Part shown: positions 1 to 64,000 of the stretch, in pieces
Position numbering within the stretch: the stretch's first letter is position 1
Layout of the letters: the number at the start of each line of letters is the position of its first letter
Assembly (NCBI RefSeq): GCF_003431325.1
Contig: NZ_CP010515.1
Span: 682,001-746,000, forward strand
Direction of reading: 5' to 3'
DNA: 64,000 bases
Origin: Acidilobus sp. 7A
GTDB lineage: Archaea > Thermoproteota > Thermoprotei_A > Sulfolobales > Acidilobaceae
Program-made: the position numbers and the translations under genes
Notes under the pieces: generated by a model
What the model was told of the DNA's origin: nothing
The model's input: only the letters and a program-made list of their open reading frames with translations
Databases searched by the model: none

Positions 1-348
1 ATCGTTGAATATGCACGAGTAGAGCCATGAGAGCTTTGACATCCTTGACAGGGGGAAGAAGTAGCTAGGAACCTTAATGACCCCAGCGGCGCGGCCAGCC
101 CTGGCCACGAGGTCGCTTGCCTCCTCTATGACAACCCTTCTCCTGTAGGACTTCACTACATCAGCCACGTCATCGCTGTACTCCACGGGGGGCAGCAGGA
201 GGGAGGCCAGCGACTCGCCAAGCACGCTGAGGCCTGCGTCGAGCCTAAGCAGCTCCAGGCCTACAGTTATCTCCCTCCCGCTGACCCTCGGCGTCGCGTA
301 GCCCTCAACAGGCCTTATCACGTACGAGGGTCCCCTTACGTAGCTCAA
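1..348 (-). CDS. Uncharacterised protein, cut by the left window edge
   Basis: About 116 codons are open on the minus strand from a TTG at 346-348 to the window edge, so the C-terminus lies outside. The TTG overlaps the TGA stop (345-347) of the DUF504 gene as TTGA, and a purine-rich GGAGGAGAGG lies just upstream, so translational coupling is likely. The visible part starts LSYVRGPSYVIRPVEGY and has mixed hydrophobic and charged residues, including a YRRRVVIEEASDLVARAG stretch. I see no membrane segment or signal peptide. I do not recognise the family. Composition matches the neighbours, so it is probably a real operon partner of the DUF504 gene. Confidence 0.6.
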   Translation of the reverse strand, partial: MSYVRGPSYVIRPVEGYATPRVSGREITVGLELLRLDAGLSVLGESLASLLLPPVEYSDDVADVVKSYRRRVVIEEASDLVARAGRAAGVIKVPSYFFPLSRMSKLSWLYSCIFND

Positions 349-605
349 GCCTTCGTACCTCTCCTCCAGACGACGGCCCCGCCGAGGCCCCTTATCTCAA
401 CGACCCTGTGAAGGGGTATTATATTGTCATCGTCAAGGGTCATGGCCCACTCGCTCACGGCCTTAACCCTTGAGGCGCTCAGCTCCGCTAGCCTCTGGCC
501 CGCCTCGGGGTCCCTGTCGACGTAAACTATGACGTAGTCCTGGGGCCTGCCGCTGAGCAGTACCCTGTTGACCTCCTGCCTTATTACGCTCCTCCTCCTG
601 CCCAT
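345..605 (-). CDS. DUF504 (MJ1316-type RNA cyclic-end domain) protein
   Basis: An 86-residue basic protein. The core (VIVYVDRDPEAG, then IPLHRVVEIRGLGGAVVWRR) matches what I know of the archaeal UPF0248/DUF504 family, whose domain is proposed to recognise RNA ends carrying a 2',3'-cyclic phosphate. The length is normal for a stand-alone member. It starts with ATG at 603-605, about 20 nt from a TATA-like AGCTTAAACT shared with the divergent HIT gene, so its mRNA should be nearly leaderless. Its stop overlaps the TTG of the next gene. The RNA-end role is family knowledge; nothing here shows the substrate. Confidence 0.8.
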   Translation of the reverse strand: MGRRRSVIRQEVNRVLLSGRPQDYVIVYVDRDPEAGQRLAELSASRVKAVSEWAMTLDDDNIIPLHRVVEIRGLGGAVVWRRGTKA

Positions 606-621
606 TTTCCTCGGTCGAAAC

Positions 622-631
622 AGTTTAAGCT
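622..631. promoter_or_regulatory. Shared TATA box between DUF504 and HIT genes
   Basis: The near-palindromic AGTTTAAGCT reads as a TATA element in both directions. Counting about 27 nt from its centre gives start sites close to the GTG at 654 on the plus strand and to the ATG at 605 on the minus strand, consistent with two leaderless or nearly leaderless transcripts from one bidirectional element. Confidence 0.5.
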
Positions 632-653
632 GGAGCTAATAAGGCTCTGAAGG

Positions 654-1142
654 GTGACGGACGTGCAGGGCGGCGACGCCTTCTGCAGGATATCAAGGGG
701 CGAGGAGAGGGCCCACGTGGCCTACGGCGACGACAAGGTCATGATAATACTTGACAGGTCGCCCATATGCAGGGCCCACATGCTGGTGATCTCAAGGGAC
801 CACTACGAGAGCGTCGACAGAGCTCCCCCTGACGTGGTCTCGAGGGCCTTCGTAGTCGCCGCGGCGGCCGCCAGGTACCTCAGGGAGAGGCTGAAGGCCC
901 CTGGGGTTAACATAGTGACTAACAGCGGCGCCCAGGCCGGCCAGGCCGTCTTTCACTTCCACGTCCACGTCATACCTAGGTGGGAGGACTGCCCGCCCCC
1001 GGTATTCAGCGACGAGGGGACCAACATAAGCAGGGTGGCCAGGAGGCACAGGCTGACCGAGGACGAGGCGAGGGAGGTGCTCTCGGACCTCAGCGGCCTC
1101 CCCGACTTCATAAAGGTCTACGTGGGCGTCTCAAACGGCTAG
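654..1142 (+). CDS. HIT family nucleotide hydrolase/transferase
   Basis: A 162-residue protein with the histidine triad HFHVHVIPRW near residue 103, preceded by AGQAVFHFH, and the N-terminal FCRISRGEE segment typical of HIT (Hint/Fhit-like) proteins. These enzymes hydrolyse or transfer nucleotidyl groups through a covalent intermediate on the middle triad histidine. The C-terminus (RLTEDEAREVLSDL) is a helical tail seen in archaeal members. It starts with GTG at the predicted transcription start, so it is probably leaderless. It diverges from the DUF504 gene. The specific substrate (AMP-lysine, Ap4A or other) cannot be told. Confidence 0.9.
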   Translation: MTDVQGGDAFCRISRGEERAHVAYGDDKVMIILDRSPICRAHMLVISRDHYESVDRAPPDVVSRAFVVAAAAARYLRERLKAPGVNIVTNSGAQAGQAVFHFHVHVIPRWEDCPPPVFSDEGTNISRVARRHRLTEDEAREVLSDLSGLPDFIKVYVGVSNG

Positions 1143-1258
1143 TCAGCACTCAAGACCCTCCTCATCGCCAGCGCTCAGCAGTGCCGAGGTCATCACGTTT
1201 GGACTCCTGTAGGCTAACGATTATTAGTTCAGATGGGCCAGGTCTCCAAGGTGGTCCC

Positions 1259-1954
1259 TTGCTCTGCTCCGCCGAGCTTCACTCCCACAGCAGGGCCAGT
1301 GATGGCAAGCCGACGCCCGAGGAGGTCGTCGTCAGGGCTGTCCAGCTCGGCCTGAGCGCCCTGGCGCTCTCAGACCACAACACCTTCAGGGGGTCGGCAA
1401 TTGCTATAAAGTCCGCCAGGGAGCTGGACCTCGACATAGCTGTTATACCAGCCAACGAGGTCAGGACATCAAGGGGCGACGTGCTGGTCCTGTGCCCTTC
1501 CATCCCCAACGAGGACCCGCCCAGGGGGATAGAGCCGCCCGAGCTGAGGAGGTGGAGCGACGAGAGGGGGTGCATAATGATAGCCGCCCACCCCTTCCAG
1601 CCGGGCAGGAAGGGCGTCGGGAGGTACCTCCTCTCACACTACGCTGAGTTTGACGCGATTGAGGTCTGGAACGCCAGGGGGCTGCCCCTGCTCAACTGGG
1701 CAGCCGAGAGGTTCGCCAGGTCCAAGGGGCTACCCATGACTAGCGGCAGCGACGCCCACGTTATCTCAGAGGTCGGCGAGGCCCCGACCAAGGTAATGGC
1801 AGAGAGGTGCACGCCTGAGCATATAGTGGAGGCCATAAGGAAGGGCATGTGCTACCCGACCAGGAAGGGCATGGGCCTGAGGGCCATAAAGGAGGCCGCG
1901 AGCTGGAGCATAATGAGGAGGCTGAAGCCTTCTACCGCAGCAGGTCTATTATGA
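1259..1954 (+). CDS. PHP-domain metal-dependent phosphoesterase
   Basis: A 231-residue protein starting LLCSAELHSHSRASDG. It carries PHP motifs: H-S-H at the start, LALSDHNTF about 40 residues on, then IAAHPF and GSDAH near the C-terminus, which together supply the metal ligands. The family includes nucleases and small-molecule phosphatases. The start is taken as TTG 1259 because AAGGTGG lies a few bases upstream and a TTATTA TATA-like box sits about 35 bp upstream. Open sequence further upstream lacks family similarity. The last 23 bp overlap the 3' end of the convergent DUF2139 gene. Confidence 0.8.
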   Translation: MLCSAELHSHSRASDGKPTPEEVVVRAVQLGLSALALSDHNTFRGSAIAIKSARELDLDIAVIPANEVRTSRGDVLVLCPSIPNEDPPRGIEPPELRRWSDERGCIMIAAHPFQPGRKGVGRYLLSHYAEFDAIEVWNARGLPLLNWAAERFARSKGLPMTSGSDAHVISEVGEAPTKVMAERCTPEHIVEAIRKGMCYPTRKGMGLRAIKEAASWSIMRRLKPSTAAGLL

Positions 1955-3458
1955 TCCTGGCCCTGAGGTCTGCGTCGTCGAGCTTAAATGAGAGTATTGA
2001 GTTGCCGAAGCCGCTGAGGTCTATCACGTTCTTACCGCTGGTAATGTCATAAGTCTCTTCGTAGGCGTCCTGGGCTGGCAGGGAGAAGTCGTACTCGTAT
2101 ACATGGAACCTGTTGCTCCTGCCGGACCTTATCACAAGCCTTGGGCTCCTGTAGCCGGAGGTCGGTATGCCACCGAACACCTTATCTCTAACGAGCACCC
2201 CTGGCACTGAGAACCTGACGCTTGGCGGCGACTCGAGCAGCTGGGACACGCTCTCTATTATGAAGCTCCTGTAGCCTATGTCGAGCGGCAGCGCGTTGTA
2301 CCTCGAGGTGTTGGACATCGTGTTGGTCCCTATGACCAGCCTGTCGCCAACCGACTCAAAGCTCGTTATCCTGGCGCCGAAGGCCCCCACTATCCTGGCC
2401 GTCGGGGGAGTTATGTAGAGGAGGACGCTGGGTCCCACTATCGTGTTTGTAGCCCTGGCGACCATCTCCTCAAACTGGTTAGTGGGCCTCACCAGCGACT
2501 CCGAGTAGGCGTTAAATGCGACCAGTACGCCGCCGCCTATGGGCTTCGCAACAGTCCTCCTTGAGAAGTAGCCGGAGTCGCCGAAGTCGAAGAGCCTTAC
2601 GAACCTCATGGGCTCGGTGGCCTCGTCAAGCGGGTTGCCCACGAAGGCCCCTCCCTTGACGAACAGGAAGAACCTGCCGTAGGCCGAGGCCGCGGGCCCC
2701 GTCTGGGGCCAGCTGACTGGGGCGCCGTCAACCGACCTCTTTGATACGTCGCCGAGCTGGGCATATGAGACCTTCCCGTTGGTCAGGTCGACGCACTGGA
2801 CCCCTGTCACGGCCTTTGTGAAGAGCACGCCGTGTATGTCCTTTATCTGGCGCTCCAGCACGTCAAAGCAGGCGTACTCGTAGACCAGGGCCCCCTTGAG
2901 CGCCGGCCTCTCAGACACCCTCCTGGCCTCGCCCGTCCTGCGGTCAACGCTGTAGACGCCCAGGTTTATGGTGCCGTCCCCCCTGGCTATGAGGAGCTCG
3001 TCCTGGACAGGGTTGTAGATTATCTCAGAGACCTCCCCGGCCCACTCGTCCCTCCTCCCGGCCCCCTCCTTCCAGAGGAGCGATATCCTCCTGTCACTTA
3101 TGTCGTAGAAGTGCACGTGGCTGTACTTGTTGGTGAAGGATACGGTGCCCCTCAGGGAGGACTCGCTGCCCTCATACACCGCTGGGGCGTGGACCCAACC
3201 CCCAAAGTATATCCTGTCGTCAACAGCCTCAACGGCGTTGTAGGTGTCCCCTCCTGACGTGGGCAGGGGGCCCACCTGCTCGAAGCGGTACCTCTCAACG
3301 CCGCTGTCAGTTATGAAGTAGGAGAGCGCGTCGAACGCCAGGGTGTAGTAGAGGACCCCCCTGTAGTACTTAAGCCCGAATATGCCCCCGCTGCCCCACT
3401 CCGGCGCGTAGCTCGGCGGGTGATCGTGCAGCATGCCCAGTATCTCGTTAGTGCCCAT
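1932..3458 (-). CDS. DUF2139-like crenarchaeal beta-propeller-type protein
   Basis: A 508-residue protein with no signal peptide or membrane span. Repeated short beta-strand blocks of the form DRIYFGGWVHA, DELLIARGDGTINLGVYSVD and DRLVIGTNTM suggest a propeller fold. From memory it fits the crenarchaeal family DUF2139, whose function is unknown. ATG 3458 has GGGAGG upstream and a CTTTTTAGC TATA-like box about 35 bp away. It is monocistronic and convergent with the PHP gene. No catalytic motif is evident; the family name is moderately certain, the function unknown. Confidence 0.65.
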   Translation of the reverse strand: MGTNEILGMLHDHPPSYAPEWGSGGIFGLKYYRGVLYYTLAFDALSYFITDSGVERYRFEQVGPLPTSGGDTYNAVEAVDDRIYFGGWVHAPAVYEGSESSLRGTVSFTNKYSHVHFYDISDRRISLLWKEGAGRRDEWAGEVSEIIYNPVQDELLIARGDGTINLGVYSVDRRTGEARRVSERPALKGALVYEYACFDVLERQIKDIHGVLFTKAVTGVQCVDLTNGKVSYAQLGDVSKRSVDGAPVSWPQTGPAASAYGRFFLFVKGGAFVGNPLDEATEPMRFVRLFDFGDSGYFSRRTVAKPIGGGVLVAFNAYSESLVRPTNQFEEMVARATNTIVGPSVLLYITPPTARIVGAFGARITSFESVGDRLVIGTNTMSNTSRYNALPLDIGYRSFIIESVSQLLESPPSVRFSVPGVLVRDKVFGGIPTSGYRSPRLVIRSGRSNRFHVYEYDFSLPAQDAYEETYDITSGKNVIDLSGFGNSILSFKLDDADLRARIIIDLLR

Positions 3459-3562
3459 CCTGGCCTCCCAGACAGGGCTGGGGCGCCAAGCTAAAAAGGC
3501 CAGGGCATCTATGCAGGGATTAAAAAGTTACTGGAGCCTTGAAGGCCAGGAGGAAGGGTCCC

Positions 3563-4429
3563 TTGGAAGTGATAGAGACAGTCAACCTAAGGAAGGTCTA
3601 CCCCAACGGCGTCGAGGCCCTGAAGGGGGTCTCGATCAGGCTCTCGGCCAGGGTGCCGTGCGTCATAGGTCGAAACGGCGCCGGAAAGACGACGCTAGTT
3701 AGGATACTCTCAACGCAGCTGAGGCCCACGAGCGGCGTTGCTAGGGTCCTCGGCCTCGACGTCGTGGCTGACAGGGAGGCCCTCAGGAAGAGGATATGCA
3801 GTATACCGCAGGAGGCCAGGCCCATGGGGGTCGCCTCCCCCTACGAGCACGTGACCATGTACCTCGTGGCCCGAGGCTGGTCATTATCAGAGGCCAAGAC
3901 GACGGCCAGGAGGGTCCTGAAGGAAGTGGGCCTGGCCGACTTCATGGACACTGCGACGGACGAGCTCAGCGGCGGCATGAAGAGAAAGGTCTTCCTAGCC
4001 ATGGCCCTCGCCGCCCAGGCTGAGCTGACGTTCCTAGACGAGCCAACCGCCGGCCTCGACCCGCTCTCAAGGCTAGAGACCTGGGGCCTCATGAGGCAGC
4101 TCAAGTCCTACATACTGCTGACAACACATGACATGGAGGAGGCCCAGACCCTCTGCGAGCACCTGGTGCTCCTGGACTCGGGCAGGGCGGTCACGATGGG
4201 CACCATTGAAGAGCTCATGCGCCCGCTGAGCGGCAAGGTCAGGGTTGAGGGCTACGGGGACATAGTGATAGGCGGCATGAGGATATCTTACATGACCCCG
4301 GAGGAGGCGAGGGGACTCATAGGTGACGGGCTCAGGGTTACAATAAGGCCGGTCAACCTTGATGACGTCTTCATAATAAACGGCGTCAGGCCCCCGAGCG
4401 AGGAGGCGGAGGAGGGTGGCGAGGCTTAA
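3563..4429 (+). CDS. ABC exporter ATP-binding subunit
   Basis: ATPase of about 288 residues with Walker A GRNGAGKTT, signature LSGGMKRKV, Walker B LTFLDEPTAGLD, and a switch histidine in LLTTHDMEEA. The C-terminal extra domain after EELMRP is common in ABC-2 ATPases of the CcmA/NatA type. I place the start at TTG 3563 because GGAGGA lies 8 nt upstream and the TAAAAAG TATA (3520-3526) predicts transcription from about 3547. An in-frame TTG at 3539 would lie upstream of that. The gene overlaps the permease by 14 bp, so the pair forms one transporter. Substrate unknown. Confidence 0.88.
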   Translation: MEVIETVNLRKVYPNGVEALKGVSIRLSARVPCVIGRNGAGKTTLVRILSTQLRPTSGVARVLGLDVVADREALRKRICSIPQEARPMGVASPYEHVTMYLVARGWSLSEAKTTARRVLKEVGLADFMDTATDELSGGMKRKVFLAMALAAQAELTFLDEPTAGLDPLSRLETWGLMRQLKSYILLTTHDMEEAQTLCEHLVLLDSGRAVTMGTIEELMRPLSGKVRVEGYGDIVIGGMRISYMTPEEARGLIGDGLRVTIRPVNLDDVFIINGVRPPSEEAEEGGEA

Positions 4430-5153
4430 GTTCAGCCCCAAGTTCGTTGCAACGTTCGCCTGGTTCTACGGCTGGTCCTCAGTGAAGAGGGGCCCGGGCT
4501 GGGTGCTCTCGTACATGGCCTGGCCCCTGGCCCTACTCTTCATGATATACATGATAAGCAGAGGCAGCCTCGTCAAATATGCCATACTGGGCGGCGTCAT
4601 ATCAACAGTCACCAGCAACGCCCTCAGCGCGCTGGGCGACACGGCCTTCATGAAGCTCGAGATAAAGCTCCAGGACCTGCTGGTGGCAGCGAACGTGAGC
4701 CCCATAGAGTACCTGGTCGGCATAGGACTCGGCAACCTGCTCTACTCTTTCCCAGGCCTCCTCGTCTTCCTTGCCCTGCTCGTGGTGTTCAGGGTGCTGA
4801 CGACGCCCCTTGAGTGGGCGACCCTCATAATAACGCTCCTCTTCCTTGCCGTGGGAGGGGCAGGCCTCGCCTTCCTCGGCGGCAGCAGGCTTAGGCATGT
4901 GAGGAACTCGTGGGGCCTGGCCTCCTTCCTTTCAATATTCCTCACTATGATACCGCCCATATACTACCCCTACACGGTGCTCCCGAGGCCGGCCCTCTAC
5001 GCCCTCATGGTGTCGCCTGCGACGCCCGCCGCAGTGTTCCTTCAGCAGCTCATGGCTGGCGACCCGCCGAGCCTCGCGCTCCTCGGCATATTTATAGCCG
5101 AGAACGTACTCTACGCCATGCTTGGACTTTGGCTTGGAAGGTGGGAGGATTGA
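4416..5153 (+). CDS. ABC-2 type exporter permease
   Basis: A 245-residue membrane protein with about six hydrophobic segments, for example WPLALLFMIYMI, LLVFLALLVVF and LLGIFIAENVLYAML. The block IPPIYYPYTVLPRP resembles the conserved ABC-2 permease motif where a PxxYPxxxLP loop precedes the last segments. GTG start at 4416 lies inside the end of the ATPase gene, and its stop overlaps the TTG of the zinc-ribbon gene. It is likely to export a lipid, peptide or drug-like substrate; the sequence does not say which. Confidence 0.85.
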   Translation: MARLKFSPKFVATFAWFYGWSSVKRGPGWVLSYMAWPLALLFMIYMISRGSLVKYAILGGVISTVTSNALSALGDTAFMKLEIKLQDLLVAANVSPIEYLVGIGLGNLLYSFPGLLVFLALLVVFRVLTTPLEWATLIITLLFLAVGGAGLAFLGGSRLRHVRNSWGLASFLSIFLTMIPPIYYPYTVLPRPALYALMVSPATPAAVFLQQLMAGDPPSLALLGIFIAENVLYAMLGLWLGRWED

Positions 5154-5308
5154 CCAAGTGGAAGGTGAGGTGCACCGAGTGCGGCCTAGAGAGGTTCCTT
5201 GAGACGGGCTTTGACCTGTCGACGCTTAAGGGCGGCAGGATATACATTTACTGCCCCAGGTGCAAGAGGAACACGTTCCACGAGATAATTGGGAGGAGCG
5301 AGGACTGA
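5150..5308 (+). CDS. Zinc-ribbon microprotein coupled to the ABC exporter
   Basis: A 52-residue protein from TTG 5150, which overlaps the permease TGA as TTGA; GGGAGG lies just upstream. It contains C-T-E-C and C-P-R-C pairs about 28 residues apart, a typical zinc ribbon. There is no room for another domain. Coupling to the exporter suggests co-expression, but a direct role with the transporter is a guess. It may equally be a small nucleic-acid-binding or ribosome-associated protein. It is easily missed because the start is TTG. Confidence 0.7.
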   Translation: MTKWKVRCTECGLERFLETGFDLSTLKGGRIYIYCPRCKRNTFHEIIGRSED

Positions 5309-5436
5309 GGTCGCTTACGTCGGGGCTGCGGCCCATGAGCTAGTCGCCAGTAGGCTTTGACAATGCAGCTCATGACCTCAGGATAGGAGACGTTGACACA
5401 GTAGAGGAACATGAGTGCCGCCAGGTCCTGCGAGCC

Positions 5437-5706
<270 letters not shown>

Positions 5707-6024
5707 TTAAGCTATGTTATGCGCCAGCAGCGCGGCCGCGGCGGCCTGGCCAGAGGGCGTCGCCATGCCCCTCGCCACTAGCATGAAGATTATAGCTATG
5801 ACCATTAGGGCTATGGCCAGGACTATTGCAATTATTGTCATCTTCCAGGACGTGCCGAATACTATTGGTATGGGACCTATCATTATGACGCCGCCGGCCT
5901 GAACCTTCTGCCCCTGCGCCTGCGACGCCTGCCTGTAGGCCTCGTATATCCCTGCGGCCATTATTATGAATACACCTATGAGTATAACCAGGAAGCCTAT
6001 AGTGAACCAGGCGGCGGCGTTCAT
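5707..6024 (-). CDS. DUF131/TIGR00304-type small membrane protein
   Basis: A 105-residue protein with an N-terminal hydrophobic segment (FTIGFLVILIGVFIIMAAG), a loop containing GGVIMIGPIPIVFG, and a second segment (MTIIAIVLAIALMVIAIIF). The GGVxxIGPIPIVFG motif is the hallmark, as I recall it, of an archaeal family (DUF131, TIGR00304) of unknown function. Both termini should lie on the same side of the membrane. ATG at 6022-6024. There is no operon partner, so context gives no function. Confidence 0.8.
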   Translation of the reverse strand: MNAAAWFTIGFLVILIGVFIIMAAGIYEAYRQASQAQGQKVQAGGVIMIGPIPIVFGTSWKMTIIAIVLAIALMVIAIIFMLVARGMATPSGQAAAAALLAHNIA

Positions 6025-6089
6025 CGCCTTCCCGAACGTACTGAGGAGGGGAGGCCTTAAAGCCGTTTTCAGCCTGGGCAGGCCATTGA

Positions 6090-6340
6090 AGGGCTGAGGC
6101 GCTGGCCTACGCGCAGATTTATGATGACCTTGCAGGGCTACTCTGGCGTGCTGGCAAGGAGTGTAGGGAGGAGGCCAACAGGCAGCGTTTTAGGTTTACG
6201 GTAGCTAACAGCTTGAGGGGGCCAAGAGGCCATCACAGGCGCCCTGTAAGCCGCGACGCGCCGCCAAGATTATGGAGGAGCAGAGGCTTAAGGAGGCGAG
6301 GCGCGGCTGCGACATAGGCCCCTTCCCTCTGGGCGGGTAG
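6090..6340 (+). pseudogene. Decayed small gene in two frames
   Basis: Two protein-like stretches lie in different frames: ALAYAQIYDDLAGLLWRAG (about 6093-6150) and MEEQRLKEARRGCDIGPF ending at TAG 6338. Both look like helical charged protein, but no single frame joins them and no start is evident. I read this as a frameshifted remnant; the family is not recognised. The rest of the 6025-6415 interval shows nothing I can support. Confidence 0.3.
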
Positions 6341-6415
6341 CCCTGTGCAGGGCACCACGATTAAGGGTTGTAAACAAAAACATGAGTTCTGCGCTAGTTG
6401 CGCTATGAAGGGCGC

Positions 6416-6838
6416 TCATATGTAGAGGACGAAGTCGGAGTTTGACGCCTCCTCTACGAATGTGGCGACGCCAGCAACTTCATCAACTAGAGTTGGGTCG
6501 AAGTCCTCCTTCTTAAGGCCAAGCATGTCAGCGACCAGGCTGCAGGCCACTATCCTCACCTTGCCCATCTTCTTGGCGTCCCTCAGCATAGAGTACCAGC
6601 TCACCTTCTTGGAGGCCAGGTACCTCATTGCGACGTCCTTGTACTCCTCATAGTCCTTGCCAAGCTTTGAGAACTTCTCAACCTCGTCCTTCTTAAAGGC
6701 CACCTGGGCGAAGCTGGCGAATATGAAGACCTCCATGTCCTGCGCAACGGCGCCCTGAACTATGACGGCCGTCGAGAGGAGCTTCTCATACGTAGGCGAG
6801 ATCAGGAAGATCGAGAGCTTCCCGGCCACGCCGCTCAC
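6416..6838 (-). CDS. DsrE/DsrF-like sulfur-relay family protein
   Basis: A 140-residue protein. The LSIFLISPTYEKLLSTAVIV start, the DMEVFIFASFAQVAF strand-helix and the single cysteine in VRIVACSLVADMLGL fit the DsrE/DsrF/DsrE2 family, in which the cysteine carries sulfane sulfur. The N-terminus is hydrophobic but is the first strand of a Rossmann-like fold, not a signal. It is alone in its transcript. A 10-bp inverted repeat (6841-6886) spans its promoter, suggesting specific repression. A role in sulfur handling is inferred from the family, not from neighbours. Confidence 0.75.
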   Translation of the reverse strand: MSGVAGKLSIFLISPTYEKLLSTAVIVQGAVAQDMEVFIFASFAQVAFKKDEVEKFSKLGKDYEEYKDVAMRYLASKKVSWYSMLRDAKKMGKVRIVACSLVADMLGLKKEDFDPTLVDEVAGVATFVEEASNSDFVLYI

Positions 6839-6840
6839 CG

Positions 6841-6886
6841 TTCTCTAAATTAAGAAAGGCCCTAATAAGTTTTCCTATTTAGAGAA
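6841..6886. promoter_or_regulatory. Inverted-repeat operator at the dsrE-like promoter
   Basis: TTCTCTAAAT (6841-6850) and its exact complement ATTTAGAGAA (6877-6886) flank a minus-strand TATA-like CTTATTA near 6861-6867. The inner arm begins 3 bp from the ATG. A perfect 10-bp pair bracketing TATA is what a dimeric archaeal repressor would use. A further TTCTCTAAAT occurs at 9173. Confidence 0.5.
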
Positions 6887-6956
6887 TTACATAGACGGAA
6901 AGCCTTGCCCTCATGTAGGCCTAGGCCTCAAGTGCTCTTCGTTAAGAGTCCCTTGT

Positions 6957-7065
6957 CGTTTGTCCCTAGGCGTTTATCCTCATTAGTTTATGATCACTCG
7001 TCGCGCCTAGGGACCTCCGCCTCGCCCACAGGGCCCTAGGAACACCTGCGGGCTCATGAGCGGCT
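6957..7065. repeat. Intergenic structured repeat, copy 1
   Basis: This contains a perfect 10-bp inverted repeat TCCCTAGGCG / CGCCTAGGGA (6963-6972 and 7004-7013) and then ACCTCCGCCTCGCCC and GGGCTCATGAGCGGC. The order and many bases recur at 9386-9490 on the other side of the APC permease gene. It could be a decayed mobile repeat or a small RNA; no coding sense is apparent. Confidence 0.4.
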
Positions 7066-7136
7066 GTAGAGCCCAGACGGCAAGAAAAATGAAATAAAAA
7101 AAGAGACATTAATCAAGGGGCGTTTACGAGTAGCGC

Positions 7137-9080
7137 TCACTTGATTACGCCCATGTCCCTCAGGACTACCTCGAGGTCCTTGGTGTATATCCCTGAGTAC
7201 GCTGCCCAGAAGAACAGTCCAAGAGCTACAACCGCTGCCGCCACTGTGTCCCACGGGAACGGTATTATCGCGTAGCTGGCCGAGGCGTAGGGGCCGAAGG
7301 GGCCGAGGAACGACAGGACGAGGCCGGCGAACGTGGTTATCACTATCCACCAGCCAGCCCTTATGTGCTGTTTGCCCTCCTCAGGGAGCATCGTTGAGGC
7401 CACGTAGACCGCGGCTATGGTGACGGCCATGTTTATGACCAGCCAGTATATGAAGTAGGGCACGGTGGCCATCAACACCTGGTGGATTCGGACGTTGTTA
7501 CTGATCATAGTAGACGCGGCCTGGACCACGTCCTGGTAGAGGAACACATATGTCGTGATCCCAAGGACTACCCAGTACGCTATCCCCATCGCTGCCCCTA
7601 CAGACCTCTTGAAGCCGTACCTGCTGGGCAACGTGTACATGAAGAACAGCGGTAGGCCGGCGAGTATCAGCGCCACGACGCCCCAGAGCACGGCGAAAGT
7701 ACTCCAGTAGACTATGAGGAACGCGGCTATGAAGGCCAGGGCCCCTATGACCCAGGCGGCCGGCAGCCTGAAGGGCCTCGGCGCCTGCGGGGCCGTCCTC
7801 CTGAGGACAAGCAGTGCGGGGCCTGCTATCATGTACGTGTACACGGTCGTTGACGATATGAAGGAGGCTATGTAGACCCAGGCGGGGTATGGTATCAGGA
7901 ACAGCGCCCCTACCACCAGCGAGGCTACGAGCGAGACCCACGGTATCTTGTACCTGTTGAGCCACAGGAACCAGTCCGGCAGGTGCCCGTCAGCTGCCAT
8001 GCCGTAGAAGGTCCTGGTGGCTGTGCCCTCGTAGATCCAGCCCGTGCCGCTGGGCGAGACTATCGCGTCAATCAACAGGAAGATGCCCCAGCCGACAAGT
8101 ATCGGTATTGCTGACATCCTCAGGATCTCGTAGAAGGGTCCATGGCTGAGAGACGGGTAACCAGCGGTGTTGACAAGGGCGCTGGTCAGGTTGCCCCACT
8201 GGCCGGGCTTGACTGGCACGAGCTTCCAGGAGCTGCCCGTCGAGACGTTAAGCACTAGCTTTGACCAGTCCACGCCGCCTATGAAGGCCGTCTGAAGCAA
8301 CACATATATCGCTACCACTATGAGGAAGCCGATGACAGTGCCGAGCGGCACGTCCCTCTGAGGGTTCTTTGCCTCACCGCCGTACTCGAGGCCCTGCCTG
8401 AAGCCCAGGTATGCGAACACTATGCCTGTAGTCGGCAGGGCAAAGAACATGGGGGCCACGCCATAAGGTAACAGGGAGGGCGTCGTGAAGTTGGAGGGGT
8501 GCAGGTAAAGGGCGAGGAGAAGTACTATAGTTATGAGGGGTACCAGGAGCTTCCACCAGCCGACGCCTGTGTTGGTCTTGCCCATAACGTGGACGCCGAA
8601 GTAGTTGAGCAGGAAGAAGAACACAGTGAACAGGAACGCGACGAACAGGCCAAATGCCGTTAAGACGCCTGTCGGCGTCAGGAGGCCATGGACATATGAG
8701 GCCATGTAGGTCACGACGGCCTCGGCCTCCGCGGGGGCAACGGTTATTGAGCTCAGCAGGTAGGCCCAGGCCAGCATGAACGAGGCCAGGCTGCCGTGTG
8801 AGTACTGGGGGTACCTCACTATGGCCCCTGACTTGGGTATCATTCCTGCAAGCTCGGCGAAGGCGAGGGCTATGAAGAGCATGAGCACGCCGGCTATGGT
8901 CCATGAGAGTATGGCGCCCGGGCCCACCATGGCGGCCGCGTAGAGGGAGCCGAAGAGCCAGCCTGAGCCTATCATGGCGCCTACGACTAGGTATGCTATG
9001 TCCCAGAAGTTCAGGGCCCTCCTCAGCTGCTTGTCCGTGGCCTCGGCCTTCTCAACAGCTACGGACTTCTCGCCCGCCAT
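7137..9080 (-). CDS. APC superfamily amino-acid permease
   Basis: A 647-residue integral membrane protein with about 14 hydrophobic segments. The first, AYLVVGAMIGSGWLFGS, has the GxxxGSGWxFG signature of APC transporters, followed by LAFAELAGMIPKSGA and, later, GLEYGGEAKNPQRDVP, the conserved loop of the family. The central loop (about residues 265-300) and the C-terminal extension make it longer than bacterial homologues. It probably imports amino acids by cation symport. ATG at 9078-9080, with TTTTAAATAC upstream as TATA. It stands alone, between two copies of a structured repeat. Confidence 0.9.
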   Translation of the reverse strand: MAGEKSVAVEKAEATDKQLRRALNFWDIAYLVVGAMIGSGWLFGSLYAAAMVGPGAILSWTIAGVLMLFIALAFAELAGMIPKSGAIVRYPQYSHGSLASFMLAWAYLLSSITVAPAEAEAVVTYMASYVHGLLTPTGVLTAFGLFVAFLFTVFFFLLNYFGVHVMGKTNTGVGWWKLLVPLITIVLLLALYLHPSNFTTPSLLPYGVAPMFFALPTTGIVFAYLGFRQGLEYGGEAKNPQRDVPLGTVIGFLIVVAIYVLLQTAFIGGVDWSKLVLNVSTGSSWKLVPVKPGQWGNLTSALVNTAGYPSLSHGPFYEILRMSAIPILVGWGIFLLIDAIVSPSGTGWIYEGTATRTFYGMAADGHLPDWFLWLNRYKIPWVSLVASLVVGALFLIPYPAWVYIASFISSTTVYTYMIAGPALLVLRRTAPQAPRPFRLPAAWVIGALAFIAAFLIVYWSTFAVLWGVVALILAGLPLFFMYTLPSRYGFKRSVGAAMGIAYWVVLGITTYVFLYQDVVQAASTMISNNVRIHQVLMATVPYFIYWLVINMAVTIAAVYVASTMLPEEGKQHIRAGWWIVITTFAGLVLSFLGPFGPYASASYAIIPFPWDTVAAAVVALGLFFWAAYSGIYTKDLEVVLRDMGVIK

Positions 9081-9242
9081 AGTGGGATCCCTTACTGAGT
9101 TACAGTAAATATAGTGGGTGTATTTAAAAATTTAGCTGACAAAGTTTCTGGAACGATTTAAAAGGTCAGGGCTTCTCTAAATTCTCTTAATAGAATAGGA
9201 AAGGGGAGGGAAAAGGGCCTCAGGGCCCAGCCCTATGGAGAT

Positions 9243-9261
9243 GTCGCCACACTGTGGCGAC
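9243..9261. repeat. Perfect 9-bp inverted repeat
   Basis: GTCGCCACA, one spacer base, TGTGGCGAC. The single-base spacer makes a tight hairpin impossible without opening pairs, so a dimeric protein-binding site is as likely as a cruciform. It lies about 160 bp upstream of the permease start and has no T-run after it. Confidence 0.5.
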
Positions 9262-9385
9262 TGTAGGGGGTCGACGCGCCTAACGCGGGCAGCCCTAAGC
9301 CTGGCTGCCACCTCATAAGTGCTGTGAAGCCATCGCTGCCAAGAATAACGGCCACCAGGTCTTTGTAGAGCCCGAGCAGTTCCGC

Positions 9386-9490
9386 CGTTTGTCCCTACAC
9401 CATCACCTCTATCATCTGCTTATTCGCAATCGGGCGCAGGGACCCCACCTCGCCCGCGCCTCATGTGCTATCAGCGTGGGCTCACGGGCG
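9386..9490. repeat. Intergenic structured repeat, copy 2
   Basis: It begins CGTTTGTCCCTA like copy 1 (CGTTTGTCCCTA at about 6957) and, after a variable loop, shares AGGGACC-CCTCGCCC and GGGCTCACGGGCGGC. The TCCCT/AGGGA arms survive but the stem is shorter. Both copies have the same orientation, so the APC gene lies between imperfect direct repeats. Confidence 0.4.
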
Positions 9491-9678
9491 GCCGTCGGGC
9501 CCAGCGGCGCGGGGCTTCCATCTACGGTCCTCATCCCCCTCGCCCCTGGGGCAGCGCCCCCATCAGGCGGGGGTGTCATTCACCCAGCCTGTTACGGGCG
9601 TAATACTATAAAGGATCTCTATTGATGTGAAAAAGGGGTTCAGCCCCCTGAGGCTCTTGCGCCCAGGTCCTAATGAGC

Positions 9679-10923
9679 TCAGATGCCGTTCCTTATAGCA
9701 GTAGCCCTTATATGGGACACATTAATGTAGAGGCCCTTCATGAGGTAGCTGAAGGCCCACAGGCCCTTGCGCGTCACCACAAGCTCCCTCCCCTCGTCCC
9801 TCACCAGGCCCAGCGCCTCCATGACTGCGACCTCACGGGGCATGGCGAGGTATATTGACTTGCCGAAGGTGCGCCTGAAGTCGCGCTTGTCAAGCCTGAG
9901 GCCGTAGAGCTTGTAGAGGGCGTAGACCCTCTGCTCCTCGGCGTCGCTGAGCCCCCTTACAAGGGTCACGGGGCTCCTGCCCTCGGGGGCGAGGCGCTCA
10001 TATTTAGCCAGGTTGAAGGTGTTGGCCGCGTATAGCCCCCTTACGTGGCTCATGGCCCCAGCCCCTACGCCTATAAAGTAGTTGTTATCAACTATGTACT
10101 CGTCCTTCAGGCCAGCCCCTCCCCTTGAGAAGCTCCATGCTGTGTCCTGCGAGAGGCCCAGCGCCCTGCACCTGTCAACGGCCGCGTAGTAGAGCTTCCT
10201 CTCATTCTCGTCGCTGCCTGGCATTATTGACTTCCCCTTTATTGACGGCATGAGGGGGTAGAGGGTGAGCTGGTTCGCACTGCTCTCGTAGAAGGCCTCG
10301 ACGTCTCTCTCCAGGTCAGCCTCCCTCTGTCCAGGGTAGTTGAAGAGCAGGTCAACGTTGACGGTCCTGACCTTTAAGCAGGAGTCTATGGCAGACGCTA
10401 TGCCCTCCTTGCTTATCATCGGCCTCCCTATTCTGCGCAGCGCCTCGGGGCTGAACGACTGGACGCCTATGGAGATCCTCGTCACGCCTGCCGAGGCGAG
10501 CTGGTTCGCCCTGTAGTCGTCTATGTCGTATGGGGAGGCCTCCACTGACGCCTCAAACCTGTGCCCCGCGGACCTCACCATGTCGAGGGCCTCGCAGACC
10601 TCCTCAGTCGCAAGGGTGGGCGTCCCGCCCCCGACGTAGACGTCCCTGAAGCTGGTGCACTCGTACCTGCTCAGGGCAGCCTCAAGCTCTGACCTGAGGG
10701 CCTTGAAGTAGCTCTTAACCCTCTCCTCGGAGTATGGGACGCTGAAGAATATGCAGAAGGGGCACATGCGGGTGCAGAAGGGGACGTGGATGTAGAGGGC
10801 GGCGCTGCCCTCGGGGGCAGGCACGTCAAAGCCGTTGACGGTCTTCACGTCTATGTTAACATTTTCCACAAGCTTTCTCAGAAACAACTCAAACGTAAGC
10901 GTTTCCCTACATAAGTTAAGCAA
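9679..10923 (-). CDS. HemN-like radical SAM protein
   Basis: A 414-residue protein. Cys50, Cys54 and Cys57 form the radical SAM [4Fe-4S] motif CTRMCPFC, preceded by LYIHVPFC, as in HemN/HemW. VYVGGGTPTL is the SAM-binding GGE-like strand, and SIGVQSFSPEALRRIGR is the HemN family block. The C-terminal HemN domain (GVGAGAMSH) is present. HemN proteins make protoporphyrinogen anaerobically, while HemW-like relatives act in heme delivery or methylation; motifs alone do not separate these. It starts with TTG 10923, but the CTTTTATAG box about 13 bp upstream implies that a later start such as GTG 10869 is possible. Confidence 0.8.
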   Translation of the reverse strand: MLNLCRETLTFELFLRKLVENVNIDVKTVNGFDVPAPEGSAALYIHVPFCTRMCPFCIFFSVPYSEERVKSYFKALRSELEAALSRYECTSFRDVYVGGGTPTLATEEVCEALDMVRSAGHRFEASVEASPYDIDDYRANQLASAGVTRISIGVQSFSPEALRRIGRPMISKEGIASAIDSCLKVRTVNVDLLFNYPGQREADLERDVEAFYESSANQLTLYPLMPSIKGKSIMPGSDENERKLYYAAVDRCRALGLSQDTAWSFSRGGAGLKDEYIVDNNYFIGVGAGAMSHVRGLYAANTFNLAKYERLAPEGRSPVTLVRGLSDAEEQRVYALYKLYGLRLDKRDFRRTFGKSIYLAMPREVAVMEALGLVRDEGRELVVTRKGLWAFSYLMKGLYINVSHIRATAIRNGI

Positions 10924-11165
10924 ATAGCTCTATAAAAGCCTTCCTATGATAAGAAAAATGGTCGCCCATTAGCCTGCCAGCAGCCTCTGGGCCTAGGGCC
11001 CTTATTGTGGCCCCAGCGCATGTTTACCTGTGACGTAACTCTGCCTGGCCGACAGGGCAGAGGCGGCACGGCGTAGAGGCCTGCCAGGCACCTTTGAGGC
11101 GCCTAGCCCGCGTCGGCGTGAATTAGGCCTGGGCGCTTCACTGTGCAGCGCGTCTGCTCGGGGGT

Positions 11166-12467
11166 TTAGGCTTCATTGGGCTTGATATAGCTTGATATCA
11201 AGCCCTCCTCCCTTGGCTTCACAGCCCTCAGGGCCCCTTTCATCGAGGCCCGTATCACAGGGCTCCGCCCCCTCAGGGCAACCCCGACCCACAGCTCCCC
11301 CTTCGTCTCATCAGGGTCATAGCTGTGGGGAAATCCCCGCATCCTGAGGTACCTCCGGTATATGTTTACTGCGGCCACCTTCTGCCTGTCCAGCTCAAGG
11401 CCGCACCTTGGGCATCTGAACACCCTGCCCACTCGGGTCTTCACGACGTACCCGCATCGTGGGCAGGTGCGGGAGGTGTTCTTTGGTGAAACCCTTTCTA
11501 TAACGGCCCTCTCGGAGGCCTTTCCCTGGATGAGCTTCCAAGGCGTCCTGGCGTTCCTCTTCCTCCTGCCCTTAGGCTCTCTCCTACTGACTAAGTTCTC
11601 CTTCTCCAGGTCCTCAAAGACGTGGACGCTGTTCGGGAACAGCTTGGTCAGCCCGCTCGCCAGCTTGTTTATGAAGTCCTTCTCCCTGTTGCGCTCCCTG
11701 ACATTGTACTTCTCATAGACGTACTTCAGGCCCTTGCTCTGCGCTATTCTCTTCTTCCTCTCATAAACAATCTTCATGCTCTGCAGGGGCCTCAGGTCGA
11801 CCTTGATGAAGCCTACCCTAGGCGAGAACCCGTCGAGCGACAGCTCGTTGGAGTCCCACCCAATGACTTCTTTCACGTCTACGACTTTAGCTGTCTCGAA
11901 AGGTATAAGTATCCTGTCATCCTTCAATATGACCTCCCCAACCCTCCAGCCCTCAACCCTCCTGGCGAACCACCTGCCGTTCCAGGAGACCTCCACGTGC
12001 TCCCCTGGCCTAAGCGTGATCCTGATGCTCTTCTTGTCATAGTCCACCTTCATCAGCGTTGCCTTGCACCTCGCGAACCTTCTCTCGACCCTCGGCTTGA
12101 CCTTCCTGGCTTTCCCCTTGAGGTACCTCTTCCTCCAGGACTCCATCACGGAGTAAGCCGTCCTGATGGCAGCGTCTACCCAGTGGGCGGCGTACGGGCG
12201 GTCCTGAAGGAGGTAGTCGCGGAGCCTCCTCTTAAAGGACCTGTCCTTTGGCAGATACGGGACCTTGAACTTGCTGGGCGCTATTACTTGTCCCCCCTTC
12301 TCTACCTTGGGAAACCTGTACTTCCACTCGATGTTGTCCCAGATAACGTCTATTGCCCTCTGTAGGGTTCCCTGGTACCACGTTATCAGCTCGCTGACCC
12401 TTGGGTCGCTTATCGGCACTGAGTACATTCTGACCTGCTCAAGGGTCCTCAAGGAGCTTCCTGACAC
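11166..12467 (-). CDS. tnpB: TnpB RNA-guided nuclease of IS607 type
   Basis: A 433-residue OrfB/TnpB protein. The RuvC-like catalytic acids are in place: Asp in VIGWDSNELS (about residue 205), Glu in HVFEDLEKEN (about 285) and Asp in GLELDRQKVA (about 359). A zinc ribbon, CPRCGY...CPRCGL, lies before the last one. TnpB proteins cut DNA as directed by an omega RNA transcribed across the right end, and so keep the element in place after excision. The start lies inside tnpA. No end-hairpin motif of the kind seen elsewhere in this window follows the stop, so its guide RNA end differs or is lost. Confidence 0.92.
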   Translation of the reverse strand: MSGSSLRTLEQVRMYSVPISDPRVSELITWYQGTLQRAIDVIWDNIEWKYRFPKVEKGGQVIAPSKFKVPYLPKDRSFKRRLRDYLLQDRPYAAHWVDAAIRTAYSVMESWRKRYLKGKARKVKPRVERRFARCKATLMKVDYDKKSIRITLRPGEHVEVSWNGRWFARRVEGWRVGEVILKDDRILIPFETAKVVDVKEVIGWDSNELSLDGFSPRVGFIKVDLRPLQSMKIVYERKKRIAQSKGLKYVYEKYNVRERNREKDFINKLASGLTKLFPNSVHVFEDLEKENLVSRREPKGRRKRNARTPWKLIQGKASERAVIERVSPKNTSRTCPRCGYVVKTRVGRVFRCPRCGLELDRQKVAAVNIYRRYLRMRGFPHSYDPDETKGELWVGVALRGRSPVIRASMKGALRAVKPREEGLISSYIKPNEA

Positions 12468-13056
12468 CCTCTACCACCTTCTCATACTTATGGCTCCTCA
12501 TACCGTAGAGCTTTCCCGCGAAGTGGGATATTACTGTGATGAGGTCTTCTACAAGCTCCTCTCTAGGATCCTTGTCTTCGTGACTTAAGACAACTATCTC
12601 CACTCCAAAGGGTCTCAACAGCTCCTCAATCGTTTTAAAGCCAAATCTCGTTAATCTATCTGGGTACGCTATGACGATCTTTGATATCTTCCTCTCAACA
12701 GCTAACGTTAGTAACTTTTCGAATCCTCTCCTATCCTCATCTAATCCGCTTCCAATATCTGTCACCACTTCGTAATCAACTATGTTATTTTGCCTAGCCC
12801 AGTCCTCCAACACTTTAACCTGTCCCTCTAAGTCATCTCTTTGACTATTAGATGACGCCCTGGCATAGAGAACTACCCTCCTCTGTTTAACCACAACACC
12901 AATTAATCTCTCAACGTCCTCCTCTCTAAACCTCCACTTACCACCTGGAGTCAATACTGGCTTTATGTAGCCTCTTTTAACATAGTCCCTCAAAGTGGTA
13001 TAGCTAATGCCAAGCCTCTCACAAACCTCCTTAGGCCTCAGCGCCTTCGCTCCCAA
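12439..13056 (-). CDS. tnpA: IS607-type serine recombinase
   Basis: A 205-residue protein with an N-terminal MerR-like helix-turn-helix (RPKEVCERLGISYTTLRDYV) and a resolvase domain. The catalytic serine is in LYARASSNSQRDDLEGQ, followed by IVIAYPDRLTRFGFKT. It catalyses excision and insertion of the element. TTG 13056 is the likely start; GTTTATAG about 27 bp upstream is a TATA box, giving a leaderless transcript. Its codons are AT-rich (AATCTC, TCATCT) compared with all neighbours. Confidence 0.93.
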   Translation of the reverse strand: MGAKALRPKEVCERLGISYTTLRDYVKRGYIKPVLTPGGKWRFREEDVERLIGVVVKQRRVVLYARASSNSQRDDLEGQVKVLEDWARQNNIVDYEVVTDIGSGLDEDRRGFEKLLTLAVERKISKIVIAYPDRLTRFGFKTIEELLRPFGVEIVVLSHEDKDPREELVEDLITVISHFAGKLYGMRSHKYEKVVEGVRKLLEDP

Positions 13057-13142
13057 ATAAAAGAGTCAATATCAACCCTATAAACCTTTATGAAAAACAA
13101 AGCAGTTTCTCTACGGCGTGAGGCGTTGGCCCGACGGCCTGA

Positions 13143-13477
13143 CAAAACGAAAGGCAAGCCCTGCCCCTGGAAGGGACGGGGTAAAACATAAAACATCTGA
13201 GCACTTAAAGTTGCGTGGAACAAATAGTGTCCCCGCAAGGGGATACCCCACAGGGGCCCCGCATATCCCCGAGTCCCTGGGAGCTGGGAGGGAGGGCAAC
13301 TCCCAGCGAGGGGTAGGGGTAAAGGGCCGAAGGCCCGGCCCGCGGCCTACCGCTGGACGAGCGGAGCGGGGTGGGGTAAAACCCGCTAGCCGTGAGGTGA
13401 TGAAGGTGAGGGCGGTAAGCCGCAAACCAGTAAGCCGCCCTAAGGGAGCCCTCGCCCTTCAGGGCGGGGAGGAGGCC
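13143..13477 (+). ncRNA. Structured repeat A: candidate omega-RNA-like element
   Basis: A 335-bp block whose inverted relative is at 61691-62029. It starts CAAAACGAAAGGCA and ends in the tnpB-type end hairpin CTCGCCCTTCAGGGCGGGGA (13451-13470). A conserved CATAAAACATCTGAGCACTT (13187-13206) looks like a promoter, followed by invariant AACAAATAGTGTCCCCGC. Several stems are visible: CCCCGCAAGGGG, GCTGGGAG/CTCCCAGC, GGGCCGAAGGCCC and GGGCGG/CCGCCC. Compared with copy B, paired positions change together. It diverges from the IS607 tnpA. It is either a free-standing TnpB guide-RNA locus or a short non-autonomous element built around one. The weak open frames across it look like by-products. Confidence 0.55.
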
Positions 13478-14117
13478 AGAGCATAGCTACTGCGGCCCCT
13501 AGGGCCACAAGGCCCAGGCCCCCAGCCACGTCAATCCATGGCAGCGACAGGACCTCCTGCCCGTAGGCGTGGCCAAGCCACGCGAGCAGGGAGTTCCAGG
13601 TCACTGAGCCCGCCAGGGTGTAGGCTATGAACCTGGCGAGCCCCATCCTAAATATGCCCGGCGGCGCCGAGATGTAGGACCTCACGGCGGGCAGGACCCT
13701 GCCCGCCAGGACCGCGAGCTCCCCCCTGCCCTTGAAGAAGGCCTCGGCCCTCCTGAAGTCGGCCTCCCCCATTAGCTTGAGCGCAAGCCCCCTGCCGCCC
13801 AGGGCTGAGGCGTAGTAGAGCGCAAGGGAGCCCATGAGGTTGCCCAGCGTTGAGGCCGCCACGACGCCCAGGAGGCCCAGCTGGCCCCTGAAGTAGATGG
13901 CCGCCAGTGGCACGACGACCTCGCTTGGCACAGGTATGGCGGCGCTCTCTAAGGTCATGAGGCCGACGACGCCGCCGTAGCCCAGCTTAGCCAGGGCCTG
14001 GCCCGCGAGGTCAGTTATCAGCTTGACTATGTGGGCGTCAGGCACCTCAAGCCTATACGCCACTAAGCTTACACCAAGGAGGGCCACAGCTAGGCCAACG
14101 GCTGTTGACGCCCTCAA
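13440..14117 (-). CDS. DedA/SNARE-associated family membrane protein
   Basis: A 225-residue membrane protein. The DedA core is visible: LESAAIPVPSEVVVPLA, then LGNLMGSLALYYASALGGRG, then LAGRVLPAVRSYISAPPGIFRM and a C-terminal hydrophobic helix. DedA proteins act as lipid transporters or flippases in membrane homeostasis. TTG 14117 starts about 30 bp after a TTTTAAG TATA box. The last dozen residues (WPPPRPEGRGLP) are encoded by the end hairpin of structured repeat A, so the original C-terminus was replaced by the insertion. The core domain is complete, so the protein is probably still functional. Confidence 0.85.
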   Translation of the reverse strand: MRASTAVGLAVALLGVSLVAYRLEVPDAHIVKLITDLAGQALAKLGYGGVVGLMTLESAAIPVPSEVVVPLAAIYFRGQLGLLGVVAASTLGNLMGSLALYYASALGGRGLALKLMGEADFRRAEAFFKGRGELAVLAGRVLPAVRSYISAPPGIFRMGLARFIAYTLAGSVTWNSLLAWLGHAYGQEVLSLPWIDVAGGLGLVALGAAVAMLWPPPRPEGRGLP

Positions 14118-14265
14118 GGTAGGCCCACGCCCATCTCGCGCCCCGAGCTTAAAATCTAAGCTAAGTCCCCTGCGGCGAGCTATATAGAGCTGAGGGCCCC
14201 TGAGCCCAGGCAGGGGAAGCTGAGGGCGCTCCCTGCCTTAAGGCCTACCTTCAGGGGGCCGGGAG

Positions 14266-14787
14266 GTGGCTAAGACGGTAAACAACGCTGAGCTCGCGGA
14301 GAGGTATAACGCGGGGGCGGAGGCCTACGACGAGCTCTACGGGCAGGAGCAGCTCGAGAAGTACAGGGCGGCGCTGCCGCTCTTAAGGCCGAGGGGCAGG
14401 GTTCTTGACGTGGGCTGCGGCACAGGCCTGCTCATAGAGTACATGGCCTCCGAGGGCCTGCTTGACAGCGTTGAGAAGCTCGTCTGCCTTGACTTGAGCG
14501 CCTCAATGCTTGAGAGGGCAAGGGCCAGGGCCTCGAGGCTCTGCCCCGACACCTGCCTTGTAGTTGTTGGAAGCGCGGAGGCCCTGCCCTTCAGGGACAG
14601 GGCATTCGACGCGGCCTACTCCTTCTCAGTGATAAACCTGCTCGAGGACCCCGAGGCGGCCGCGTCGGAGGTGGCAAGGGTGTCAGCCAGCTCCCTGGTC
14701 ACCCTGCTTAAGGCCTTCAGGGTTCCCGAGATGAGGGGCTGGAGGGCGTTGGGTGAGGCCGGCAAGGACTTCACTTTTACAAGGTAA
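14266..14787 (+). CDS. SAM-dependent methyltransferase (class I)
   Basis: A 173-residue protein with motif I VLDVGCGTG, the acidic end of strand 2 in LVCLDLSASML, VGSAEALPFRDRAFD (motifs II/III) and AYSFSVINLLEDPEA. It fits the UbiE/BioC-like Methyltransf_11 group. At 173 residues it is short and lacks much after the core fold, so the target-binding part is minimal. GTG 14266 has GGGAG directly before it, closer than usual. It stands alone; the substrate is unknown. Confidence 0.85.
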   Translation: MAKTVNNAELAERYNAGAEAYDELYGQEQLEKYRAALPLLRPRGRVLDVGCGTGLLIEYMASEGLLDSVEKLVCLDLSASMLERARARASRLCPDTCLVVVGSAEALPFRDRAFDAAYSFSVINLLEDPEAAASEVARVSASSLVTLLKAFRVPEMRGWRALGEAGKDFTFTR

Positions 14788-14949
14788 GCGCCGAGTGACG
14801 TGTGTCCTTGTGGACCGCTAGACCCTATATAGTCTAGGCATAGACCATGGGCTAGTTGCCAGGGGTGTCGTATAGAATACAGGGAATTCCCTGTAATTGA
14901 AATTTAGTGAATACGTGACGACGTGATGTAGCGACCGTACAACACCTGT

Positions 14950-16380
14950 TTACCCTTGGTAGTTCACATAGGCTATGGCCCAGTTAGCCTGTCCAGCGCC
15001 GTTAGTTCCGGCAACACCAAACACGTAGTTGCCGCTGCCAGGCGGCGTAAAGTAGCCACTAAGGTTTAGTGTGAAGCTTGCAGACCACCCAGTGTTCATG
15101 TCATATGCCACGCCGCTGAGAGTGTTCGTGCTCGGGTTATAGGTGACAGTTATGCATATGTAGTCGCCTGGCCTCGGTTGGAAGGCGCCTGTTCCAATGC
15201 CGTCCCAGCCCGTGTATGGGTAACCAATGTTTGGTGACGGGTATGGGCTAACGTATGCTGTGAGTAAACCAAATAAACCAAACCAGTTTACCGTTACCTG
15301 CGCTAGCCACACATCCCACTGACCGGTAGCGCCTGTTGTATTGTATGCGTACTGCCACAGCGGGTTCCACTCAACAACGATATAGGTGCTTGTGCTCTGA
15401 GGAAACATAACGTCACCCTGAACGGGGGCTATGACCTGCGTTGTATTGGGGGAAGCTACGTAGGGCACACTGTAGTTATATTGAGGGCTTATGTTCCACA
15501 ATGAGGGCTTTAAGAACAGATACACTATGTACCCATCACCCACGTAAGGATATACCGATGAAGTTGATGGTATGCCGTTATATGAGTACACGCCTACCAT
15601 CGTTATTGTCAATGAACCCCCGCCGTAGCTGTTCTGCCAGAACATAGCTCCTGAGGACCAGGAGTAGTTCGAGGGGACCATCATGAGCACCGGCTGGTTT
15701 ATGCTTGACGACAGGGGCGACCAGTACTGGCTCGCCGTTGACGGGCCGTAGTAAACAGGCCACGAGCTGTTGCTTGACCCCTGATAGTCGCCCTGGTAGA
15801 CGTGCTTCACATAAATCGCGTTTTGGCCGTTGAGCAGGTTCATTACATTGGCGCTGGGCGGGTTTATGGTCTCGCTGAACGAGTACAGGAAGCTGACCCC
15901 GGGCGTATACGTGTAGCTGTACTGGCCGCTGAGCGTCAGCGTGCTGGTCACAGGCGAGCTCAGGGCCAGCCTCTGTATCATCAGGTAACTGCCCGCGCTA
16001 AGGCTGAAGGAGCCAGGCGATGGATATATCTGAGTGCCGTTAACGTAATCACTGACGACAGAGCTGCTGGAGCTGAGGGACATCGTCAGCGTACCGCTTA
16101 CAGACGAATTGAACTTGACGAGCGGCGTCGTCAGCACGTAGCCGCTGGTCGTTTCCAGCGTGTAAGCCGTTATCGTTGTCGAGAAGCCGCTGAGGGTCTG
16201 TGACCATGAGGAGCAGCCGCACGGGCACTGCCCAGGTATCACGGTTATCGGCGAGCTGACAGGCTCGACCGTGATCCCGGCCTGGTAGACGAACACCAGG
16301 TGGGCCATGGCGACGTATGCCGTTATTATTAGCGACAGGAGGACAATGACAAGAGCGAGGGGCCACCTACCCTTTTCCAT
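14950..16380 (-). CDS. Secreted glycoprotein with lectin-like C-terminus
   Basis: A protein of about 476 residues. An N-terminal hydrophobic signal (LALVIVLLSLIITAYVAMA) is followed by HLVFVYQAGITVEPV, nearly the same as the mature N-terminus of the 17969-18544 protein. A CPCGC cluster follows. The rest is rich in Ser, Thr, Tyr and N-glycosylation sites, with beta-strand patterns; the last third (YIVVEWNPLWQYAY to CITVTYNPST) resembles a lectin-like beta-sandwich. ATG 16380 is preferred over GTG 16386 because AAGGTGA lies at good spacing. It ends a four-gene cluster. It is exported and surface-located by inference; it may be a fibre tip, adhesin or glycan binder. Confidence 0.7.
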   Translation of the reverse strand: MEKGRWPLALVIVLLSLIITAYVAMAHLVFVYQAGITVEPVSSPITVIPGQCPCGCSSWSQTLSGFSTTITAYTLETTSGYVLTTPLVKFNSSVSGTLTMSLSSSSSVVSDYVNGTQIYPSPGSFSLSAGSYLMIQRLALSSPVTSTLTLSGQYSYTYTPGVSFLYSFSETINPPSANVMNLLNGQNAIYVKHVYQGDYQGSSNSSWPVYYGPSTASQYWSPLSSSINQPVLMMVPSNYSWSSGAMFWQNSYGGGSLTITMVGVYSYNGIPSTSSVYPYVGDGYIVYLFLKPSLWNISPQYNYSVPYVASPNTTQVIAPVQGDVMFPQSTSTYIVVEWNPLWQYAYNTTGATGQWDVWLAQVTVNWFGLFGLLTAYVSPYPSPNIGYPYTGWDGIGTGAFQPRPGDYICITVTYNPSTNTLSGVAYDMNTGWSASFTLNLSGYFTPPGSGNYVFGVAGTNGAGQANWAIAYVNYQG

Positions 16381-17182
16381 TATCACTCACCTTGTGACCG
16401 TTTCCTCCTCTGGCCTCTGGCATGTACTTGGCCATCTCTAGCAATGCCCTGGCGGCCCAGGGCCTCGTCCTCTCCAGCTCATCAAGGCTGACCCCGAACC
16501 TCCTCCTGGCCTCTGCGTCAGCCAAGTCCCTGAGCCTCGCCTCAGCTGCCGCCTCAAGCAGATATGACCTGGAGGAGGCCCCGTGGCCTGGGGCGAACCT
16601 GGCGTAGGTCTCAACAGCCTCAGCTATACCTGGGCTCCTGCGCCTCAGCGTGTCAAGGCTGACCCCGAACCTCCTCCTGGCTAGCTCCTCAGCAGCCTCG
16701 AGGGCCCTCCTGATCTCGGGCCACGTCGAGGCTATAAGGGTGGAGGCTGAGGCTATAGTCATCACTATAAGGGGAGGCAGGTAAATCGTGGGCCTTGCCT
16801 CAGGCACAACTAGGACTGAGTAGAGCGCGCCTGGGCTTCCGTAGAGCACAGCAAGGCCTCTGAGGTAGGAGAGGCCGCGGGCCAGCTCAAGGGCTACCAC
16901 GATGTAGTACGAAAGCGCTGCGATTGAGAGGTACGCCGCCCTGGACCTCACGCCACGCAGCGCATAGAAGGCGGCGGCCACCAGGAGGACCTCGGGCACT
17001 AGCATGGGCGGGTAGAGGCTGATCCTCACGCCAGTTGGCGTTGAGACGCCCACAATGAAGCCTATTTCAATACTGTAGTACCTGGCGCTGGCCGTCAGCG
17101 CTGGGAGGGCGGCAACCGCGCCCATTGAGGTTATTACAAGGAAGGCCGCGGCCCTTGTGACGGCCCTAGCGTTGATATGCAA
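16367..17182 (-). CDS. Membrane protein with two RRFGVSLD repeats
   Basis: A 271-residue protein. Four to five hydrophobic segments fill the first 170 residues (AAAFLVITSMGAVAALPAL, MLVPEVLLVAAAFYALRG and others). The C-terminal 100 residues are soluble and contain two copies of a motif, RRFGVSLDTLRRRSP and RRFGVSLDELERTRP, each followed by a helix ending in YARFAP or AKYMPE. I do not know the family. TTG 17182 overlaps the previous gene by 17 bp and the next gene by about 14-20 bp, so the three are translated from one message. It may anchor or assemble the secreted partners. Confidence 0.7.
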   Translation of the reverse strand: MHINARAVTRAAAFLVITSMGAVAALPALTASARYYSIEIGFIVGVSTPTGVRISLYPPMLVPEVLLVAAAFYALRGVRSRAAYLSIAALSYYIVVALELARGLSYLRGLAVLYGSPGALYSVLVVPEARPTIYLPPLIVMTIASASTLIASTWPEIRRALEAAEELARRRFGVSLDTLRRRSPGIAEAVETYARFAPGHGASSRSYLLEAAAEARLRDLADAEARRRFGVSLDELERTRPWAARALLEMAKYMPEARGGNGHKVSDNGKG

Positions 17183-17912
17183 GGCTTCCCACCTCCTCTG
17201 AGTAGTTGCCGTAGGGCGTGAAGTAGGTGACGTTAATTAGCCCCCTGACCTGGTAGACGTCGCCAGGGCTGAGCACGTCAAGGTTCTCGTAGCTGCAGGC
17301 CAGCGGCAGCGCCAGGTAGCCGGTCCCTGGGCCCACGAAGGCGCTCCTCGTTGAGTTGCAGGAGAAGCCAAACACTGTGCTTGACCTGTTGACGTTTATC
17401 AGGACTACGTCGCTGAGCGAGATCTCAGCCCTGAACGGGGTTATGTAGCTCACGTAGGCCACTGGAGAGTCATTGACTAGGGATATGTTAACGATTTTGA
17501 AGGACTCAGCGGCATATATGTACCTGAGGAAGTAAGAGAGGACGTAGCCTCTGCCCCCCTCCAGGGACAGGTTGACGACAACTATGGCCGGCCTCCCAAC
17601 TAGGTAGGGGCTGAGGCCCATGGTCAGGTTGTTGGATCCGCAGCCCACTCTGCTGAAGCTGGCCTCCTCAATAACCCTGCCGTTGAGCTCTATTAGCACC
17701 GTGGCGCTCTTAGGCTTCACGTGGCACTGCGTTATGTTAAGTGAGAGCAGCAGCCTGTCCCCCACGCCAGTGATGTTAGTCACGTTCACGTAAAGGGGCG
17801 GGGGGATCAGGCCAAAAAGCCTTGGAGGTAAGAACTTCACAGCCACGAGGCCCCCTAGGACGGCGACAACTATTACAAGGGCTGCATAGAGTAAACTGGG
17901 CTCGCCGTCCAA
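17166..17912 (-). CDS. Membrane-anchored extracytoplasmic protein
   Basis: A 248-residue protein with one N-terminal membrane anchor (LLYAALVIVVAVLGGLVAV) and an outer domain rich in N-glycosylation sites (NVTNITG, LNITQC, NLTMG, NRSS) and beta strands. Five or so cysteines (ITQCHV, VGCGS, FSCNST, LACSY) may form disulfides. Family not recognised. TTG 17912 starts 56 bp after the stop of the small pilin-like gene, and its own end overlaps the 271-residue membrane protein gene. The topology and context suggest a cell-surface complex. Confidence 0.7.
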   Translation of the reverse strand: MDGEPSLLYAALVIVVAVLGGLVAVKFLPPRLFGLIPPPLYVNVTNITGVGDRLLLSLNITQCHVKPKSATVLIELNGRVIEEASFSRVGCGSNNLTMGLSPYLVGRPAIVVVNLSLEGGRGYVLSYFLRYIYAAESFKIVNISLVNDSPVAYVSYITPFRAEISLSDVVLINVNRSSTVFGFSCNSTRSAFVGPGTGYLALPLACSYENLDVLSPGDVYQVRGLINVTYFTPYGNYSEEVGSLAYQR

Positions 17913-17968
17913 GGGGGCCCATCACCTCTGCGGCGCGGCAGCCCGCTCAGCTTATGGTTACTTGGGGC

Positions 17969-18544
17969 TTACGGGGTTGGGACGGTTACCGCGCTCTCGT
18001 TAGTTAGGCCAAAGTATATCGTGAGGGTCCCTGAGCTAGCGCCATATGGTATAGGGAGCGTTGGCTCTACCTGGAAGTCTACGTAGTAGGTTTGCCCTGC
18101 GGTCAGCTGGACGTAGCCGCTAGCCGTGCACCCTGAGCTAGTACTTGGAGTTATGATTATCGTCCCGGTCGGGCTGCTGGGGCTCCCTGAGGTCTGGTAC
18201 ACTATAAGCTTCACTGACGTGAGGAGGTTTAGGCCTGAGTAGGAGCAGGAGTCCACGTACAGGGTCGGCGAGCCCGCGTTCACCTTGACCGCAAGGGCCT
18301 GGTAGACGTAGGTCTCTGAGGAGTTAGTAATAGGTATAGTGAGCGTGACCTGCGGAGAGGTCTTGTTGGTGAGCGAGAGGCTGACAGCGCTGGCATCAGG
18401 GCCTTTCAGGAAGACGACGGGTGTCACGGGCTTAACGGTGACCTGAGCCTGGTAGACGAATATCACGTTAGCTGCCGCTATCGGCACGGCGAGGGCGGCA
18501 GCCAGGAGGCCTATGATTATCCCAATCCTACTGAGCCTGTTCAA
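17969..18544 (-). CDS. Small secreted, pilin-like or TasA-like surface protein
   Basis: A 191-residue protein. A signal peptide (IGIIIGLLAAALAVPIAAA) is followed by NVIFVYQAQVTVKPVTPV and an all-beta domain rich in Ser, Thr and Val (LSLTNKTSPQVTLTIPITN). The FVYQAxxTVxPV start is shared with the 478-residue protein of the same cluster, so both probably assemble or are processed alike. A short all-beta secreted protein with a free N-terminal strand resembles donor-strand fibre subunits of the TasA/archaeal bundling-pilus kind, but that is an inference. TTG 18544; an ACTTTTAAAATT TATA-like box lies about 45 bp upstream, so it is the first gene of the cluster. Confidence 0.65.
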   Translation of the reverse strand: MNRLSRIGIIIGLLAAALAVPIAAANVIFVYQAQVTVKPVTPVVFLKGPDASAVSLSLTNKTSPQVTLTIPITNSSETYVYQALAVKVNAGSPTLYVDSCSYSGLNLLTSVKLIVYQTSGSPSSPTGTIIITPSTSSGCTASGYVQLTAGQTYYVDFQVEPTLPIPYGASSGTLTIYFGLTNESAVTVPTP

Positions 18545-18650
18545 GTTATGTCACACCTACTGCTATATCAGCAGCTGTCCCTGCGCAATTTTAAAAGTTT
18601 TCTGTAATTAAAAACTCCTTTCCCTTAAAATGGCCTCGTAACTGTACGCC

Positions 18651-21416
18651 TTACTTAGACATAGCCAGCTCCAGGAGGTCGCCGGGTCTCAGGGAGAGGG
18701 GCTGAGAGAGCCTAACCCTGTCCCCCTCGGCGCTGGCCTCCACCTCTGAGCCGTTCACCTTGACCTCAGCCCGGCAGCCCGCGGCGCTAACCCTTATTGA
18801 TCTGAGCTTGAGCTGCGTCCCTTCCACGAGCCTGACCCTCACAGTGCCCGGGCAGGCCCCGTCCGACTCCACTAGGAGCAGCGAGCCGGCAACTAGGGCT
18901 GGCCCCCTGAAGCCGCTCAGCCTCGGCGCCACCGCCAGCTCCTCGGAGGCGCCGTCATACGCCACCCCGGCTAGCGCGTTAGGTATCGTGAGGGCCGCCA
19001 GGGGCCTTGAGTAGTGGCCGTCACACTCTAGGTGGTTGAAGTAGAGGCCCCAGGAGGAGTACCTGTCGTGTATGGACCTGAGCACCTCCAGGCCCTCCTT
19101 TACGAGCCCCTCATATATCATCTGGGAGGCCACCCCGAACTCGACGCCAGTCCACGGCGTGTCAGCCTGGGAGCCGACCCTGTTGACTATGCCCGTGCCG
19201 TTGGGCTCCTCCGTGTCACCAACCATTGAGGGCCTCTGGGCCCCTGGGTAGGTGCCGTTAAGCAGGCCCTCCCACCTCCTGAAGTTGGCCCTGTGGACCT
19301 CCCTGAGGGCTGACCTTACCTTCTCGGCGTCAAGCCCTCCCTCAACTCCCATCAGCCTCAGGTACCACTCGCCGGCCAGCTGGGCCGAGAGAACAGCCCT
19401 GTCCCTCAGGCCGCTCACGGGGTCGTACCAGTTGTCGAGGTAGCTGCCGTTCCAGAGCAGCCTGACCAGGCCCTCGTAGGCCCTCCCAGCGTCGGCCGCA
19501 AGGGCCTCTGCGCCGTCAAGCCTCTCCCTCCTGGCCGCCTCAGCCATCGCCCTGAGCGACGCCGCCCAGAGGTCGCCGGTGAACGAGGCGACGCCCACGA
19601 GGCTGAACGTGTCGAAGGTGTTGACTGAGTTCATGACGTACATGGGGCCCGAGAACAGGACCCTGGCGACGTTGCCGCTGTAGAGGCCCGTCAGCAGGCC
19701 CCCTGCGGAGGCATCAGCGGCGACCCTTGACATGCCGTCGTAGTCGGAGGGCATGTAGTGCTCTATTAGCCCGGTGCCGAGGGAGTCGTGCTGCCTCTTG
19801 GTCCCGCTCACCACCGTCATCATGGCGTTCCAGAGAGACCTGAGGAAGTCCCTGTCCCCGGTGGTATGGTAGGCGAGCATGGCGAGGAGGAGGAACTCAG
19901 GCATGAGGTCGTTCCTGTCGTACGTGTCTATGAGCTCAAAGGATGCCCTGAAGGAGTGCGGCACCCTGCCCGTGGGGTCCTTGCCGGTCCTCCTCACGAT
20001 CTCCGCTATGGCCGCTGAGAGCCTCTCCGGGTAGTTCTGTATGGCCGGGTCCCTCCTCAGCATCTCCCTGTAGAGGCTCATGTTCTCCGGGTAGGCCAGG
20101 GCGAACAGCTCATACCAGTAGTGCCTGTCGGGCCTCAGTATGTGTCTGGCCACGTCCTTAACCGCCGCCTTGACGAGCTCCGGGTAAAGGTTCACGAGGC
20201 CGGCGAAGGCCCAGAGCATGACGTCAACCGTGTTCAGCCCGCAGCACCCTGGCCCTCCCTCCCAGACGCCGAAGTGGCCGTCCCTGGTGAGCCACGTGAG
20301 CTTAGGCAAGCTGGTGAGCTGGGCGCTCACTAGGTCAGCCACGTACTGCGGGTAGGAGACGTCGTAGAGCGCCTGGAAGACCCTCTCGGCCCTCCCAATT
20401 ATGTCGCTTGTCAGCGCGTAGTCTATGACCTGCTCGACGCCGGAGAAGAAGTTCTCGTAGTAGTGCCCCACCCTGACGCCGGCGGCGTCCATGTGGTTGG
20501 GGAAGTGCCAGGCTATGACAAGGTTGAACTCGGCGGAGGAGCCCGGCTCAAGCGTAGCCATGTCGGAGGCCAGGGCAGCGAACACGTCAAGGGTTGACGA
20601 GGAGGCCTCAGTTGCCCCGGAGAGGGCCCCGTCGCCCCTGAAGTCGACGAGGAGCCTCCTCAGCGCGTTGACAAGCTGCGGCCTGTCCGACGAGCTGACC
20701 GTGAAGGCAGAGCCCGTGGCCCTCCCCTCCAGCGCCACCGCCAGGGCGCCGCCGAGCAGTGGGTGCCTCTCTTCAACGCCCTCGGCCCTCATTATTATTC
20801 CTGTCCACCTGCCGGCGGCGACTACCTGGCTCCTCGCCCTGGCCCCTGCCGACCTGGCGGGGTTCCTTGAGACTACCATAACTGAGGCCCTGACCCTTGA
20901 GCCCCCGTTGTTAATCACCTTGAGCCTGAGGGGCACGGCGGGCGTTGATGAGGCCCTCAGGTCGCCCGGGACCAGCGGCGAGGCCAGCTCGGCGACGGCC
21001 TTAACTCCGAGCTCGTCCAGGGCCGAGTCCCTGTAGCTCAGGGTCACGACAGGGTACCTGACCTCCATCTCTATAGCCTCAACAGGCTTGGCCCAGGGCA
21101 GGTGGTAAGGCTCCATGACGACCCAGGGCCCGCAGCCCCTGTACGTGTAGTCCTCGCAGCTGGAGTACCAGAGGCCCGTGAAGAGCCCCCTCACGAGGGG
21201 CTCCTCGCCGTCGCGCTCAACCCTGAGGAATATAACAAGGTCGTCTGGCCCCATGAACCACTCCGGCTGGCCGTAGCCAGACCACGGCCTGTTGTTGAAT
21301 ATTAGCCACTCCTTGAACCTCCCGTCCGGGCCAACCTCGAAGGAGCCCGTGCCCACGCCCCCAAGCGGCACCCCTGACCTAGGCGTGTCCTGGTAGATTA
21401 CTCGCAAGCGCAACAC
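18651..21416 (-). CDS. GH116 (DUF608) beta-glucosidase/glucosylceramidase-like
   Basis: A 921-residue protein. The N-terminal signature GVPLGGVGTGSFEVGPDGRF belongs to GH116, the GBA2-type family, which includes the Sulfolobus enzyme SSO1353. The likely nucleophile is Glu in VWEGGPGCCGLNTVDV (about residue 384), and the acid/base Asp lies in SDYDGM (about 559), by analogy with known members. There is no signal peptide, so it should act inside on imported glucosides or xylosides. GTG 21416 sits about 25 bp after CTTATTAAG, a leaderless arrangement. It is near, but not in, the main sugar-use locus. Confidence 0.9.
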   Translation of the reverse strand: MLRLRVIYQDTPRSGVPLGGVGTGSFEVGPDGRFKEWLIFNNRPWSGYGQPEWFMGPDDLVIFLRVERDGEEPLVRGLFTGLWYSSCEDYTYRGCGPWVVMEPYHLPWAKPVEAIEMEVRYPVVTLSYRDSALDELGVKAVAELASPLVPGDLRASSTPAVPLRLKVINNGGSRVRASVMVVSRNPARSAGARARSQVVAAGRWTGIIMRAEGVEERHPLLGGALAVALEGRATGSAFTVSSSDRPQLVNALRRLLVDFRGDGALSGATEASSSTLDVFAALASDMATLEPGSSAEFNLVIAWHFPNHMDAAGVRVGHYYENFFSGVEQVIDYALTSDIIGRAERVFQALYDVSYPQYVADLVSAQLTSLPKLTWLTRDGHFGVWEGGPGCCGLNTVDVMLWAFAGLVNLYPELVKAAVKDVARHILRPDRHYWYELFALAYPENMSLYREMLRRDPAIQNYPERLSAAIAEIVRRTGKDPTGRVPHSFRASFELIDTYDRNDLMPEFLLLAMLAYHTTGDRDFLRSLWNAMMTVVSGTKRQHDSLGTGLIEHYMPSDYDGMSRVAADASAGGLLTGLYSGNVARVLFSGPMYVMNSVNTFDTFSLVGVASFTGDLWAASLRAMAEAARRERLDGAEALAADAGRAYEGLVRLLWNGSYLDNWYDPVSGLRDRAVLSAQLAGEWYLRLMGVEGGLDAEKVRSALREVHRANFRRWEGLLNGTYPGAQRPSMVGDTEEPNGTGIVNRVGSQADTPWTGVEFGVASQMIYEGLVKEGLEVLRSIHDRYSSWGLYFNHLECDGHYSRPLAALTIPNALAGVAYDGASEELAVAPRLSGFRGPALVAGSLLLVESDGACPGTVRVRLVEGTQLKLRSIRVSAAGCRAEVKVNGSEVEASAEGDRVRLSQPLSLRPGDLLELAMSK

Positions 21417-21466
21417 CGCGGGGCTGTCGTAGGGAATAGCTTAATAAGACGGCATTGCTATCACCT

Positions 21467-21502
21467 GACCTCCTCCCCGCCCTAGAAGGGCGAGGCTTTC
21501 AG
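21467..21502 (-). repeat. Solo end-hairpin of a tnpB-type transposon
   Basis: Read on the minus strand: CTGAAAGCCTCGCCC, loop TTCTA, GGGCGGGGAGGAGGTC. It differs from the 5437 copy by paired changes in the stem (GCCC/GGGC against GCC/GGC) and shares the same outer bases. No open frame for a transposase is close; it lies between the GH116 and glycosyltransferase genes. Confidence 0.6.
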
Positions 21503-21600
21503 CTTAAGTTCAAGCAATTGTTGTGGCGCGCCCCTTTACCCATTTTATCTTTCAGGCTGCGCCCATTATGGGGGCTAAACTCGTGGACCTGCCATCGATC

Positions 21601-22728
21601 TCAGCCCTTGAGGGCCTTTATGACCTCCTCCAGCCTCCCCTTAAAGGCGTCGTAGCTGAAGCCCTTGGCCACCTCCCTGGCCCTCGCCGAGAGCTCCTCC
21701 AGCCTCCCCTTGTCGCTCATGAGCGACCTTATTATTGACGCCGCCTCCTCAGCGTTGGCATAGCCAAGGCCCTGGTCCACCCTTGAAGCTATGTCGGTCC
21801 AGCCTCCCCCGTCCCTGTAGACAACCGGCACGAGCCCTGCTGCAGCGGCCTCAGCAATGGCAATTCCAAAGTGCTCAGCGAAGGGAGGGTGAAGGTATAT
21901 TGAGGCCTGGGACATGAGCTCAAGTATCCTCCTCCTTGGCACGTCGGTCTCAAGGTGGAAGTTGCTTAGGCCCTCAGCCCTCTCCCTGATCTCCCTTAAC
22001 ACGGGCCCCGAGTACACGCTGGTGCTGCCTACCAGGTAGAACTCTGCCTCAGGCACGAGCCTTGCCACCTCAGCTATGGCCGTGAGCCTCTTCTCAGGGG
22101 ATATCCTGCTAACGGTAAGCACAACCTTCCCCCTGTCCCCTCCCAGTAGGAGGAGCTCCTCTACGTTAACCGGGGGGTAAACAACGTAAATCCTCTGGCT
22201 ACCATACGCCTTCCTCACGTACTCGAAGGTCCAGGAGCTGTTGGTCATAACGGGCCTCGTGCTATCAGCCAGCGACCTGGCCCTCCTCACGATGAGCCAG
22301 TCGTAAAGCCTCCTGAGGCCGCCAGCCCTGGCCTGTAAGGCCATGTAGTCTATGAGGGCGGGGAAGTGAATATATGACGCGTCGGCCCACCTGAGCGGCA
22401 CGTTGCTCTGCGTCTCGACAATTACGTCGTAACGCTGCCTTAGCCCCTCGGCGTACCTGGCCAGGTAGCCCATTGTCAGGAGCCTCCTGTAGCGGACCAG
22501 GCGGCCGCTCCGCCTGAGCAGCCTGCTGGTCAGGGGCTCGCCCAGGACCTCAGGCCTCGGTATGCCGTTCATGCCGCTGGTTAACACCTCCCAGGCCCTG
22601 TCATCGACGTGGGCCGTGTAGAGGCCGACCTCATGGCCTAGGTCTTTAAGGGCCCTGTACATCTCTAGGGCCAGCCTCTCCCCTCCGCCGGCCTCCTCGA
22701 AGAGCGTGTGTACCAGCGCTATCCTCAT
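21601..22728 (-). CDS. GT4 family glycosyltransferase
   Basis: A protein of about 375 residues starting MRIALVHTLFEEAGGGERL, the GT-B N-terminal glycine-rich loop. The C-terminal half has VVLTVSRISPEKRL and AEHFGIAIAEAAAAGLVP with the E-x7-E motif of GT4 (ALG2/ALG11-like mannosyltransferases). It uses a nucleotide sugar to extend a lipid-linked or surface glycan on the cytoplasmic side. I choose ATG 22728 because GCCGGAG precedes it and AGCTTATAAC, about 35 bp away, sets transcription near 22735; the frame is open further upstream but would precede the promoter. Confidence 0.88.
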   Translation of the reverse strand: MRIALVHTLFEEAGGGERLALEMYRALKDLGHEVGLYTAHVDDRAWEVLTSGMNGIPRPEVLGEPLTSRLLRRSGRLVRYRRLLTMGYLARYAEGLRQRYDVIVETQSNVPLRWADASYIHFPALIDYMALQARAGGLRRLYDWLIVRRARSLADSTRPVMTNSSWTFEYVRKAYGSQRIYVVYPPVNVEELLLLGGDRGKVVLTVSRISPEKRLTAIAEVARLVPEAEFYLVGSTSVYSGPVLREIRERAEGLSNFHLETDVPRRRILELMSQASIYLHPPFAEHFGIAIAEAAAAGLVPVVYRDGGGWTDIASRVDQGLGYANAEEAASIIRSLMSDKGRLEELSARAREVAKGFSYDAFKGRLEEVIKALKG

Positions 22729-22819
22729 TATCTCCGGCGGAACTGACGACGTCAAGGTTATAAGCTTACCTGGGCCCAGGCCTTTAACTTCGTCCGCCAG
22801 GAGCCCTGAGGCGAAGGGC

Positions 22820-22900
22820 ATGGACAGGGACGACCTAATGACGCTGACCATCATAGTCCTCGGGGGCCTGGGCGCCGTGGCCCTCCTCCTGGGGCTGTGA
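22820..22900 (+). CDS. 26-residue single-span membrane microprotein
   Basis: MDRDDLMTLTIIVLGGLGAV, then ALLLGL: an acidic start then one membrane helix. The ATG lies about 29 bp from the centre of CTTTAAC (22789-22795), the right place for a leaderless message. The stop TGA overlaps the GTG of the next microprotein gene. Existence is inferred from promoter position, overlap and hydrophobic pattern; no family is known to me. It could be a small subunit of a membrane complex such as an oligosaccharyltransferase or translocon, but there is no direct evidence. Confidence 0.5.
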   Translation: MDRDDLMTLTIIVLGGLGAVALLLGL

Positions 22901-23016
22901 CAGAGGCCCTCGGCCTCAGAGGAGGCACTGCGACGCTTTACGCAGGGCTTGCCATGCTCCTGGCCTCAGCAGTTATGCTGGCCCTCCTCGTGTCGGCCAA
23001 GAAGGCTAGGCGGTGA
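22897..23016 (+). CDS. 39-residue single-span membrane microprotein
   Basis: GTG 22897 overlaps the stop of the 26-residue gene (GTGA). The protein has a short polar start (TEALGLRGGTATL), one membrane helix (YAGLAMLLASAVMLALLVS) and a basic tail KKARR, so the C-terminus should face the cytoplasm. It ends 58 bp before the GT2 gene. No family recognised. The strict start-stop overlap and positive-inside tail argue for a real gene. Confidence 0.5.
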   Translation: MTEALGLRGGTATLYAGLAMLLASAVMLALLVSAKKARR

Positions 23017-23074
23017 GGCGGAGGCTGCCTCCTCTGGCGAAGGCTAGCCTTAATTATCGGGGCTCAGGAGCCAT

Positions 23075-24106
23075 ATGCGGTGTGCCTTGAGTAAGCTCTG
23101 CCTCTATGGAACTGTGCTCAACTCGGTTGACATTGTTGAGAGGTCCATAAGGAGCGTCTTCAGGCCAGACGCAGATATCGTTATAACTGACGGCGGCTCA
23201 AGGGACGGAACCTACGAGAAGCTCCTGGAGATATCGAAGGACTACAACCTGAGGGTCTACAGGGCCCCAGGCTCGAGCAGGGGCCTGGGGAGGCAGCTGG
23301 CGTTAGTCAGGTGCCCCGAGAACAGCTACACGGCGTACTTCGACCTAGACGACGAGTATAACGTTTACTTCCACAAGTCCATAGACTGGGGCATGGCAAC
23401 GGGAAGCCCGAGGCCTCTGCTAGGTCACGGCCTAAGGGAGTATATCCTTTCAAGGGGAGGCTGGAGGGACATCAATTATGGCGAGGACTACGAGATCTGG
23501 GCCAGGGTAGAATTTGATAACAGCCTCCCACTCGTCACCGCAGTTAGGATAAGGAAGATGGAGTTCAGGAGCTTTGCCGAGTACGAGCTGAGGAGGTACG
23601 CGAGGGGCCTGTGGAGCTCGCTCAGGAGGACGCTGAGGCACGAGGTCGACATAATAAGGGGCTACGGCTACACCCTAAGTGAGTATCTCCAGGAGCCCGC
23701 GTTCAAGAGAAGGCCCTACCTGAAGCCCGCGGCGCTGTTAGTTTACGGCATAGCCCGCCTTAAGGGGGTTTACAGGTATGACAGGAGGCTCAACAACCAG
23801 GACTTGGTTATATATAAAAAATTGCAGAGAATCAGGGACCCAGTCAAGGAGCTTGGGGCCGACGAGAGTTACGCGGCGATGATTATACCTTGCGACACAG
23901 CCCTTCGCATAGGCCTGAGCTGGGCTGCCGGGAGGCTTAGGTCCGCCGGGCTGAGGCCATACCTCTGCGAGAGGACGAGGGGCATGGCACTGGTTGGCAT
24001 GAGGAGCCCGAGCGCCATAGACGTCATTAATGAGTCCGTCTACCTGAAGCTCGTTCGCTGTAAGCCCCTTGAGGAGGTAGGGGAGGGTCGCCTAGGCCCG
24101 TCATGA
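23075..24106 (+). CDS. GT2-like glycosyltransferase
   Basis: A 343-residue protein beginning like GT2 enzymes: CLYGTVLNSVDIVERSIRSV, then ADIVITDGGSRDGTYEKL and the metal-binding acidic cluster AYFDLDDEY. EDYEIWARVE may be the catalytic ED region. There is no membrane span; a basic central part (RRYARGLWSSLRRTLRHE) may touch the membrane. ATG 23075 is about 23 bp from CTTAATTAT, so it is leaderless. Together with the divergent GT4 gene it may build a surface or lipid-linked glycan. Confidence 0.8.
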   Translation: MRCALSKLCLYGTVLNSVDIVERSIRSVFRPDADIVITDGGSRDGTYEKLLEISKDYNLRVYRAPGSSRGLGRQLALVRCPENSYTAYFDLDDEYNVYFHKSIDWGMATGSPRPLLGHGLREYILSRGGWRDINYGEDYEIWARVEFDNSLPLVTAVRIRKMEFRSFAEYELRRYARGLWSSLRRTLRHEVDIIRGYGYTLSEYLQEPAFKRRPYLKPAALLVYGIARLKGVYRYDRRLNNQDLVIYKKLQRIRDPVKELGADESYAAMIIPCDTALRIGLSWAAGRLRSAGLRPYLCERTRGMALVGMRSPSAIDVINESVYLKLVRCKPLEEVGEGRLGPS

Positions 24107-24350
24107 AGCTCCAAGGAAATGAAGGCGCACACCCCTTCGCCTAGGCCTCGGCCGACGACAATGCCAGGTTGTAGACAGCTACGTGATTCACTTCCGGGGC
24201 TTCTGTGAGAGAGGTTATGTAGCGTAAGTTAAGCGGAGGTATGACACCAGCCTCGAGCGCCTTGACGCCCGCAGAACACTACTAAATACAGTACTATAGG
24301 ACGCCTGCGACGCCAATGTATGTTAACGTGAAGTCATGGTGTAGGTTAAG
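24107..24350. other. Non-coding stretch after the GT2 gene
   Basis: No protein-like frame, repeat or RNA signature was found here. Together with the gene debris and inverted repeats that follow, it makes the 1.2-kb gap before the HEPN gene the longest gene-poor part of the window. Confidence 0.4.
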
Positions 24351-24622
24351 GTGTCAACAGCGGTTATGGTGGCGGCGCTAGGGGCAACTGTACAACAGCG
24401 ACGTTACCGAAGGCCCTGGCCTACGGCCTCGGCCACGCCAGCAAGCCCGTGTCCCTGGGCCTGGCCAGGCAGGGCGCGGCCGCTACCTGCGTCATAGTAT
24501 GGCCCATCTTGCAGCCTCCCCTAGCGTACAGGGGCCAGACGCCTGCGTCCGCGGGACACCTCTCTTGGATGCGCCTTCAATCAGGCGCCTCTGACCCTAG
24601 GGACGCCGCTGACGTGTCCTAG
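24351..24622 (+). pseudogene. Frameshifted membrane-protein remnant
   Basis: GTG 24351 opens VSTAVMVAALGAT, then a different frame carries LPKALAYGLGHASKPVSLG and CVIVWPILQPPL before a TAG at 24620-24622. Joined, these would give two hydrophobic segments of a transporter-like protein. No family can be named. The 3' part runs into the nested inverted repeats at 24571-24655. Confidence 0.3.
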
Positions 24623-24670
24623 GGACACAGCAGGTGTCCGCTTAACGCGTCAGCGACCCTATTTCTTTTT
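24571..24670. repeat. Nested inverted repeats followed by a T-rich tract
   Basis: GCGCCT/AGGCGC (24571-24576 and 24583-24588) forms one small hairpin. Then CGCTGACG (24607-24614) pairs exactly with CGTCAGCG (24648-24655) around an inner TGTCC-TAG-GGACA hairpin. ATTTCTTTTTATTAATTATA follows at once. This could be a structured transcript end with a T-rich terminator or an AT-rich unwinding element. Confidence 0.45.
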
Positions 24671-24707
24671 ATTAATTATATAAGAAACCTCCCAGGCGTT
24701 CCTGACT

Positions 24708-24806
24708 GCTTTTCCCTAGAACCGTCTGGGGAAAGCACTTGACCACTTTTCCCCAGAGGCCTGTGGGGAAAACTCAAGCGTTTTCCCCAGAAGCTTGTGG
24801 GGAAAC
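24708..24806. repeat. Three tandem palindromes of the TTTTCCCCA/TGGGGAAAA type
   Basis: Units at 24708-24736 (imperfect), 24747-24772 (TTTTCCCCA...TGGGGAAAA) and 24780-24806 (GTTTTCCCCA...TGGGGAAAC), with centres about 35 bp apart. The hearts of units 2 and 3 are AGGCCT and AAGCTT: different sequences, but each palindromic. This suggests the symmetry itself is selected. See the findings for possible roles. Confidence 0.6.
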
Positions 24807-25025
24807 GCCCTCGCTGGGCCTCCCAAGCTGGCCTGACCCCCCTGTTACCTTAGGCCCTGAAGGTCAAACTCCCGCCAGACCTGGGAAAGCCCTGCGCGTC
24901 CTCACAGCGTCAGAAGGCCGTCGCTCAGCCACACCTTGGCTCTCCTCGCCGACAGGTAATAATTGCCTCCTGAGCAACAACCTGGCCGGCGCACTTCGTG
25001 AGGGCGTGGTCTCTGGGCGGCCGGC

Positions 25026-25202
25026 ATGTTGTCTGGCGCCCTACCGCTCCTGTATGCCAACTACTTTGGCCCGATCGTGACAACCCTCCACCCGCTGTTC
25101 AGGTACGAGTTCTTCATAGGCATGATAGCCCTGGCCATCAACGTGGCAGTGGGGGGCCTGGGCACGGGCATAGCCTACGCGCTAGGCTGGAGGCCGAAGT
25201 GA
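25026..25202 (+). CDS. 58-residue membrane protein, possibly a transporter fragment
   Basis: ATG 25026 opens MLSGALPLLYANYFGPIV, a charged loop HPLFRYEFF, and a second span (IGMIALAINVAVGGLGTGIA), ending ALGWRPK. The frame is open upstream only to a stop at 24999-25001. The pattern resembles the last two helices of a symporter or permease, so this is probably the surviving C-terminus of a decayed gene. A real two-helix protein cannot be ruled out. Confidence 0.4.
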   Translation: MLSGALPLLYANYFGPIVTTLHPLFRYEFFIGMIALAINVAVGGLGTGIAYALGWRPK

Positions 25203-25288
25203 GCCCAAGCTAAGACTTAGTCCCATTTTCTTTTTGTCAGGGCCTTGGCTTCTTTATTATAAGCCTTGGCCGCCCAGCCTAAGGCGGA

Positions 25289-25702
25289 ATGACGCAGCCC
25301 CTGGACTGCGACGAGTACCAAAGGTGGATGAGACAGGCTGAGCACACCCTGAGGTCCATAGAGGCCGACCTGGGCTTCGGCAGCTACTCATGGGCCTGCT
25401 TCAAGGCCCAGCAGGCCGCCGAGCTGGCGATTAAGACCATGCTCAGGGCCATGAGCAGGCCCGCCTTCGGCCACAACCTAGTGGCCCTCTTCAATGACCT
25501 GGCCGAGCCCTGCGGCAACGTCAGCGACAGGCTGAGGTTCTGCGTTAGTTACCTGGACAAGATGTACTCCACAGCCCGCCGCCCTGACGCCCTGGTGGAG
25601 GGGGTGCCCTTCGAGAGGTTCATCAGAGAGGAGGCTGCTGAGGCCCTCAGTTGCGCCGGCCTCATTATCAGCTGGGTGAGGGGCTGCTCATCATGTCGCT
25701 AG
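25289..25702 (+). CDS. HEPN-domain protein of a HEPN-MNT toxin-antitoxin pair
   Basis: A 137-residue helical protein: SYSWACFKAQQAAELAIKTML is the HEPN core helix, and RPAFGH fits the R-x4-H RNase motif, followed by NLVALFNDL. HEPN partners of MNT proteins are ribonucleases or are modified by the MNT partner. TTATTATAAG about 27 bp upstream gives a leaderless ATG 25289. It overlaps the MNT gene by 10 bp, so both are made together. The antiviral or stress role is family knowledge. Confidence 0.88.
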   Translation: MTQPLDCDEYQRWMRQAEHTLRSIEADLGFGSYSWACFKAQQAAELAIKTMLRAMSRPAFGHNLVALFNDLAEPCGNVSDRLRFCVSYLDKMYSTARRPDALVEGVPFERFIREEAAEALSCAGLIISWVRGCSSCR

Positions 25703-26067
25703 ACGACATAATAAGGGCCAGGAGGGCCGAGAGGGAGAGGGTCATAGGTGAGCTCAGGGAGTACGCCTCCAGGCTGAGGGCGAGGCTCGGCAGGCTCAGC
25801 ATGGCGCTCTACGGCTCCTACGCGAGAGACGACTTCAACCTGTGGAGCGACGTCGACGTAATAGTGGTCTCTGAGCGCTTCAGGGACAGGGAGTTCGTGA
25901 CCAGGTGCGTTGAGCTGAGCGACGCGCCCCCAAGGCTTGAGGCGATATGCTGGACCCCCGAGGAGGCAGCGAAGGCCCTTGGCAAGCCCTGGTGGCGTGA
26001 GGCCCTCAGGGAAAAGGTTGTCATAGTTGACGACTATGGTCTCTTCGGCGGGCAGGGCGAGTCATGA
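25693..26067 (+). CDS. MNT-type minimal nucleotidyltransferase
   Basis: A 124-residue protein. The nucleotidyltransferase motif ALYGSYARDDFNLWSDVDVIVV has the GS...SDxD arrangement binding two metals. Members AMPylate or otherwise silence the HEPN partner. The ATG at 25693 lies in the end of the HEPN gene. The C-terminal ICWTPEEAAKALGKPWW block is nearly repeated in a broken second copy at 46288-46430, so a second HEPN-MNT locus once existed or this one was duplicated. Confidence 0.9.
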   Translation: MSLDDIIRARRAERERVIGELREYASRLRARLGRLSMALYGSYARDDFNLWSDVDVIVVSERFRDREFVTRCVELSDAPPRLEAICWTPEEAAKALGKPWWREALREKVVIVDDYGLFGGQGES

Positions 26068-26194
26068 GTATTGTGCCGCCCTTATCGCCTAGGTCCGCGA
26101 CCCAGGCCTGCGGGCTGACGCCATGACCTGCAAGTGTTGAGGCCTCGGATGAAGCTTTTAACCCAAGCCCTTTACACCACCTCTAGGTGGTTAC

Positions 26195-27199
26195 ATGAGG
26201 CCCCTGTGGGTCGCGGTCCTGGCAGTCGTGATAGTGGTGGTCGTGGTGGCTGGCGCCTACGTCGCCCTCACGGCCAGCAGGCCCCCCACGGTTGTCATAG
26301 GCAGCATAGCCGTGGGCTCCTCAGCCTTCGACTCCTACAGGGCCAACCCCTCAATATCAAACGTCTCGATTAAGGTCAACTACGTCGCTTTCTCCCTCAC
26401 GCCCTCGCTCTACGACGCCCTCATGAAGGGGGAGGTCGAGATAGCCATAATCCCGGCCGACCTGGCCGGCCTCGCAGTTCTTAACAGCAACGACACCTAC
26501 GTCATAGCCCTCGACTACCCGCTCTTCCAGGCCATAATTGTGCCCGCCAACTCAACCATAACCTCGCCGGCCCAGCTGGGCGGCAAGACCGTTGCTATAC
26601 CGGTGGGCACGGGCACCTACTACCTCTTCGAGGTCATGATGAAGGCCCTCTACAACCTCACTGTGTCAACAAATGAGACGGGGCCCAACGTGATTCACGT
26701 CATAAACGTGGCCCCGGGCGAGGTGATAGACGCTGTCGCGACTGGCTCAGCCCAGGCTGGCGTCATATGGCAGCCCATGCTGGCGATAGCCCAGACGCAG
26801 TACCACATGAGGGTCCTCGCCACCTTCCAGCAGCTCTGGCAGAGCCTTACAGGTGAGCCCACAGCCCCGTTCCTGGTGTGGGTAGCTACCTCAAAGGTTG
26901 TCAACGACAGGCCCCTCCTTCTCAAGGTCCTGAGGCTCCACGCAGAGGCGGCCTACGCCTGGGACCACAACGAGACCCTGGCTGTGATGGCCCTCGAGAG
27001 GCTCTACAACGTGCCCCCGCAGGCCGCCCCGCTCGTCTGGGCAATGACAAACGACACCCCTGCCTCCCCCTGCATAACCCAGCAGGGCTACCAGGAGCTC
27101 GTCTCAGAGTGGCAGTACCTGGTCAAGGTGGGCTTCCTCAGCTCAATGCCTAACACGTCCAGGGTGCTGACGTGTAGCGACCTGGGGCTGAGCCCATGA
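26195..27199 (+). CDS. ABC importer substrate-binding protein, TauA/SsuA (NMT1) type
   Basis: A 334-residue lipoprotein-like or membrane-anchored protein: an N-terminal helix (VAVLAVVIVVVVVAGAYVAL) and a periplasmic-binding fold with VNYVAFSLTPSLYDALMKGE, EIAIIPADLAGLA and TVAIPVGTGTYYLFEVM, the layout of TauA/SsuA/ThiY proteins binding sulfonates, aromatic acids or pyrimidines. AGGTGG lies 5 nt before ATG 26195, and CTTTTAAC is the likely TATA. Its stop overlaps the permease ATG. The UbiD and UbiA genes downstream suggest an aromatic carboxylate as the ligand (inference). Confidence 0.88.
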   Translation: MRPLWVAVLAVVIVVVVVAGAYVALTASRPPTVVIGSIAVGSSAFDSYRANPSISNVSIKVNYVAFSLTPSLYDALMKGEVEIAIIPADLAGLAVLNSNDTYVIALDYPLFQAIIVPANSTITSPAQLGGKTVAIPVGTGTYYLFEVMMKALYNLTVSTNETGPNVIHVINVAPGEVIDAVATGSAQAGVIWQPMLAIAQTQYHMRVLATFQQLWQSLTGEPTAPFLVWVATSKVVNDRPLLLKVLRLHAEAAYAWDHNETLAVMALERLYNVPPQAAPLVWAMTNDTPASPCITQQGYQELVSEWQYLVKVGFLSSMPNTSRVLTCSDLGLSP

Positions 27200-27936
27200 G
27201 GGCCTCCAGAGCCATAGGCTACCTGCTCGCAGCTCTCATAGTTGGCCTCGCGTGGCAGCTGGCCTCATGGGCCTCAGGCGGCCTGATACCTGGCATCGTC
27301 CCCGCGATGGCTTACCTGGCAGGCCACCCAGGGCCAGCCCTGGGCGCAGTGGCGCTGACCCTCATTGACGCCGTGGGAGGCTACGCCGTCGCCTCCTCCC
27401 TGGCCATCCTGGGCCTGGCGATCTATGAGCTGGGGGGCCTCGGGGAGCCCGTAGTTGATTCCTTCAGGGAGGTGCTCCACAGCGTGACCCCAGTGGCCTG
27501 GAGCCTCGCCCTGCTGATACTGCTTGGGTTCTCGAGCAGGGCTGTTCCAATACTTGTCAGCGGCCTCTCCGCCTTCCCCCCGCTCATGACGTCGCTCATA
27601 GAGGGCCTCAAGGCCTCCAGGGCTCGGTTCGGCGACCTGGCCGCCGCCCTCAGGCTCAGGGGGGTGAGGAGGATGGCCTACATAGACCTGCCGGCCTCAG
27701 TGCCCTACTTCATATCCGGCTCAAGGTCAGCCATAGGGGTGGCGCTCATAGTCTCACCTGTGGCCGAGGCCTTCGGCACCGCCGGGGGCATAGGGTACGG
27801 CCTCTACCTCTTCTTCCAGCTTCACGACTACGCGGCCTTCGTGGCCTGGTCCCTCCTGCTAGTATTGGTCATGATAGTCATAGACGCGGCCGCCCTCGGC
27901 CCGCTTGAGAGGTGGTCAAGGAGATGGATGGAGTAG
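27196..27936 (+). CDS. ABC importer permease, TauC/SsuC type
   Basis: A 246-residue BPD-transporter permease with six spans. The EAA-like cytoplasmic loop is visible: DLAAALRLRGVRRMAYIDLPASVPYFISGSR-type sequence near residues 150-175, and the WSLALLILLGFSSRAVPIL helix before it is typical of SsuC/TauC. ATG overlaps the end of the binding-protein gene (ATGA), and the 3' end overlaps the ATPase gene. It forms the membrane channel of the importer. Confidence 0.88.
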   Translation: MRASRAIGYLLAALIVGLAWQLASWASGGLIPGIVPAMAYLAGHPGPALGAVALTLIDAVGGYAVASSLAILGLAIYELGGLGEPVVDSFREVLHSVTPVAWSLALLILLGFSSRAVPILVSGLSAFPPLMTSLIEGLKASRARFGDLAAALRLRGVRRMAYIDLPASVPYFISGSRSAIGVALIVSPVAEAFGTAGGIGYGLYLFFQLHDYAAFVAWSLLLVLVMIVIDAAALGPLERWSRRWME

Positions 27937-28613
27937 CAGTTGAGCTGAGGGGCGTCAGCAGGTCCTTCGGCAGGGCCAGGGTGCTCGACTCTGTGAGCCT
28001 CATAGCGAGGCGCGGCGAGGTGCACGTGGTGCTGGGGCCTAACGGGGTCGGGAAGACCACGCTCCTGAAGATAATAGCCGGGGTCCTGAGGCCCGACTCA
28101 GGCGAGGTGATGGTCAGGGGCTCCGTGTCCCTGGTGCCCCAGGGGGACTCCCTGCTCCCGTGGAGGACAGCGCTCAGGAACATAACCCTCCCCCTTGAGC
28201 TGGGCGGCCTTGACGGCGTGGAGGCGAGGGAGGCGGCCAGGAGGGCGGCCGAGGGGCTAGGGATATCGAGGTACCTCGACATGTACCCGAGGGAGCTGAG
28301 CGGGGGCACCAGGAGGAAGGTGGCAATAGCCAGGGCGCTTGTTACTAACCCTGACGTTCTCCTCCTCGACGAGCCCTACAACGGCCTTGACGTGGACTCA
28401 GTCAGGTCGCTCAACGAGACCATAAGGGGGCTTAGCTCAGGCGGGAGGACAATTATACTTGTGAGCCATCAGGTAGCGGAGGCGGCCGAGGTGGCGGACT
28501 CCTTCACTGTTATAACAGGTAGGCCGGGCAGGGTGACGGCCTCAATGGACGTCAGGGGCCTGGGGCCTGAGGAGAGGGCCAAGGCCATGAAGGCGGCCCT
28601 GGAGGTGGGCTGA
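27924..28613 (+). CDS. ABC importer ATP-binding subunit, TauB/SsuB type
   Basis: About 229 residues with Walker A GPNGVGKTT, Q-loop LVPQGDSLLPWRTAL, signature LSGGTRRKVAIARAL, Walker B VLLLDEPYNGLD and a switch histidine in ILVSHQVAEAAEVAD. It energises the TauA/TauC-type importer. Two starts are possible, GTG 27912 and ATG 27924; ATG gives the usual short N-terminus. The stop abuts the UbiD ATG with no gap, so all five genes are one transcription unit. Confidence 0.88.
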   Translation: MDGVAVELRGVSRSFGRARVLDSVSLIARRGEVHVVLGPNGVGKTTLLKIIAGVLRPDSGEVMVRGSVSLVPQGDSLLPWRTALRNITLPLELGGLDGVEAREAARRAAEGLGISRYLDMYPRELSGGTRRKVAIARALVTNPDVLLLDEPYNGLDVDSVRSLNETIRGLSSGGRTIILVSHQVAEAAEVADSFTVITGRPGRVTASMDVRGLGPEERAKAMKAALEVG

Positions 28614-30035
28614 ATGGCGCTAAGGGACCTCAGGGCCTACCTTGAGCTCCTGGAGTCCAAGGGGATGCTGAGGAGGGTCAGGGCGCCAGTCTCGCCCGTC
28701 CTTGAGATCCCTGAGGTGCTGAGGAGGGTCATGAGGTCGAGGGGGCCTGCCGTGCTCTTCGAGAACGTCCAGGGCCACCCCGGCTGGAGGGTGGCAGGCA
28801 ACATATTCTGCTGCGAGGAGGCGGTGGCCCTCGGGCTGGGGGTGAGCTCACTTGACGAGCTTGGCCAGAGGGTGCCGACCCCTGCTTCTCTGACCAGGGC
28901 GGACGTGACGACGCTCCTCAGGTACGCCTCCTACCTCCCCAGGGAGGCCAGGCCTGACTTCGAGGAGAGGCCGGGCCTGAGGCTCACGGACTTGCCTGCC
29001 TTCAAGTCGTGGCCGAAGGACGCGGGCAGGTACCTGACCTACGCCCTTGTTGTGCACAGGGAGAGGGGCGAGCTGGGCGAGTCGACGAACTTTGGCGTGT
29101 ACAGGGTGATGATAGTAAACGAGAGGGAGGCCGTGGTCCACTGGCAGACCTACAAGAGGGGCTACGCAGAGCACCTGAGGGCTATAGAGAGGGGCGAGGC
29201 CAAGGTCCCCGTGGCCCTCGTCATAGGGGCCGACCCAGGGACCCTGCTGGCGGGGGCCATGCCAGCCCCCTACCCCCTTGACAAGTACCTTGTGGCGGGG
29301 GCGCTCAGGGGAGAGGGGGTTGAGGTCACCACGCTCCCCAACGGGGTCAGGGTGCCAGCCCACGCTGAGGTGATACTTGAGGGCACAGTGGACCTCTCCG
29401 ACCTGAGGGAGGAGGGGCCCTTCGGCGACCACGTGGGCTTCTACGACAAACCGGACAGGCGTTTCCCCACGTTCAGGCTTGAGAAGGCGTACGCCAGGCC
29501 GGACCCCATATATTACGGCACGGTCGTCGGCAGGCCTCCCATGGAGGACTCCGTAATAGCCAAGGTCGCGGAGAGGGCCTTCCTGCCACTTGCCAGGTCG
29601 CTCTACCCTGAGGTGGTAGACTACTCCTTCCCGTCCTCTGGGTGGGCCCAGGGGCTGGCCGTAGTCTCAATAAGGAAGACGATGCCGGGCCAGGCAGTGA
29701 GGGTGGCAATGGGCCTCCTGGGCCTCGGCCAGTTCTCCTTAACCAAGGTAATCATAATGGTAGACGCCGACATAGACCCTCACGACATGGATCAGGTGAC
29801 ATGGGCTTTCTCAACGTTCGTCGACCCTTCAAGGGACATCATAGTGGTTCCCCAGGCCCCAGCCGACGAGCTAGACATAGCGTACCTGCCGAGGAGGAGG
29901 GTGGGGGCCAAGCTGATAGTCGACGCCACTAGGAAGCTGAGGGACGAGAGCGGCGCCGAGCCGCCTGAGGAGCTGAGGCCTGACGATGAGACCGTGAAGC
30001 TGGTTGACAGGAGGTGGGCCGAGTACGGGCTCTGA
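28614..30035 (+). CDS. UbiD-family prenylated-FMN decarboxylase
   Basis: A 473-residue protein with UbiD landmarks: FENVQGHPGWRVAGNIF near the N-terminus, STNFGVYRVMIV (prFMN and metal region), the HAEVILEGTVDLSDLREEGPFGDH block carrying the catalytic Glu, and a DADIDPHDMDQVTWAF C-terminal strand. UbiD enzymes reversibly decarboxylate aromatic or alpha,beta-unsaturated acids using prenylated FMN made by UbiX, which is not in this window. It follows the importer with no gap and overlaps the UbiA gene by 32 bp. The sequence is intact. Confidence 0.9.
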   Translation: MALRDLRAYLELLESKGMLRRVRAPVSPVLEIPEVLRRVMRSRGPAVLFENVQGHPGWRVAGNIFCCEEAVALGLGVSSLDELGQRVPTPASLTRADVTTLLRYASYLPREARPDFEERPGLRLTDLPAFKSWPKDAGRYLTYALVVHRERGELGESTNFGVYRVMIVNEREAVVHWQTYKRGYAEHLRAIERGEAKVPVALVIGADPGTLLAGAMPAPYPLDKYLVAGALRGEGVEVTTLPNGVRVPAHAEVILEGTVDLSDLREEGPFGDHVGFYDKPDRRFPTFRLEKAYARPDPIYYGTVVGRPPMEDSVIAKVAERAFLPLARSLYPEVVDYSFPSSGWAQGLAVVSIRKTMPGQAVRVAMGLLGLGQFSLTKVIIMVDADIDPHDMDQVTWAFSTFVDPSRDIIVVPQAPADELDIAYLPRRRVGAKLIVDATRKLRDESGAEPPEELRPDDETVKLVDRRWAEYGL

Positions 30036-30912
30036 GCTGAGGAGGTACCTCCTGGCCACAAGGCCCTACTCGCTCCTCAACAGCGTCGCCAGGGCCGTGG
30101 TGGGGGGAGTTATAGCAATGAGCTACTACGCGGGCTTCCGCCCGCTTCCAGTAGCGTTAACAGCCCTGGTGGCGCTTGGCGTCGCGGCCTTCCAGGCTTC
30201 AGAGAACGCGCTCAATGACTACTATGACGTTAAGAAGGGCGTCGACGCGCCAGGGGCCCCAGCGACCCTTTACAGGCTTCACAGCGTCTACGGCCTTGGC
30301 CTCAGCCTGAGGCAGGTCAGGGACCTGGGCCTCTCCCTGCTCACCTTTGGCGTGGCCCTGGTGGCTATAGCCACCGTGGCCTTCAGCAGGCCCCTGCTGC
30401 CCCTGATCCTCGCCGCAGGCGCCCTGCTCCTCATATCGTACACGGGGCCCGGGGGCCTGAAGTACAGGGGCCTCGGGGAGCTTGACGTCTTCACGACGGC
30501 AATAGTGATGGTAGTTGGGACCGCCTACACTGTTTCGGGGAGGCTCAGCTGGTGGGAGGCATCGCTCTCAGTGCCGATGGCGCTCCTGACGGCCTCGGTG
30601 GTCCTGGCCGACAACCTGAGGGACTACGAGTGGGACAAGGCCCACGGGGTCAGGACGCTGCCCGTCAGGGTCGGCAAGGACGCGGGGAAGGCCATTTATG
30701 CCGCCATGGTTCTGCTCGCGCTCGCCCTACCCCCCGTCATGCTGTGGCCCTGGGGGCTCCTCGTTGAGGCCTCCCTGCCCCTCGCGCTGCTCTCAATACT
30801 TCACGTGGCCGAGGTCTACGACCTAGGTCTCAGGAGGGCCGTGAGGTTCAGGTTCTATGTAACTATCACCTTCGCGTCGCTGTACGCGGCCTCCATCGCC
30901 TTGGCGCACTAG
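30004..30912 (+). CDS. UbiA-family prenyltransferase
   Basis: A 302-residue membrane protein with about eight spans and both aspartate motifs: NDYYDVKKGVD (first) and DNLRDYEWDKAHGVRTLPVRVG (second). These bind Mg-prenyl diphosphate. It looks closest to MenA/UbiA quinone enzymes rather than to the ether-lipid DGGGP synthase, judging by LNDYYDVKKG and RTLPVRVG. TTG 30004 lies inside the UbiD gene. The pairing with UbiD and an aromatic-acid-type importer points to quinone synthesis or salvage. Confidence 0.87.
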   Translation: MTGGGPSTGSELRRYLLATRPYSLLNSVARAVVGGVIAMSYYAGFRPLPVALTALVALGVAAFQASENALNDYYDVKKGVDAPGAPATLYRLHSVYGLGLSLRQVRDLGLSLLTFGVALVAIATVAFSRPLLPLILAAGALLLISYTGPGGLKYRGLGELDVFTTAIVMVVGTAYTVSGRLSWWEASLSVPMALLTASVVLADNLRDYEWDKAHGVRTLPVRVGKDAGKAIYAAMVLLALALPPVMLWPWGLLVEASLPLALLSILHVAEVYDLGLRRAVRFRFYVTITFASLYAASIALAH

Positions 30913-31188
30913 GCCAGGGCATCGAAGGGTCGCCTTAAAACGAGGTCATCAGCGATGTCGCGAGGCGCGCGTTCACATACAGAGGCCTCTGAGGCCTGTG
31001 ATCACAGCAACCTGTCGGGCGACCTCTGGGAGGGCTGCATAAGCCTATATTGAGTGAACTGAGTCAAGGCTTAACATAAATGATAATGACGTCCATCGTA
31101 CCGTGGTAGCCGGCGACGAAGTAATAATTTCATCTAAACCTCTGAGCAGCCCTAAACCTATAGCTGGCTAAGCGGTGACGCCCGTAAG

Positions 31189-31368
31189 TTGAAACGACGC
31201 CTAAGGCGGCTGTTCTACACCGCTCAGGCCGTGTCGCTCGCAGCCTCCCTTGCCTGGGCTCTTACCACGCGCGACCTCTCCCTGACAGACCTGGTCGGGC
31301 CGCTGTTGGCCTCGCTGGCTGACGACATAGCTCTTGCCCTAGCGTCACTGTCGTCCTGGCTGCTGTGA
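31189..31368 (+). CDS. 59-residue hydrophobic small protein
   Basis: TTG 31189 opens MKRRLRRLFYTAQAVSLAAS, then LTTRDLSLTDLVGPLLASLADD and a final hydrophobic helix (IALALASLSSWLL). The basic start suggests a membrane protein with its N-terminus inside. CCTATAG (31157-31163) lies about 28 bp upstream, giving a leaderless message. No family is known to me. The rest of 30913-31470 holds only this gene and the GH1 promoter. Confidence 0.4.
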   Translation: MKRRLRRLFYTAQAVSLAASLAWALTTRDLSLTDLVGPLLASLADDIALALASLSSWLL

Positions 31369-31470
31369 AACTTTTTCAGGCCTCACGCCTTTCTTGACCA
31401 GCCCTTATTTACGTCCTTCACCGCGAGCTCAAGCTGGTATTAGGTTAAATTCCTGTCAGCCTCCCCTCTG

Positions 31471-32940
31471 GTGGGAACGGCCTTGACCGTGAGCTTCCCC
31501 AAGGGCTTCCTCTTCGGCTGGTCACAGGCGGGCTTCCAGTCAGAGATGGGCACGCCCGGCAGCGAGGACCCTAACAGCGACTGGTACGCCTGGGTGCACG
31601 ACAGGGAGAACATAGCGTCTGGCCTGGTGAGCGGCGACCTGCCCGAGAACGGGCCGGGCTACTGGGGCAACTACCGCAGGTTCCACGACGCTGCCCAGGC
31701 CATGGGGCTGAGCGCCGCGAGGATAGGGGTTGAGTGGAGCAGGATATTCCCCAAGCCGACGTTTGACGTCAAGGTCCACGCCGACGTCAGGGGCGAGGAG
31801 GTAGCCTCGGTTGACGTGAGCGAGCAGGCCCTTGAGCAGCTCGACAGGCTCGCCAACAGGGAGGCGGTGAACCACTACAGGGAAATGTTCTCAGACCTCA
31901 GGTCCAGGGGCATAACGTTCATACTTAACCTCTACCACTGGCCCCTCCCCCTGTGGCTTCACGACCCCATAGCGATCAGGAGGGGGAACCTCTCAGCGCC
32001 CTCCGGCTGGCTTGACGTCAGGGCGGTCGTGGAGTTCGCCAAGTTCGCCGCCTACGTGGCGTGGAAGCTTGACGACCTAGTCTATATGTACTCAACTATG
32101 AACGAGCCAAACGTGGTCTGGAGCCACGGCTTCACCCAGCCCAAGTCCGGCTTCCCGCCGGGCTACCTGTGCTTTGAGTGCTCTGGGAAGGCGATGAAGA
32201 ACCTCCTGCAGGCCCACGCCAGGGCCTACGACATAGTTAAGTCCATGACCAAGAAGCCCGTCGGCGTGATATACGCCACGGCCGACTGGACCCCCCTCAC
32301 GGAGAGCGAGGCCGACAGGGCCGCCGCTGAGGCGGCTAAGGCCGCTGACAGGTGGGCCTTCTTCGACATGCTCTCAAAGGGCTCGCCGAGGGACGACCTG
32401 AGGGGGAGGCTGGACTGGATAGGGGTCAACTACTACAGCAGGCTCGTAGTCAGGGCAGGCAGGAGCGGCTTCCAGGTGATCCCGGGCTACGGGTTCGCCT
32501 GCGAGCCCAACTCCGTCAGCCCTGCCGGGAGGCCATGCAGCGACTTCGGCTGGGAGTTCTACCCAGAGGGCCTCTACCACGCCCTCAAGGACTACTGGGA
32601 GAGGTACCACCTGCCGCTCATGGTAACGGAGAACGGCGCAGCTGACGAGGGGGACTACCTGAGGCCCTACTACTTGGTCTCGCACATCTACCAGGTGCAC
32701 AGGGCCATGCAGGAGGAGGTCAACGTCACGGGCTACCTGCACTGGTCCCTGGCTGACAACTACGAGTGGGCCTCAGGCTTCGGCAAGAGGTTCGGCCTCC
32801 TGATGGTCGACTACGAGACCAAGAGGCTGTACTGGAGGCCCTCGGCCTTCATATACAGGGAGATAGCCAAGAACAACGCCATAACTGACGAGGTAGAGCA
32901 CCTCAACAGGGTACCGCCCCTGAAGCCACTGAGGAAATAA
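31471..32940 (+). CDS. lacS: GH1 beta-glycosidase (LacS type)
   Basis: A 489-residue enzyme closely following Sulfolobus Lac[21 protein letters not shown] near the start, acid/base Glu212 in MNEPNVVW and nucleophile Glu387 in VTENGAAD. It hydrolyses beta-glucosides, galactosides and short cello-oligosaccharides in the cytoplasm. No signal peptide. GTG 31471 lies about 25 bp after GGTTAAATT; TTG 31483 and GTG 31489 are alternative starts. The convergent GH12 gene and nearby importer suggest it finishes the breakdown of imported oligosaccharides. Confidence 0.95.
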
Positions 32941-32968
32941 AAGGTCTAAAGAAACTATCGTTTTCTTT

Positions 32969-34237
32969 TTATCTGCCTCTCCTTAGGAGCACTACGACCA
33001 GCGCCGCGGCCAGTAAAACTATCACTAGGGACAGGGCCGCAAAGCTGTAGGTCCCGACGCCCACGCGCTTGGTCACGGTTGTGGTCGACGTCACTGTAAG
33101 GGCAGACGTTGTTGTAGATGTTATAGTTGAAGTTACTATGGCTGTTGAGGTGGTAGTTCTTGTGAGCGTGGTCACCTGCATTGTTGTAGACGTTACCGTT
33201 GAAGTCATAGTAGTTGTTGAGGTTGTAGTGCTCGTGACAGTGGTAACTTGCCTCGGCGCCACCAGGAAGCCGTAGGAGTACACCTTGTACCAGGCGCTCA
33301 CGTTAACGTTCACGGGCGGCCACTGGACGGAGCTGTACTCCATGCCAAGCTCGACATCATTTAGGTAGAGCTGGTCGAAGCTGTAGTTAGAGACCTGGGA
33401 CCAGAGCAGGGAGGCGTCGCTGAATATACTGCTAAGGGGCACGGCTACGGAGCCGTTAGCGAGGGGAGGCGTCAGCACGAAGGCCATGTAGGTCCAGGGG
33501 AAGTGAAGGGCCACGTAGGCCTGCCACGTGGCGTTGACGACCCTGCCGTCCACCATGGTTGGTATGTAGAAGGTCGCGTTAGGCCTTGAGTAGCCGGCCG
33601 GGTTGAACCCGGGGCTGTGGTAGAACCACACCATTATCTCGAGGTCATCCGCGCCGACCGAGGAGGGCTCGTAGGACCTGGTCAGCCAAATGTCGAAGGA
33701 GAAGTCGCCGCGCCCGTTAGGGAAGCCCAGGGAGTAATTAACGTAGGCAACTATGAGCGGCAGGTCGCCGACCTTGGCCGGGAGCTGAAGGTAGGGGCTC
33801 TGGCCCGTTATGATTTGCCCCCACGGCTTATACCCATAGATGATCTCAGGGTAGCCCATCACGGTGTCGTAGACGTTTGTGGCTGTGGCGTTGTAATTCA
33901 CTATTGAGGCGAAGAAGCCATTGCCACACGCCCTAACCGTCACCTCGCCGCTGCCAGACCTTGTGTTCCACGCGTCAGGCGTTATGACAACGCTGACGCC
34001 GGAGGCGAAGGTTAAGTTGTACTGAGAGTACTGCCCGCCAGGGGCCTGGGAGAGCGTCACGCAGGGCACAACCTCAAGTGCTGTGGCGTTAACCGGGGGT
34101 ATGAGCTCTACGTACTCCCATGGACCGCCGCCCAGTGTTGTAACGTAAGCTGAGGCTGCAGGGCTTAGAGATGACGCTAGCGGGGCAGCGGCCAGCAGAG
34201 TAAAAATACAAAGAAAAAGAAGGAAAAGGGACCTCAA
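32969..34237 (-). CDS. GH12 endoglucanase on a Ser/Thr stalk with a C-terminal anchor
   Basis: A 422-residue protein. A signal peptide (LFLLFLCIFTLLAAAPLASS) leads into a GH12 beta-jelly-roll: MGYPEIIYGYKPWG, FSFDIWLTRS, the nucleophile Glu in LEIMVWFYHS (about 200) and the acid/base Glu in LGMEYSS (about 300), as in Sulfolobus GH12 enzymes. About 60 residues of Thr/Ser/Val repeats (TTVTSTTTSTTT-like) form a stalk, and a final helix plus RRGR anchors it in the membrane. It should cut glucans outside the cell. ATG is 28 bp after the binding-protein stop, so the two are co-transcribed. Confidence 0.88.
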   Translation of the reverse strand: MRSLFLLFLCIFTLLAAAPLASSLSPAASAYVTTLGGGPWEYVELIPPVNATALEVVPCVTLSQAPGGQYSQYNLTFASGVSVVITPDAWNTRSGSGEVTVRACGNGFFASIVNYNATATNVYDTVMGYPEIIYGYKPWGQIITGQSPYLQLPAKVGDLPLIVAYVNYSLGFPNGRGDFSFDIWLTRSYEPSSVGADDLEIMVWFYHSPGFNPAGYSRPNATFYIPTMVDGRVVNATWQAYVALHFPWTYMAFVLTPPLANGSVAVPLSSIFSDASLLWSQVSNYSFDQLYLNDVELGMEYSSVQWPPVNVNVSAWYKVYSYGFLVAPRQVTTVTSTTTSTTTMTSTVTSTTMQVTTLTRTTTSTAIVTSTITSTTTSALTVTSTTTVTKRVGVGTYSFAALSLVIVLLAAALVVVLLRRGR

Positions 34238-34265
34238 AGAAAAACACCTGAGGCCGGCTTGGGAG

Positions 34266-36443
34266 TTACCTCCTCATGACAGCCCAGACTATCAGCCCGA
34301 CCACTATGGCGGTCACGACGACAGCTATGGCAATGTAGGTCGTTGAAGTCACCAGCTTGGTCACGGTTGTCGTCAGGGTGCTCAGCGTTGACGAGACTAC
34401 TGTGGTGACCGACGTGACGGTGGTCGTCGAGACGGAGGTCGTCGTTGTCGTGGTTGTGGCCGTCGTGGTAGTTGTCGTGGTTGTGGATGTCGTGTACGTG
34501 ACCGTTATGGGCTTAGGCGTAGTCGTGGTGATCGTGACGCCCTTCGGGTGCAGGTGAACCAGCACGTAGGCATTGCCTGGGTTGTCCCATGGGGCAGGCG
34601 GGAAGAGGTAGCCTGTGGTCTCGTTGGGCCAGCCGGCCCAGTACGTTGGCGAGTACTCATACCAGATGCCGTTGGTCATGAGAGGTATGACAGGAGTGTA
34701 GTTCAGCCAGATCGTGAGGAGCTGGTCGTAGAGCGGCATGAGGGCGCTCATGTTATCAGGGTTAATGGAGTATATCTTATTCACGTCATTGTAGGCTGTC
34801 CAGGCGGCGGTGTTGTTGAACCTCTCCATGTCAGCCCATGCCCAGCTCCCCACCGGGGCCGTGCCTATGGTGTAGAAGTAGTACTCAAACCAGGTTGCTG
34901 GTATCACGCCAGACCAGCTGTACATAAGTGACATCGAGTACTCACCCATGGCCACCTCTGTGTACCACTGGCTCTGCGTCGGGAACACCGTGGAGGCCTC
35001 AATGCCTATCTTTGACAGGTTCTGTGCTATGAGGTCAGCGTCCTCCATCCAGTCGGTCCAGCCGTAGGGCACGATTATGGTGGCGTTCACAACTGCCCCG
35101 TTGGGCATGACCCAGTAGCCCTGGGAGTTCTTGTGCCAGCCGTACTCGCTGGCCACCTGCTGCATGAGCAGCTGGGCCTCTGTTAAGTTGAACGTCCAGC
35201 CGTACTTCTGGATTATCGACATGTTTATGTACTTGCCCCACGCCTCTGAGTAGATGTTGTAGGGGGCGAAGAAGCCGAAGCCGTTGCTGATGTTGCACGG
35301 CTCCTCCTGCCCGTTCTCCCCTACTGCGGCCAGCTGCGAGGTGTTTATGGCGTAGGCTATGGCCCTCCTGACCAGGGTTATGTTGTAGGGCGGGTACTTC
35401 TCGTTCATCAGCAACATAACCCATGGACCCTCCTGCAGGTTCCACGGCGGGTTGCTCGTGTAGGTGTAGATGCCCTGGCTCTTGAGGGTCCAGACGTTAG
35501 TGATGAAGTAACCTCCCCACGTCATCTCTCCCGTCTCGAACATTGATATGGCCTGCGGGTTTGACGTTATCACCACGTCTGCGACGTACTCAGGGGCGTA
35601 CATGCCGTTGGCTGGCACGTCCCAGATGTTCCAGCCCCACCAGTTGTCCCACTTAACGAAAACGACCTCGCTCGGCGTGTAGGCGTAGACCCTGTAGGGT
35701 CCATCACCTATTATCTGGGTCACGTTAGGGCTCCAGGTGAGCGGGCTCCACTTGGTGCTGTTGGCAAAGAAGGCGCTCAGGTTGGGGTAGAACTCATGCA
35801 GAGGCAGGACAGGGTACGAGGGGCTTGTCATTATGGCAAGTATGGTGCCCCACGGCGGCGACGAAGGCGTGCTGTTGAATATAAACATGACCTCCTTCTC
35901 ATTGACTGGGGTCACGTTAAGGATCGCTCCAGGGCCTGGGCTCCACATATAGCCCCAGGACAGGGACGGGAAGTACTTGCCCAGGTAGTAAGTGAACACG
36001 ACGTCATCAGCTGTGACAGGGTAGCCGTCCTGCCACGTCGCGTTAGGCCATATCCATATCTCAAGGGCCGCCCTGTCAACGGTGCCCGTCGCGTTAGGCC
36101 CGTAGACCAGGGAGGCGGGCACCGTGACTGAGGTCACGGTGAAGTTCTCCCCCAGGGCAGGGTAGTACTGCTGTGTAACCGGAGACCACAGGAAGAACGG
36201 CAGGTATACCAGGCCCAGCTCCAGGTCGTCTATGACATTGGCTGTTGAGAACGGGTTGAGGGTAGTTATGGGGCTCCAGCTGACGCCCCCTACGTAGACC
36301 GTCTGGGACGAGGGCAGCGCTATTAGCGATGGAGTCTGCGCCCTGGCACTCATGAAGCCAGAGAACGGCGACAGGAAGCCGACGAGGGACAGGGCCAACA
36401 GGACGGCCGCCACAAGGCCTAGAGCTAACTTCCTCAAGGGCAT
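34266..36443 (-). CDS. Anchored oligosaccharide-binding protein (SBP_bac_5/OppA type)
   Basis: About 725 residues. A signal peptide (LALGLVAAVLLALSLVGFL) precedes a family-5 binding domain: VSWSPITTLNPFSTANVIDD, TWQDGYPVTADDVVFTY, NPPWNLQEGPWVMLLMNE and RRAIAYAINTSQLA. A Thr-rich stalk and a C-terminal helix (VVVTAIVVGLIVWAVMRR) fix it to the membrane. Crenarchaeal members bind oligosaccharides or peptides; the GH12 partner and GH3 upstream favour oligosaccharides. ATG 36443 is preferred because TTTAAAAATG (near 36475) is TATA. A CTTTC-N7-GAAAG site lies just upstream. A broken paralogue is at 45960. Confidence 0.9.
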   Translation of the reverse strand: MPLRKLALGLVAAVLLALSLVGFLSPFSGFMSARAQTPSLIALPSSQTVYVGGVSWSPITTLNPFSTANVIDDLELGLVYLPFFLWSPVTQQYYPALGENFTVTSVTVPASLVYGPNATGTVDRAALEIWIWPNATWQDGYPVTADDVVFTYYLGKYFPSLSWGYMWSPGPGAILNVTPVNEKEVMFIFNSTPSSPPWGTILAIMTSPSYPVLPLHEFYPNLSAFFANSTKWSPLTWSPNVTQIIGDGPYRVYAYTPSEVVFVKWDNWWGWNIWDVPANGMYAPEYVADVVITSNPQAISMFETGEMTWGGYFITNVWTLKSQGIYTYTSNPPWNLQEGPWVMLLMNEKYPPYNITLVRRAIAYAINTSQLAAVGENGQEEPCNISNGFGFFAPYNIYSEAWGKYINMSIIQKYGWTFNLTEAQLLMQQVASEYGWHKNSQGYWVMPNGAVVNATIIVPYGWTDWMEDADLIAQNLSKIGIEASTVFPTQSQWYTEVAMGEYSMSLMYSWSGVIPATWFEYYFYTIGTAPVGSWAWADMERFNNTAAWTAYNDVNKIYSINPDNMSALMPLYDQLLTIWLNYTPVIPLMTNGIWYEYSPTYWAGWPNETTGYLFPPAPWDNPGNAYVLVHLHPKGVTITTTTPKPITVTYTTSTTTTTTTTATTTTTTTSVSTTTVTSVTTVVSSTLSTLTTTVTKLVTSTTYIAIAVVVTAIVVGLIVWAVMRR

Positions 36444-36482
36444 TTCGCCACTAGTATACAGTGCTGGGGGCATTTTTAAATA

Positions 36483-36508
36483 CGACTTTCGTTATATGAA
36501 AGTAGATC
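36483..36508. promoter_or_regulatory. CTTTC-N7-GAAAG operator upstream of the binding-protein gene
   Basis: CGACTTTCGTTATATGAAAG followed by TAGATC lies directly upstream of the TATA (about 36470-36481) of the binding-protein gene. The same pattern, with 20 of 26 or so positions alike, is at 45889-45914 before the importer operon. A position next to the BRE/TATA suits an activator or repressor of sugar uptake. Confidence 0.6.
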
Positions 36509-36536
36509 CCTTTTCCTGTTTAATTCAAATAAACCC

Positions 36537-38786
36537 TTACAGCGCCTTGGCGGTCGCCCAGAGAACCCCTCCCCTGCCCCTCAGCTCCAGGTCCTCCTTG
36601 ATCTCCACCTCAGCCCTCAGCCTGAGGTCAGCCGATGAGGGGCCCGCGTAGAGCTCGTAGGTGCCCGCTGGAACTAGCAGGCGGCCCCCTGGCATGTAGA
36701 CGGAGAGGGCCTCAAGGCCTACCTCAAAGCTCAAGCCTATCGACTCGCCGACCCCGAGTCGGACCCTCCCGAGGCCTATCAGCTCAAGGGAGGGCATCTC
36801 GTAGAGCCTTGAGGGGGGCGATACGTAAAGCTGGGGCACCTCCTCAACCTCCAGGGGCCCTTCGTTAGAGAGCTTCAGGCTGGCCCTCAGCACGCCCCCC
36901 TCAAGGCCCGCCCTGAGGTCTGAGTAGGCGACTCTTGAGTAGCTGAGGCCGTGACCGAAGGGGAAGAGAGGCCTTGGCCTTCTGGCAGTTATGTCTGACG
37001 CTGAGGACCTGCGGAGGCCGTGATGGACCGGTACATCGCCTACGGAGGAGGGGATGGTCACAGGCAGCCTACCTGAGGGGTTTACGAGTCCCACGAGGGC
37101 CCTGGCTATGGCGTCGCCTCCCTCCTCGCCGGGGTAGAAGGTGAGGAGTACCGCTGAGGCGGCGTTGATTACATCCTCTGGCAGCGATATGGGCCTGCCC
37201 GCGATGATGACTATCACTAGCCTGGCCCCTGAGCCGGCGAGGGACCTGAGCAGCCTGAGCTGGCAGTCAGGGAGCGTCGGGTCCCTGTCAACGCCCTCGC
37301 CTGAGAGGACCTCGCTATCCCTAAGCCAGAAGCCCCCCGACCTCTCGCCCACGACGGCCACTACCACGTCATGGCATCTGGCCGCCTCCCTGGCGCCCTC
37401 TACCTCATCATCTCTGCACGAGGTGAAGCTGCTCACGGGCCAGTGGTCCAGCTTGGGCAGCAGCGACCTGAGGCCCTCAAGGACCGTAACCACTGGCGTC
37501 ACCTGCCTCCCGAGGTCCCTGTGAGCCTGGAGGTGGTAGTCGAACAACATGGCCAGGGGCTGCGAGGCCCCAGGTCCTGTCAACAGGACCCTCGAGCCCC
37601 TGCTGAGGGGGAGGACGCCGTCGTTCTTGAGCAATATAATTGCCCTCTCGGCCGCCTTCCTTGCCAGGGCCCTGTCCTCGGCTGTCTCAACAGGGCCCCC
37701 GTCGTAGCTCACGTAGGGGTTTTCCAGGAGGCCAAGCGATGCCTTAACTGCCACGACCCTCTCCACGTGCCTGTCAAGTATGTACTCGGGCAGCCTGCCT
37801 GACCTTACGGCCTCCACGAGGGACCAGAAGATCCTCTCCCTCATGGGCGCATAGCTGTTTTCAACGTCGATGCCGGCCGAGAGAGACAGCAGGGCCGCCT
37901 CCTCAGCGTTCCTGGCGACCCTGTGAAGCCAGAGGAGCCTGGTAATCCCCTCTGCGTCAGATACCACGAAGCCCTCGAAGCCCCACTCGCCCCTGAGCAC
38001 GCCATCTACCAGTAGCCCGTTGGCATGACTTGGCACCCCGTCAATGTCGTTATAGGAGGCCATGACTGACAGGGGACGGGCCTCCTTAACCGCTGACTCA
38101 AAGGGCACGAGGGCCAGGTTCCTGAGGTCAAGCTCGCCGACCCAGCTGTTGGCCCCGTTCCTCCCTCCCTCAGACATGCCGTAGGCCACGAAGTGCTTGA
38201 GGGTGGTCGCAACACCGTGGGCTTGGACGGACTTGACGTAGTTGATGCCCATGGCGGCGGCGAGCCTGGGGTCCTCGCCAAAGGTCTCCTCACATCTACC
38301 CCACCTCGGGTCAAGGCATAGGTCCAGCACGGGGGAGAAGAGCTGGTGCACCCCAAGGGCCCTGGCCTGCCTGCCTATCGCGTCAGCCACCCTTGACATG
38401 AGCTCCAGGTCAAAGGTGCTGGCCATGGCCAGCGGCGACGGGAAGGCTGTGGCCCCTGGCGCCATGAGCCCCCCGGCTGCCTCCTCCTCGATCATGGCCG
38501 GGAGCCTGGCCGTGGACCTCTTGACGAGGAACTCCTGGAGCCTGTTGAATTCCCTGGCCATCTGGGCGTTGTCAAGGAACGCCCCGTTCCCGTAGACCCT
38601 CTTGACTATGCCGACGCCGTACTTTGCTATCTCCTCTGCCTTCGCCTCGGAGAACCTCCCGCTCTCATCAAGGAAGTGCGTGAAGGGCACGGCCTCGAGC
38701 TGGGCCACCTTCTCCTCAACGGAGAGCCTGGCCACGACCTCCCTGGCCCTCAGGATGTGCTCAGGCCTGATCGTGGCGTGAGGCAA
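36537..38786 (-). CDS. GH3 beta-glucosidase/beta-xylosidase
   Basis: A 749-residue protein with the GH3 N-terminal barrel (FSPVLDLCLDPRWGRCEETFGEDP, TLKHFVAYG) and nucleophile Asp in FVVSDAEGI (about 276), then the alpha/beta sandwich (RVLLTGPGA, AVVGERSGGFWLRD) and a C-terminal FnIII-like domain (YSDLRAGLEGGVLRASLKLSN). No signal peptide; it acts in the cytoplasm on beta-linked gluco- or xylo-oligosaccharides. TTG 38786 is used as start. It lies upstream of the binding-protein and GH12 genes on the same strand, but with its own promoter and a 93-bp gap. Confidence 0.92.
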   Translation of the reverse strand: MPHATIRPEHILRAREVVARLSVEEKVAQLEAVPFTHFLDESGRFSEAKAEEIAKYGVGIVKRVYGNGAFLDNAQMAREFNRLQEFLVKRSTARLPAMIEEEAAGGLMAPGATAFPSPLAMASTFDLELMSRVADAIGRQARALGVHQLFSPVLDLCLDPRWGRCEETFGEDPRLAAAMGINYVKSVQAHGVATTLKHFVAYGMSEGGRNGANSWVGELDLRNLALVPFESAVKEARPLSVMASYNDIDGVPSHANGLLVDGVLRGEWGFEGFVVSDAEGITRLLWLHRVARNAEEAALLSLSAGIDVENSYAPMRERIFWSLVEAVRSGRLPEYILDRHVERVVAVKASLGLLENPYVSYDGGPVETAEDRALARKAAERAIILLKNDGVLPLSRGSRVLLTGPGASQPLAMLFDYHLQAHRDLGRQVTPVVTVLEGLRSLLPKLDHWPVSSFTSCRDDEVEGAREAARCHDVVVAVVGERSGGFWLRDSEVLSGEGVDRDPTLPDCQLRLLRSLAGSGARLVIVIIAGRPISLPEDVINAASAVLLTFYPGEEGGDAIARALVGLVNPSGRLPVTIPSSVGDVPVHHGLRRSSASDITARRPRPLFPFGHGLSYSRVAYSDLRAGLEGGVLRASLKLSNEGPLEVEEVPQLYVSPPSRLYEMPSLELIGLGRVRLGVGESIGLSFEVGLEALSVYMPGGRLLVPAGTYELYAGPSSADLRLRAEVEIKEDLELRGRGGVLWATAKAL

Positions 38787-38867
38787 CCAAAGTCCCTAAT
38801 AGCTAGAAGGCCTCCGGGTAAAAAGGGCCAGCCTCAAGGTGAGGCCCTTTACGTTAACAGGTACTCC

Positions 38868-40533
38868 ATGGAGCGCCTCTTGTCAGACAGCGCCCTCCTC
38901 TCCAGGCTCATTGACAGGGCCAAGGAGATGGGCTTCCAGAGGCTGTACCTGGAGAAATACAGGGACGGCGTCATGCTCAGGCCTGAGGTGATTGAAAGGC
39001 TGAGGGACGCCCTGTCGAAGGACTTTGACGTTCAGGGAGAGCTGGCCATAGGCACCTGGGGACAGGGGATGGGCAGGCACGGCAGCTGGCAGGTGACGGG
39101 ATGTTTGAGCGACAGGAGGAACATGGAGGTCTACGCCAAGGCCATGGCCGAGCTGGCGGGGCTCTTCGACATACTCCTAATAGACGACTTCTGGGCCAAC
39201 TGGTGCGTTGACGATATTGAGGGGGTAAAGGGGGGCGACCTGCTCCTTGACGAGGCTGCAAGGCTCAGGCACGCAGCTTACTCCTCGGAGCTGCTCTACA
39301 GGGCCTCAGAGGAGGTCGTGAGGGCCGCAATGGACGTAAACCCGAGGGCCAGGGTGGTCCTCAAGGTGGCCGAGTGGAGGGAGCAGTTCTACCTCAGGGG
39401 CCTTGACATAGGTCGCCTCGCAGGGCTCTTCGACGGCATATACGTGGGCACGGAGTCAAGGGAGGGGACAGCGAGCTATGGGTCCCTTGTAATAGTCAAG
39501 CTTGTCAACGAGCTCTCTGGAGGCAAGGTAGTCGGGGCCTGGTTCGACAGCTACTCGGGCTACTTCAACGGCGTGCCCATCTCGGTCGACCTATTCAGGT
39601 ACCAGCTCAGGTACTCAGCGCTCTCAGGCGTCGAGGAGGTGACCCTGTACCAGGGGACCGAGGTACTTGACGAGTCGAGGAGGGAGCACGTGAGGGCCTT
39701 CACCGAGGAGCTCAGGTCCCTGAGGCCAGCCCTTGAGGGACCCCTAGGGCAGACCCTCGGCGTTAAGGTCCTGCCCGTTCAGACCGCCTACCCCTAGCTC
39801 CATGACGACTATGCCCCTGACCTCCTGGCCGAGGCCGGGGTGCCCCTGTCCTTCGGGAGGCCAGGCGATAGTGACTGCGCCCTGATAACCGAGGGCGTTC
39901 TCGACGCGGTCGACCTCAGGGGCCTGCTTGAGGGAGGAGTAAGCCTGGTGGTCACGGGAGGGGCCCTGGCCAGGGCTATCAGGGAGAGGAGGGACCTCGA
40001 GCTCCTTGGCCTCAGGCCTGGCGTGAGCCCTGAGCCGGCAGAGTTCAACGTCATAGAGTACGGGGGGGCTGGTATCATCAAGGTCGCACAGGAGGCCCTG
40101 GGCCTATCCAGTGCTGCCCGCCCTGAGGGAGTCAGACCTCTTGGGCGCGAGGCCGCTGGCCTACGGCGTCAGCAAGGGAGGAAGGCTCGTTCTAGCCTAT
40201 GAGGCCGAGAGGGGGAGGAGACACGTCTACGCCCTCCCCTTGACGGGCTACATGTACTACTTCACGTATCATCAGCCAGAGGCCTCAAGGCAGGTTGTGA
40301 GGGACGTTGCGTATGGGTGCACGGGCCTCAGGCTCCTGCCTCCGTCGCCCAACGACCTAGTCGGCCTCTCCGGCGTCACGGTCACGGCCTTCAGGGGAAG
40401 GGCCTTCGTGAGCAACGAGAACAGGCACTGAGTCAGGGCCCTCCTTGAGAGGAGGGATGAGGGGCGCGTCGAGCTTGTCATACCGTCAGGACGCGTAGCC
40501 CTCGCTGTGGGACAGGCTGTATACATTTTGTGA
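38868..40533 (+). pseudogene. Inactivated glycosidase-like gene with three lesions
   Basis: ATG 38868 opens MERLLSDSALLSRLIDRAKE and a barrel-like protein (FDILLIDDFWANWCVDDIEG, GLFDGIYVGTESREG, VVGAWFDSYSGYFNG). A TAG at 39795-39797 interrupts it, and the same frame then continues LHDDYAPDLLAEAGVPLSFG. A +1 shift lies near 40090-40110 (continuing VLPALRESDLLG), then TGA at 40429 and more frame to TGA 40531. Full length would be about 555 residues, with a C-terminal glutamine-amidotransferase-like part as in trimerising beta-galactosidases. It is probably a dead member of the sugar locus; the family is not certain. Confidence 0.7.
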
Positions 40534-40621
40534 CTCTTTTTTGTCTATTTTGTTTGATAAAGTAACCCCTACACACATTTTTAAGCCTCAGAAAAGAAAC
40601 TAGGACTGGGCGAGAGTGAGA

Positions 40622-40747
40622 ATGGCACAGGCTAAGGAGGTTAGGTGCGACTGGTCCCACCAGGGGGAGCTCACCTCAAGGTACGTGCTCTGCGATAGGC
40701 TGGGCTACGCCCTCTGCGCAGCCCTTTACGGGCTGACCATAAAGTAA
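40622..40747 (+). CDS. 41-residue Cys/His small protein
   Basis: MAQAKEVRCDWSHQGELTSR, then YVLCDRLGYALCAALYGLTIK. The three Cys and one His (C-x3-H, C-x7-C) could bind a metal. TTTTTAAGCC (40578-40587) is a good TATA about 30 bp before the predicted message start, and GAGTGAG precedes ATG. It lies between the dead glycosidase gene and the second GH12 gene (convergent). Family unknown to me. The promoter, SD and clean frame argue that it is real. Confidence 0.5.
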   Translation: MAQAKEVRCDWSHQGELTSRYVLCDRLGYALCAALYGLTIK

Positions 40748-40755
40748 GGCCTTTT

Positions 40756-41964
40756 TCAGCCCCTCCTTGTCATAACTGTTAGGGCAGCTGCGGCGGCCAC
40801 AGCTATGACGGCCACGGCCGCCGCCACGATAATGGGCGTAAGCAGGACCTCCTTCACTACCTCCGTCACAGTTGAGTAGAGGGTCCTGTTAACCGTGCTC
40901 GTCAGGGTCGTGGTCGAAATGGACGTCAGGGTTGAGGTCACGGTCCTAGTCACTGTCTGCGTGACCGTGTAGGTCTGGGTGGCGCTGAAGTTGCCGCAGA
41001 GGTCCCAGCTGTAGACCGTGAAGTTCATCAACATGGTGCCGTTGCCTGAGGCGTCCACCTCAGCCCCCAGCTGGATCACGCTCAGGTAGAGGCCTGACTC
41101 CCACTGGGTCCCGTTGAACTCACCTACTATGTTAACGGCCGTCGATATGAGGTCCCTGAGGTTGACGCCAAAGACCCCGCGCGTGAAGCCGTGGTAGGCG
41201 CCTTCGCTATAGTTGAGCTCGGGTACCAGTATTATCAGCATCCAGCCCGAGGGGCCGCCGTTCCTGGGGAGTATGAAGACCTGGTATGACAGGTTCTCCA
41301 GCTGTCCATCTATAATTGTAGGCATGGTCACGTTGCCCCAGGTGACCCAGTAGGGCAGGCCCGCCAGGGACTGGTTAGCGTACATCCAGAGCATGAGCTC
41401 CACGTCGCTCGGCCCAAGCGAGGTGGCGCCGGGGTGCCTCACGAGCCATATGTCATAGGAGAAGTCGTTGTAGCTCCCCTCCCTCAGCGACAGGGAGTAG
41501 TTAACAATGGACCACAGGCTGGGCACCTGGCCTGTAGGCATGGGGAGCCTGAGGAAGCTGTAAGTTGACGTCATGGTGTAGAAGGGCCCCCAGGAGTAGT
41601 CGCCGTACATTATGTCAGGGAAGCCGACGACTGGAGTGAAGCTGAGGGCCCTGACCACGCCCGTTATGTTTACATAAACTGCAAGATGACCATCGCTGAG
41701 GACCATCGTGACGTTCCCGTTGCCCCCTACGAGGTTCCACAGCATGGGCGATATCATCGCTGTGGCGCCCTGCGGGAGCTTCATGAAATAGGCGTTGTAG
41801 TTGCTGAGCACCGCGTAGGAGAACAGCGTGTAGCTGGCGTTTGATATCATTGGGTAGCAGACCATGCACTGGGCCGAGGCCTGAGGGGTGACTGCCAGGG
41901 CTAATAGGATGAGGACAGCTAACAGGGGCAGGGCCCGCGGGCTCAAGATCCTATCCCCTTCCAC
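40756..41964 (-). CDS. Second GH12 endoglucanase, stalk-anchored
   Basis: A 402-residue paralogue of the 32969 gene: signal peptide (LPLLAVLILLALAVTPQASA), VGFPDIMYGDYSWGPF, FSYDIWLVRHPG, nucleophile Glu in VELMLWMYA and acid/base Glu in LGAEVDASG. A shorter Thr/Ser stalk (TYTVTQTVTRTVTSTLT) leads to a C-terminal helix and TRRG. GTG 41964 lies within the end of the importer ATPase gene, so it is the last gene of the importer operon. Placing an outer endoglucanase with the importer supports the view that the importer carries cello- or related oligosaccharides. Confidence 0.87.
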   Translation of the reverse strand: MEGDRILSPRALPLLAVLILLALAVTPQASAQCMVCYPMISNASYTLFSYAVLSNYNAYFMKLPQGATAMISPMLWNLVGGNGNVTMVLSDGHLAVYVNITGVVRALSFTPVVGFPDIMYGDYSWGPFYTMTSTYSFLRLPMPTGQVPSLWSIVNYSLSLREGSYNDFSYDIWLVRHPGATSLGPSDVELMLWMYANQSLAGLPYWVTWGNVTMPTIIDGQLENLSYQVFILPRNGGPSGWMLIILVPELNYSEGAYHGFTRGVFGVNLRDLISTAVNIVGEFNGTQWESGLYLSVIQLGAEVDASGNGTMLMNFTVYSWDLCGNFSATQTYTVTQTVTRTVTSTLTSISTTTLTSTVNRTLYSTVTEVVKEVLLTPIIVAAAVAVIAVAAAAALTVMTRRG

Positions 41965-42926
41965 AGCCCGGCGCTCTTGGAGGCGTAGTGGCAGGCCGCG
42001 TAGTGGTCAGGCTCCACCTGGGCCAGGCTCGGCTTAGTGGTCCTGCAGAGGTCGGTGGCCAGCGGGCACCTGTCGGCGAAGACGCAGCCCCTTATGTAGC
42101 CAGTCTTGAACTCTATCGTGGTGCTCGTTATGCGGCCCGTCCACCTCTTTGAGACCAGCGGTATGGATTTCATGAGCAGCTGCGTGTAGGGGTGGAAGGG
42201 CCTGCTGTAGACCGCCTCTACGTCGCCGTACTCCATGACCTCCCCCTTGTAAAGTATGAGTATCCTGTCGGCTATGTATGAGGCCAGGCTGAGGTCATGG
42301 GTCACAAAGAGCACCGACATGCCGGTCTCCTTCTCGAGCTTGTAGAGCAGGTTAAGGATGTTTACCCTGAGGGAGGCGTCAATCATTGAGACTATCTCGT
42401 CGGCCAAGAGGACCTTGGGCCCTATGACAAGCGCCCTGGCTATCATGACCCTCTGTAGCTGGCCCCCGCTGAGCTGGTGGGGGTACTTGTCAAGGATCTC
42501 ATCTGGGTTAAGGCCAACGAACTCTATGGCCTCCCTCACGGCCTTCAGCCTGTCAGCCTCAGAGGCCTCGGGCATGTAGGTCTTCGCGGCCATCAGGAGC
42601 GGCCTGTCGACTCTGTAGAAGGGGTTGAACGAAGAGTAGGGGTCCTGGAGGATGGCCTGGACCTCCTTCCAGTACCTTCTGTTGTCCCACCTCTCAAGCG
42701 GGACCCCGCGGTAGAGGACCCTGCCAGAGGTCGGCTTCAGGGCCTTGAGGAGTACCTTGAGTAGCGTGCTCTTCCCGCTGCCGCTCTCCCCAACTATTGA
42801 AAGTATCTCGCCCTCCCTGACGTTGAATGAGACGTTGTTCAGGGCGTAGATCCTGGTGGTCCTGAAGAAGCCCGTGCTGAAGACCTTGGTCAGGCGGTCA
42901 ACCTCATAGAGGGCCTCCCTGCTCAA
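41943..42926 (-). CDS. Opp/Dpp-type importer ATPase, second subunit
   Basis: A 327-residue ATPase: Walker A GESGSGKST, Q-loop AILQDPYSSFNPFY, signature LSGGQLQRVMIARAL. Walker B is unusual, VLLADEIVSMID in place of the common ADEPxSALD. The oligopeptide/oligosaccharide C-terminal region (GCVFADRCPLATDLCR) has its cysteine set. GTG or ATG start overlaps the oppD-type gene by 4 bp. With its partner it drives the permeases upstream. Confidence 0.9.
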   Translation of the reverse strand: MSREALYEVDRLTKVFSTGFFRTTRIYALNNVSFNVREGEILSIVGESGSGKSTLLKVLLKALKPTSGRVLYRGVPLERWDNRRYWKEVQAILQDPYSSFNPFYRVDRPLLMAAKTYMPEASEADRLKAVREAIEFVGLNPDEILDKYPHQLSGGQLQRVMIARALVIGPKVLLADEIVSMIDASLRVNILNLLYKLEKETGMSVLFVTHDLSLASYIADRILILYKGEVMEYGDVEAVYSRPFHPYTQLLMKSIPLVSKRWTGRITSTTIEFKTGYIRGCVFADRCPLATDLCRTTKPSLAQVEPDHYAACHYASKSAGLWKGIGS

Positions 42927-43903
42927 CCCCTCTCACCCCTGTAGAGCAAGCACTTTACTAGGTGCCTGCCCCCAACGCTTACCATCGGGGGCTCCTCACT
43001 CGAGCATATTGGCATAGCTAATGGGCACCTCGGGTGGAACCTGCAGCCGCTGGGCGGGCTCAGGAGGGACGGTGGCTCCCCCTTCAGGCCTGTCAGGGGC
43101 CTCTTGGCTATCCTGACTCCAGGCTCGGGTATGCTGACCATAAGGCTCTGGGTGTAGGGGTGCTTGGGGTTCCCCAGGACCTCGTCCACAGGCCCATACT
43201 CTACTGCTTGCCCCCCGTACATCACCAGGAGGTCAGTGGCCACCTCGTTGACGAGGGATATGTCGTGAGTTATAAATATCATTGACTTCACAGCGCCGCT
43301 GTCCAGCAGGTCCTTGAGGTACTGTATGACGAGCCTCTGGACCACCACGTCGAGGGCGCTCGTGGGCTCATCAGCTATCAGGACCTCAGGGTCCAGGAGG
43401 GTGCTTATCAGTATGGTGACCCTCTGTCTCATGCCCCCGCTCAGCTCTATTGAGTACCTGTCAAGGGCCCAGGGCGGCAGGCCCAGCTGTAGGGCCCTCT
43501 CCCTGGCCAGCTTCAGCCTGTAGTTGAGCTCGTCGGAGGACGCTTCATGGGACAGGAGGAGGTCCCTTATTACGTCCCTCACCCTGCTCGTGGGGTTGAG
43601 GGCGTTCATGGCGTACTGGGGTATTATTGATATCCCTCTTGCCCTCAGCTGCCTCAGCTTCTCGGGGTCCATTGAGTAGATGTTGGAGCCCCTGTAGAGG
43701 ACCTGGCCCGAGACCAGCCTGAGCGGAGGCCTTATGACGTTCGCCAGCACGCTGCCCAGCGTGCTCTTCCCGCTGCCGCTCTCCCCAACTATGCCCAGAA
43801 CCTGTCCCTCCTCCAGGTCAAAGGAAATGCCGTCAACTGCCCTCACTGGGCCCTGGGGCGTGAAGTAGTAGGCCCTCAGGTCCTTCACATCAAGCAGCTT
43901 CAT
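42923..43903 (-). CDS. Opp/Dpp-type importer ATPase, first subunit
   Basis: A 326-residue ATPase: Walker A GESGSGKSTLG, IIPQYAMNALNPTSRV Q-loop, signature LSGGMRQRVTI, Walker B VLIADEPTSALDVV, IFITHDISLV, and the C-terminal CRFHPRCPLAMPIC cysteine region. All catalytic motifs are intact, unlike the small change in its partner. It follows the DppC-type gene by one base, and its stop overlaps the next ATPase gene. Substrate assigned as oligosaccharide by context; dipeptide cannot be excluded. Confidence 0.9.
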   Translation of the reverse strand: MKLLDVKDLRAYYFTPQGPVRAVDGISFDLEEGQVLGIVGESGSGKSTLGSVLANVIRPPLRLVSGQVLYRGSNIYSMDPEKLRQLRARGISIIPQYAMNALNPTSRVRDVIRDLLLSHEASSDELNYRLKLARERALQLGLPPWALDRYSIELSGGMRQRVTILISTLLDPEVLIADEPTSALDVVVQRLVIQYLKDLLDSGAVKSMIFITHDISLVNEVATDLLVMYGGQAVEYGPVDEVLGNPKHPYTQSLMVSIPEPGVRIAKRPLTGLKGEPPSLLSPPSGCRFHPRCPLAMPICSSEEPPMVSVGGRHLVKCLLYRGERG

Positions 43904-43904
43904 C

Positions 43905-44798
43905 TCATGTCCCCCTCAGCCTCGGGTTGAACACCCTGTCCATGCCCATGGCCACTGCCGTGAGGGACGTGGCTACGAGTATGATAACTATGACAGGCGG
44001 CAGCCACCACCACCACCAGTTGTAGACAAGTGCCCCCCAGCCCCACGCGTAGTTCAGCATGAGGCCGAGGGTTATGGTGTTCCCAGGGCCCAGACCTATG
44101 GCGTCGAGCCCCACGTCGGCCATGAGGGACCCGTTGAGGGTCATGACAAGCATTATAGCTATATAGGGGAGCATCTGGGGCAGGACCTCCGTCAGGGCTA
44201 TGTTGAGCCCGCTCATGCCGTTGAGCCTGGCGACGGTTACGTAGTCCCTGTTCCTCATGCTCAGGGCGAAGCTCCTGTACGCCCTGGCGCCCCATGGCCA
44301 GCCGAAGGCCCCTATTATTATGGCCTCAAGCTGAAGGCTCGGGTGCTTCACTATGGTCGCTACCAGCAGGAGCATCGTGAATGTCGGTATGACCAGGAAC
44401 GTGTTGGTGAGGAAGTTAAAGACGGCGTCAACAGCTCCCCCTAGGAAGCCCCCTATGATGCCGAGGGCCAGCCCTATGAGGCTCGCTATCAGCGCTGCTA
44501 CAGTAGCCACGAACAGTGTATTGCGGGTCCCGAAGAGGAGCTGGGACAGGACGTCCTGGCCGAAGCCCGTCGTCCCCAGCGGGTACTTCAACGAGGGGGG
44601 CTGGTTAGGCGGCCCAACCGTGGCGAGGAAGTTCTTCGAGGGGGCGACGTAAGGGGCCAACAGGCCCATGAGGGCTACGGCCAGGATGATGATAAGCCCT
44701 CCCATGAAAAACTTCTCCCTGACAAGCGAGCCCAGCAGGGGACCCCAAACTCCCCGCGGGCCCGCCGCCCTCCGCGGCCTCGGGAGCCTCCTGCTCAA
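43905..44798 (-). CDS. Opp/Dpp-type importer permease, DppC-like
   Basis: A 297-residue membrane protein with the DppC layout: N-terminal span (GGLIIILAVALMGLLAPYVAP), PLGTTGFGQDVLSQLLFGTRN, and the cytoplasmic loop ARAYRSFALSMRNRDYVTVARLNG-type EAA region. A run of five tryptophans (NWWWWWLPP) near residue 265 is odd and lies at the start of the last span. TTG 44798. It is 10 bp downstream of the DppB-type gene and forms the second half of the channel. Confidence 0.9.
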   Translation of the reverse strand: MSRRLPRPRRAAGPRGVWGPLLGSLVREKFFMGGLIIILAVALMGLLAPYVAPSKNFLATVGPPNQPPSLKYPLGTTGFGQDVLSQLLFGTRNTLFVATVAALIASLIGLALGIIGGFLGGAVDAVFNFLTNTFLVIPTFTMLLLVATIVKHPSLQLEAIIIGAFGWPWGARAYRSFALSMRNRDYVTVARLNGMSGLNIALTEVLPQMLPYIAIMLVMTLNGSLMADVGLDAIGLGPGNTITLGLMLNYAWGWGALVYNWWWWWLPPVIVIILVATSLTAVAMGMDRVFNPRLRGT

Positions 44799-44808
44799 AC
44801 GCCTCGCC

Positions 44809-45858
44809 TCACGCGCCTACCTCAGCGGCCCTGACCCTTGGATCCAGGACGCTGTAAAGGATGTCAACTATGTAGTTGGCGAGGAGCACCACGGTCGCTA
44901 TTACCACGAACACGCCTGCCACCGTTAAGTAGTCGTTCTCCGTGGCCGCCACGCCCATTATGTAGCCCATGCCGGGGTAGCCAAATATGAACTCTAGGAC
45001 GTAGGAACCGCCGACCACCGTGCTCAGGCTGAGCGCGAGGCCCGTTATCTGGGGCAGGAAGGCGTTCTTCATGGCGTACCTCGCAAGTATCGAGCCGCGC
45101 AGCCCGAGGGCCTCACCGTAGTTCATGTAGTCGCTGTTCTTCTCGTTTATTATGAGCTGCCTCATGCCGAGGACCCAGCCGCCCAGGGAGACCAGCGTGA
45201 CCGAGAGGAACGGCATTATCCAGTGCTTCAGGAATATCTTTATGTACGTCCAGCTCAGCCTAGGTATCGCCGAGTACGTGTAGCCGGTGGCCGGGACCCA
45301 GTGGAGTTCGACCGCGAAGACCATGATTAGTATGAGGCCGAGGACGAAGAACGGTATGTTGTTCAAGGCCACGAAGGCCACCATGGAGGCCCTGTCAGTG
45401 AGGGTCCCGGTCTTCCTGTAGCCTACCTGGGCCCCGATGATGTTACCTATAACCCAGGCCACCACGGTCGACGGTATTATGAGGATCAGGTCGTAGGGGA
45501 GAGACCTGGCTATGACCTGGTTGACCGTGGCCGGGAAGAACGCTATGGAGGGGCCTAAGTTGCCGTGAAAGAGGTTCTTCCAGAAGTTGACGTACTGAAG
45601 CCAGAGGGGCTCGTTGGCCCCGAAGAGCCCCTCGAGGTAGCTCACCATCTCCTTGTACTCCTGCGGTGAGATCATGGAGCCGCCGGCCGTTAAGGACCTC
45701 TCCATGCTGGCCACGGTGATCTCGACAGCGTTATAGGGCAACAGGCGCGGTATGAACCAGGCGAAGGAGACTGCCACGAACCAGGTGAGCACATAGTAAA
45801 GGGCCTTGTACAGGGCGTGCTTCACGAACGGCGATAGGGACGCCATCCTCTTACCCAC
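44809..45858 (-). CDS. Opp/Dpp-type importer permease, DppB-like
   Basis: A 349-residue permease with six spans and an extra outer loop after the first one (YNAVEITVASMERSLTAGG). The EAA-like loop is MRQLIINEKNSDYMNYGEALGLRG. The C-terminus has GGSYVLEFIFGYPGMGY, the DppB signature. GTG 45858 lies about 27 bp from CTTATTAATC, so the operon message is leaderless. First gene of the importer operon; a CTTTC-N7-GAAAG site abuts its TATA. Confidence 0.9.
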   Translation of the reverse strand: MGKRMASLSPFVKHALYKALYYVLTWFVAVSFAWFIPRLLPYNAVEITVASMERSLTAGGSMISPQEYKEMVSYLEGLFGANEPLWLQYVNFWKNLFHGNLGPSIAFFPATVNQVIARSLPYDLILIIPSTVVAWVIGNIIGAQVGYRKTGTLTDRASMVAFVALNNIPFFVLGLILIMVFAVELHWVPATGYTYSAIPRLSWTYIKIFLKHWIMPFLSVTLVSLGGWVLGMRQLIINEKNSDYMNYGEALGLRGSILARYAMKNAFLPQITGLALSLSTVVGGSYVLEFIFGYPGMGYIMGVAATENDYLTVAGVFVVIATVVLLANYIVDILYSVLDPRVRAAEVGA

Positions 45859-45888
45859 TTGTCCTAACAGCTAAGCGAGGATTAATAA

Positions 45889-45914
45889 GATATACTTTCA
45901 TGTAGCGAAAGACG
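45889..45914. promoter_or_regulatory. CTTTC-N7-GAAAG operator upstream of the importer operon
   Basis: On the minus strand: CGTCTTTCGCTACATGAAAG, then TATATC, directly followed by the TTATTAAT TATA of the permease gene. It has the same core and the same position relative to TATA as the site at 36483-36508, so the binding-protein and importer genes are probably controlled together. It lies on the upstream side of the broken binding-protein gene too. Confidence 0.6.
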
Positions 45915-45959
45915 AGCTTAAACCTATATGCTGTATAGTATACATTGGCGAACAACTTA

Positions 45960-46260
45960 TGAAGACTTGTACCTGGCTTCGTAGCGGTCCTGCTTTTACT
46001 CACTTTCCTCATAGGCTTCGCAGTGCCCACTGCTGGCCTAGCACAGGTCAGGGCGCAGACGCAATCGCTTATAGCGCTGCCCAGGAGCGAGACCGTCTAC
46101 ATGGGAGGAGCCTCTGGGGCCCCATAACATCGCTTAACCCGTTCTCACCTTCCAACAGCCAGCTCGACGACTACCTGCAGAGCATGGTCTACCTGCCCCT
46201 GTTCCTCTTCTCACCCGTCACCGGCCGCTATGTTGCATCAGTAAGCTCTTTTACTGTAAT
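45960..46260 (+). pseudogene. Broken oligosaccharide-binding protein gene
   Basis: After ATG 45960 a one-base shift is needed to read a signal peptide (FVAVLLLLTFLIGFAVPTAG) and SLIALPRSETVYMGGAS, which match SLIALPSSQTVYVGGVS of the intact protein at 36443. A second shift gives ITSLNPFSPSNSQLDDYL and VYLPLFLFSPVTGRY, again matching. Similarity ends near 46255, so only about the first 105 residues remain. It faces away from the importer operon, the place where the original binding protein would be expected. Confidence 0.85.
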
Positions 46261-46287
46261 TTTGCGGAAAGGGAGCAGTTAGTCAAG

Positions 46288-46430
46288 GGCGCTGCTCGGC
46301 TCGCCCACATGGCCTGCTGGACCCCGAGGAGGCGGTGAAGACGTTGGGCAAGCCATGGTTGCGCGGGGCGCTAAGGGGCGCTGTGATCGTAGCAGACTAC
46401 TACGGCCTCTTCGGCGATCTCAGCATGTGA
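46288..46430 (+). pseudogene. Truncated MNT nucleotidyltransferase
   Basis: The frame ending at TGA 46428 reads ACWTPEEAVKTLGKPWLRGA and VIVADYYGLFGDLSM, clearly related to the last 45 residues of the intact MNT protein at 25693 (ICWTPEEAAKALGKPWW, VIVDDYGLFGGQGES). The catalytic GS...DxD part is missing. No HEPN gene is next to it. Confidence 0.85.
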
Positions 46431-46446
46431 GGCAGGGGCGACCCCC

Positions 46447-46600
46447 TTGGACTACGTCATAATTGTGGCCGGCGGCAGCTCGAGGAGGTTCGGCTCCGAC
46501 AAGCTGCTGACAAACGTGGGCAGCGAGCCCGTGGTTAGGAGGGTCCTGGAGGCCTCCTCAGGCCTCGGGGAGCAGGTAGTCCTTGCTGGCTGCTCAGGCG
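46447..46600 (+). pseudogene. MobA-like guanylyltransferase, N-terminal fragment
   Basis: TTG 46447 opens MDYVIIVAGGSSRRFGSDKL, the nucleotide-binding signature of MobA/IspD-type transferases; VAGGSSRRFG-DK is typical of molybdopterin guanylyltransferase-like proteins. After about 50 residues similarity stops where the formate dehydrogenase fragment begins on the other strand. Only a fragment, so surely inactive. Confidence 0.75.
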
Positions 46601-46874
46601 GCGGTATGTATGCCACCGGCCTCAGCCTCGCCCTCCGGCCAACCCCGAACTCCTTCTCGTAGAGCACCTTCACGGGCGGGGCGTCGAGACGCGGGGTCGG
46701 GTACGGGAGGCCCCCCTCCCTCTCCAGCCTCCCATAGGTTATGCCGTAGACGGCGGGCCAGGCGGACCTTATCTCGTTCCACACGTCCTCAGGTGACGAG
46801 TACCTGAAGTAGTCGCCGTAGCCCATGGCGTTGGCCAGCCTAATTATAATCTGCCAGTCAGGCAGCGACTCGCC
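46593..46874 (-). pseudogene. Formate dehydrogenase alpha-like C-terminal fragment
   Basis: An internal stretch of a minus-strand frame reads GESLPDWQIIIRLANAMGYG, SSPEDVWNEIRSAWPAVYG, ITYGRLEREGGLPYPTP and RARLRPVAYIPPPEQ. This is the region before the molybdopterin-dinucleotide domain of FdhA-type oxidoreductases. Both ends run into unrelated sequence. It sits back-to-back with a MobA fragment, so a molybdo/tungstoenzyme locus has been broken up here. Confidence 0.75.
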
Positions 46875-46879
46875 CAGGG

Positions 46880-47052
46880 GGCGCTGGCGGTAACGCCCTC
46901 CAAGATACTTGTTGTCGTGCTGGTCGCCCAGGCGGGGCTCCTGCTGGGCCTCTCGTACGTCGTCATCTTTCGTGCTCGTCTCATCCCTGGCCATGATAGC
47001 TGTTGGGCTGACCCTTGAGAGGGTGTCAAACTGGGGCCAGCAGGGGCATTAA
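46880..47052 (+). pseudogene. Membrane-protein C-terminal fragment, frameshifted
   Basis: ALAVTPSKILVVVLVAQAGL, then LLGLSYVVIFRARLIPG in one frame (stop 47016), and MIAVGLTLERVSNWGQQGH in the next (stop 47050). Joined they read as two membrane helices and a polar tail of a permease-like protein. Family not identified. It ends 22 bp before the stop of the convergent glycosidase gene. Confidence 0.5.
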
Positions 47053-47073
47053 TATAGCCGTCTCCGTGGCGGC

Positions 47074-49007
47074 CTAGGGCTCACCCACTAGCAGGGCGGC
47101 AGCCCCCCTCGGCGGCATCCTGAGCTTCACCGGGCCTGAGCCCTCAAGGGCGGCGTTGCCGGCCACGAGCGAGGCCCCGCTGATGGGGAGCTCAGCGCTG
47201 AGCTCCCCGGGCCAGTGGCTGACAGCTATGACGAGGGACTGGCCGTCGCCCCTCAGCTCCTGCACCTCAACCCTTGGGTCGCTGGGCCTCAGCGCCTCAA
47301 CGCCGGACTCCACGACGAGGGCGTGGTAGAGGTCGGCGTAGGGCTTCCAGTCACCCACGACCTCCGAGTAGGCCAGGGCGGCCTCAACGGGGAAGGTTGA
47401 GAGTATTGCACTCCCCTTCCCCCTCCTAACAATGAAGACTGCCGGCTCGCCGTTAACGGTAGCTATGACGTCGGCGTCCACGGGCCTCACGGAGTAGGCG
47501 TAGATGGGCTCCTCAACGTCAAAGGCGGCCTCCCAGCCCTCCCTCAAGTCGCCGAGGGACCTCTCAAGCCTCAGGCTGAGCCTCCCAGCAAGCTTAACTC
47601 CAGGGGAGCCGACCCTCAGCGCCGGCTCCACGCCAAAGAGCTCCTGCCACAGCTGGGTGCCCGACTCATGAACAAACCTGACTCCCCCGACGCCTCTGAG
47701 CAGCGAGGCGTAGAGCGTGCCGCCGGCCTCAACGTACTCGAGCAGCTTCCTCCACGTCGTTGCAAGGCCCGAGACGGCCGAGGGCACCACTATGAGCCTC
47801 CTTGGGTCGCTGGGCTCAAGCTCAGGCTCGTGTCTGACAGAGGCCTGGGCCCCCGCTGCCGTGAGCAGCTGGTGGGCCACAAGCACCGGCTTGGCCGCCT
47901 GCAACAGGCCGCCGAGGGCCCCCCTGTAGTCAGCGAACTGGTAGTCCCCGAGGACGTAGAATGGGGAGAGGACTAGGGCCCTGCTGACCCTCCTGAGCCT
48001 GGCGTGCACCCCAAGGGCCTCAAGCCTCCCAAGCTCGCCCGCGAACCTCCTAAAGCTCTCAGCCGATGGCTTAGGCCTCCCGTCCCTGCCCACTAGGCCG
48101 AAGCCGAGCTCGAGGTTCCTCCACTCGTAGGGCGGCTCGCCCTCAGCCGGAAAGTCGGAGAAGCACCAGACCATGGCGCCGGAGGCGCCGTGGGCCAGGG
48201 CGGAGTACAACACCTCGTAGATGAAGGCCGCCCTGTCCTGCTCCGAGAACTGGAGGCTGCTGAAGCCGAACTCCTCAAGTATTACGGGCACCTGGCCGTC
48301 GTCAGAGAAGAGCTCTATCATGCCTGAGTAGCTGAAGCCGTGCCTGACTGGGTCGCTGTCGTAGAGGTAGAGGTGGAGACCGACATAGTCAACCAGGCCC
48401 CTGACGAGCGTCGGCCTCTGGGCGTAGGAGTCGGCCACGTCGCCCGAGCCTATTACGTGCTCGCCGTCAGCCGACCTCAGCGCCTGGACCAGCGCCCTGA
48501 CCAGGCTGAGCTGGGCCTCCTGCGACGGCGGCCGCCTGAGGAGGCTCATCTCGTTGCTCAGCACCCAGCCCCCGAGCCCCCTTGAGCCCTTCACGGCTGA
48601 GGCGACGGCCGAGGCGAACCTCGCTGTGCCCTCAACGCCCCTCGGCGAGTAAATGTCGTTGTCGGGGGCCCAGGGCACAGCCCAGTTCCTCCCGCTCATG
48701 TGACCCACCAGCAGCGTGATGAAGGCAGCCACGCCAGCCTCGCCGAGCCTGTCAAGGAGCCAGCGGAGCCTGCCCAGCTGCTCCCCCTCACGTCGCCGGT
48801 CGGCGTGACCCAGTCCTCGTCCAGCAGGAACACCCTGGCGGCCCTGACGCCCAGGTACTTCATCATGTTTATGTCCTCAGCTATGGCGCCCTCGTCCCAG
48901 CGCCTCCACATCATTATGTTGGACCCCCTGGGCCAGTAGTTGACGCCCAGGAGGAACCTGAAGGACCCGTCCGTGAGGACCAGGGGACCCTTGGCCTCGG
49001 TGCGCAA
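47074..49007 (-). pseudogene. GH-A clan (GH5-like) glycosidase with a one-base frameshift
   Basis: TTG 49007 opens a barrel start (LLGVNYWPRGSNIMMWRRWD, MKYLGVRAARVFLLDEDWV). In GTGAGGGGGAGC near 48785 one G appears to be missing; the next frame continues EQLGRLRWLLDRLGEAGVAA and runs to 47074. The likely acid/base Glu is in GGWVLSNEMS and the nucleophile Glu in VPVILEEFGFSS; a glutamine-amidotransferase-like and a beta-sandwich part follow. Restored length is about 644 residues. GGTTAATTTTC lies about 35 bp upstream. Everything else is intact, so this may be a sequencing slip or a recent or phase-variable mutation. Confidence 0.8.
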
Positions 49008-49041
49008 GTCCTATCGCCGCTGGTGGACGAGCCGCTGAAAA

Positions 49042-49176
49042 TTAACCCTTTACCACAAGCTCCTGGGCTATTACGTCTAAGTTCCTCACGAAGTCGGCGA
49101 GCTGCAGCACTGGGACCACAGCCACCCCATCCACCACCTTGGGCAGGTCCTCCCTCAGGACCACCAGGGCCGGCAC
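49042..49176 (-). CDS. Possible 44-residue protein or gene tail after the CLC gene
   Basis: GTG 49176 opens VPALVVLREDLPKVVDGVAV, then VPVLQLADFVRNLDVIAQEL and a TAA at 49042. The frame continues upstream without a start into the CLC 3' end. The pattern (strand, turn, LQLADFVRNL helix) looks like the last part of a nuclease-like alpha/beta domain, so I suspect a truncated gene rather than a whole one. It overlaps the promoter of the glycosidase gene. Confidence 0.35.
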   Translation of the reverse strand: MPALVVLREDLPKVVDGVAVVPVLQLADFVRNLDVIAQELVVKG

Positions 49177-49202
49177 CAGCCTTCCAGGCGGCCCCTTAAG
49201 GC

Positions 49203-50936
49203 TTAGGCTGACGCCTGGGGCCTGCCACTAAACTTCAGCGCCTCCCTCTCGTAGGCCCTGACGACGTCATCAAGCGTCACTATGCCCACAAACTTGCCGT
49301 CCTCCTCAACTATTGCGTACCTGGAGTTGGTCCTGGACATCATGTTTATGGCCTCCTCGAGCGAGGAGTCAGGCCTCACGTGGCCCGGCTCGGGCCTCAG
49401 GTACCTTATGGCGGGCTCCTCAGCCCTGCCCGACCTCAAGTCTACAGCGCTAACTATGCCGAGCACCCTGTTGACTGCGTCGACTACAGGCAGCGAGAGG
49501 AGGCCGGCCGCGGAGACCTCGCTCAGCGCCTCCGACACGCTCGAGTCGTGCCTGACGAATGCCCTCCTGGGGGGCACGTCGGCCACCTTGATCCTCCTGA
49601 GCAGCGGGACCGAGTACTCCCCCGCGTGGGCCGGCGAGTGGGCCCTGCTCTGCACCTGCTCCCTCAGCAGCGTCGGCCCCCTGAACACCATCATGGCTAC
49701 TGCCAGGGCTATCATCTCGCCAGGCAGGAGTGCCAGGCTCTCCGTCATCTCAACAGTCATGAGCATGGAGCTTATGGGGGCGGACGAGGCAGCCCCGAAG
49801 GTTGAGAGCATGCCCACAACTACAAACGGCACAACATCAGGGAAGAGCCTGGGGCTCACTATGTGGAGGGCCTCACCGAAGGCGAGGCCCGTGAAGGCCC
49901 CCACGTCAAGGCCTGGGGCGAAGACGCCTCCCTTGGCCCCGCTGCCCAACGTTAAGGACGTGGCCAATATCTTTGAGAGGGGCAAAAGGGCCAGGGCAAC
50001 CAGGAACGGCAGCAACGAGGGCGGCTGGACGCTGCTGGAGAGCTGTCTGACCCAGCCGAGCCCCTCACCCATGTCCTCTGGGAACACTAGCACTATGGCT
50101 CCAACTGCGACCCCTCCCAGGGCGGCCCTCGCCACTGAGCTCCTGACTGCAGACCTGAGCCACGATGAGAGGCCCCTGAGGGACCTCGTGTAAAGCATGG
50201 CCATGCCCCCGGCTATCAGGCCGAGGACTGCGAAGATGGGCAGGTAGAGGGCGTTGAAGGGGCCCGCATATGCCCCAAGTATCGGGGAGTAGCCGGTGGC
50301 CGCCCCAAATATGACGTAGGAGACGCTCGACGCTATGAAGGCCGGGTATAGGACCTCGGGCTCTATGTCGTTCCTGTAGAGGAGCTCCCCCGCGAGGAGG
50401 GCGCCTGCGAAGGGGGTCTTGAAGATGGTTCCTATCCCGGCCCCAAGGCCTATGGCAACAGCCCTCCTCCTGTCCTCGGCGCTCATGTTAAGGGCCCTTG
50501 ATATAAGCTGGGATATTGCTGCCCCGGCGTGGGATGCCGGTCCCTCCCTGCCTGCGCTGCCGCCCAGCCCAAGCGTTATTGCCGACGAGACTATGGCCCC
50601 AGGGGCCTCCTCGGCCCTCATCCTCAGGTTCCTGTGGAACGCCCTGACGGCCGGGTCGCTGCCGACCTCAGGCGTCCTGAAGGCGTAGGCAACTATCAGC
50701 GACAGCGGGAATGCCAGGGCCAGCACGGCTGGCATCAGGAGTAGCCGTGGCAGCTCCCTTGAGTACTCGGCTGGGCTGAAGCCGAACTCATTTATGTGAA
50801 GGAGGTCAAGGAGAACAGAGCGGCTTATGGCGAGCTCAAGGTAGTAGAGGCCTAGGGCGGCGAGGCCGACGGCGACTCCTATCACTATCCCTGCTATGAA
50901 CCACCTCTCGTAGTAGGGCAGCTCTGAGAGCTTCAT
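49203..50936 (-). CDS. CLC chloride channel/antiporter with two CBS domains
   Basis: About 577 residues. CLC selectivity motifs are present: GLGGSAGREGPASHAGA (the gating Glu in GREGP) and GSGAKGGVFAPGLDVGAFTG. Two CBS domains fill the C-terminal 120 residues (SVSEALSEVSAAGLLSLPVV and SRYAIVEEDGKFVGIVTLDD) and probably sense nucleotides. ATG 50936 is preferred because GAGGGAG lies 8 nt upstream; ATG 50990 overlaps the TATA-like AATTTATGC. It may couple chloride and proton movement, useful at acid pH. Confidence 0.9.
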   Translation of the reverse strand: MKLSELPYYERWFIAGIVIGVAVGLAALGLYYLELAISRSVLLDLLHINEFGFSPAEYSRELPRLLLMPAVLALAFPLSLIVAYAFRTPEVGSDPAVRAFHRNLRMRAEEAPGAIVSSAITLGLGGSAGREGPASHAGAAISQLISRALNMSAEDRRRAVAIGLGAGIGTIFKTPFAGALLAGELLYRNDIEPEVLYPAFIASSVSYVIFGAATGYSPILGAYAGPFNALYLPIFAVLGLIAGGMAMLYTRSLRGLSSWLRSAVRSSVARAALGGVAVGAIVLVFPEDMGEGLGWVRQLSSSVQPPSLLPFLVALALLPLSKILATSLTLGSGAKGGVFAPGLDVGAFTGLAFGEALHIVSPRLFPDVVPFVVVGMLSTFGAASSAPISSMLMTVEMTESLALLPGEMIALAVAMMVFRGPTLLREQVQSRAHSPAHAGEYSVPLLRRIKVADVPPRRAFVRHDSSVSEALSEVSAAGLLSLPVVDAVNRVLGIVSAVDLRSGRAEEPAIRYLRPEPGHVRPDSSLEEAINMMSRTNSRYAIVEEDGKFVGIVTLDDVVRAYEREALKFSGRPQASA

Positions 50937-51013
50937 AATCTCCCTCAGGCGCTGGACGGCCAAGGAAAAAAGCTTTGAGGCGCATAGCATAAATTCCTAG
51001 CCTCCAAGGCGTC

Positions 51014-52186
51014 ATGGGGACCCGCTTGAGGCCCAGTCTGAGCTCAAGGCTCAAGGTCCTCTCGGACTCGCCCATGAAAATTATAGCCTCCCTCCTGGGC
51101 CCCGCCGGGGCCAACGTGATAAGGCTCCACGCCGGCGAGCCAAGCCTCCCGCCTCCCCTTGAGCTGGTTGACCAGGTGGTCGATGACCTGAGGAGGCCGG
51201 AGTCCTACGCGTATACCCCAGTCACTGGGCTCCCTGAGCTCAGGGAGGCCCTTGCTGAGGACCTGAGGGCTGACGGCATTGATGTGACCCCGGATGAGGT
51301 TGCTATAACTTCGAGTGGCACCACCTCGATATTCGGCGTCCTCTCAGCCATCCTCGACCCTGGCGACGAGGTAATTTTGACTGACCCGACATTTATGATG
51401 TACAGGCCGGTGATAGAGTACCTAGGCGCCAGGGCCAGGTGGGTCAGGTCGCCGCCTGAGGAGGGCTTCCAGCCCGACGTGGAGGCCATTAAGGAGGCCA
51501 TTGGGGAGAGGACCAAGGCCATAGTTGTTGTGGACCCCGACAACCCGACGGGCAGACTCATGAGGCCGGAGGCCTCCAGGGCCCTGGCCGAGGTGGCCCA
51601 GGACAAGGGCGTCTACCTTCTGGTGGACGAGGCCTACAGAAGGATAGTCTACGAGGGATCGTACCAGAGCCCCCAGAGGTACGCCCCTGACAACGTGGTG
51701 GGCCTGGGCAGCTTCTCCAAGGACCCTGGGGTCCCTGGCCTCAGGGTTGGCTACGTCTACGGGCCTAAGGAGCTCGTAGAGGCCTACGCTGAGCTCAACG
51801 GCCACATGGTCTTCGGGGCCTCGAACGCCTCCCAGCTCTTCGTCCTCAGGTACCTGCGCTGGAGGGGCAGGGAGGCCTTCATACGCTCAGTCGTCGAGGA
51901 GTACAGGAGGAGAAGGGACGCCGCCGTGAGCGCGGCCAGGAGGCACCTGCCCTCTGCCAAGTTCATGGTCCCCCAGGGCTCCATGTACCTCTACCTAGAC
52001 CTGTCGCCACTCGTCAGCGACTCGGAGCGCTTCGCAGCAGAGCTGGCCTCGAGGCACGGGGTCACTGTAATGCCTGGCACGGCCTTCGGCCCGAGCGGCA
52101 GGACCTTCGTAAGGGTTACCTTCGTTAGCCAGCAGCCGGACAGGCTCGAGGAGGGCATAAGGAGGATAGGGGCCGCCCTCAGCTGA
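51014..52186 (+). CDS. PLP-dependent aminotransferase, fold type I
   Basis: A 390-residue class I/II aminotransferase. ITSSGTTSIFGVLSAIL binds the cofactor phosphate, VVVDPDNPTGRLM has the Asn/Asp contacts, LLVDEAYRRI follows, and Lys236 in GSFSKDPGVPGLRVGY is the Schiff-base lysine. The final Arg in FVRVTF binds the substrate carboxylate. It transfers amino groups between amino and keto acids; exact substrate unknown. ATG 51014. It diverges from the CLC gene and is followed by the NuoEF gene on the same strand with a separate promoter. Confidence 0.9.
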   Translation: MGTRLRPSLSSRLKVLSDSPMKIIASLLGPAGANVIRLHAGEPSLPPPLELVDQVVDDLRRPESYAYTPVTGLPELREALAEDLRADGIDVTPDEVAITSSGTTSIFGVLSAILDPGDEVILTDPTFMMYRPVIEYLGARARWVRSPPEEGFQPDVEAIKEAIGERTKAIVVVDPDNPTGRLMRPEASRALAEVAQDKGVYLLVDEAYRRIVYEGSYQSPQRYAPDNVVGLGSFSKDPGVPGLRVGYVYGPKELVEAYAELNGHMVFGASNASQLFVLRYLRWRGREAFIRSVVEEYRRRRDAAVSAARRHLPSAKFMVPQGSMYLYLDLSPLVSDSERFAAELASRHGVTVMPGTAFGPSGRTFVRVTFVSQQPDRLEEGIRRIGAALS

Positions 52187-52243
52187 CGGGCCAAGGGCGT
52201 ATCTATTTATTTGACGTCCGCCACGCAAGCCTGGGTACCCGGC

Positions 52244-53695
52244 ATGATAAGGATTAACCTTCCTAAGCAGGAGATCAACACGTTCTACACCTTCCCTGAC
52301 TCCGAGCCCGCCGAGGAGCACTGCAGGGGCCTCGCCTGCTACGCCGCCAGGTCCCTCAACCCTGAGGCCTGGTCAAAGGCGGTCTCCCAGCAGCCGCCAA
52401 CCTACTGCCTTGGCAAGTGCTACATGGGGCCCTCGAGCACCTCAACTAAGGGCTACCCAGTAGTTGAGGTGAGGTCCAGCAAGGCCGTCGTGCTGAGGCA
52501 CATAGTTAAAGGCCCTGTTGAGGGCCTCGGCCAGTACCTTGAGCTCGGCGGCATGAGGGGCCTTCAGAAGGCGCTCAGGATGACTCAGGCCGAGGTCATA
52601 GAGGAGGTCAAGAGGTCCCAGCTGAGGGGCAGGGGAGGCGCCTACTTCCCCACTGGACTGAAGTGGGAGTCAGCGTACCAGCAGAGGGCGCCCCAGAAGT
52701 ATGTCATAGTCAACGGCGACGAGGGGGACGCGGGGGCGTACGTTGACAAGCTCCTGATGTGGTGGGACCCATACCTTGTGCTTGAGGGGGCGCTCATAGC
52801 AGCATATGCAGTAGGCGCCTCAAAGGTCTACTTCTACATAAGGAGGGAGTACCCGGAGGCCATATCGTCCGTGAGGAGGGCAGTTAAGGAGCTCTACGAG
52901 GCCGGCTACGCGGGCCCAGGAGCTTCAAAGGGGCTGCCCGTCGAGGTTGAGGTCCACGTCGGCAGGGGCTCCTACGTGGTGGGCGAGGAGACGGCAATGA
53001 TAAACGCCATAATGGGCAGGAGGCCTGAGCCCATGCCGAGGCCCCCTTACCCCACGGAGAGGGGCCTGTTCGGTATGCCAACCGTCGTAAACAACGTTGA
53101 AACCTTGGCCAACGTGCCGTGGATCATCGAGAACGGGGGCGACAAGTACGCTGAGATGGGCTACAATAAGAGCAGGGGCACCAAGGTGCTCAGCCTCAAC
53201 AGCCTGTTCGAGAGGCCGGGCCTCTACGAGGTAGAGTTCGGCGTCCCACTTAAGGAGGTAGTCTACGACATGGGAGGCGGCCTCAAGGGCGGCAGGAGGC
53301 TCAAGGCGGTCATGATAGGCGGCCCCCTTGCCTCCCTCATAACGCCTGAGGAGCTTGACGTGAGGCTAGGCGTCGAGGAGCTCAGGGAGATAGGGGCCAG
53401 CCTTGGCCATGGGAACGTGATAGCGTTCAGCGACGACAGCAGCGCGGCCGACATACTTCATGAGGTCCTGCTGTTCGCCTCCTTCGAGTCGTGCGGCAAG
53501 TGCTTCCCCTGCAGGCTCGGAACAGCAAAGCTCGAGGCCATGTTTAGGAAGGGCTACCTGACCCAGGAGGAGGCAAAGGAGGCCATGAGTATAGCTAACA
53601 CCATGAGCGTCGCCTCCCTGTGCGCCCACGGCCAGTCCACTGGGCAGGCCGTCGCTGTCACGCTTAAGAAGTTCTGGAACGAGGTGGTGAGGTGA
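52244..53695 (+). CDS. NuoE-NuoF fusion: FMN/FeS NAD(P)H-oxidising subunit
   Basis: About 483 residues. A short N-terminal NuoE-like [2Fe-2S] part has C-x4-C (HCRGLAC) and C-x3-C (YCLGKCYMGP). The NuoF part has the FMN loop GRGGAYFPTGLKWE, VNGDEGDAGAYVDK, the NAD-site GSYVVGEETAMINAI and VVNNVETLANV, then the N3 cluster ESCGKCFPC with a last Cys in SLCAHG. It would take electrons from NAD(P)H or give them to NAD(P)+. ATG 52244 is chosen over TTG 52211, which lies on the TATTTATT TATA. The NuoG-like gene follows after 6 bp. Confidence 0.88.
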   Translation: MIRINLPKQEINTFYTFPDSEPAEEHCRGLACYAARSLNPEAWSKAVSQQPPTYCLGKCYMGPSSTSTKGYPVVEVRSSKAVVLRHIVKGPVEGLGQYLELGGMRGLQKALRMTQAEVIEEVKRSQLRGRGGAYFPTGLKWESAYQQRAPQKYVIVNGDEGDAGAYVDKLLMWWDPYLVLEGALIAAYAVGASKVYFYIRREYPEAISSVRRAVKELYEAGYAGPGASKGLPVEVEVHVGRGSYVVGEETAMINAIMGRRPEPMPRPPYPTERGLFGMPTVVNNVETLANVPWIIENGGDKYAEMGYNKSRGTKVLSLNSLFERPGLYEVEFGVPLKEVVYDMGGGLKGGRRLKAVMIGGPLASLITPEELDVRLGVEELREIGASLGHGNVIAFSDDSSAADILHEVLLFASFESCGKCFPCRLGTAKLEAMFRKGYLTQEEAKEAMSIANTMSVASLCAHGQSTGQAVAVTLKKFWNEVVR

Positions 53696-53701
53696 GAGGC
53701 C

Positions 53702-55849
53702 ATGCCGGTCAGGGTCATAATAGATGGTAAGGAGGTCGTGCTTGAGAAGCCCACCACAATACTTAACGCCGCCAGGGGGGCAGGCATTGACATACCTTCG
53801 CTCTGCTACGACGAGAGGCTTCAGCCCTATGGAAGCTGCAGGCTATGCATGGTCGATGTCAAGGGGAAGGGGCTGCGGCTGGCCTGCCTTACAACGGTGC
53901 AGGACGGCATGGAGGTCGTCACCGAGACCCCAGAGATAGCGGAGCACAGGAGGAACATACTTAGGATGCTTGCGGAGAGGCACCCAGCTGACGCCAGCGG
54001 CAGGGTCGCCGACCTCTTCAAGAGGTACGGCGTTGAGCCATCAGGCAAGGAGAGTCCGAGGCTGATTGATGATAGCCACCCGCTGCTCTACGTTGACCTA
54101 AACAAGTGCGTTGGCTGCTTTAACTGCGTCAGGGTGTGCGAAGAGTATGTGGGCAGGCTCATATGGAGGACCATGTACAGGGGCGAGCAGACCATAGTCA
54201 TGCCTGAGACCGGGAGGATTGGCACCAGCTCGTGCATAAGCTGCAGGGCCTGCGTCGACGTCTGCCCGAGCGGGGCCATACTTGACAAGGTCATGGGCTT
54301 CGCCAAGCCCTCGTCATGGGGTGAGACGGCGTGCTCCTACTGCTCACTCTCATGTCCGCTTAAGGTGGGCTTTGACGGCTCAGGGCCCGTCTACGTTGAG
54401 GGTGAGAGGGACAAGCTGCCCTTCTCGGCGGAGTGCCTCAAGGGCAAGTACCACTGGGAGGACCTGGTCTACGTGCCCGAGAGGCCTGAGGCGCCGAGGC
54501 TGAGGAGCGGCGCCTCCTGGTCCAGGGCCTCCTGGGACGACGCAGTAAAGGTCGCCGCGGACGGCCTCAGGAAGGCTATTGCTGAGGGAGGGCCAGGCTC
54601 CGTCGGCGTGATAGTGTCTTCAAGGCTGCCGGCCGAGGCCTACTACCTCTCGCAGCTGCTCGCCAGGGCGGCCCTTGGGACTAACAACGTGGATGCGGCG
54701 GCCTCCGCGCTCCCAGCGGCTAAGGAGCTTGAGCCCATAGGAGGGCCCCTCCCGACGACCTCCGTGGAGTCCGTCAGCGGCGCTGACGTCATAGTTACTG
54801 TTGGTCAGGTGGAGGAGTACCACCCGGCCCTGGCCTCAGCCATAAGGAGGGCGTCGCTCCAGGGCCACTCAAGGCTCGTAGTCATATCGTCGCCTGACGA
54901 CAAGCTGTCGCGCTCGGCCGACGTAGTTGTGGAGGCCAGGTCCCTGGCGCCAGCAGTAAGGGCCGTCGAGGCCGCCCTCGTGGAGTCGGGTAAGGCAGAC
55001 GTCGAGGGGGCGTCAACGGCCCTTAAGGAGGCCAGGTCCCTCGCCCTGTCCCTGAGGTCCCTGGGGACCTCTAGGGCTGCGAAGGAGGCAGGCGTTGAGG
55101 AGAGCGCCGCGAGGGAGGCGGCAGAGGCCATGGCCTCAGGCAGGAGGGTGGCAGTCGTAGCTGAGCTTGACACGACGCCGGGCGTGGCGGCGGAGTCCAT
55201 GAACCTGGCAGCGCTCTCAGGGGCCCTTTCAAGGGAGGGCTCAGGGTTCGTGCCTCTGCTCTCGTACTTTGACAACTACGAGGCCGTTGAGCTCGGGGTG
55301 AGCCCCAGCAGGCTGCCCGGCGGCAGGGGGCTGAGCGAGGCCAAGGAGGTCGAGGGCCTCCTTGGCGTCAAGGTGCCAGCTGAGGAGGGCATGGGGACTG
55401 CCGAGATGGTGGAGGCCGCCAGGGACGGTAAGGTTAGGGCCCTTGTAATAGTTGGCAGTGACATAGCGTCGCCCTCGCCCATGCGTGAGGCCGTGCTGGA
55501 GGCCCTCTACAGGGTGCCCTTCGTCGTCGCCCTCTCGTCGGTGGCCGGGGTTGGCATAGAGTACGCCTCCCACGTCCACATGCCCACTGCCTCCTTCGTC
55601 GAGGAGGAGGGCGTCTACGTCTCCGCCGACGGGAGGCTGACGCTCGCCAGGGGCACGAGGACAGCTAAGGGGGCCCTGAGGGCCTGGGAGGCCCTCTCAA
55701 GGCTCCTCTCCGCCACGGGCGTCGGCAGGGCCTACTCCTCGGCCAAGGATATCTGGGACGAGCTGAGGCGCCTCGACAGCAGGCTGTCCTCAGCAAGCTA
55801 CGACTCCATAGCCTCAGGGGAGGTCAGGGTGAGCCTCAGGAGGGCCTAA
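53702..55849 (+). CDS. NuoG/FdhA-like iron-sulfur subunit without the Mo-binding end
   Basis: 715 residues. Cys35, 46, 49 and 62 bind a plant-type [2Fe-2S] cluster. Two ferredoxin [4Fe-4S] motifs follow (CVGCFNCVRVC, CISCRACVDVC), then CSYCSLSCPL plus AECLKGKYHW, the N-terminal cluster of molybdopterin oxidoreductases. The His-Cys3 cluster seen in NuoG is absent (HPADASG). The remaining 450 residues follow the fold of FdhA but lack the Mo-ligand region and the C-terminal dinucleotide-binding domain. It probably passes electrons between NuoEF and a soluble acceptor. The stop overlaps the convergent gene by 4 bp. Confidence 0.85.
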   Translation: MPVRVIIDGKEVVLEKPTTILNAARGAGIDIPSLCYDERLQPYGSCRLCMVDVKGKGLRLACLTTVQDGMEVVTETPEIAEHRRNILRMLAERHPADASGRVADLFKRYGVEPSGKESPRLIDDSHPLLYVDLNKCVGCFNCVRVCEEYVGRLIWRTMYRGEQTIVMPETGRIGTSSCISCRACVDVCPSGAILDKVMGFAKPSSWGETACSYCSLSCPLKVGFDGSGPVYVEGERDKLPFSAECLKGKYHWEDLVYVPERPEAPRLRSGASWSRASWDDAVKVAADGLRKAIAEGGPGSVGVIVSSRLPAEAYYLSQLLARAALGTNNVDAAASALPAAKELEPIGGPLPTTSVESVSGADVIVTVGQVEEYHPALASAIRRASLQGHSRLVVISSPDDKLSRSADVVVEARSLAPAVRAVEAALVESGKADVEGASTALKEARSLALSLRSLGTSRAAKEAGVEESAAREAAEAMASGRRVAVVAELDTTPGVAAESMNLAALSGALSREGSGFVPLLSYFDNYEAVELGVSPSRLPGGRGLSEAKEVEGLLGVKVPAEEGMGTAEMVEAARDGKVRALVIVGSDIASPSPMREAVLEALYRVPFVVALSSVAGVGIEYASHVHMPTASFVEEEGVYVSADGRLTLARGTRTAKGALRAWEALSRLLSATGVGRAYSSAKDIWDELRRLDSRLSSASYDSIASGEVRVSLRRA

Positions 55850-56151
55850 AGCGGTATGGTGAGCCAGGCCAGCGCCAGTATGGCGACTAGGGCGACCACG
55901 AGGCAGATCGCTGGCACGTAGGCGGGGTTGCCGACCCTGCGGGCGGCCAGCGCGGCGACTATGGCTGCGGTGAGGGCCGTCACCGCCGTTGGCCTTGCCT
56001 GGCTGGGACTCATGCCCATGCGGTCGCTCGCCAGGAACCTCAGGAGGGCCCCGAGCACTATGCCGACCGCCGCGCTGCCCAGCGCCGTCAGGGTGCAGGC
56101 GTCCGCTGCCCGCCTCTCCCTGGGCTCCTCCAGGACCTCCTCCTCGCTCAA
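55846..56151 (-). CDS. Small membrane protein, three spans
   Basis: A 101-residue protein: acidic start EEEVLEEPRERRAADA, then three hydrophobic segments (TALGSAAVGIVLGALLRFLA, TAVTALTAAIVAALAARR, AICLVVALVAILALAWLT). TTG 56151. It is convergent to the NuoG-like gene, so not co-transcribed with it. Family not recognised; no charged residues inside the helices that would hint at a transport or redox role. Confidence 0.6.
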   Translation of the reverse strand: MSEEEVLEEPRERRAADACTLTALGSAAVGIVLGALLRFLASDRMGMSPSQARPTAVTALTAAIVAALAARRVGNPAYVPAICLVVALVAILALAWLTIPL

Positions 56152-56283
56152 GGAGGCCTCGCCCTTCAGCTAAGTGCCAGCAGCCCCTTAGGGTGGGAGC
56201 GCAAAGTAAAAGTCCTCCCCGTGCCTCGCCGAGGGACCCCCAAGGGTCTCAGGCCCGCCTCTATACCGACATTTTCTTTTTAG

Positions 56284-56484
56284 GTGCGCTACGCATGCGT
56301 TGGGCTGGTGAGCCCTTTGCCTGTAGACCCGGTCTGCGGCATGGAGGTGGAGGAGAGCACCCCCTTCAAGACCATGTACAAGGGCAGGACCTACTACTTC
56401 TGCTCGGACGCCTGCCTGAGGGAATTCAGGAGGGACCCCGAGAGGTACCTCCGCGAGGGCCCAAAGGGGATGCCCAGTGCCTGA
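56284..56484 (+). CDS. YHS-domain metal-binding protein
   Basis: A 66-residue protein with the YHS/TRASH core: DPVCGMEVEE, a YYFCSDACLREFRRDPERYL block. The C...C-x3-C set and the spacing are typical of the heavy-metal YHS domain, often found near copper ATPases as a sensor or chaperone. Start GTG 56284 or GTG 56308 (VSPLPVDPVCGM). CTCTATACC (56258-56266) is TATA-like. The stop overlaps the ATPase GTG, so both are one operon for copper handling. Confidence 0.85.
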   Translation: MRYACVGLVSPLPVDPVCGMEVEESTPFKTMYKGRTYYFCSDACLREFRRDPERYLREGPKGMPSA

Positions 56485-58750
56485 GGGCAGGGGCCCCCTC
56501 AGGCTGAGCAGGGAGGAGCAGCTTAGAGTAGTTGGAATGCACTGCGCTACCTGCGCCACCACCGTGACCAAGGCCCTGAAGGGAGTTGACGGTGTTGTAG
56601 ACGCCAACGTCAACCTGGCCTCTGGGACCGCTAAGGTGGTGGTGAGCGGGGCCAGGCTCAGGGACCTGGTGGAGGCCGTCAGGAGGGCTGGCTACGACGT
56701 AGTGACGGAGAGGGTCAGGCTTAGGATCTCGATGAACCCCGAGGATTCGAGGAGGGTCCTTGATCTCCTGGAAGGCCTGGAGGGCGTGGTCAGGGCCAGC
56801 GTGAGCCCGGGCACCGGGGAGGCCGTGGTTGAGATAAACCCGTACTCGACGTCTGTCGAGGCCATAGCTGAGGCCTTGACCTCCAGGGGGTTCAGGGCAA
56901 GCGTGGAGTCAAGGGCTGCGCCAGCCAGGCGCTCGGAGCTGAGGGAATACGTCAGGTCCCTGGCGGTGGCCTGGTCCTTCGGCCCTCTGACGCTCTTTCT
57001 GCAGTACACCTCAAGGCCCCTCCTCGCCATGATGGCCTCGGCCCCCGTCGTCTTCTACGCAGGCCTGAGGTACCACCTTGGGGCCTACAGGGCGCTCAGG
57101 AACAGGACCACAAACATGGACACCCTGGTCTCCACGGCCACGCTGGTTGCATGGCTGTACAGCGCCTACTCCCTCGCGGCCCACGGCCCCGTCTTCTTCG
57201 ACGCCGCCTCGCTGCTGATATCATTCCTCCTGATAGGGAAGACAATAGAAGCTTACATAAAAGAGAGGCTCTCGGCCGAGGTCGCCGGCCTCCTGCCCCA
57301 GAGGGCAAGGGTGCTGAGGGACGGGAGGGAGGTGGAGGTGGGCGCCGACGAGGTGAAGGTTGGTGATATGCTGCTAGTTAGGGCAGGCGAGACAATAGCA
57401 GCTGACGGCGTCGTTGACGACGGCAAGGGGGAGGTCGAAGAGTCCGTCCTCACGGGCGAGCCCATGCCGGTCCTCAAGTCAAAGGGGTCCCCAGTCGTCG
57501 GTGGCTCCAGGCTGGTCTCTGGGTTCCTCAAGGTTTACGTGACTAGGTCGGGCGAGAGGACCTACGTGGCACAGCTCATGACTGCCGTGAGGGACGCCGA
57601 GGCGGCGAGGCTCAGAGTCCAGGACCTGGTCGACAGGGTCGCCGCGGCGTTCACGCCGACCATAATTGCCGTCGCGGCTGTAACCTTCCTGGCCTGGCAC
57701 TTTGCGCTCGGGGCCCCCACGGCCAGGGCGCTCCTGTTCGCCGTGGCCGTGTTGGCCTCCGCATGCCCGTGCGCCCTTGGCCTTGCCACCCCGATGGCCG
57801 TCCTCGTGTCGGTTCACAGGCTCGCAAGGCGCGGCGTTGTTGTCAAGGACGGCGAGGCACTTGAGAGGGTCAGGGATGTTGACGTCTTCGTCATAGACAA
57901 GACCGGCACCCTGACCGAGGGGAGGCCCAGGGTGGTCAGCTTCACAGAGCTCGAGCCCGGCGCCATGGATCTGGCCTCGAGCGTTGAGGCCCTGAGCTCC
58001 CATCCCGTCGCCAGGGCGATAGCTGAGAGGTTCGGGGGCGGGCTGAGCGGCCAGGTGAGGGAGTTTAACGAGTTCCCAGGTGACGGCGTCTCAGGTGTCG
58101 TGGGCGACAGGCAGGTGATAGTTGGCAGGCCGGAGTTCATAGCCCAGAACTGCGAGGGCGAGGCCAGGGGCGACGTTGCGGTTTGCGTCGACGGCAGAGT
58201 GGCGGGCTGGCTCACGCTTGAGGACCCGGTGAGGCCTGAGGCCAAGGAGCTCGTGGGGTACCTCAAGGGAATTGGAAGGAGGGTCATAATAGCGACGGGC
58301 GACAGCGGCCCCTCGGCCGACCTTGTGGCCTCAGGGCTTGGGGTTGAGCTGGTCAAGGGCCTAACCCCCGACGGGAAGGCCGAGCTCGTGAGGAAGCTCA
58401 GAGGCGAGGGCCACAGGGTCGCCTTCATAGGTGACGGCGTCAACGACGCCGTAGCCGAGAGGGAGGCCGACGTTGGAATAGCCCTGGCGGGCGGCACCGA
58501 TATAGCCAAGTACGCGGGCGATGTCATAGTTGGCAGCCTCAGGGGCGTGGAGGACCTGCTGAGGGAGTCGAGGGTGGCTGTGAGGAAGGTCAAGGAGAAC
58601 CTGGCCTGGGCCTTCGGCTACAACAGCGTCCTGGTGCCGCTGGCGGCCGGCATGCTCTACCCTGCCGTCTACATAAGCCCCCCTTACGCGGCCCTGGCGA
58701 TGTCGATGAGCAGCGTCATAGTGTCGCTCTGGTCACTTGCCCCGCTGTGA
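56477..58750 (+). CDS. copA: P1B-type copper-exporting ATPase
   Basis: A 757-residue P-type ATPase. The first HMA domain carries Cys23-x2-Cys26 (GMHCATCA); a second HMA-like domain (about residues 75-145) has no Cys pair. The ion-path CPC (about 430-432) is in ASACPCALGLATP, the phosphorylated Asp474 in DKTGTLTEG, then SSHPVARAI and GDGVNDAVAE. The C-terminal YNSVLVPLAAG and MSMSSVIVS fit the Cu(I) group. GTG 56477 overlaps the YHS stop. It exports Cu(I) or Ag(I). Confidence 0.93.
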   Translation: MPEGRGPLRLSREEQLRVVGMHCATCATTVTKALKGVDGVVDANVNLASGTAKVVVSGARLRDLVEAVRRAGYDVVTERVRLRISMNPEDSRRVLDLLEGLEGVVRASVSPGTGEAVVEINPYSTSVEAIAEALTSRGFRASVESRAAPARRSELREYVRSLAVAWSFGPLTLFLQYTSRPLLAMMASAPVVFYAGLRYHLGAYRALRNRTTNMDTLVSTATLVAWLYSAYSLAAHGPVFFDAASLLISFLLIGKTIEAYIKERLSAEVAGLLPQRARVLRDGREVEVGADEVKVGDMLLVRAGETIAADGVVDDGKGEVEESVLTGEPMPVLKSKGSPVVGGSRLVSGFLKVYVTRSGERTYVAQLMTAVRDAEAARLRVQDLVDRVAAAFTPTIIAVAAVTFLAWHFALGAPTARALLFAVAVLASACPCALGLATPMAVLVSVHRLARRGVVVKDGEALERVRDVDVFVIDKTGTLTEGRPRVVSFTELEPGAMDLASSVEALSSHPVARAIAERFGGGLSGQVREFNEFPGDGVSGVVGDRQVIVGRPEFIAQNCEGEARGDVAVCVDGRVAGWLTLEDPVRPEAKELVGYLKGIGRRVIIATGDSGPSADLVASGLGVELVKGLTPDGKAELVRKLRGEGHRVAFIGDGVNDAVAEREADVGIALAGGTDIAKYAGDVIVGSLRGVEDLLRESRVAVRKVKENLAWAFGYNSVLVPLAAGMLYPAVYISPPYAALAMSMSSVIVSLWSLAPL

Positions 58751-58877
58751 GGGCCTCTCGAATATGAGCGTTGTGTAGGCACCTGGGCCTCAGCCTGACC
58801 TTGAGCTCCCCGCTGAAGACCCTCACCCCTAGCTCCTCCACCGGCTCCTCGAGCAGGCTCGCATCCAGGACCCTGAA
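58716..58877 (-). pseudogene. Gene remnant between copA and a transposon-end hairpin
   Basis: On the minus strand FRVLDASLLEEPVEELGVRV, then FSGELKVRLRPRCLHNAHIR and a stop at 58716 read like a real protein end (two strands and a helix), but the frame begins in the solo hairpin at 58875-58905 and has no start. The 3' end overlaps copA on the other strand. I do not recognise the family. A gene truncated by the element end is likely. Confidence 0.4.
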
Positions 58878-58905
58878 GCCCCCTCAGGGCGGGGAGGAGG
58901 CCAGG
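58875..58905 (+). repeat. Solo end-hairpin of a tnpB-type transposon
   Basis: GAAGCCCCCTCAGGGCGGGG followed by AGGAGGCC has the same order as the other copies: GCC, a hairpin of GCCC/GGGC type with a CTCA loop, GGGGAGGAGG. Here it points along the plus strand. It borders a broken gene. Confidence 0.55.
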
Positions 58906-59056
58906 TCTATGGCATGCCGCTGCTGAACCCTTCAGTCTGTAACTTTTTACGTAACTCTTGTTATTTTAATCACTTCTAACTCCCTTAACGCTGTTAAGCA
59001 GGCTGAGGCTGTGTGCCTAATCAATTTTATGAGCTTTTATGCTGACATTAATCGGA

Positions 59057-59230
59057 GGGCGCCACAGTGAAGTCGATGAGCAGTCGCGAGGCGGAGGAGG
59101 GCGCCCATTGAAACTCCCGCGTCGTGGCTGGGAGCTGTGCTCCCAAACCTAGGCGCGGGGAGGGGGAGGAGGAGTGATGAGGCCGAGCGGCTAATAGCCA
59201 CGAGAGGCGACTATTAGTCACGATGAAGGC
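59057..59230 (+). ncRNA. Candidate structured non-coding RNA
   Basis: A good TATA-like CTTTTATG (59034-59041) predicts transcription from about 59063, but no protein-like frame follows. Instead there are strong stems: CCCGCG (59116-59121) with CGCGGG (59154-59159) enclosing GGGAG/CTCCC, then CTAATAG (59191-59197) with CTATTAG (59211-59217). GTGATGA and CGATGAA resemble C boxes, but no convincing D boxes were found. The function is unknown; it could also be a leader or a decayed repeat. A CTTAAC/GTTAAG palindrome lies upstream at 58984-58998. Confidence 0.35.
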
Positions 59231-59339
59231 CGAACTCTCTGTCTCTCTATTTATGAGCATGCTGGCGGCGACCTCGCCACTAATGGTAGCGAGGGGCCTA
59301 GAGGAGGGTGGCCCTCAGGATGGCTGAGGGCAGCTGCAC

Positions 59340-60569
59340 TTAGCTTTGGCCGCTGTCCTGCGCGGACTTAAGCTTAGGCGCCAGGTCATCAGGCCTCATT
59401 GCTATGGGTTTGCCAACTACCTCCAGGCCCTTGACCATCCAGGCCGCCGAGGCCGCAAGGCCGACGGCCCACATGGCGGTGGCGTACCAGAGGAACTCGG
59501 CGACGGGCATGCCGCTCGTCACGAAGAAGGTTACCAACATGAGGACGTACGGGATAACCCTGATCATGGCTATCCCAGTCGCCCTGAAGCTCGTCGGGAA
59601 CGTCATGGACTCCAGCACGTTCCTTGAGGCCCAGACGGTCTCCGTGAAGGCCCCGTTTACAAAGAGCAGCGCCAGAAACGGGATGAGCCCAAGCCTCAGG
59701 GCCGGGATCGCCACGGCAGACGTTATGAAGCCGCCGGCGTAGCTTGCCAGCGCAAAGGCCTTAGAGCCGAGGCTGCCAACGAAGGCGGCGGCTATAACGC
59801 CGCCTATCACCTCGCCCGCGAAGTAGATGAGCAGCATCTCAAGGGCCTCCTGGGGGAACTCCTCAGGCCCCACCTGGAGTGCCAGGAGGCCGAAGGTGAG
59901 CACCGACGATATAGCCATGAGCGTCAGGAGTGTTGCCCAGAGCTTGACGCCAGGCGCGTCAAGCCTCACCCTACCCCTCTCCTCGGGCCTCAGGGAGAGC
60001 CACGGCCTTGACTCGGGCACGAGGGACCTCGTGAGCACCATGACGGCCAGGGAAAGCCCTATGAGCGCCCCTATGGCGAGCTTCCCGGCTGACGTAGAGA
60101 GCCCTCCCTCGGCTAAAGCTATGGCCGAGGCCGCCACTGCCCCTATGTTACCCACGTTGGTTATCAGGACCACCAGCCTCTCCTTTATGTCCTGGGGAGC
60201 GCTCTCAACTATGTAGCTGAGAACTATGGGCACCTCTCCACCTATGGCGCTCTGAGCTATGAGAAGCCCCGCCAGCAGCTCATACAGGTTACTTGAGAGG
60301 AGTATCAGCGCGGCCCCTATGGCGTAGACGCCCAGCATCGCCATGTAGGTTGACTTCCTTCCCCTGAGGTCGGTGAGCCTCCCGAGGGCCAGGTTTCCTA
60401 TCAGGGTGCCCACGGGTATCGTTGAGAAGACCAGCGGGAAGGCCCACTGGGGCACGGAGCTGAGGAGGGCTGAGGCGCTTGGGAGTGTCACGAAGACTCC
60501 CTCCAGGAACATGTCAAGCGTTGTCGATGTGAGCACCAGCTTCTGGTCCCTGCTTAACAAAGGCCTCAC
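59340..60569 (-). CDS. MFS transporter (sugar-porter-like)
   Basis: A 409-residue protein with about 12 spans. The loop 2-3 motif GRLTDLRGRKSTY is the MFS signature, and LVPESRPWLSLRPEER follows helix 6 like the PESPR motif of sugar porters. GGEVPIVLSYIVESAP is helix 4-5. GTG 60569 has GGGGGAG upstream and TTATAAGC as TATA. The promoter region overlaps the end of the frameshifted creatininase gene. Substrate unknown; a sugar or organic acid is likely. Confidence 0.87.
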   Translation of the reverse strand: MRPLLSRDQKLVLTSTTLDMFLEGVFVTLPSASALLSSVPQWAFPLVFSTIPVGTLIGNLALGRLTDLRGRKSTYMAMLGVYAIGAALILLSSNLYELLAGLLIAQSAIGGEVPIVLSYIVESAPQDIKERLVVLITNVGNIGAVAASAIALAEGGLSTSAGKLAIGALIGLSLAVMVLTRSLVPESRPWLSLRPEERGRVRLDAPGVKLWATLLTLMAISSVLTFGLLALQVGPEEFPQEALEMLLIYFAGEVIGGVIAAAFVGSLGSKAFALASYAGGFITSAVAIPALRLGLIPFLALLFVNGAFTETVWASRNVLESMTFPTSFRATGIAMIRVIPYVLMLVTFFVTSGMPVAEFLWYATAMWAVGLAASAAWMVKGLEVVGKPIAMRPDDLAPKLKSAQDSGQS

Positions 60570-60604
60570 CTCCCCCTGAAAACATGGAGGCGCTTATAAT
60601 TTTA

Positions 60605-61320
60605 TTATGGCAATGGCCTCCTGGAGGACCTGCTGGCCTTGAGCCCCTCCAGTATCGCAGAGCTCACGGCCGCCCCTATGTAGTCCTTGCTCAGCTCCCC
60701 CCTCGAGGCTGACCTCAGCTGTGACGGGGCCTCGGGGGCCTCACGTAGACCTTAGCCCCGCGGGGCGAGGGTGAGGCCTCGCAGCCGCACCTGCCGAAGT
60801 TCACGTTATAGCCGAGGGCCCTCATAACCTCGGCCTCCGCCTCACTCGCGTGGCCGACGTCTATGCCTAGTGCCTCCCAGTAGTTCACCTGCAATATCAC
60901 TGCGTCGTGGGGCAGCTCCCTCATGAGCTCCCTCAGGGCCGCCTCTATGGCTGGCGAGTTGCCGTAGTGGCCGTTAACTATGACGACGCTCTTGGCCCCA
61001 AGCCTCAGGAGTCCCCTGACCACGTCCTCTATCAGGCCCTCAAAGGTTGAGAGCGAGAGCGAAACCGTGCCGGGGGCCAGGGACCACTCTGCTGAGAGGC
61101 CGTAGCCTATGGCTGGCATCATGTAGCACTTGAACTCGGATGACGTGAGGTGCTCGCAGGCTGCCTCGGCGACGCCCTCAGCTATCATGAGGTCCGTGCC
61201 GAGCGGGCCGCCGCAGTGCTGCTCAACGCTGCCCACCGGTATGATAAAGATTGAGCCTGGGTCCTTGGCCGCCGAGAGGGCCTGCTCGGCGCTCAGCTCC
61301 TCGTACCTCAAGCCCGACAC
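60605..61320 (-). pseudogene. Creatininase/MftE-family amidohydrolase with a one-base frameshift
   Basis: GTG 61320, about 27 bp after CTTATACC. The metal motifs are present: IPVGSVEQHCGGPLGTD, VNGHYGNSP and GHASEAEAEVM. The family usually reads EQHGxHLPLGTD, so the QHCGGPLG variant loses one ligand-like His. In GTGAGGCCCCCGAGG near 60745 one C seems missing: as written the frame ends early (PRPRHS), but the next frame continues APEAPSQLRSASRGELSKDY to TAA 60605. Restored, it has about 238 residues, the normal length. It is a sequencing slip or a recent mutation. Confidence 0.75.
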
Positions 61321-61394
61321 CGAGGATCCGGTGTGCCTTGAGGTATAAGGGGTTCAGCTCTCACATAGGCTCACGTGATACGGTTTTCATCGCC

Positions 61395-61690
61395 TCACCC
61401 CTGTTCCCCCGCGCCCCGCTCGGGGTAGTGCATGGGGCGCTCAGGGTTACCTGGGGGCCCCACGCCCTGAGTAACCCTCGGGGAGAGCCTGAGGACCTTC
61501 ACCCCCTCACAGGGGACCTCGCCGATAGACATGATGGTATAATTAACCTTGAAACCTATGTGAAGCGCGAAGCAGCTGCAGAAGGCGCCTCGCGCCTTGA
61601 CTACGCGGGTGGCATCGCTGTAAACTGGGGAGTTAACAAAGGCCGCCACGTATGTCGGGGCCCAGGGATCGGAGGTTGGGCCACTGCTCT
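61395..61690 (-). other. Unassigned open stretch beside structured repeat B
   Basis: On the minus strand a frame reads TYVAAFVNSPVYSDATRVVK, ARGAFCSCFALHIGFKVNYT and VPCEGVKVLRLSPRVTQG. It looks partly protein-like but has no start of its own and enters from the repeat at 61691. It may be a decayed gene end or chance. No other feature is seen between 61321 and 61690 apart from the creatininase promoter. Confidence 0.2.
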
Positions 61691-62029
61691 GACCTCCTCC
61701 CCGCCCTGAAGGGCGAGGGCCCCTTAGGCGGCTCATAGGTTCATGGCTTACCGCCTTCACCTTCACAGCCTCACAGCTGGCGGGCGCATATGCGCCCACC
61801 CCGCCCGCTCGTCCAGCGGCAGGCCGCGGCCGGGCCTTCGGCCCTTTACCCCTACCCCTCGCCAGGGGTTGCCCCATCCCCTCCCCAGCTCCCAGGGGCT
61901 CGGGATATGTGGGGCCCCTGTTGGGGCATCCCCTTGCGGGGACACTATTTGTTCTGCGATGCTTTCAAGTGCTCAGATGTTTTATGCCTTACCACGCCCC
62001 TGAAGGGGCAAGGCCTGCCTTTCGTTTTG
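61691..62029 (-). ncRNA. Structured repeat B: candidate omega-RNA-like element
   Basis: Inverted relative of repeat A. On the minus strand it runs from CAAAACGAAAGGCAGGCC (62029 side) to CTCGCCCTTCAGGGCGGGGA and AGGAGGTC (61691). The promoter-like CATAAAACATCTGAGCACTT and AACAAATAGTGTCCCCGC are identical to A. Elsewhere the arms differ in matched pairs: GGGCGG/CCGCCC in A is AGGCGG/CCGCCT here, and A's GGGT-AAA-ACCC hairpin becomes GGGCGC-ATAT-GCGCCC. No transposase gene is within reach. Confidence 0.55.
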
Positions 62030-62094
62030 CCATTGGCGACGTAAGTGCTAAACGTTTAGAGCCCTCTGCAGGCAAAGAATAGCTGGGGCCTGAC

Positions 62095-62325
62095 ATGGGC
62101 AAGGTTAAGGTCAAGTACCTCGGCTATCTGGCTGACCTGGCTGGGACCTCGGAGGCCGAGGTCGAGGTCAACGGGGAAGCCAAGGTCTCAGAAGTGGCAC
62201 CGGTCATTAAGAAGCTGAGGAGGGACGACTACGTCCTCCTTGTGGACGGCAGGGGGGCACAGCCCGACACCCCAGTTAAGCCCGGCAGCATCGTGGTTCT
62301 CCTCCCTGAGACGGGCGGCGGCTAA
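62095..62325 (+). CDS. MoaD/ThiS-like ubiquitin-fold protein
   Basis: A 76-residue protein: KVKVKYLGYLADLAGTSEAE, a VLLVDGRGAQ strand, KPGSIVVLLPETGGG. The beta-grasp pattern and the terminal Gly-Gly fit MoaD/ThiS/SAMP proteins, whose C-terminus is adenylated and then carries sulfur or joins to lysines. The end reads T-G-G-G, one Gly beyond the normal GG. ATG 62095. Its 3' end touches the convergent PTPS-like gene. Could serve molybdopterin synthesis, tRNA thiolation or protein tagging. Confidence 0.85.
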   Translation: MGKVKVKYLGYLADLAGTSEAEVEVNGEAKVSEVAPVIKKLRRDDYVLLVDGRGAQPDTPVKPGSIVVLLPETGGG

Positions 62326-62657
62326 AGGCTGAGCCTGACCTCCCTGTCAGGGACGCGGGCCTGCAGGTAGCACAGCCTCCCTCTCAGGCCCCTCGCGCTG
62401 AGCGACCTAGCCACGTAGAGGAGCAGGTCCTCAAGCGTCCCCTCCCTGCCCGTCACCTCCCAGAGGGCGGCCCTCCTCAGGGGCTTCAAGGCCTCGTCGA
62501 GGGCCTCGCCTATGGCCTCAAGGTCCTCCCTCGCCTCGCCCTCCCTGTAGCAGTAACAGGCCGTGACCTCAACGTCATGTCCGTGGAGGCCGTAGCCCAT
62601 GGACTCGAGCCTCATCGCCACGCTTACCCTTAAGCTCGCGCAGAGCGACCACTCCAA
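62322..62657 (-). CDS. 6-pyruvoyl-tetrahydropterin synthase-like protein
   Basis: About 111 residues from TTG 62657, which follows GGCGGTGAG. The zinc motif YGLHGHDVEVTACY fits PTPS/QueD, and GREGTLEDLLLYVARSL fits the PT(V)E-type block near the C-terminus, with a Glu that anchors the pterin. The first zinc His near the N-terminus (usually in SAAH) is not obvious (SLCASLRVSVAM). It may be an archaeal variant for tetrahydromethanopterin-like, archaeosine or other pterin-derived cofactors. A longer start, GTG 62723, is possible but lies ahead of the likely promoter. Confidence 0.65.
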   Translation of the reverse strand: MEWSLCASLRVSVAMRLESMGYGLHGHDVEVTACYCYREGEAREDLEAIGEALDEALKPLRRAALWEVTGREGTLEDLLLYVARSLSARGLRGRLCYLQARVPDREVRLSL

Positions 62658-62810
62658 CGTGACCTCACCGCCCTGTACGCTACCACCGCCATGGCCGCCA
62701 CGGCCAGCGCCAGTGATCCCCACTCAATTAGGCTCAAGGCCTCTTCCGAATCTCCTGGTGCTGTTTAACCTAAAAGCCTGAGCTCCCCCCTTTAAGCCTG
62801 GTGGAGAGCT

Positions 62811-63278
62811 CTGGCCTGCGTCGACTCGCCCAGCGACTTCATCAGGAGGTACAGCATAGACGCCAGGATAGTCGAGTTTGAGGAGAGCGTCGAGACCGTG
62901 GAGGACGCCGCCAGGGCATCCGGGGCAAGCCCAAACGACATAGTGAAGACGCTGCTCCTCATAGTTGACGGCAGGCCTATGGCCGTCCTCCTGCCGGGGG
63001 ACAGGAAGCTTGACTACAGGAAGCTCTCGGAGCTGACGAAGGCCTCAAAGATAAGGATGGCGTCCCCGGACGAGATAGAGGAGTTGACGGGCCTGATGCC
63101 AGGCGGCCTCACCCCACTCTCCGAGTGCATAAGGGGGCTAAAGGTGATAGTAGACGCCAGCGTACAGTCAAAGGAGAGGGTCTGGACCGGCGGGGGCTCA
63201 ATAAACGCCCTGGCCAACGTGTCAGTAAAGGACCTTTTAAGGGCCCTCAAGCCTTTGGTGGCCGACATCTCACAATGA
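62811..63278 (+). CDS. YbaK/ProX-type aminoacyl-tRNA deacylase
   Basis: The frame reads SPSDFIRRYSIDARIVEFEE, VEDAARASGASPNDIVKTLL, RPMAVLLPGDRKLDYRKLSE and GGLTPLSECIRGLKVIVDAS, the YbaK fold that removes wrongly attached amino acids from tRNA. Starting at CTG 62811 gives 155 residues, the normal size. No ATG, GTG or TTG is available in frame between the TATA-like CTTTAAGC (62789-62796) and the domain; GTG 62898 would cut off the first 29 residues. Either CTG is used or there is a sequence error. Confidence 0.75.
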   Translation: MACVDSPSDFIRRYSIDARIVEFEESVETVEDAARASGASPNDIVKTLLLIVDGRPMAVLLPGDRKLDYRKLSELTKASKIRMASPDEIEELTGLMPGGLTPLSECIRGLKVIVDASVQSKERVWTGGGSINALANVSVKDLLRALKPLVADISQ

Positions 63279-63804
63279 TGTCAAGGATCCTACCGCTGTG
63301 ATGCTAGCGCTCTACGTTAGTAGATCTGTTTGCGGCTGCGGAGGTCTACCGCTGCTACTGTCAGCGCAAGTTGGCATCCCTGGCACTTTCCCTGTCGGGG
63401 GCTCGGGCGTGGCAGTGAGCTGCCTTGACGTCATCTTGAGCAGCTGCTCCGGCGCGTATTATAAAGTGAGCCTTGACGACCGGCGCTGGCCTAGTTCTCG
63501 GTGGGCATAGCACTCTGCCGCAGGCCTGGCCCTGGGGCTGCCGAGGAGGCTCAGGACAGCGCAGCCTACCTGGACGGCCCTAGGCGCGGCGGCTGGGTCT
63601 TCAGGGAAACTTTCCAAACGCAGCGTCGCTCAATCAACCCCTCCTCATCGGCTCTAGGCCGTCAGCCTATGTCGGCTCGCTCATCTCGTAGGGTGTTGCA
63701 TGGAGCCTTTAAATAGCTGCTGGCTCAGCTTTTAGCAAAGGTTAAATTATGCTCAGCTTACTAAAGCCCTTCTATGTGTATTGCCATTACAGCCTATAAT
63801 CTTA
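63279..63804. other. Intergenic stretch with no supported gene
   Basis: Two frames of about 70 codons (from 63298 and 63501) have odd composition and no promoter or SD. TTATAAAG occurs at 63459 and TTTAAATAG near 63709, but nothing convincing follows. It may hold decayed genes; I cannot name any. Confidence 0.3.
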
Positions 63805-63834
63805 GACATCCTCCCCGGCCCTGAAGGCGAGGGA
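63805..63834 (-). repeat. Solo end-hairpin of a tnpB-type transposon, diverged
   Basis: Read on the minus strand: TCCCTCGCC-TTCA-GGGCCGGGGAGGATGTC. The stem has one bulge (GGCC for GGGC), so it is the most diverged of the six. It is followed on the plus strand by an open stretch without a start. Confidence 0.5.
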
Positions 63835-63940
63835 TCCCCGAGGTCTCAGGAACCTGTCCAAATACCTGAGGCCATACAAGATATTCTGGAAAAGGTGCAC
63901 GACGCCGGAGCTGAGGCCCTCCAAGAGGGAGAAGAAGTAG
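63806..63940 (+). pseudogene. Gene tail following a transposon-end hairpin
   Basis: From the hairpin, one plus-strand frame reads GLRNLSKYLRPYKIFWKRCT, then TPELRPSKREKK and a TAG at 63938. The very basic, helical end looks like a true protein C-terminus, but the upstream part is missing. It is not recognised. After it, the sequence to the window end is unassigned. Confidence 0.3.
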
Positions 63941-64000
63941 GAGGGGGCTGGGGATTAAGCCATTGCTTCTCCTTTTCCTCCCTCCTAGCAGCTGTTGGAG

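Follow-up and report, generated by a model that had tools for sequence, protein, structure and literature searches.

Stand-alone (trans-encoded) omega-RNAs have been reported for IscB systems, as have guide RNAs of non-autonomous IS605 elements, and in these the omega-RNA locus lies away from the nuclease gene, as it does at the locus described here. Palindrome-bearing relatives of IS605 that carry no transposase gene, known as PATEs (palindrome-associated transposable elements), have palindromes near their termini and have been described in Haloquadratum, including a 52-bp form made of the ends only (PMC3119063), and in Halanaerobium, where the element contains part of the left end (LE), the final 58 nt of tnpB, and all of the right end (RE) (PMC7290912). 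Additionally, SMN1, a 320-bp MITE of Sulfolobus islandicus, is said to be mobilised by the transposase of ISC1733 (PMC3718332). In tnpB-bearing systems such as ISDra2 (PMC8612924) and SisTnpB1 of S. islandicus (PMC10640517), the omega-RNA or reRNA is structured, overlaps the 3′ end of tnpB and the right end, and takes its guide from the flanking DNA, while the TAM (TTTAA for SisTnpB1) equals the target motif at the left end.

The two repeats analysed here, copies A and B, are PATE-like, since they share near-terminal palindromes, the lack of target duplication and of a transposase gene, and descent from IS605-type elements through internal deletion; the two PATE papers do not consider their elements as RNA, whereas the present elements have a covarying omega-RNA and a separate 5′ RNA domain and are found in several families of an order. 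Their RNA resembles that of ISDra2 and SisTnpB1 in all the respects listed above, but it is encoded without tnpB, its expected TAM is TGAC instead of TTTAA, and its 5′ domain consists of zinc-finger codons or of a rearranged substitute. SMN1, compared by description only, is like copies A and B in size, host group, and reliance on the transposase of another element, and homology with it is a lead. Plasmid MITEs of Sulfolobus known from the literature were considered and set aside as another element.

The window, meaning the whole stretch of 64,000 nucleotides that was analysed, corresponds to positions 682001-746000 of the single-contig, 1.539-Mb genome of Acidilobus sp. 7A (G000). Copies A and B are similar over about 340 alignment columns, and the similarity ends abruptly between TG(A/G)C and AAAAC on one side and at GG(C/T)CAG on the other. 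Based on the structure of empty sites, copy A, a tnpB-less IS200/IS605-type element with an omega-RNA as judged from its alignment, genomic copies, and limits, occupies positions 13144-13479 on the plus strand (336 bp), and copy B, a second element of the same family recognised by alignment and a covariance-model match, occupies 61689-62028 on the minus strand (340 bp). Both repeats proposed by the earlier note are real, as they align end to end with sharp limits, the coordinates first given for them being off by a few bases.

Copy A is preceded on the same strand by the target motif and expected TAM, TGAC (13140-13143), assigned from a tally of insertion sites and from empty sites. It begins with a left-end hairpin (13158-13182), the left end being shared with an intact tnpB element, followed by an AT-rich, putative promoter stretch with a TATA-like CATAAAAC (13183-13199) that is kept in every full copy of alignment A3. 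The 5′ RNA domain, of the type designated X (13229-13258), is composed of a GTCCCC-GCAA-GGGGA(T) hairpin and then a CCC/GGG hairpin, and the omega-RNA core (13260-13479) combines the degenerate last ~20 codons of tnpB with a 3′ scaffold, forming eight helices. The last part of the core contains the right-end or guide-proximal hairpin CCCTCGCCCTTCAGGGCGGGG (13449-13469), supported by alignment and covariation, and the predicted guide is the flanking DNA at 13480-13499, assigned by analogy with IS605 biology and different in each copy. In copy B, the core spans 61689-61911 on the minus strand, with a covariance-model match of 208.9 bits, and the guide is predicted at 61669-61688 on the same strand. 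The predicted folding of each copy beats 100/100 dinucleotide shuffles (z -3.6 for A and -4.6 for B), and an Rfam scan of the whole 64-kb window gave no family match.

An intact tnpB element (G000:C1 67.86-69.4 kb) has a 3′ end to which query positions 120-338 correspond; it is the one intact copy of the IS605-type parent in this genome and is located about 0.6 Mb from the window copies. The parent has the same left end as the copies (GAAGCGAGAGGCAAGCC...), followed by a 401-codon tnpB open frame (P0001) with Pfam matches to OrfB_IS605 and Cas12f1-like_TNB. The shared 3′ block opens with the last ~20 tnpB codons (HIPKSLGPRGWGNPWRGIGVKG and stop), and the last 225 nt of the copies represent the 3′ end of the parent's tnpB together with its omega-RNA, the guide-RNA scaffold; the core of copy A matches at about 87%. 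The tnpB-less layout is accordingly a left end, a 5′ stretch of about 70 nt, the tnpB 3′ end with the omega-RNA, and a right end. This comparison with the complete tnpB element of the genome, which revealed a shared left end and 3′ block, bears out the tnpB-type end that had been proposed and shows that the copies derive from an IS605-type tnpB element. The statement that no tnpB lies inside the copies is true in that neither tnpA nor tnpB is present, but the degenerate last ~20 codons are retained, and in two copies the reading frame of TnpB residues 361-401 can still be faintly traced. The block is also not simply a decayed tnpB 3′ end, the case that the earlier note had set against its own proposal: the core derives from such an end, but its pairs are compensated, and conservation extends to a separate left end, the promoter-like stretch, and the 5′ RNA domain even though the gene is absent.

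In TnpBs of the P0001 type, D202, E325, and D371 are invariant, and the usual RuvC-II Glu is replaced by Gly in the subfamily (GYPKEI or GHPK motif), so that the nuclease activity is only putative. A shifted catalytic Glu is known in some TnpBs. Upstream of the tnpB gene of G000, the place of tnpA is taken by a frame of ~47 codons (locus L061, about 9177-9320, minus strand) with a DUF7557 match and a sub-threshold match to VapB antitoxin. At seven loci of several relatives (L148, L152, L163, L172, L174, L180, and L184), the tnpB frame extends across the omega-RNA, entirely or for the greater part, giving a tail of ~60 residues.

The earlier note described the structure as present twice, which holds for copies A and B, but the genome carries eight near-full-length copies, namely A and a further seven that are 85-89% identical to it, as well as truncated forms, including several partial copies and ~30 further sites with the right-end part only. 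The right-end hairpin is found at about 41 places, and the sister species G001 has one further full copy. When the covariance model was searched through relatives, the RNA was found in 68 of the 147 genomes of the order, and only three RNA-bearing genomes outside the order were found among 197 genomes of the class; relatives of the element are present across an order of heat-loving archaea. A pattern scan for the X hairpin in the named genomes matched one contig of Caldisphaera and gave two hits in unrelated bacteria, which were taken as chance. One match of 254 bits outside the order (G167:C23:24134-24353, family f12) is due either to transfer or to a contaminated draft of 93% completeness. 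The omega-RNA core is also found on tnpB elements of a Sulfolobus virus (H3, SMV1, 25271-25494) and of two plasmids (H1, NC_021914; H2, NC_006425), which are possible vehicles of spread.

Shorter derivatives also occur. G000 holds roughly twelve ends-only elements, 39-45 bp long, with TTAC followed by AACTGAAAGCCTCGCCC...GGCGGGGAGGAGGTCAG; they are apparently fusions of the left- and right-end hairpins that have spread on their own. Two related elements of this kind were located in the window by covariance-model search, both on the minus strand, one of 39 bp at 5435-5473 (TTAC followed by AACTGAAAGCCTCGCC...GGCGGGGAGGAGGTCGG) and another at 21465-21505. Loci L012, L014, L022, and L029 represent further internal deletions. 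Additionally, L061 contains two similar neighbouring structures on the minus strand (about 3976-4060 and 4505-4600; GGGCCGGGC...GATGAGG...GCCCGGCCC), which are possibly small guide RNAs of another kind.

All copies in G000 start after TGAC (TGGC for copy B) and finish in CAG. In a wider tally, TGAC precedes 27 of 28 elements with no preference at base -5, a result that holds partly by construction, since TGA was demanded by the search pattern, which leaves the unconstrained -5 base and the C as the chief informative positions. The empty allele of G001 at the site of locus L005 is uninterrupted, with 64 nt identical through TTGAC followed by CCTCTC, and a second empty site is present in G001 at the L002 locus. 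The corresponding site of L006 in G003 was rejected as a clean empty site because other sequence lies between the flanks. Two of the copies interrupt genes, named from reading their translations: L004 (G000:C1 1096364-1096703) a cystathionine-synthase-like gene and L005 (G000:C1 74451-74794) an ATPase-like gene; joining the flanks of either yields an uninterrupted reading frame. No target duplication was seen at the insertion sites. The copies are thus inserted precisely, in IS200/IS605 fashion, behind TGAC. The 3′ flanks of the eight copies are all different, and that of L005 follows TTGAC in the empty G001 allele, so that the 3′ flank behaves as an omega-RNA demands, being variable and matching an empty target behind the TAM. 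As in PATEs, the hairpins at 13158-13182 and 13449-13469 lie near both ends, insertion takes place 3′ of a short fixed motif without target duplication, and an element of IS605 descent has no transposase or tnpB gene and keeps only the 3′ end of tnpB. These precise insertions and the two empty sites uphold the proposal that a non-autonomous element had spread as a unit coding for RNA.

The Y1 transposase family gave no match in G000, G001, or G019. In the Sulfolobaceae-like genomes G092, G114, G130, G136, and G119, a Y1 tnpA adjoins the related tnpB, and the ancestral autonomous element accordingly had the order tnpA-tnpB-omegaRNA. As no recognisable TnpA is encoded in G000, the element is probably immobile there now.

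The structure of the core comprises 47 pairs. In a plain MAFFT alignment of 18 tnpB-linked and tnpB-less cores from the own genus and a second genus of the family, an alignment not fitted to the structure, 93% of cells are paired, and 42 double-change cells were counted, compared with 16.9±3.7 in shuffled alignments and at most 15 in slid structures. In a larger alignment of 76 sequences from 22 genomes, which was fitted to the structure and hence leans towards it, double changes occur in 36 of the 47 pairs (217 cells against 69±9 shuffled). Among the tnpB-less copies of the own genus, the pair is kept in 25 of 34 single-sided stem changes against a random expectation of 18%, where pure transitions would by our reckoning keep about half and shared changes were counted more than once. 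Helices 3-6, which are internal and far from the ends, are retained through compensatory change. Paired changes have thus preserved the RNA stems throughout the order, in copies with and without a linked tnpB, and the scaffold, like other omega-RNAs, is homologous to the tnpB 3′ end and has a conserved secondary structure. The suggestion that the RNA is kept by selection on pairing is supported by double changes well above the shuffles in both alignments. Among the individual stems that had been put forward as compensatory, GCTGGGAG/CTCCCAGC (helix 3) and GGGT/GGGCGC (helix 6) gain strong support from the additional copies; support for GGGCGG/CCGCCC (helix 7) is weaker, with no double-change pairs in the MAFFT alignment and four of five in the structure-fitted one, where few sequences contribute. 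The guide-proximal hairpin has a role in transposition at the DNA level as well, and its conservation alone is no proof of an RNA; part of the covariation may be older than the loss of tnpB.

The 5′ domain takes several forms. Where tnpB is linked, the two zinc-finger knuckles (CSLCGE and CPRTGK) are encoded by complementary codons, TTCCCTRTGYGGGGA pairing with TCCCCRCAYRGGGAA, which form a stem of 13-15 bp around a GCCCAC/GTGGGC hairpin (z -3.6 to -7.6), which is present in tnpB genes of the subfamily, for example at L061:8018-9223 on the minus strand. Paired changes in this stem alter the protein, with CTG TGC/CGC ACA (R-T) in G000, CTA TGC/CGC ATA (R-I) in G092, CTA TGT/CAC ATA (H-I) in G061, and TTG TGT/CAC ACA AGG (H-T-R) in G156. 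The tnpB-less copies of type Y retain the stem with new sequences, such as TGTAGAGGGA/TCCCTCTACA and GAGGGAGGGA/TCCCTCCCTC. For arms picked by hand, the count of double-change cells was 28 against 8.0±2.6 shuffled and at most 5 in slid structures, an upper estimate because pairing guided the choice of arms and decayed or indel-bearing copies were omitted. In type X, to which copies A and B belong, TCCCC-GNAA-GGGGA is followed by a GCCC/GGGC hairpin, and the modules of the tnpB-type 5′ domain appear in a different order, as if circularly permuted; since X has little covariation of its own, the permutation is a conjecture. An origin of the window copies' 5′ domain in a single deletion step is not supported because the order of the stem halves differs from that in the tnpB version. 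The X domains of families f1, f3, and f11 can be aligned at 50-83%.

Copies from one genus or genome, whether or not they carry tnpB, group together in the core tree, with support of 100/99 for G000 and G001 and 97/95 for G092. Within G136, two X copies group with one tnpB type (99/94) and another with a second type (99/86), and a single clade of all X cores is rejected (p-AU 0.0004). Taken with the alignable X domains, the tree indicates that X 5′ domains are common to several families, whereas each core follows the tnpB found locally. Either gene conversion among the repeats or selection for cores that suit the resident TnpB would give this pattern. Pairing amounts to 95.5-100% in G000, G001, and G092, where TnpB is present, and to 84% in G019, 85% in G153, and 77% in G097, where no full-length relative of TnpB was found; G068 and G052, with only distant TnpBs, show 92-94%. 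The contrast, which is confounded by copy age and by a model partly trained on G000 and G019, fits upkeep by TnpB in trans and decay without it. As some copies persist without a cognate TnpB, use in trans is unnecessary for short-term persistence.

Based on these observations, we consider it likely that copies A and B are RNA-only, non-autonomous IS605 elements and that a resident TnpB uses their omega-RNA in trans or did so until recently. The simpler account, that they are plain PATEs moved via DNA ends recognised by TnpA, with the RNA scaffold as functionless ballast, has precedents in the deletion derivatives of Haloquadratum (PMC3119063) and Halanaerobium (PMC7290912); shorter coreless forms have multiplied as it would predict (the ~39-45-bp ends-only elements and L012, L014, L022, and L029), and old copies would be explicable without TnpA or cognate TnpB. 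It is nevertheless rather improbable, as it leaves the compensation of helices 3-6, the 5′ domain retained or re-invented without coding, and the higher pairing in the presence of TnpB to be accounted for otherwise.

A role for the RNA other than guiding TnpB, such as regulation of TnpB mRNA or titration of TnpB, seems very unlikely: every copy has an intact guide-proximal end with unique sequence beyond it, the loci are unrelated, and copies in TnpB-less genomes look more decayed, even though copies do persist in G019, G153, and G002 without a cognate TnpB and a sponge would likewise need a TnpB-binding scaffold. The use by the IS607 TnpB beside copy A (11166-12467) that the earlier note envisaged has proximity in its favour and is scarcely credible. 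The RNA covariance model has no match near the 3′ end of that gene, the protein has no PF01385 match at the limit used and matches P0001 over 51 residues only, and the core of copy A matches instead the IS605-type TnpB element 0.6 Mb away.

For the preferred reading of a trans-used omega-RNA, the following course of events can be envisaged. The element is placed precisely behind TGAC without target duplication, and its stems are kept by paired changes whether or not tnpB is linked. Transcription would start from the left-end promoter and pass through the right end, with ~20 nucleotides of flanking DNA serving as guide; this RNA may be bound in trans by a resident TnpB from the same subfamily, which, so guided, would cut the empty allele (TGAC plus guide), after which the element would be copied back (homing) or kept (retention). 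Movement itself would depend on TnpA from an autonomous or visiting element. A more far-reaching reading, which we offer tentatively and regard as somewhat doubtful, envisages an RNA-only OMEGA lineage spanning several archaeal families that has shed all proteins, possesses its own rearranged 5′ domain, has repeatedly taken up cores matching the resident TnpB, and, by borrowing TnpA and TnpB much as SINEs use LINE proteins, spreads or persists.

While PATEs are already known, elements that are conserved RNA genes with their own 5′ domain, together with the stem formed by zinc-finger codons, seem to be new; the literature searched, whose coverage excluded the primary paper on stand-alone omega-RNAs, contained no report of either. 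Omega-RNAs are usually read as the tail of the tnpB mRNA, whereas here they look like units of selection in their own right, numerous copies with numerous guides possibly serving a single resident nuclease, so that guiding of TnpB in trans can be tested directly in hosts that can be cultivated. A natural experiment on which parts of the RNA matter without coding constraint is additionally provided by the tnpB-less copies, and it has brought to light a stem concealed within the tnpB codons for the zinc finger, in which changes of protein residues go together with changes of the RNA pair.

Follow-up and report, generated by a model that had tools for sequence, protein, structure and literature searches.

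Four genes of Acidilobus sp. 7A, located in the window (the whole 64,000-nucleotide stretch of DNA that was analysed), probably form a thread-filament cassette, known here from its genes. In this cassette, P0001 would build a donor-strand-complemented thread, P0004 would be its large end subunit, and the membrane proteins P0002 and P0003 would act as a pair in assembly. That a filament is encoded here is well supported. The four open reading frames claimed at 14950-18544 by a sequence-only reading were all present there, on the minus strand, with the following features:

17969..18544, minus strand: P0001, assigned as the thread subunit (major filament protein), 191 aa, with a Sec signal; based on full-length matches of relatives and on the family profile against 7PNB
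18401..18469, minus strand: predicted donor strand of P0001 (mature N-terminus, residues 26-48, NVIFVYQAQVTVKPVTPVVFLKG), aligned with the Saci_0406 donor strand
17166..17912, minus strand: P0002, membrane-anchored glycoprotein with two predicted beta-sandwich domains, proposed assembly/anchoring protein, 248 aa; based on hhalign, a structural model and sequons
16367..17182, minus strand: P0003, 4-TM membrane protein with a charged C-terminal tail, 271 aa; based on four hydrophobic segments, place and topology
16652..16675, minus strand: first RRFGVSLD repeat of P0003 (residues 170-177), read from the sequence
16481..16504, minus strand: second RRFGVSLD repeat of P0003 (residues 227-234), read from the sequence
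14950..16386, minus strand: P0004, large secreted protein, proposed minor/end subunit of the thread, 478 aa; based on hhalign and profile matches
16237..16302, minus strand: predicted donor strand of P0004 (residues 29-50, HLVFVYQAGITVEPVSSPITVI), found with a mature-only donor profile built without Acidilobus

The genes had been described as linked by overlaps, and this held for P0002/P0003 (17 nt) and P0003/P0004 (20 nt), but not for P0001, which is separated from P0002 by 56 nt. The cassette was retained in Acidilobus while its flanking genes changed. A system of the type IV pilus superfamily was rejected: the hydrophobic stretch of P0001 and P0004 precedes the cleavage site and, as the earlier reading had stated, neither a pilus ATPase nor a prepilin peptidase was found in the gene set spanning 11166-22854. 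That the Acidilobus locus has no SipW-like gene was likewise confirmed, and the Acidilobus genome contained one match to archaeal signal peptidase I (TIGR02228), about 100 kb from the locus. A SipW-like gene was also missing from the Sulfolobaceae loci examined, yet it is encoded in the cassette of most relatives in the order (38 of 64 loci). No match was obtained when the locus was searched against Rfam, none of the viral contigs searched had matches, and promoter and terminator scans of the locus gave results close to chance, the promoter model being of the sigma-70 type, which is not apt for archaea.

At the level of sequence, P0001 is a full-length homologue of Saci_0406 and a member of the archaeal thread family. 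Its full-length matches to Sulfolobaceae proteins reached 1.7e-15, and a phmmer comparison with the S. acidocaldarius thread (7PNB) was weak (E 3.2) but full-length and collinear. A profile of 18 relatives matched 7PNB, the cryo-EM thread subunit Saci_0406, at 2.7e-55 over residues 1-204; since this profile contains close relatives of Saci_0406, the value is evidence for the family, and it is the direct match of 1.7e-15 that links P0001 to it. Hence, the system cannot be called unrecognised, as had been supposed: the thread structure was published in 2022, with head-to-tail donor-strand complementation seen by cryo-EM (PMC9715654), and the same neighbours were found in S. acidocaldarius. In the alignment, the Sec signal of P0001 leads directly into a beta strand of the VIxYY type at the N-terminus, A-[DN]-V-I-[YF], and strand exchange by this predicted donor strand can be inferred. 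The three sequons of P0001 were not a significant excess over shuffles.

An isopeptide bond between Asp24 and Asn57 has been proposed for the S. acidocaldarius thread and is not a defining trait of the family. The Asp24 column is occupied by Asn or His in Acidilobus, and the Asn57 column is a gap, the loop having been deleted; Asn57 was also absent from seven of nine Sulfolobaceae subunits. A covalent cross-link of the S. acidocaldarius type is therefore not predicted for Acidilobus. The idea that an N-terminal Asn and an internal Asp could serve as swapped partners was dropped because of the same gap.

The two secreted proteins had been reported to share the N-terminus FVYQA-TV-PV. The mature starts were indeed alike (residues 29-FVYQAQVTVKPV-40 in P0001 and 32-FVYQAGITVEPV-43 in P0004), with the motif FVYQA[QG][VI]TV[KE]PV directly after the signal, and a single BLASTP comparison of signal plus start gave E = 3e-6. 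A donor profile was built from the mature start only of thread subunits, with all Acidilobus sequences excluded, and it scored P0004 at 12.9 bits. Among 579 other genes of the 64 thread loci analysed, 144 of which have an N-terminal hydrophobic stretch, only three reached at least 5 bits, and by position and sequence these were large or cap genes of thread loci that had been missed in labelling. The resemblance was thus real and beyond chance and, measured against the same controls, the large protein carries the thread donor strand both in Acidilobus and across the order.

These data also bear on the explanation that the genes encode an S-layer, an enzyme or a transporter, and that the shared N-terminus is an artefact of the signal peptide. 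None of the four proteins matched a curated Pfam or NCBIfam family at threshold, as such a reading would allow, but two results argue against it: the family profile matched 7PNB, a filament subunit whose structure has been solved, over its full length, and the gene set is conserved across the order. The artefact is excluded, since a profile restricted to the mature start found P0004. This explanation is highly improbable and was refuted as far as sequence can do so.

The genome of S. acidocaldarius was searched, and its thread gene contains the compared 60-residue stretch of 7PNB. Around this gene were a 442-aa homologue of P0004, a 179-aa thread-like protein, a split homologue of P0002 and a divergent 4-TM gene, so that each of the four Acidilobus genes has a counterpart close to the thread gene, in the case of P0003 only by position and topology. 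By gene order, the cluster would correspond to Saci_0404 to Saci_0409, the P0004 homologue being Saci_0404 and the P0002 homologue Saci_0407/0408. This neighbourhood agrees with the published description of Saci_0405 as a putative cap and of 0407 and 0408 as fused in some species (PMC9715654). The functions of saci_0404, 0407 and 0408 have been called elusive (PMC11607397), and the assembly pathway of threads was stated to be unknown in both the 2022 and the 2024 papers (PMC9715654, PMC11607397). An additional T in a T-run breaks the P0002 homologue into ORFs of 183 and 115 aa; threads are made nonetheless, and this counts against the reading preferred here.

The Acidilobus genes resemble those of the S. 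acidocaldarius thread (Saci_0406; 7PNB, 8RZL; PMC9715654, PMC11607397) in the homologous major subunit with a Sec signal cleaved before the donor strand, and in having P0002 and P0004 homologues and a 4-TM gene in one cluster. They differ in forming one linear four-gene cassette with an intact P2 (P0002-type) gene, in which no separate homologue of Saci_0405 was found, and in lacking the proposed isopeptide residues (Asn for Asp at the mature N-terminus, besides the deleted Asn57 loop).

The thread family was detected in 77 of the 229 genomes of the class searched, representing 39 of 87 genera. A search for related loci with an Acidilobus-Sulfolobaceae alignment gave four named loci. The gene order was compared over 64 thread loci including the window, their genes being labelled by profile, and the recurring cassette consisted of the thread gene, a large secreted protein with the thread donor strand, a membrane-anchored protein and a 4-TM protein; the four genes can hence be regarded as a conserved set. 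The anchored protein was of three types: P2 in 13 loci (Acidilobus and Sulfolobaceae), SIP, which joins a SipW-like signal peptidase to an ectodomain, in 38, and P2t, the ectodomain alone, in five. The other eight loci, some of them cut by contig ends, had none of these. SIP and P2t were homologous (hhalign E 4.6e-13), whereas homology between P2 and the SIP ectodomain was only suggestive (score 29.9 against at most 14.9 for shuffles, collinear; E 0.0028, probability 10.8). All three peptidase motifs (Ser, His and Asp) were present in 21 of the 38 SIP proteins, and two of them in most of the remainder. A P0002 homologue and a P0004 homologue did not both adjoin the thread gene in every locus, and several Sulfolobaceae loci had no adjoining P0004 homologue, which counts against the reading preferred here.

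P0002 had been described as an anchored glycosylated protein, a prediction borne out by its single N-terminal hydrophobic helix and its 10 N-glycosylation sequons, against a shuffle mean of 1.9 (none of 2000 shuffles was as high). It was related to its Sulfolobaceae counterparts (hhalign E 1.4e-8), and a model from a four-sequence alignment (mean pLDDT 73.6) predicted a helix at residues 5-27 followed by two beta domains. The fold matches of this model were generic Ig/FN3 tandems, and those listed included no PapD-like chaperone, which does not speak against such a fold. A role for P0002 as a SipW-like or archaeal signal peptidase was rejected, the Ser/His/Asp motifs being absent from the P2 and P2t proteins. 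P0003 has four hydrophobic segments, in line with the multi-span protein described before, and both of the RRFGVSLD repeats (residues 170 and 227) were found. No significant sequence match was obtained between P0003 and the other 4-TM proteins, the tie being one of place and topology, and its tail had no other match in the rest of the Acidilobus genome.

The anchored protein (P2, SIP or P2t) and the 4-TM gene occurred together in 51 of the 64 loci, in many families, and in 38 loci the position equivalent to P0002 was taken by a signal peptidase-ectodomain protein. Both results argue against the alternative that P0002 and P0003 have another surface function, such as signalling or attachment of the finished thread to the envelope, and simply accompany the thread gene. 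Such a role would be in keeping with the lack of an enzymatic domain (Pfam, NCBIfam) in either protein, with the generic fold matches of P0002 and with the tails at the P0003 position, which differ between Acidilobus and Sulfolobaceae; it is considered unlikely. At the opposite extreme, the P0002-type protein (SIP in relatives) and the 4-TM protein might form a dedicated donor-strand machine, a tethered chaperone and a platform doing the work of chaperone and usher. Each subunit would then be taken over as its signal is cut, and the thread would be begun on the large minor subunit. This proposal is offered tentatively and is less likely than not.

Profile matches to P0004 adjoined the thread gene in two Acidilobus and two Sulfolobus genomes, and its C-terminal 272 columns aligned with a 444-aa protein encoded next to the thread gene of a Sulfolobus relative (hhalign E 1.6e-14). 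Its eight sequons were no significant excess over shuffles. The "lectin-like end" previously attributed to P0004 was not confirmed, the sole basis being a PA14 match of 21.4 bits, below the curated cut-off of 24, over 29 of 147 positions, which recurred in none of eight aligned relatives; a PA14/GLEYA lectin domain was accordingly rejected. A PDB sequence search with P0004 and the large proteins of its relatives gave nothing significant, and the AlphaFold2 model of P0004 alone failed (pLDDT 34.8). In the SIP-type loci, the large protein has three parts, namely the donor strand, an inserted domain and a C-terminal region that shows homology to the globular domain of the thread (E 2.5e-7; 49.5 bits against at most 12.7 for shuffles). 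Comparison of the C-terminal domain of P0004 with the inserted domain of the relatives' large proteins gave a borderline score (21.5, with shuffles reaching at most 17.1), and no homology is claimed. No signal of a thread-like globular domain was detected within P0004, which counts against the reading preferred here.

From these data, P0004 is inferred to be a minor or end subunit of the thread (initiator or tip, possibly adhesive). It could instead sit at the cell-proximal end, as a base anchor that halts growth and links the fibre to P0002 and P0003. Seven loci encode the 4-TM and large proteins as one fused chain, whose junction carries a cleavage-like and a donor-like motif. These fusions speak for the thread cassette as such, and their donor strand lies immediately after a membrane helix, as a base anchor would suggest. 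The polarity of the thread, and hence which end is capped by a subunit with a donor strand only, was moreover left undecided in PMC9715654. Nevertheless, the fusions retain the cleavage motif A-[SG]-x-F at their junction, which makes release of the large protein probable, and the large multi-domain ectodomain of this protein resembles adhesins more than anchors. The base anchor was judged rather doubtful.

The earlier proposal that a major subunit and a large secreted protein, sharing an N-terminal donor strand and encoded with two membrane proteins, belong to one filament was thus supported. In the proposed mechanism, P0001 would be secreted by Sec and cut by the housekeeping signal peptidase I, as the single TIGR02228 match suggests. 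It would polymerise head-to-tail, the mature N-terminal strand filling the groove of the next subunit as in its homologue Saci_0406, and P0004, with the same strand ahead of its large ectodomain, would join one end of the thread. P0002, with its one helix and two beta-sandwich domains facing outward, and P0003 would form a membrane site that holds or hands over the emerging subunits, a role suggested by the company that these genes keep across the order. Where the anchored protein is a SipW-like signal peptidase-ectodomain, as in most relatives in the order, signal cleavage would be coupled to assembly.

Other donor-strand systems were compared. The archaeal bundling pili and TasA-camelysin filaments (AbpA of Pyrobaculum calidifontis; TasA-TapA-SipW of Bacillus) are alike in having a donor-strand filament with a minor partner, and the SIP-type relatives share with the latter a SipW-like signal peptidase in the cassette, which is absent in Acidilobus. 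Threads have been treated as a class separate from these filaments (PMC9715654), and the Pfam camelysin family had no match to the four window proteins at E up to 1. Chaperone-usher pili (type 1 and P pili) are similar in their donor strand, their major and large minor subunits and a two-beta-domain protein outside the membrane. The proteins to compare there are FimH for the large minor subunit and FimC/PapD for the two-beta-domain protein. Nevertheless, the cassette contains no usher, sequence homology was not found, P0002 is membrane-anchored with only generic Ig/FN3 fold matches, and the large protein of the thread cassette has a donor strand whereas FimH does not.

The thread filament class was already known; the order-wide cassette and the candidates for end subunit and assembly are new. 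These candidates (the large donor-strand subunit, the anchored P2/SIP protein and the 4-TM protein), which accompany the thread gene across the order, bear on two points left open by published work, namely the assembly proteins and the end-capping protein, and threads are extended to Acidilobus and many further families. Additionally, in an unrooted tree of thread subunits, Acidilobus and Sulfolobaceae fell together on the same side of a branch supported at 100/99. The other members of the GTDB family of Acidilobus, which have SIP-type loci or loci lacking both genes, were placed apart from them. Transfer between thermoacidophiles is one reading of this unrooted tree.

Within the window, the cassette for the thread subunit P0001 was flanked by the following two features, both on the (-) strand:

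11166-13056, (-), a serine resolvase gene with a MerR-type helix-turn-helix, overlapping a TnpB/Cas12f-like gene
18651-21416, (-), a gene for a family 116 glycoside hydrolase, immediately upstream of that for P0001

The resolvase and TnpB/Cas12f-like pair is an IS607-like element. The glycoside hydrolase gene was missing from that place in the other Acidilobus loci.

A MinD/ParA-like ATPase of about 195 amino acids adjoined the gene for the four-span membrane protein in Sulfolobaceae thread loci, and was absent from the Acidilobus thread locus. It was assigned by Pfam (AAA_31/CbiA) in the first of the loci below and by sequence in the other three:

L057:4412-4999, MinD/ParA-like ATPase
L058:899-1486, MinD/ParA-like ATPase
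L060:4037-4618, MinD/ParA-like ATPase
L117:4668-5300, MinD/ParA-like ATPase

In genome G198, inferred to be S. acidocaldarius DSM 639, the homologue of the membrane-anchored glycoprotein P0002 was found as two ORFs (L116:5652-6483). Against its unbroken counterpart in a close relative (L068:9071-9901), the split was traced to one extra T in a T-run. Threads are made by S. acidocaldarius despite this split, which may reflect slippage, the annotation of a real break or dispensability of the protein.

Two thread loci (L054 and L055) were present in the Acidilobus relative G008, each of them incomplete, with stretches read as N or ending at contig ends. Furthermore, a Sulfolobaceae-like pair of thread and cap (putative end protein) genes was observed on a 3508-base contig (L074) of the Candidatus Rehaiarchaeum fermentans MAG, which is assigned to Parvarchaeota. 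This pair is likely the result of wrong binning; transfer to a symbiont is possible.

In seven loci (L166, L169, L170, L172, L175, L189, and L191) the large donor-strand protein and the four-span protein formed a single fusion, the join of which carried a signal-cleavage-like motif. The C-terminal domain of the large secreted protein P0004 was also detected outside thread loci, in membrane-anchored Sulfolobaceae proteins (L119, L120, L121, and L122), the one in L121 having a zinc ribbon at its start. Additionally, the protein encoded at L118:4656-6050 is homologous to P0004 and has a start resembling that of a thread subunit, SDVLYFYKGKINV; the thread gene of that genome lies on another contig.
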